Assembly: GCA_014380825.1 (NCBI GenBank)
Contig: JACMJD010000008.1
Location: forward strand, 1-5,814
Length of the DNA stretch: 5,814 nt
Direction: 5' to 3'
Source of the DNA: Phycisphaerae bacterium
GTDB taxonomy: Bacteria > Planctomycetota > Phycisphaerae > Tepidisphaerales > Tepidisphaeraceae
The notes under the pieces are model-generated. The model worked only from the letters and a program-made list of their open reading frames with translations, was not told the DNA's origin and searched no databases. The translations under genes were made by a program, and so were the position numbers. Below are positions 1 to 5,814 of this stretch, in pieces (the stretch's first letter is position 1; every line of letters begins with the position of its first letter).

Positions 1-1607
1 GGCTTGTGCGCCCAACTGATCGGCGTGCCAATCAGGCGCGGCCGGGCCCAATACTCCACGCCGGCGCCGCGAGATCTCACGACATCGACCGTTCGCATCG
101 CGATGTCTACCCTGGAGGAATCGCCCTGGAGAATCAATCTGGTGCGAAACAAATCCACCGGCGGCACCGAATATGGCGCGGGTTCGGCGCCGACCGCGAT
201 CGTCGTCGCACCGTCGCGCACGTGCTTTTGCAACCGCTCGGCGGCGATGATTCGCGTTGAGCGGTCTTGCGAATCGTCGATGAAATGCCAGACGTACGAC
301 GCACCGGCGAACGCCGTCGGGATCAGAGCCATCGCGGCGATCGAGTATGCGATCCGCGGCTTGAAAGACGCGAGTCCCGCAAACGCGACGATTGTCATTG
401 CGATGTCGGGAAGAAGCGCGAACCGCGCGTACTCGGCGGGCTTGTTCGTCGCGAGCATGAAAAACTGGATCAGGATGATCGCTGAAGCCGCCGCGAGCAT
501 CACGAGCAGCGGGTGCTTTCGGATCTCGGGGATTCGGGCGAGCGCGAGAATGGCGATCAGCCCCGCCGTGCCAAGACCGAGGAGACGAATCGCGTTTACG
601 ACGCCGTCGATCGAGGGAGGCGCTTGATACATCGCCTGCGAGTTTCGCAGGTTCGACAGCAGGACCGTGCGATCGCCAAGCAGGTGAATCAGCACGTACG
701 GATTGGTGATGAAGTAGACATCGATGGCGATCACGACGCTCGCCAGCAGGATGATGAACCGCTGGCCCCAGGTCTCGCGGCGAAGCCAGGCCATGATCGG
801 GAGGATGACGATCGCGGGAATCGCGCTGAGAACCATTCCCGCCGCCGCGCCGACGAGCGCGCCGGCGATCGCCCACCAGCGCTTCTTACCGGTGTCGATA
901 AATTTCGTCGCCGCGATAATCGCCAGCAGGATCAGCACGGCCGCGGGCAGGTGCGGCTTAGCTTCGTGGGCCATGTTCACCACGACCGGCATGAACGCGT
1001 AACACAACGTCGCGCCGGCGGCGAGGATCGGTTGATTCGTCAATCGCCGGACGATCCAAAACACCGAGCAGGCGCCCAAGATCGCCCAGGCGGCGGTGTA
1101 CAGCCGCGCGATGACGTAGAAGCGTCCGAACTCTTCGGGATGATCGAGGTAGTATGTCGAATCCGCCTTCGGATTTGCGAAGACTTTGATCAGAGCGCCG
1201 ACCGGGTAAATCCACAGCCCGCCATACTGATAGAGCTTCGGATCGAAATCGCGGATGCCCGGTCGCATCGAGGCGAGGGCCATCATCGTGATCATTTCGT
1301 CGGGCTGGTACGTATAGAGCCGATACCGGCGGACAATCTCGGCGCGCTGTTGATCGGTGGCGTTGAGCACGACGGGTTCCGTCGAGCGCGCCAGCGGATT
1401 GCGATCGACATCAGCGCCCAGGTTCGACTGTGAAGCACGATCCGCCGCCAGCGCGGCGATTTCTTTGCCGGACCAAACGGGGTGGTCGCCGAAGAGAAAC
1501 GAATCGGCTTTGCGTGAGGGCAGACCCCAGGTGATGCCGAGGAGGAAGACGAGTGCGCTGATTGTGAGGACGGAGACCAGGAGCGATCGTTCGCGGGCGC
1601 GGGACAT
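1..1607 (-). CDS. Probable GT-C fold (GT39/PMT-like) membrane glycosyltransferase, 3' end cut by window
   Basis: An open frame runs leftward from ATG at 1607 with no stop before the window edge, giving 535 residues of an incomplete protein. It has about ten hydrophobic segments, starting with one at residues 10-28 after a basic N-terminus (MSRARERS). A large extracytoplasmic loop follows and carries QPDE at 101-104, placed like the catalytic acidic pair of GT39/PMT-type GT-C enzymes. HEAKPH at 214-219 and the ARFALLP stretch at 394-400 resemble conserved loop positions of that family. Residues about 450-535 look soluble (AAERLQKHV, then APYSVPPVDL), as in many such proteins. By family, it would move a sugar from a polyprenyl-phosphate donor at the outer face of the cytoplasmic membrane; the substrate cannot be told. 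An in-frame ATG at 1619, directly after a stop, is an equally possible start. Neither start has a good Shine-Dalgarno site. The gene is divergent from the atp operon and not obviously related to it. The reading frame is secure; the family is moderately secure. Confidence 0.72.
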   Translation of the reverse strand, partial: MSRARERSLLVSVLTISALVFLLGITWGLPSRKADSFLFGDHPVWSGKEIAALAADRASQSNLGADVDRNPLARSTEPVVLNATDQQRAEIVRRYRLYTYQPDEMITMMALASMRPGIRDFDPKLYQYGGLWIYPVGALIKVFANPKADSTYYLDHPEEFGRFYVIARLYTAAWAILGACSVFWIVRRLTNQPILAAGATLCYAFMPVVVNMAHEAKPHLPAAVLILLAIIAATKFIDTGKKRWWAIAGALVGAAAGMVLSAIPAIVILPIMAWLRRETWGQRFIILLASVVIAIDVYFITNPYVLIHLLGDRTVLLSNLRNSQAMYQAPPSIDGVVNAIRLLGLGTAGLIAILALARIPEIRKHPLLVMLAAASAIILIQFFMLATNKPAEYARFALLPDIAMTIVAFAGLASFKPRIAYSIAAMALIPTAFAGASYVWHFIDDSQDRSTRIIAAERLQKHVRDGATTIAVGAEPAPYSVPPVDLFRTRLILQGDSSRVDIAMRTVDVVRSRGAGVEYWARPRLIGTPISWAHK

Positions 1608-1731
1608 GGTCGGGAGCATATCTCAGGAATCTCAAGTGCGGGGAATCCGGGCGTTCGGGGAATACCCTCACACCCGGCGTTGACGAGTTTTCGGGGTGCC
1701 CAGCACGTGTCGCGGTCACGTCGCGCTTTTC

Positions 1732-1760
1732 TTGACGAGGATTACGGTTGCGACTAATTT
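1732..1760 (+). promoter_or_regulatory. Candidate sigma70-type promoter for the atp operon
   Basis: TTGACG at 1732-1737 (5 of 6 matches to the -35 consensus) is separated by exactly 17 bases from TAATTT at 1755-1760, a weak -10 match (3 of 6). Transcription would start near 1767, about 50 bases before the atpZ ATG. It lies in the only sizeable gap between the divergent genes, where an operon promoter is expected. The -10 is poor, so this is a candidate only. Confidence 0.4.
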
Positions 1761-1772
1761 ACGCGCTTCCGC

Positions 1773-1792
1773 TTCGTGCAAAATTGCACGAA
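1773..1792. promoter_or_regulatory. Perfect 9-2-9 palindrome in the atp leader, possible operator
   Basis: TTCGTGCAA, two A bases, then TTGCACGAA form a perfect inverted repeat of 9 bp per arm. It lies about 12 bases after the candidate -10 box and 25 bases before the atpZ start codon. The two-base spacer is short for an RNA hairpin loop but suits a dimeric DNA-binding regulator, which would overlap or follow the transcription start. I cannot assign it to a known regulator. The alternative is a short stem in the 5' leader. Confidence 0.5.
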
Positions 1793-1817
1793 CTGTTGGA
1801 TTGGCAGCGCCAGACCC

Positions 1818-2054
1818 ATGCCTAAGGACTCTCCAAAGGGTTCCCCGAACGATTCAGGGGATCAGAATTGGGGCCGGTTTCTCGGCATCGGTCTGGAGAT
1901 CGGCGTTGGTGCGGCGATCGGGTATTTCGTCGGTAGCTGGCTCGACAAACGCTTCAACTGGCACGGCTACGGTGTGCTGGGCGGCGTGATGATCGGGCTG
2001 GCGGCCGGGATGTACCTGCTGATCAAAGACGCGATTCGAATGAACAAAGATTGA
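1818..2054 (+). CDS. atpZ: AtpZ-type F1Fo ATP synthase accessory protein
   Basis: A 78-residue protein with a polar, Pro/Ser/Asp-rich N-terminus (1-18) and two membrane segments at about 21-41 and 51-69. The turn between them carries GYFVGSWLDKRF (35-46), matching the G-x3-G-x2-LD pattern typical of the AtpZ (ATPase gene 1) family, and the length is usual for that family. AtpZ proteins sit first in many atp operons. With AtpI they have been linked to Fo assembly and to Mg/Ca supply to the synthase. I chose ATG 1818 because the only upstream in-frame start, GTG 1776, lies inside the leader palindrome and would add 14 residues of non-family sequence. No clear Shine-Dalgarno precedes the ATG. 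The stop TGA shares its last A with the ATG of the next gene, so the two are probably translationally coupled. Confidence 0.85.
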   Translation: MPKDSPKGSPNDSGDQNWGRFLGIGLEIGVGAAIGYFVGSWLDKRFNWHGYGVLGGVMIGLAAGMYLLIKDAIRMNKD

Positions 2055-2449
2055 TGCGAACGATCGTCATCATTCCCGTTCTCATCGCGATCTGTGCAGC
2101 AGGCGGATATGCCGTCGCCTTGGCGATGTCGAAGACGCCGCCCGTGCGGGAGATCGTCGCCGCGGCCCTGGTCTGTTTGATCGCCAGCGAACTGGCGTTT
2201 GTTCCGATTATGCTGACCCGTGGCGCGAGCCAGGCGTCGATTTCGCAGGCGGCGCTGGTCAGCACGATGATCCATCTGTTCGCCTGCTGCGGACTCGGTG
2301 GCGGATTGATCGTCACCAAGGCGTTTTCGCTCGGGCCGGCGTTTGCGTACTGGCTGCTCGGGTTGTACTGGCTGACGCTGATCGTGCTGGTAATCGGTTT
2401 GGTCGGCGCGGTGAAGGCCGCACCGGTCGGCGACGCCGCAAAAGTGTAA
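2054..2449 (+). CDS. Four-helix membrane protein in the atpI position (AtpI-like, unassigned)
   Basis: A 131-residue, very hydrophobic protein with four probable membrane helices at about 4-24, 32-54, 64-88 and 94-119, and a short polar C-terminus ending AAKV. Its size, four-helix topology and place between atpZ and atpB are those of AtpI, the c-ring assembly factor or ion-channel partner of AtpZ. I see no diagnostic AtpI motif, so the name is positional. Possible functional polar residues within the membrane are E46 (SELAF) and H74 (MIHLF). The start ATG overlaps the atpZ stop by one base (TGATG). TTG at 2051 is in frame but less likely. Translation by coupling or re-initiation fits the absence of a Shine-Dalgarno. 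It may be a lineage-specific AtpI replacement. Confidence 0.7.
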   Translation: MRTIVIIPVLIAICAAGGYAVALAMSKTPPVREIVAAALVCLIASELAFVPIMLTRGASQASISQAALVSTMIHLFACCGLGGGLIVTKAFSLGPAFAYWLLGLYWLTLIVLVIGLVGAVKAAPVGDAAKV

Positions 2450-2484
2450 ATCGACACGCGACCTCAAGGAACGAGAACAACATC

Positions 2485-3624
2485 ATGCCGCTCGCTCTGC
2501 TCGCCGCCTCCGATCCACTCGACCATGTGCTGCCGCATTACCTGTTCACCTTGCCCGGCGGGATCAAGGTCAACAACCAGATGTTCATGGCCGTGGTCGC
2601 GGCGGTGCTCATGCTGCTGATCTTTCCGGTGCTGTTCCGCAAGTCGCAGTCGGATGCCCCGCGCGGCGCGCGGAACTTTTTCGAATCGATCCTTGAGTAT
2701 CTTCGCCTGGAAGTATTCCGCCCGGCTTTGAAGGAGCACACCGATCGATTCGTGCCGTTCCTCTGGACACTGTTCTTCTTCATCCTGTTCTGCAACCTGC
2801 TGGGACAAATCCCGATCGGCGAGATGCTCACGGTCGCGACGGGACACCCGTCGCACTACGGCGGCACCGCGACCGGCACGATTGCCACCACCGGCGCGCT
2901 GGCGTTGTGTACGCTGTTCGCGATCCACTTCAGCGGCATCTGGCAGGTGGCTCGTTCGCTGATCGACGGCACGTACGGACAGCACGGTCATCACGAAGAG
3001 CATTCATCCGATGGCACACACGGGCACGACGCGGCCCACGATCTGGAGCATGTCCGCGGCGATGCCCTCGCCGCGGACCTTCCAGGCAACTTCAAGGCGC
3101 TTGGTAATCCGACGAAGCACTACGAAGACGACGAGCACGTGCGGCATCAGGGTGATGGCATCCGTCAGGGCGGCGGAAGCGAACACGGCGGCCATGGTCA
3201 CGGACACGCAGGCGGCATGAACGCCGCCGCCGCCGCAGTTGTGGCAGTGCCGCTGTATCTGTGGAACTTCGCGCCCCACCCGTTCAAGCCCGCACCGGGC
3301 GCATCACCGTGGGGTTGGATCATCGACGTCCCGATGTGGTTAGTCTTGCTAGTCCTGGAAATCGTGGGCGCGGTGATTAAGCCATTCGCGCTCATGATCC
3401 GACTGTTCGCCAACATGATCGCCGGCCACATCGTGCTGGCGGTGCTGGTTGGCTTGATCCCGGTGGGCGCGGGCATCGCAGCACAGATCGGCATCGGCGC
3501 GCCGGTGACAATCCTGAGCCTGTTGATTCGATTCCTCGAACTGTTCGTGGCGTTCCTGCAAGCGTATATCTTCACGTTCCTCGCGACGCTGTTCATCGCG
3601 AGCGCAGTGGCGCCCGAGCACTAA
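2485..3624 (+). CDS. atpB: F1Fo ATP synthase subunit a, enlarged by a His-rich loop
   Basis: Subunit a, the membrane stator that carries the two proton half-channels beside the c-ring. The 379 residues far exceed the usual 230-290. N-out helix 1 spans about 33-52 and is followed by a basic turn. Helix 2 spans about 90-110 and helix 3 about 129-155. A long insertion follows (about 161-243, described separately), then the C-terminal helices from about 280. The essential arginine is R306 in IRLFANMIAGH. H315 occupies the site of E. coli E219 and E352 the site of E. coli H245, a swapped pair also seen in mitochondrial-type subunits. Q359 in FLQAYIF corresponds to E. coli Q252. The gene starts 35 bases after the 4-TM gene; a purine-rich GGAACGAGAA lies upstream of the ATG. 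The protein ends APEH, like many family members. Identity is very secure. Confidence 0.97.
   Translation: MPLALLAASDPLDHVLPHYLFTLPGGIKVNNQMFMAVVAAVLMLLIFPVLFRKSQSDAPRGARNFFESILEYLRLEVFRPALKEHTDRFVPFLWTLFFFILFCNLLGQIPIGEMLTVATGHPSHYGGTATGTIATTGALALCTLFAIHFSGIWQVARSLIDGTYGQHGHHEEHSSDGTHGHDAAHDLEHVRGDALAADLPGNFKALGNPTKHYEDDEHVRHQGDGIRQGGGSEHGGHGHGHAGGMNAAAAAVVAVPLYLWNFAPHPFKPAPGASPWGWIIDVPMWLVLLVLEIVGAVIKPFALMIRLFANMIAGHIVLAVLVGLIPVGAGIAAQIGIGAPVTILSLLIRFLELFVAFLQAYIFTFLATLFIASAVAPEH
2965..3213 (+). other. Histidine-rich insertion within subunit a
   Basis: Residues about 161-243 of AtpB hold 15 histidines in 83 positions, mixed with Gly, Asp and Glu, including HGHH (167-170) and HGHGH (237-241). 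The stretch falls between helix 3 and the conserved C-terminal helices. With the family topology (N-terminus outside), this loop is cytoplasmic. The composition resembles metal-binding or proton-buffering His-rich loops, but no specific function can be read. The surrounding frame is intact and base composition is unchanged, so it is not a frameshift artefact. Confidence 0.85.
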
Positions 3625-3726
3625 CGAACCTCGTCCATGAGCAGCCGACGCCGGGACACTTTACTTAAGTTCGGCACAAAATCATTCGCGAGGTTTCGAT
3701 CGACATCTCGGTCGGCTCGCACAGTA

Positions 3727-3747
3727 TCCGGAGGAATCCGGAAGGAG
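3727..3747 (+). promoter_or_regulatory. Duplicated Shine-Dalgarno element before atpE
   Basis: Two similar purine-rich sites follow each other 10 bases apart: TCCGGAGGA (3727-3735) and TCCGGAAGGAG (3737-3747). The second, AAGGAG, lies 7 bases before the atpE ATG, an ideal distance. It is the strongest ribosome binding site in the window, in keeping with the need for many c subunits per complex. The first may act as a standby site. Confidence 0.7.
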
Positions 3748-3754
3748 ATACGAC

Positions 3755-4039
3755 ATGATGATGGATCTATTGGCACAGGCCACGAATGCCGCGCCACTGG
3801 TGGGCGACCGTGGTTTGCTCGCGATCGGCGCGGGCATCGGCGCCGGGCTGATTTGTATCGGCTCGGCCAAGGGCATCGGCCATCTCGCCGGTCAGGCCAT
3901 GGAAGGCATTGCTCGTCAGCCCGAGGCGGGCGGACGCATTGGCACGAACATGATTATCGCCGCGGCGCTGATCGAAGGATTCACGTTCTTCGCGCTGGTC
4001 ATTTGCTTCCAACTCGGCGGCAAGTTCGTTTGGCCGTGA
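3755..4039 (+). CDS. atpE: F1Fo ATP synthase subunit c
   Basis: Subunit c, which oligomerises into the proton-driven ring. The 94 residues form a hairpin of two membrane helices. Helix 1 carries the glycine ladder GAGIGAG (25-31) used for ring packing. The polar loop has the RQP signature at 54-56. Helix 2 carries the ion-binding carboxylate E74 in ALIEGF. Neither a helix 1 glutamine nor an E-S/E-T pair next to the carboxylate is present, so proton rather than sodium coupling is likely. Three ATG codons stand in a row (3755, 3758, 3761); the first is best spaced from AAGGAG. A 130-base spacer separates it from atpB, and a strong hairpin lies in the 69-base gap to atpF. Confidence 0.97.
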   Translation: MMMDLLAQATNAAPLVGDRGLLAIGAGIGAGLICIGSAKGIGHLAGQAMEGIARQPEAGGRIGTNMIIAAALIEGFTFFALVICFQLGGKFVWP

Positions 4040-4057
4040 TCGAATCGGATTTTCACA

Positions 4058-4094
4058 GCGTTCGATCGGCGAAAGCCGGTCGGACGCCTTTCTT
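4058..4094 (+). terminator. GAAA-tetraloop hairpin with short T-rich tail between atpE and atpF
   Basis: Positions 4058-4070 and 4075-4087 pair over 13 consecutive positions (11 Watson-Crick, 2 G-U) around a GAAA tetraloop at 4071-4074. CTTTCTT follows at 4088-4094. The form is that of an intrinsic terminator with a weak, C-interrupted U-tract. Inside an operon it could act as a leaky terminator or as a 3' stabiliser of atpE message, either of which would favour extra c subunit. The hairpin is certain on paper; the role is inferred. Confidence 0.55.
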
Positions 4095-4108
4095 GCGAAG
4101 GACGCAAC

Positions 4109-4819
4109 ATGAAGCATTATCGATTGAGTTGGATGATGGCGCTGCTCGCCGCGATCACGTTCGCGCTGCCGCTGGCCGGTTTCTCGGCGGCGCCGAAAGG
4201 CGCGTCGATGACCGATACGACGCATGCTTCCGGCGCCGCGGGTGGCGCAGATACGGCCGTGGATACGGGCGCTGGTCACGCTGGAGGCGGGCACGGAGCC
4301 GCGCCGCTGCTTCCATCAACTGCGCACGAAGCGCAGGAGTTCTTCTTGACCCCGGCCATATGGACCATCGTCATTTTCTTGATCATGCTGATCATCCTTT
4401 ACCCGATGGCGTGGAAACCCGTGCTCGCGGGGCTGAAGGCACGCGAGAAGCGCATTCGCGACGACATCGCCGGTGCCGAGGCGTCGCGGAAGCGTGCCGA
4501 AGCGACGCTTCAGGAATACGACGCGAAACTGGCTTCGGCACAGTCGCAAATCCGCGAAATGCTCGCCAAAGCCCAGGCAGATGGTGAGCAGCTCGCCACC
4601 AGCATTCGCATGACGGCCCAGAAGGAAGCGGAGGAGGCGAAGGATCGCGCGATGCGCGAGATCGACGCATCCAAGAACGCCGCGGTCGGCGAGATCTACA
4701 ACCAGGCCGCGGAGCTGGCGACCAACATCGCGTCGAAAATCCTGCGTCGCAACCTGAACGCCGACGACCAGAAGCAACTCGTCCGCGAGAGTTTGGATCA
4801 GTTGCAGACAATTAAGTAG
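4109..4819 (+). CDS. atpF: F1Fo ATP synthase subunit b with signal-like N-terminal extension
   Basis: Subunit b, the peripheral stalk that joins subunit a to delta/alpha. The 236 residues exceed the usual 155-175. Residues 1-28 look like a signal peptide: MKHYR, a hydrophobic core, then a small-residue site near SAA (26-28). Residues 29-72 are a Gly/Ala/Thr/His-rich linker. The true b membrane anchor lies at about 83-101, followed by AWKPVLAGLKAREKRI, the normal b junction. Residues about 110-205 form the charged Ala-rich coiled coil, and the C-terminus binds delta. The start is well supported by GAAGGA at 4097-4102, 6 bases before the ATG. An internal start at M34 (4208) would remove the signal-like part but still leave a long linker. 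If cleaved, the linker would be outside the membrane; if not, the protein would have two N-terminal anchors. Confidence 0.95.
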   Translation: MKHYRLSWMMALLAAITFALPLAGFSAAPKGASMTDTTHASGAAGGADTAVDTGAGHAGGGHGAAPLLPSTAHEAQEFFLTPAIWTIVIFLIMLIILYPMAWKPVLAGLKAREKRIRDDIAGAEASRKRAEATLQEYDAKLASAQSQIREMLAKAQADGEQLATSIRMTAQKEAEEAKDRAMREIDASKNAAVGEIYNQAAELATNIASKILRRNLNADDQKQLVRESLDQLQTIK

Positions 4820-4825
4820 AGGAGA

Positions 4826-4905
4826 GAGGGTAGAGGGCAGAGCTTAGAGGTTAGGAAAGATGAATTCACGTTCTTCCTAACCTCTAACCTCTACTCTCTA
4901 ACCTT
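4826..4905. repeat. Heptamer-built palindrome filling the atpF-atpH spacer
   Basis: The left arm (4826-4857) reads as four 7-bp units, GAGGGTA, GAGGGCA, GAGCTTA and GAGGTTA, then GGAA. The right arm (4874-4905) reads TTCC, then TAACCTC, TAACCTC, TACTCTC and TAACCTT. Pairing the arms gives 27 Watson-Crick and 2 G-U pairs out of 32, with a perfect inner block of 14 bp or more, around a 16-base loop. A further GAGGAGA unit (4819-4825) overlaps the atpF stop. The right arm ends 6 bases before the atpH ATG. It has no terminator T-tract. Confidence 0.9.
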
Positions 4906-4911
4906 TACCAC

Positions 4912-5475
4912 ATGCACGAACGCGCACACTATTCGATGACCGCTTTGAGCTACGCTAACGCGTTGCTCGAGCTGGCGGACGAGAGCAAGACGCCGCCGGA
5001 AGCGATCGCGGCTGACCTGGACGGCCTCCGCTCGCTGGTCGGGTCTGACGCGAATTTTCAGCTTTACCTCCGCGATCCATCCATCAGCAAGGAAGGCCGA
5101 TGGACCGTGTTGCGAAAGGTGCTGCAAGCTCAGGTCTCGCCGCTGCTGTTGCAGTTCATGGGCGTGTTGAACGAGAAGAACCGCCTTGGCCTGCTGACGC
5201 AGATCGCGGATGCGTTTGATGCCATCCTCGACGAGAAGCTCGGCAAGGTGGAAGTGGACTTGATCGTCGCGCACAAACTGTCGCCGGACGAACTGCGAGA
5301 TGCGACACAGCGCATCACGCAGGCGCTGAAGCGCGAGGCGGTGGTTCACCCATACGTCGACGAATCGATCATCGGCGGAATGATCCTGCGCGTGGGCGAC
5401 AAGCTGATCGACGCGAGCGTGAAGAATCAGTTGCACGCGATCAAAGAAAAGTTGTTGGCATCGAAGCCGAAGTAA
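4912..5475 (+). CDS. atpH: F1Fo ATP synthase subunit delta
   Basis: Delta subunit, which caps the alpha subunits and ties the F1 head to the b stalk. The 187 residues are a normal length. The N-terminal helical domain begins ALSYANALLELAD (11-23), the usual YA-x-AL pattern. The C-terminal domain carries the family signature from about 149 to 174 (VDESIIGG, then VGDKLIDASVKNQL). The first ATG (4912) has no Shine-Dalgarno; the bases before it are the pyrimidine-rich right arm of the palindrome. An in-frame ATG at 4936 (M9) would also give a complete domain and likewise lacks one. Translation may rely on coupling to atpF, leaderless-like initiation or an opened hairpin. Identity is secure, but the start is uncertain by eight codons. 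Confidence 0.95.
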   Translation: MHERAHYSMTALSYANALLELADESKTPPEAIAADLDGLRSLVGSDANFQLYLRDPSISKEGRWTVLRKVLQAQVSPLLLQFMGVLNEKNRLGLLTQIADAFDAILDEKLGKVEVDLIVAHKLSPDELRDATQRITQALKREAVVHPYVDESIIGGMILRVGDKLIDASVKNQLHAIKEKLLASKPK

Positions 5476-5481
5476 AAAAGA

Positions 5482-5567
5482 GTTGCTAGTTACTAGTTGC
5501 TGGTTGCTAGTAACGGCTGATTTATGCGGTGTTTTTAACTAGCAACTAGAAACTAGCAACTAGCAAC
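5482..5567. repeat. Heptamer-built palindrome filling the atpH-atpA spacer
   Basis: The left arm (5482-5511) contains four 7-bp units, TTGCTAG, TTACTAG, TTGCTGG and TTGCTAG. The right arm (5538-5567) contains CTAGCAA, CTAGAAA, CTAGCAA and CTAGCAA. The arms match at 27 of 30 positions, one of the three mismatches being a G-U pair in RNA, around a 26-base loop. It starts 7 bases after the atpH stop and ends 2 bases before the GGAG of atpA. The loop ends in a run of five T, but the stem follows rather than precedes it on the + strand, so this is not a + strand terminator. Confidence 0.92.
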
Positions 5568-5568
5568 C

Positions 5569-5572
5569 GGAG
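5569..5572 (+). promoter_or_regulatory. Ribosome binding site of atpA
   Basis: GGAG lies 6 bases before the atpA ATG and immediately outside the right arm of the preceding palindrome, so stem formation would leave it exposed but close to the base of the helix. Confidence 0.6.
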
Positions 5573-5578
5573 CGACAG

Positions 5579-5814
5579 ATGGCAATCAACGTTGCGGAAA
5601 TCACCAGTGTTCTGAAGCGCGAGATCGCGGGCTTCGAGCAGCAGGTTTCGGTCAGCCAGGTCGGAACCGTCATCGAAGTCGGCGACGGCATCGCCCGCAT
5701 CTATGGCCTGAAAGAGGCGATGGCCGGCGAGCTGCTGGAATTTGAAAACGGCACGATGGGTCAGGTCTTCAACCTGGAAGAAGACTCGATCGGCGCCGTC
5801 ATCTTCGGCAACTA
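5579..5814 (+). CDS. atpA: F1Fo ATP synthase subunit alpha, N-terminal fragment (cut by window)
   Basis: The first 78 residues of alpha, the non-catalytic nucleotide-binding subunit of the F1 hexamer. Residues 1-25 form the N-terminal helix that binds delta (ITSVLKREIAGFEQ). Residues 28-78 are the start of the beta-barrel domain, with the family pattern VGTVIEVGDGIARIYGL (28-44) and later NLEEDSIGAVIFG. The Walker A motif and the rest lie beyond the right edge. GGAG sits 6 bases before the ATG. The frame is open to the window end with no sign of damage. Confidence 0.97.
   Translation, partial: MAINVAEITSVLKREIAGFEQQVSVSQVGTVIEVGDGIARIYGLKEAMAGELLEFENGTMGQVFNLEEDSIGAVIFGN

Follow-up and report, generated by a model that had tools for sequence, protein, structure and literature searches.

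Two heptamer palindromes in an ATP synthase operon

The 5,814-nt stretch of DNA analysed here (the window) comprises, according to its open reading frames and their Pfam matches, an ATP synthase operon encoding the subunits a, c, b and delta, followed by the start of the alpha subunit gene (Table 1). Among its named protein relatives the delta subunit shares 52-54% identity with Tepidisphaeraceae records and 83% with a soil-metagenome record. Furthermore, a small, conserved-looking ORF without a Pfam match (2051-2449) was detected between an AtpI-like gene and atpB.

Table 1. Coordinates of the palindromes and neighbouring genes in the window, and of a second palindrome family in the relative G002
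Feature	Position	Strand	Remark
atpF (subunit b)	4109..4819	+	Pfam ATP-synt_B; neighbour upstream of palindrome 1
Palindrome 1, 5' heptamer array, TTAGAGG/GTAGAGG type	4818..4854	+	inverted arm 4827-4857
Palindrome 1, loop	4858..4873	+	
Palindrome 1, 3' inverted heptamer array, CCTCTAA type	4877..4907	+	inverted arm 4874-4904
atpH (delta subunit)	4912..5475	+	Pfam OSCP; between both palindromes
Palindrome 2, 5' heptamer array, AGTTGCT type	5481..5511	+	inverted arm 5482-5511
Palindrome 2, loop	5512..5537	+	
Palindrome 2, 3' inverted heptamer array, AGCAACT type	5538..5567	+	inverted arm 5538-5567
atpA start (alpha subunit)	5579..5812	+	Pfam ATP-synt_ab_N; continues past window end
CCCTCTCCC/CCCTCCCCC family sites (G002)	L122 41-141, L125 13875-13991, L142 1494-1598		
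CCCTCTCCC/CCCTCCCCC family sites (G002)	L143 12655-12760, L150 9185-9312, L151 2072-2172		

The spacers atpF-atpH (92 nt) and atpH-atpA (103 nt) are each filled by one palindrome whose arms are tandem arrays with a period of seven nucleotides. The arms of palindrome 1 (31 nt, 87% complementary) enclose a loop of 16 nt, those of palindrome 2 (30 nt, 90% complementary) a loop of 26 nt. All four arms show the period of seven, with 5.6 and 4.0 copies in palindrome 1 and 4.4 copies in each arm of palindrome 2; the estimate of about four units per arm in an earlier, sequence-only reading holds for three arms, whereas the first arm of palindrome 1 is longer. The outer units of both palindromes are imperfect on inspection, and the TTAGAGG-like and AGTTGCT-like units are unrelated to each other. 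A search for inverted array pairs with periods from 5 to 13 revealed two in the window, both of period 7 (none of periods 5, 6 or 8-13), and a period-7 inverted pair occurred in none of 300 windows shuffled in 100-nt blocks. The description of both spacers as inverted pairs of heptamer arrays is thus confirmed.

The palindromes also hug both flanking genes, as had been claimed. The first array of palindrome 1 starts within the stop codon of atpF (4817-4819), and 4 nt separate the end of its partner from the atpH start (4912), while palindrome 2 lies 6 nt 3' of the atpH stop and 11 nt 5' of the atpA start. The corresponding RNA hairpins of the + strand have predicted energies of -52.2 and -44.1 kcal/mol (z -8.6 and -6.1) for palindromes 1 and 2, respectively, and energies as low were reached by none of 200 shuffles. 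In the predicted fold of palindrome 1 exactly seven bases, corresponding to one unit, are bulged from the 5' arm. Intrinsic terminators were rejected on reading the sequence, since neither 3' arm is followed by a T run and the downstream atp gene begins 4 or 11 nt further on. A comparison with the Rfam families yielded 13 matches, all to microRNAs and all below the gathering score, which we ascribe to the hairpin shape.

Recurrence of the structure in related genomes

Scanning genome contigs by delta-subunit alignment revealed 13 loci, 12 in Phycisphaerae/Planctomycetota records and one in a Dehalococcoidia record. From the 26 genomes examined in the order of G004 the atpH locus was obtained for 24. 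Seven of 47 spacers in these 24 relatives (five of 24 atpF-atpH, two of 23 atpH-atpA) contain a 7-period palindrome, a count that excludes the window and one cut-off spacer and includes the atpH-atpA spacer of L019, which is interrupted by N and gives a value of -54; the palindrome is absent from the other 40. The units in the occupied spacers are AGTTGCC, GTTGCTG, CAGTTGT, ATTGCAG, ATTTGCA, TAAAACG and AGTTGCT; AGTTGC or GTTGCT is common to three of the seven, so not all pairs are unrelated. Single 7-period arrays lacking a partner were detected in five of the 47 spacers, and two further ones hold arrays or palindromes with a period of 8 or 10 nt. The atpH-atpA spacer of L026 (about 2056-2237) holds two nested element types, a period-10 CACAGATGAA palindrome enclosing a GTAGGGTCC-type palindrome.

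With a background of 17 pairs per 1,419 ORFs in the sampled stretches, counted without pairs lying at least 75% within called ORFs, 0.6 palindromes would be expected in 47 spacers versus seven observed (binomial P for seven or more 1.5e-6), a test that takes species as independent, assumes one spacer per ORF and draws on sampled genomes that are mostly not the hit-bearing ones. What recurs is the architecture rather than the sequence: the relatives carry comparable hairpins built of different words, in some cases in identical gaps.

A genome scan covered four relatives, G032 (288 kb), G017 (400 kb), G002 (646 kb) and G003 (386 kb), 1.72 Mb in all. Period-7 inverted pairs numbered 17 (4, 7, 6 and 0, respectively). 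Some contigs of the G002 sample had been chosen because they carry arrays or Y1 genes, which perhaps makes its density somewhat high. The pair L131 lies at the score threshold; the G017 pair L072 is wholly coding and was kept in the scan and position counts and dropped from the arm-mirroring and arm-unit tests. For the same genomes in the same order, the numbers of pairs were 0, 1, 0, 0 for period 6; 5, 3, 0, 0 for period 8; 0, 1, 0, 1 for period 9; 0, 1, 0, 0 for period 10; and 1, 1, 3, 0 for period 12. Part of these other-period pairs are coding repeats, and all five period-8 pairs of G032 are located on one contig. On G032:C10 (L052 299-9996) five period-8 palindromes with a AGAGACGA unit are spaced about 1.9-3.8 kb apart, mostly within called ORFs. 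Two shuffles of the 1.72 Mb contained no inverted array pair of any period. The same was true of 50 kb of E. coli and of 400 kb from G010, a more distantly related member of the Phycisphaerae. Furthermore, a direct CTAGGCA array of more than six units whose inverted partner is absent was found in G009:C9 (L014 1496-1542).

The genome scan proposed by the sequence-only reading, here run on relatives, therefore gave an excess over shuffled sequence, and this excess is lineage-dependent, G003 having no pair in its sample despite being close to G002. The proposal of a class defined by structure is supported, the units varying by genome and by site both in the scanned relatives and in the atp spacers, and the elements examined are mostly intergenic. 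The shared TAG is real in both units of the window but does not extend to the class, as GATTTTT, ATTGCAG, CGAACAT and other units lack it.

At the level of single families, the strict pattern GTTGCT..AGCAAC was detected in four of 397 genomes of the class, with 25 overlapping matches in G032, 26 in G029 and a single one in both G030 and G151. None of the 397 contains the opposite order. Strict sites number 11 in G032 and 11 in G029 (ten plus C217). Four exact GTTGCT units in a row occur at 46 places, and among the 20 whose loci were read the inverted partner lies downstream in 15 (G029 nine of ten, G032 six of ten), upstream in none and is missing in five. In G032 the 72 arm units that match GTTGCT at four or more of its six positions are 97% identical to it. 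GATTTTT is the common unit of G002 (four of six pairs), and the strict TAGAGG pattern of the palindrome 1 family was found in none of the 26 genomes of the order. Thus, the families are genome-specific and the GTTGCT family is of one polarity.

Judged against single-letter shuffles, the loops of G029 are mutually homologous (z 18.8); a weak similarity exists among the G032 loops (z 3.4) and none among those of G002 (z 1.0). By the same null the loop from the window bears a weak likeness to the G029 loops (22 of 500 shuffles were as good) and none to those of G032.

Two other kinds of palindromes were encountered. Y1-transposase genes in L092, L096, L107 and L108 have GTAG-type palindromes in their flanks, as would be anticipated for RAYTs with their REP elements. 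G002 carries a second family of dispersed palindromes, with CCCTCTCCC/CCCTCCCCC arms around GTAC (Table 1), and at two of its sites the aligned place in G003 is without it; the CCYTC repeat of Geobacter metallireducens class 4 may be compared with this family (PMC2700814).

The genomes G002 and G003 share 83-94% DNA identity over the compared stretches. An aligned G003 counterpart was obtained for four of the six G002 period-7 palindromes, and none of the four is kept in G003. By eye, one of these G003 sites bears a different palindrome, which the detector did not call and whose unit is ACAGAG-like. At the other three the spacer measures 38 nt and contains a short single array, 51 nt and contains a short GC-rich hairpin, and 46 nt and contains no array, respectively. 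This close pair thus displays gain or loss of palindromes. No clean insertion footprint was read between G002 and G003, the spacers being unalignable around the sites. The possibility that the loop is a relic of an older spacer was set aside, as the G002 loops bear no resemblance visible by eye to the G003 spacers.

Position, arm mirroring and comparison with known repeats

The flanking genes of 42 elements (L072 included) are arranged in tandem in 26 cases, convergently in 11 and divergently in five. The distance to the stop codon falls within -11 to +11 nt in 38 of 48 cases and that to the start codon is at most 17 nt in 24 of 36, although these data are ORF-based, take the start codon as the nearest downstream one in frame, a choice biased towards short distances, and include hand-set ends for palindrome 1. 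Pfam matches were obtained for 17 of 20 neighbour proteins and none for three; no transposase was among them. In 28 GTTGCT elements target-site duplications of 2-9 nt at fixed ends did not exceed those of shuffled pairs, and one of seven floating tests (length 9) reached p 0.01, with 14 tests altogether; base pairing in these elements extends one or two bases past the arms. An advantage of period 7 in closing all reading frames with stops was considered and set aside, the effect being slight (4.9 of 6 frames closed versus 4.3 +/- 0.2 in shuffled sequence).

The proposed test of whether the arms co-vary gave a positive result with caveats. When entire half-elements were compared and their register optimised anew, seven of 42 elements showed mirroring at p <=0.05 against unit-permuted arms (mean excess 3.6 matches), a version open to edge effects. 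In the aligned cores of 37 elements the pooled score was 773 versus 699 +/- 12 (top of 300 permutations, 736), a restriction that favours the observed register. Given these selection caveats it is likely, rather than proven, that the arms mirror one another's variants beyond what shared units alone provide, which supports, short of proof, templated correction or copying as a unit.

Several known repeat types resemble these elements in part. REPINs are short palindromes dispersed between genes, whose arms are single REP sequences and not heptamer arrays; dispersed intergenic palindromes are common to both. The cyanobacterial STRR sequences are intergenic tandem 7-bp repeats in direct arrays with other units and differ, as the sequence-only reading had stated, from the arrays described here. 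Closer published relatives are found in Xanthomonas and Geobacter.

Xanthomonas genomes carry hundreds of arrays of the heptamer GGGAATC, many of them unpaired, with a G-rich unit able to form quadruplexes (PMC4692102). Its paired arrays share with ours the 7-nt unit, about four units per array and an inverted pair in one orientation. In contrast, the window units TTAGAGG and AGTTGCT have no run of three G in their consensus, and the units here vary, are mostly not G-rich and form pairs that fill the gene gap, in another phylum. The classes 1-4 of Gmet_I in Geobacter metallireducens are tandem 7- or 8-mers, mostly in opposite-strand pairs at variable distance, with several classes per genome; class 1 has four units, the outer two poorly conserved (PMC2700814). 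They resemble the window palindromes in the pairing on opposite strands and the degenerate outer units, the class 1 unit GTTGCTYN resembles that of palindrome 2, and many copies per genome are likewise seen in the relatives G029 and G032. However, the class 1 units are octamers and are interpreted as IHF/HU binding sites, insertion sequences lie at a fixed distance, and the phylum is another one (PMC2700814). Intergenic multicopy sequences, some palindromic and some direct repeats of 6-42 nt, are described from G. bemidjiensis (PMC2996986). The TAACTGA repeats of Beggiatoaceae, a single unit, are nearly all direct (169 direct sets, one indirect), whereas the arrays of the window are inverted pairs (PMC4679880). 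Within the literature searched no such elements were found in Planctomycetes.

The same anatomy is therefore already known in Xanthomonas and Geobacter. Added here are the refilling of identical gene gaps with different words across species, the fixed polarity of one family over 397 genomes and the gain or loss in a close pair.

Possible origin of the palindromes

We see about an even chance that both spacers hold members of one structural class, in which roughly four imperfect heptamers (2-11 observed) are followed by a centre of some 12-60 nt and then by the inverted array, and that these palindromes are dispersed by copying in a REPIN- or MITE-like manner. The complete palindrome would spread by copying into further gaps, behaving as a non-autonomous element, and copies within genes would be lost through selection. 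Slippage together with hairpin-templated correction may then preserve the regularity and likeness of the arms, with the centre free to drift. Same-class copies are present in gene gaps at many unlinked sites with diverse neighbours, and terminal inverted repeats and dispersed copies, i.e. traits of MITEs, are present in the relatives. One unit at tens of sites, a fixed polarity and homologous loops in one genome together point to a ready-made element that was copied. However, the loops indicate copying of whole elements in G029 only, and unpaired arrays exist (five of the 20 read, five of the 47 atp spacers). No mobiliser was found among 20 neighbours compared with Pfam, and 30 Y1 loci contained no heptamer palindrome. 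The results on target-site duplications at fixed ends and the missing insertion footprint between G002 and G003 also count against dispersal. Furthermore, random insertion leaves the repeated filling of both atp gaps unexplained.

The latter would be accounted for if the palindromes were selected regulatory sites, either with arms bound by a genome-specific protein or with intercistronic RNA hairpins setting the expression of the neighbours, so that the arms but not the loop are kept. The near-uniform arm units of G032 beside hardly similar loops fit this assumption, as do the ends near start and stop codons and the ribosomal, ATP synthase and other housekeeping genes among the neighbours; for the paired arrays of Geobacter metallireducens, binding of IHF/HU has been proposed (PMC2700814). 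Selection thus explains the conserved arms, the drifting loops and the refilled atp gaps, but not the absence at orthologous sites, as none of the four G002 palindromes is kept in G003 and most atp spacers of the relatives do without one. The proximity to codons could also stem from the loss of other spacer DNA. On balance we consider selection unlikely to be the origin; a mixture of dispersal with retention where the hairpin is useful is possible.

Alternatively, each palindrome may have been written in place, an array growing by slippage, a template switch inverting it and hairpin-templated repair keeping the arms alike. The variation of units among sites and genomes, the mirrored variants, the arrays without partner and the dissimilar loops of G032 and G002 are consistent with this scenario, which corresponds to the slippage and templated inversion invoked by the sequence-only reading. 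That proposal is weakened as an event at each site by the recurrence of one unit at 11 strict sites in G029 and at 11 in G032, the single polarity and the homologous G029 loops. Dispersal by copying is the most economical explanation; writing in place covers the unlike loops and units but not the shared units and the polarity, and seems rather improbable.

It appears very unlikely that the palindromes are REPs or REPINs with unusual heptamer arms moved by a host RAYT (Y1 transposase). The hairpin shape, the intergenic position and a Y1_Tnp match in all 26 genomes of the order would agree with such a system; however, heptamer palindromes were found at none of 30 Y1 loci, a test of low power that covered 89 kb, with about one expected at background density, and thus indicates little more than a lack of enrichment; several of these loci are flanked by GTAG-type palindromes. 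Chance or base composition can practically be dismissed in view of the empty shuffles of the window (300) and of the genomes (two) and of the 450 kb from two control genomes without any pair.

More speculatively, and with doubt, a sequence-blind copying machinery may write or remodel inverted pairs of heptamer arrays, so that the words change while period, polarity, loop size and place stay, and gaps are refilled with unrelated words. If true, the paired arrays of Xanthomonas, Geobacter and Phycisphaerae would be products of one machinery.

Paired heptamer arrays have so far been reported genome by genome, under varied names and with varied roles. The refilled gaps, the fixed polarity and the pair of genomes with gain or loss make their origin testable as copying, writing in place or selection. 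Conserved operons are concerned, with strong hairpins a few bases from start codons. In the operon of the window, co-transcription of the genes would place strong hairpins just 5' of the atpH and atpA starts, which may loosen the translational coupling between the subunits or be merely tolerated.
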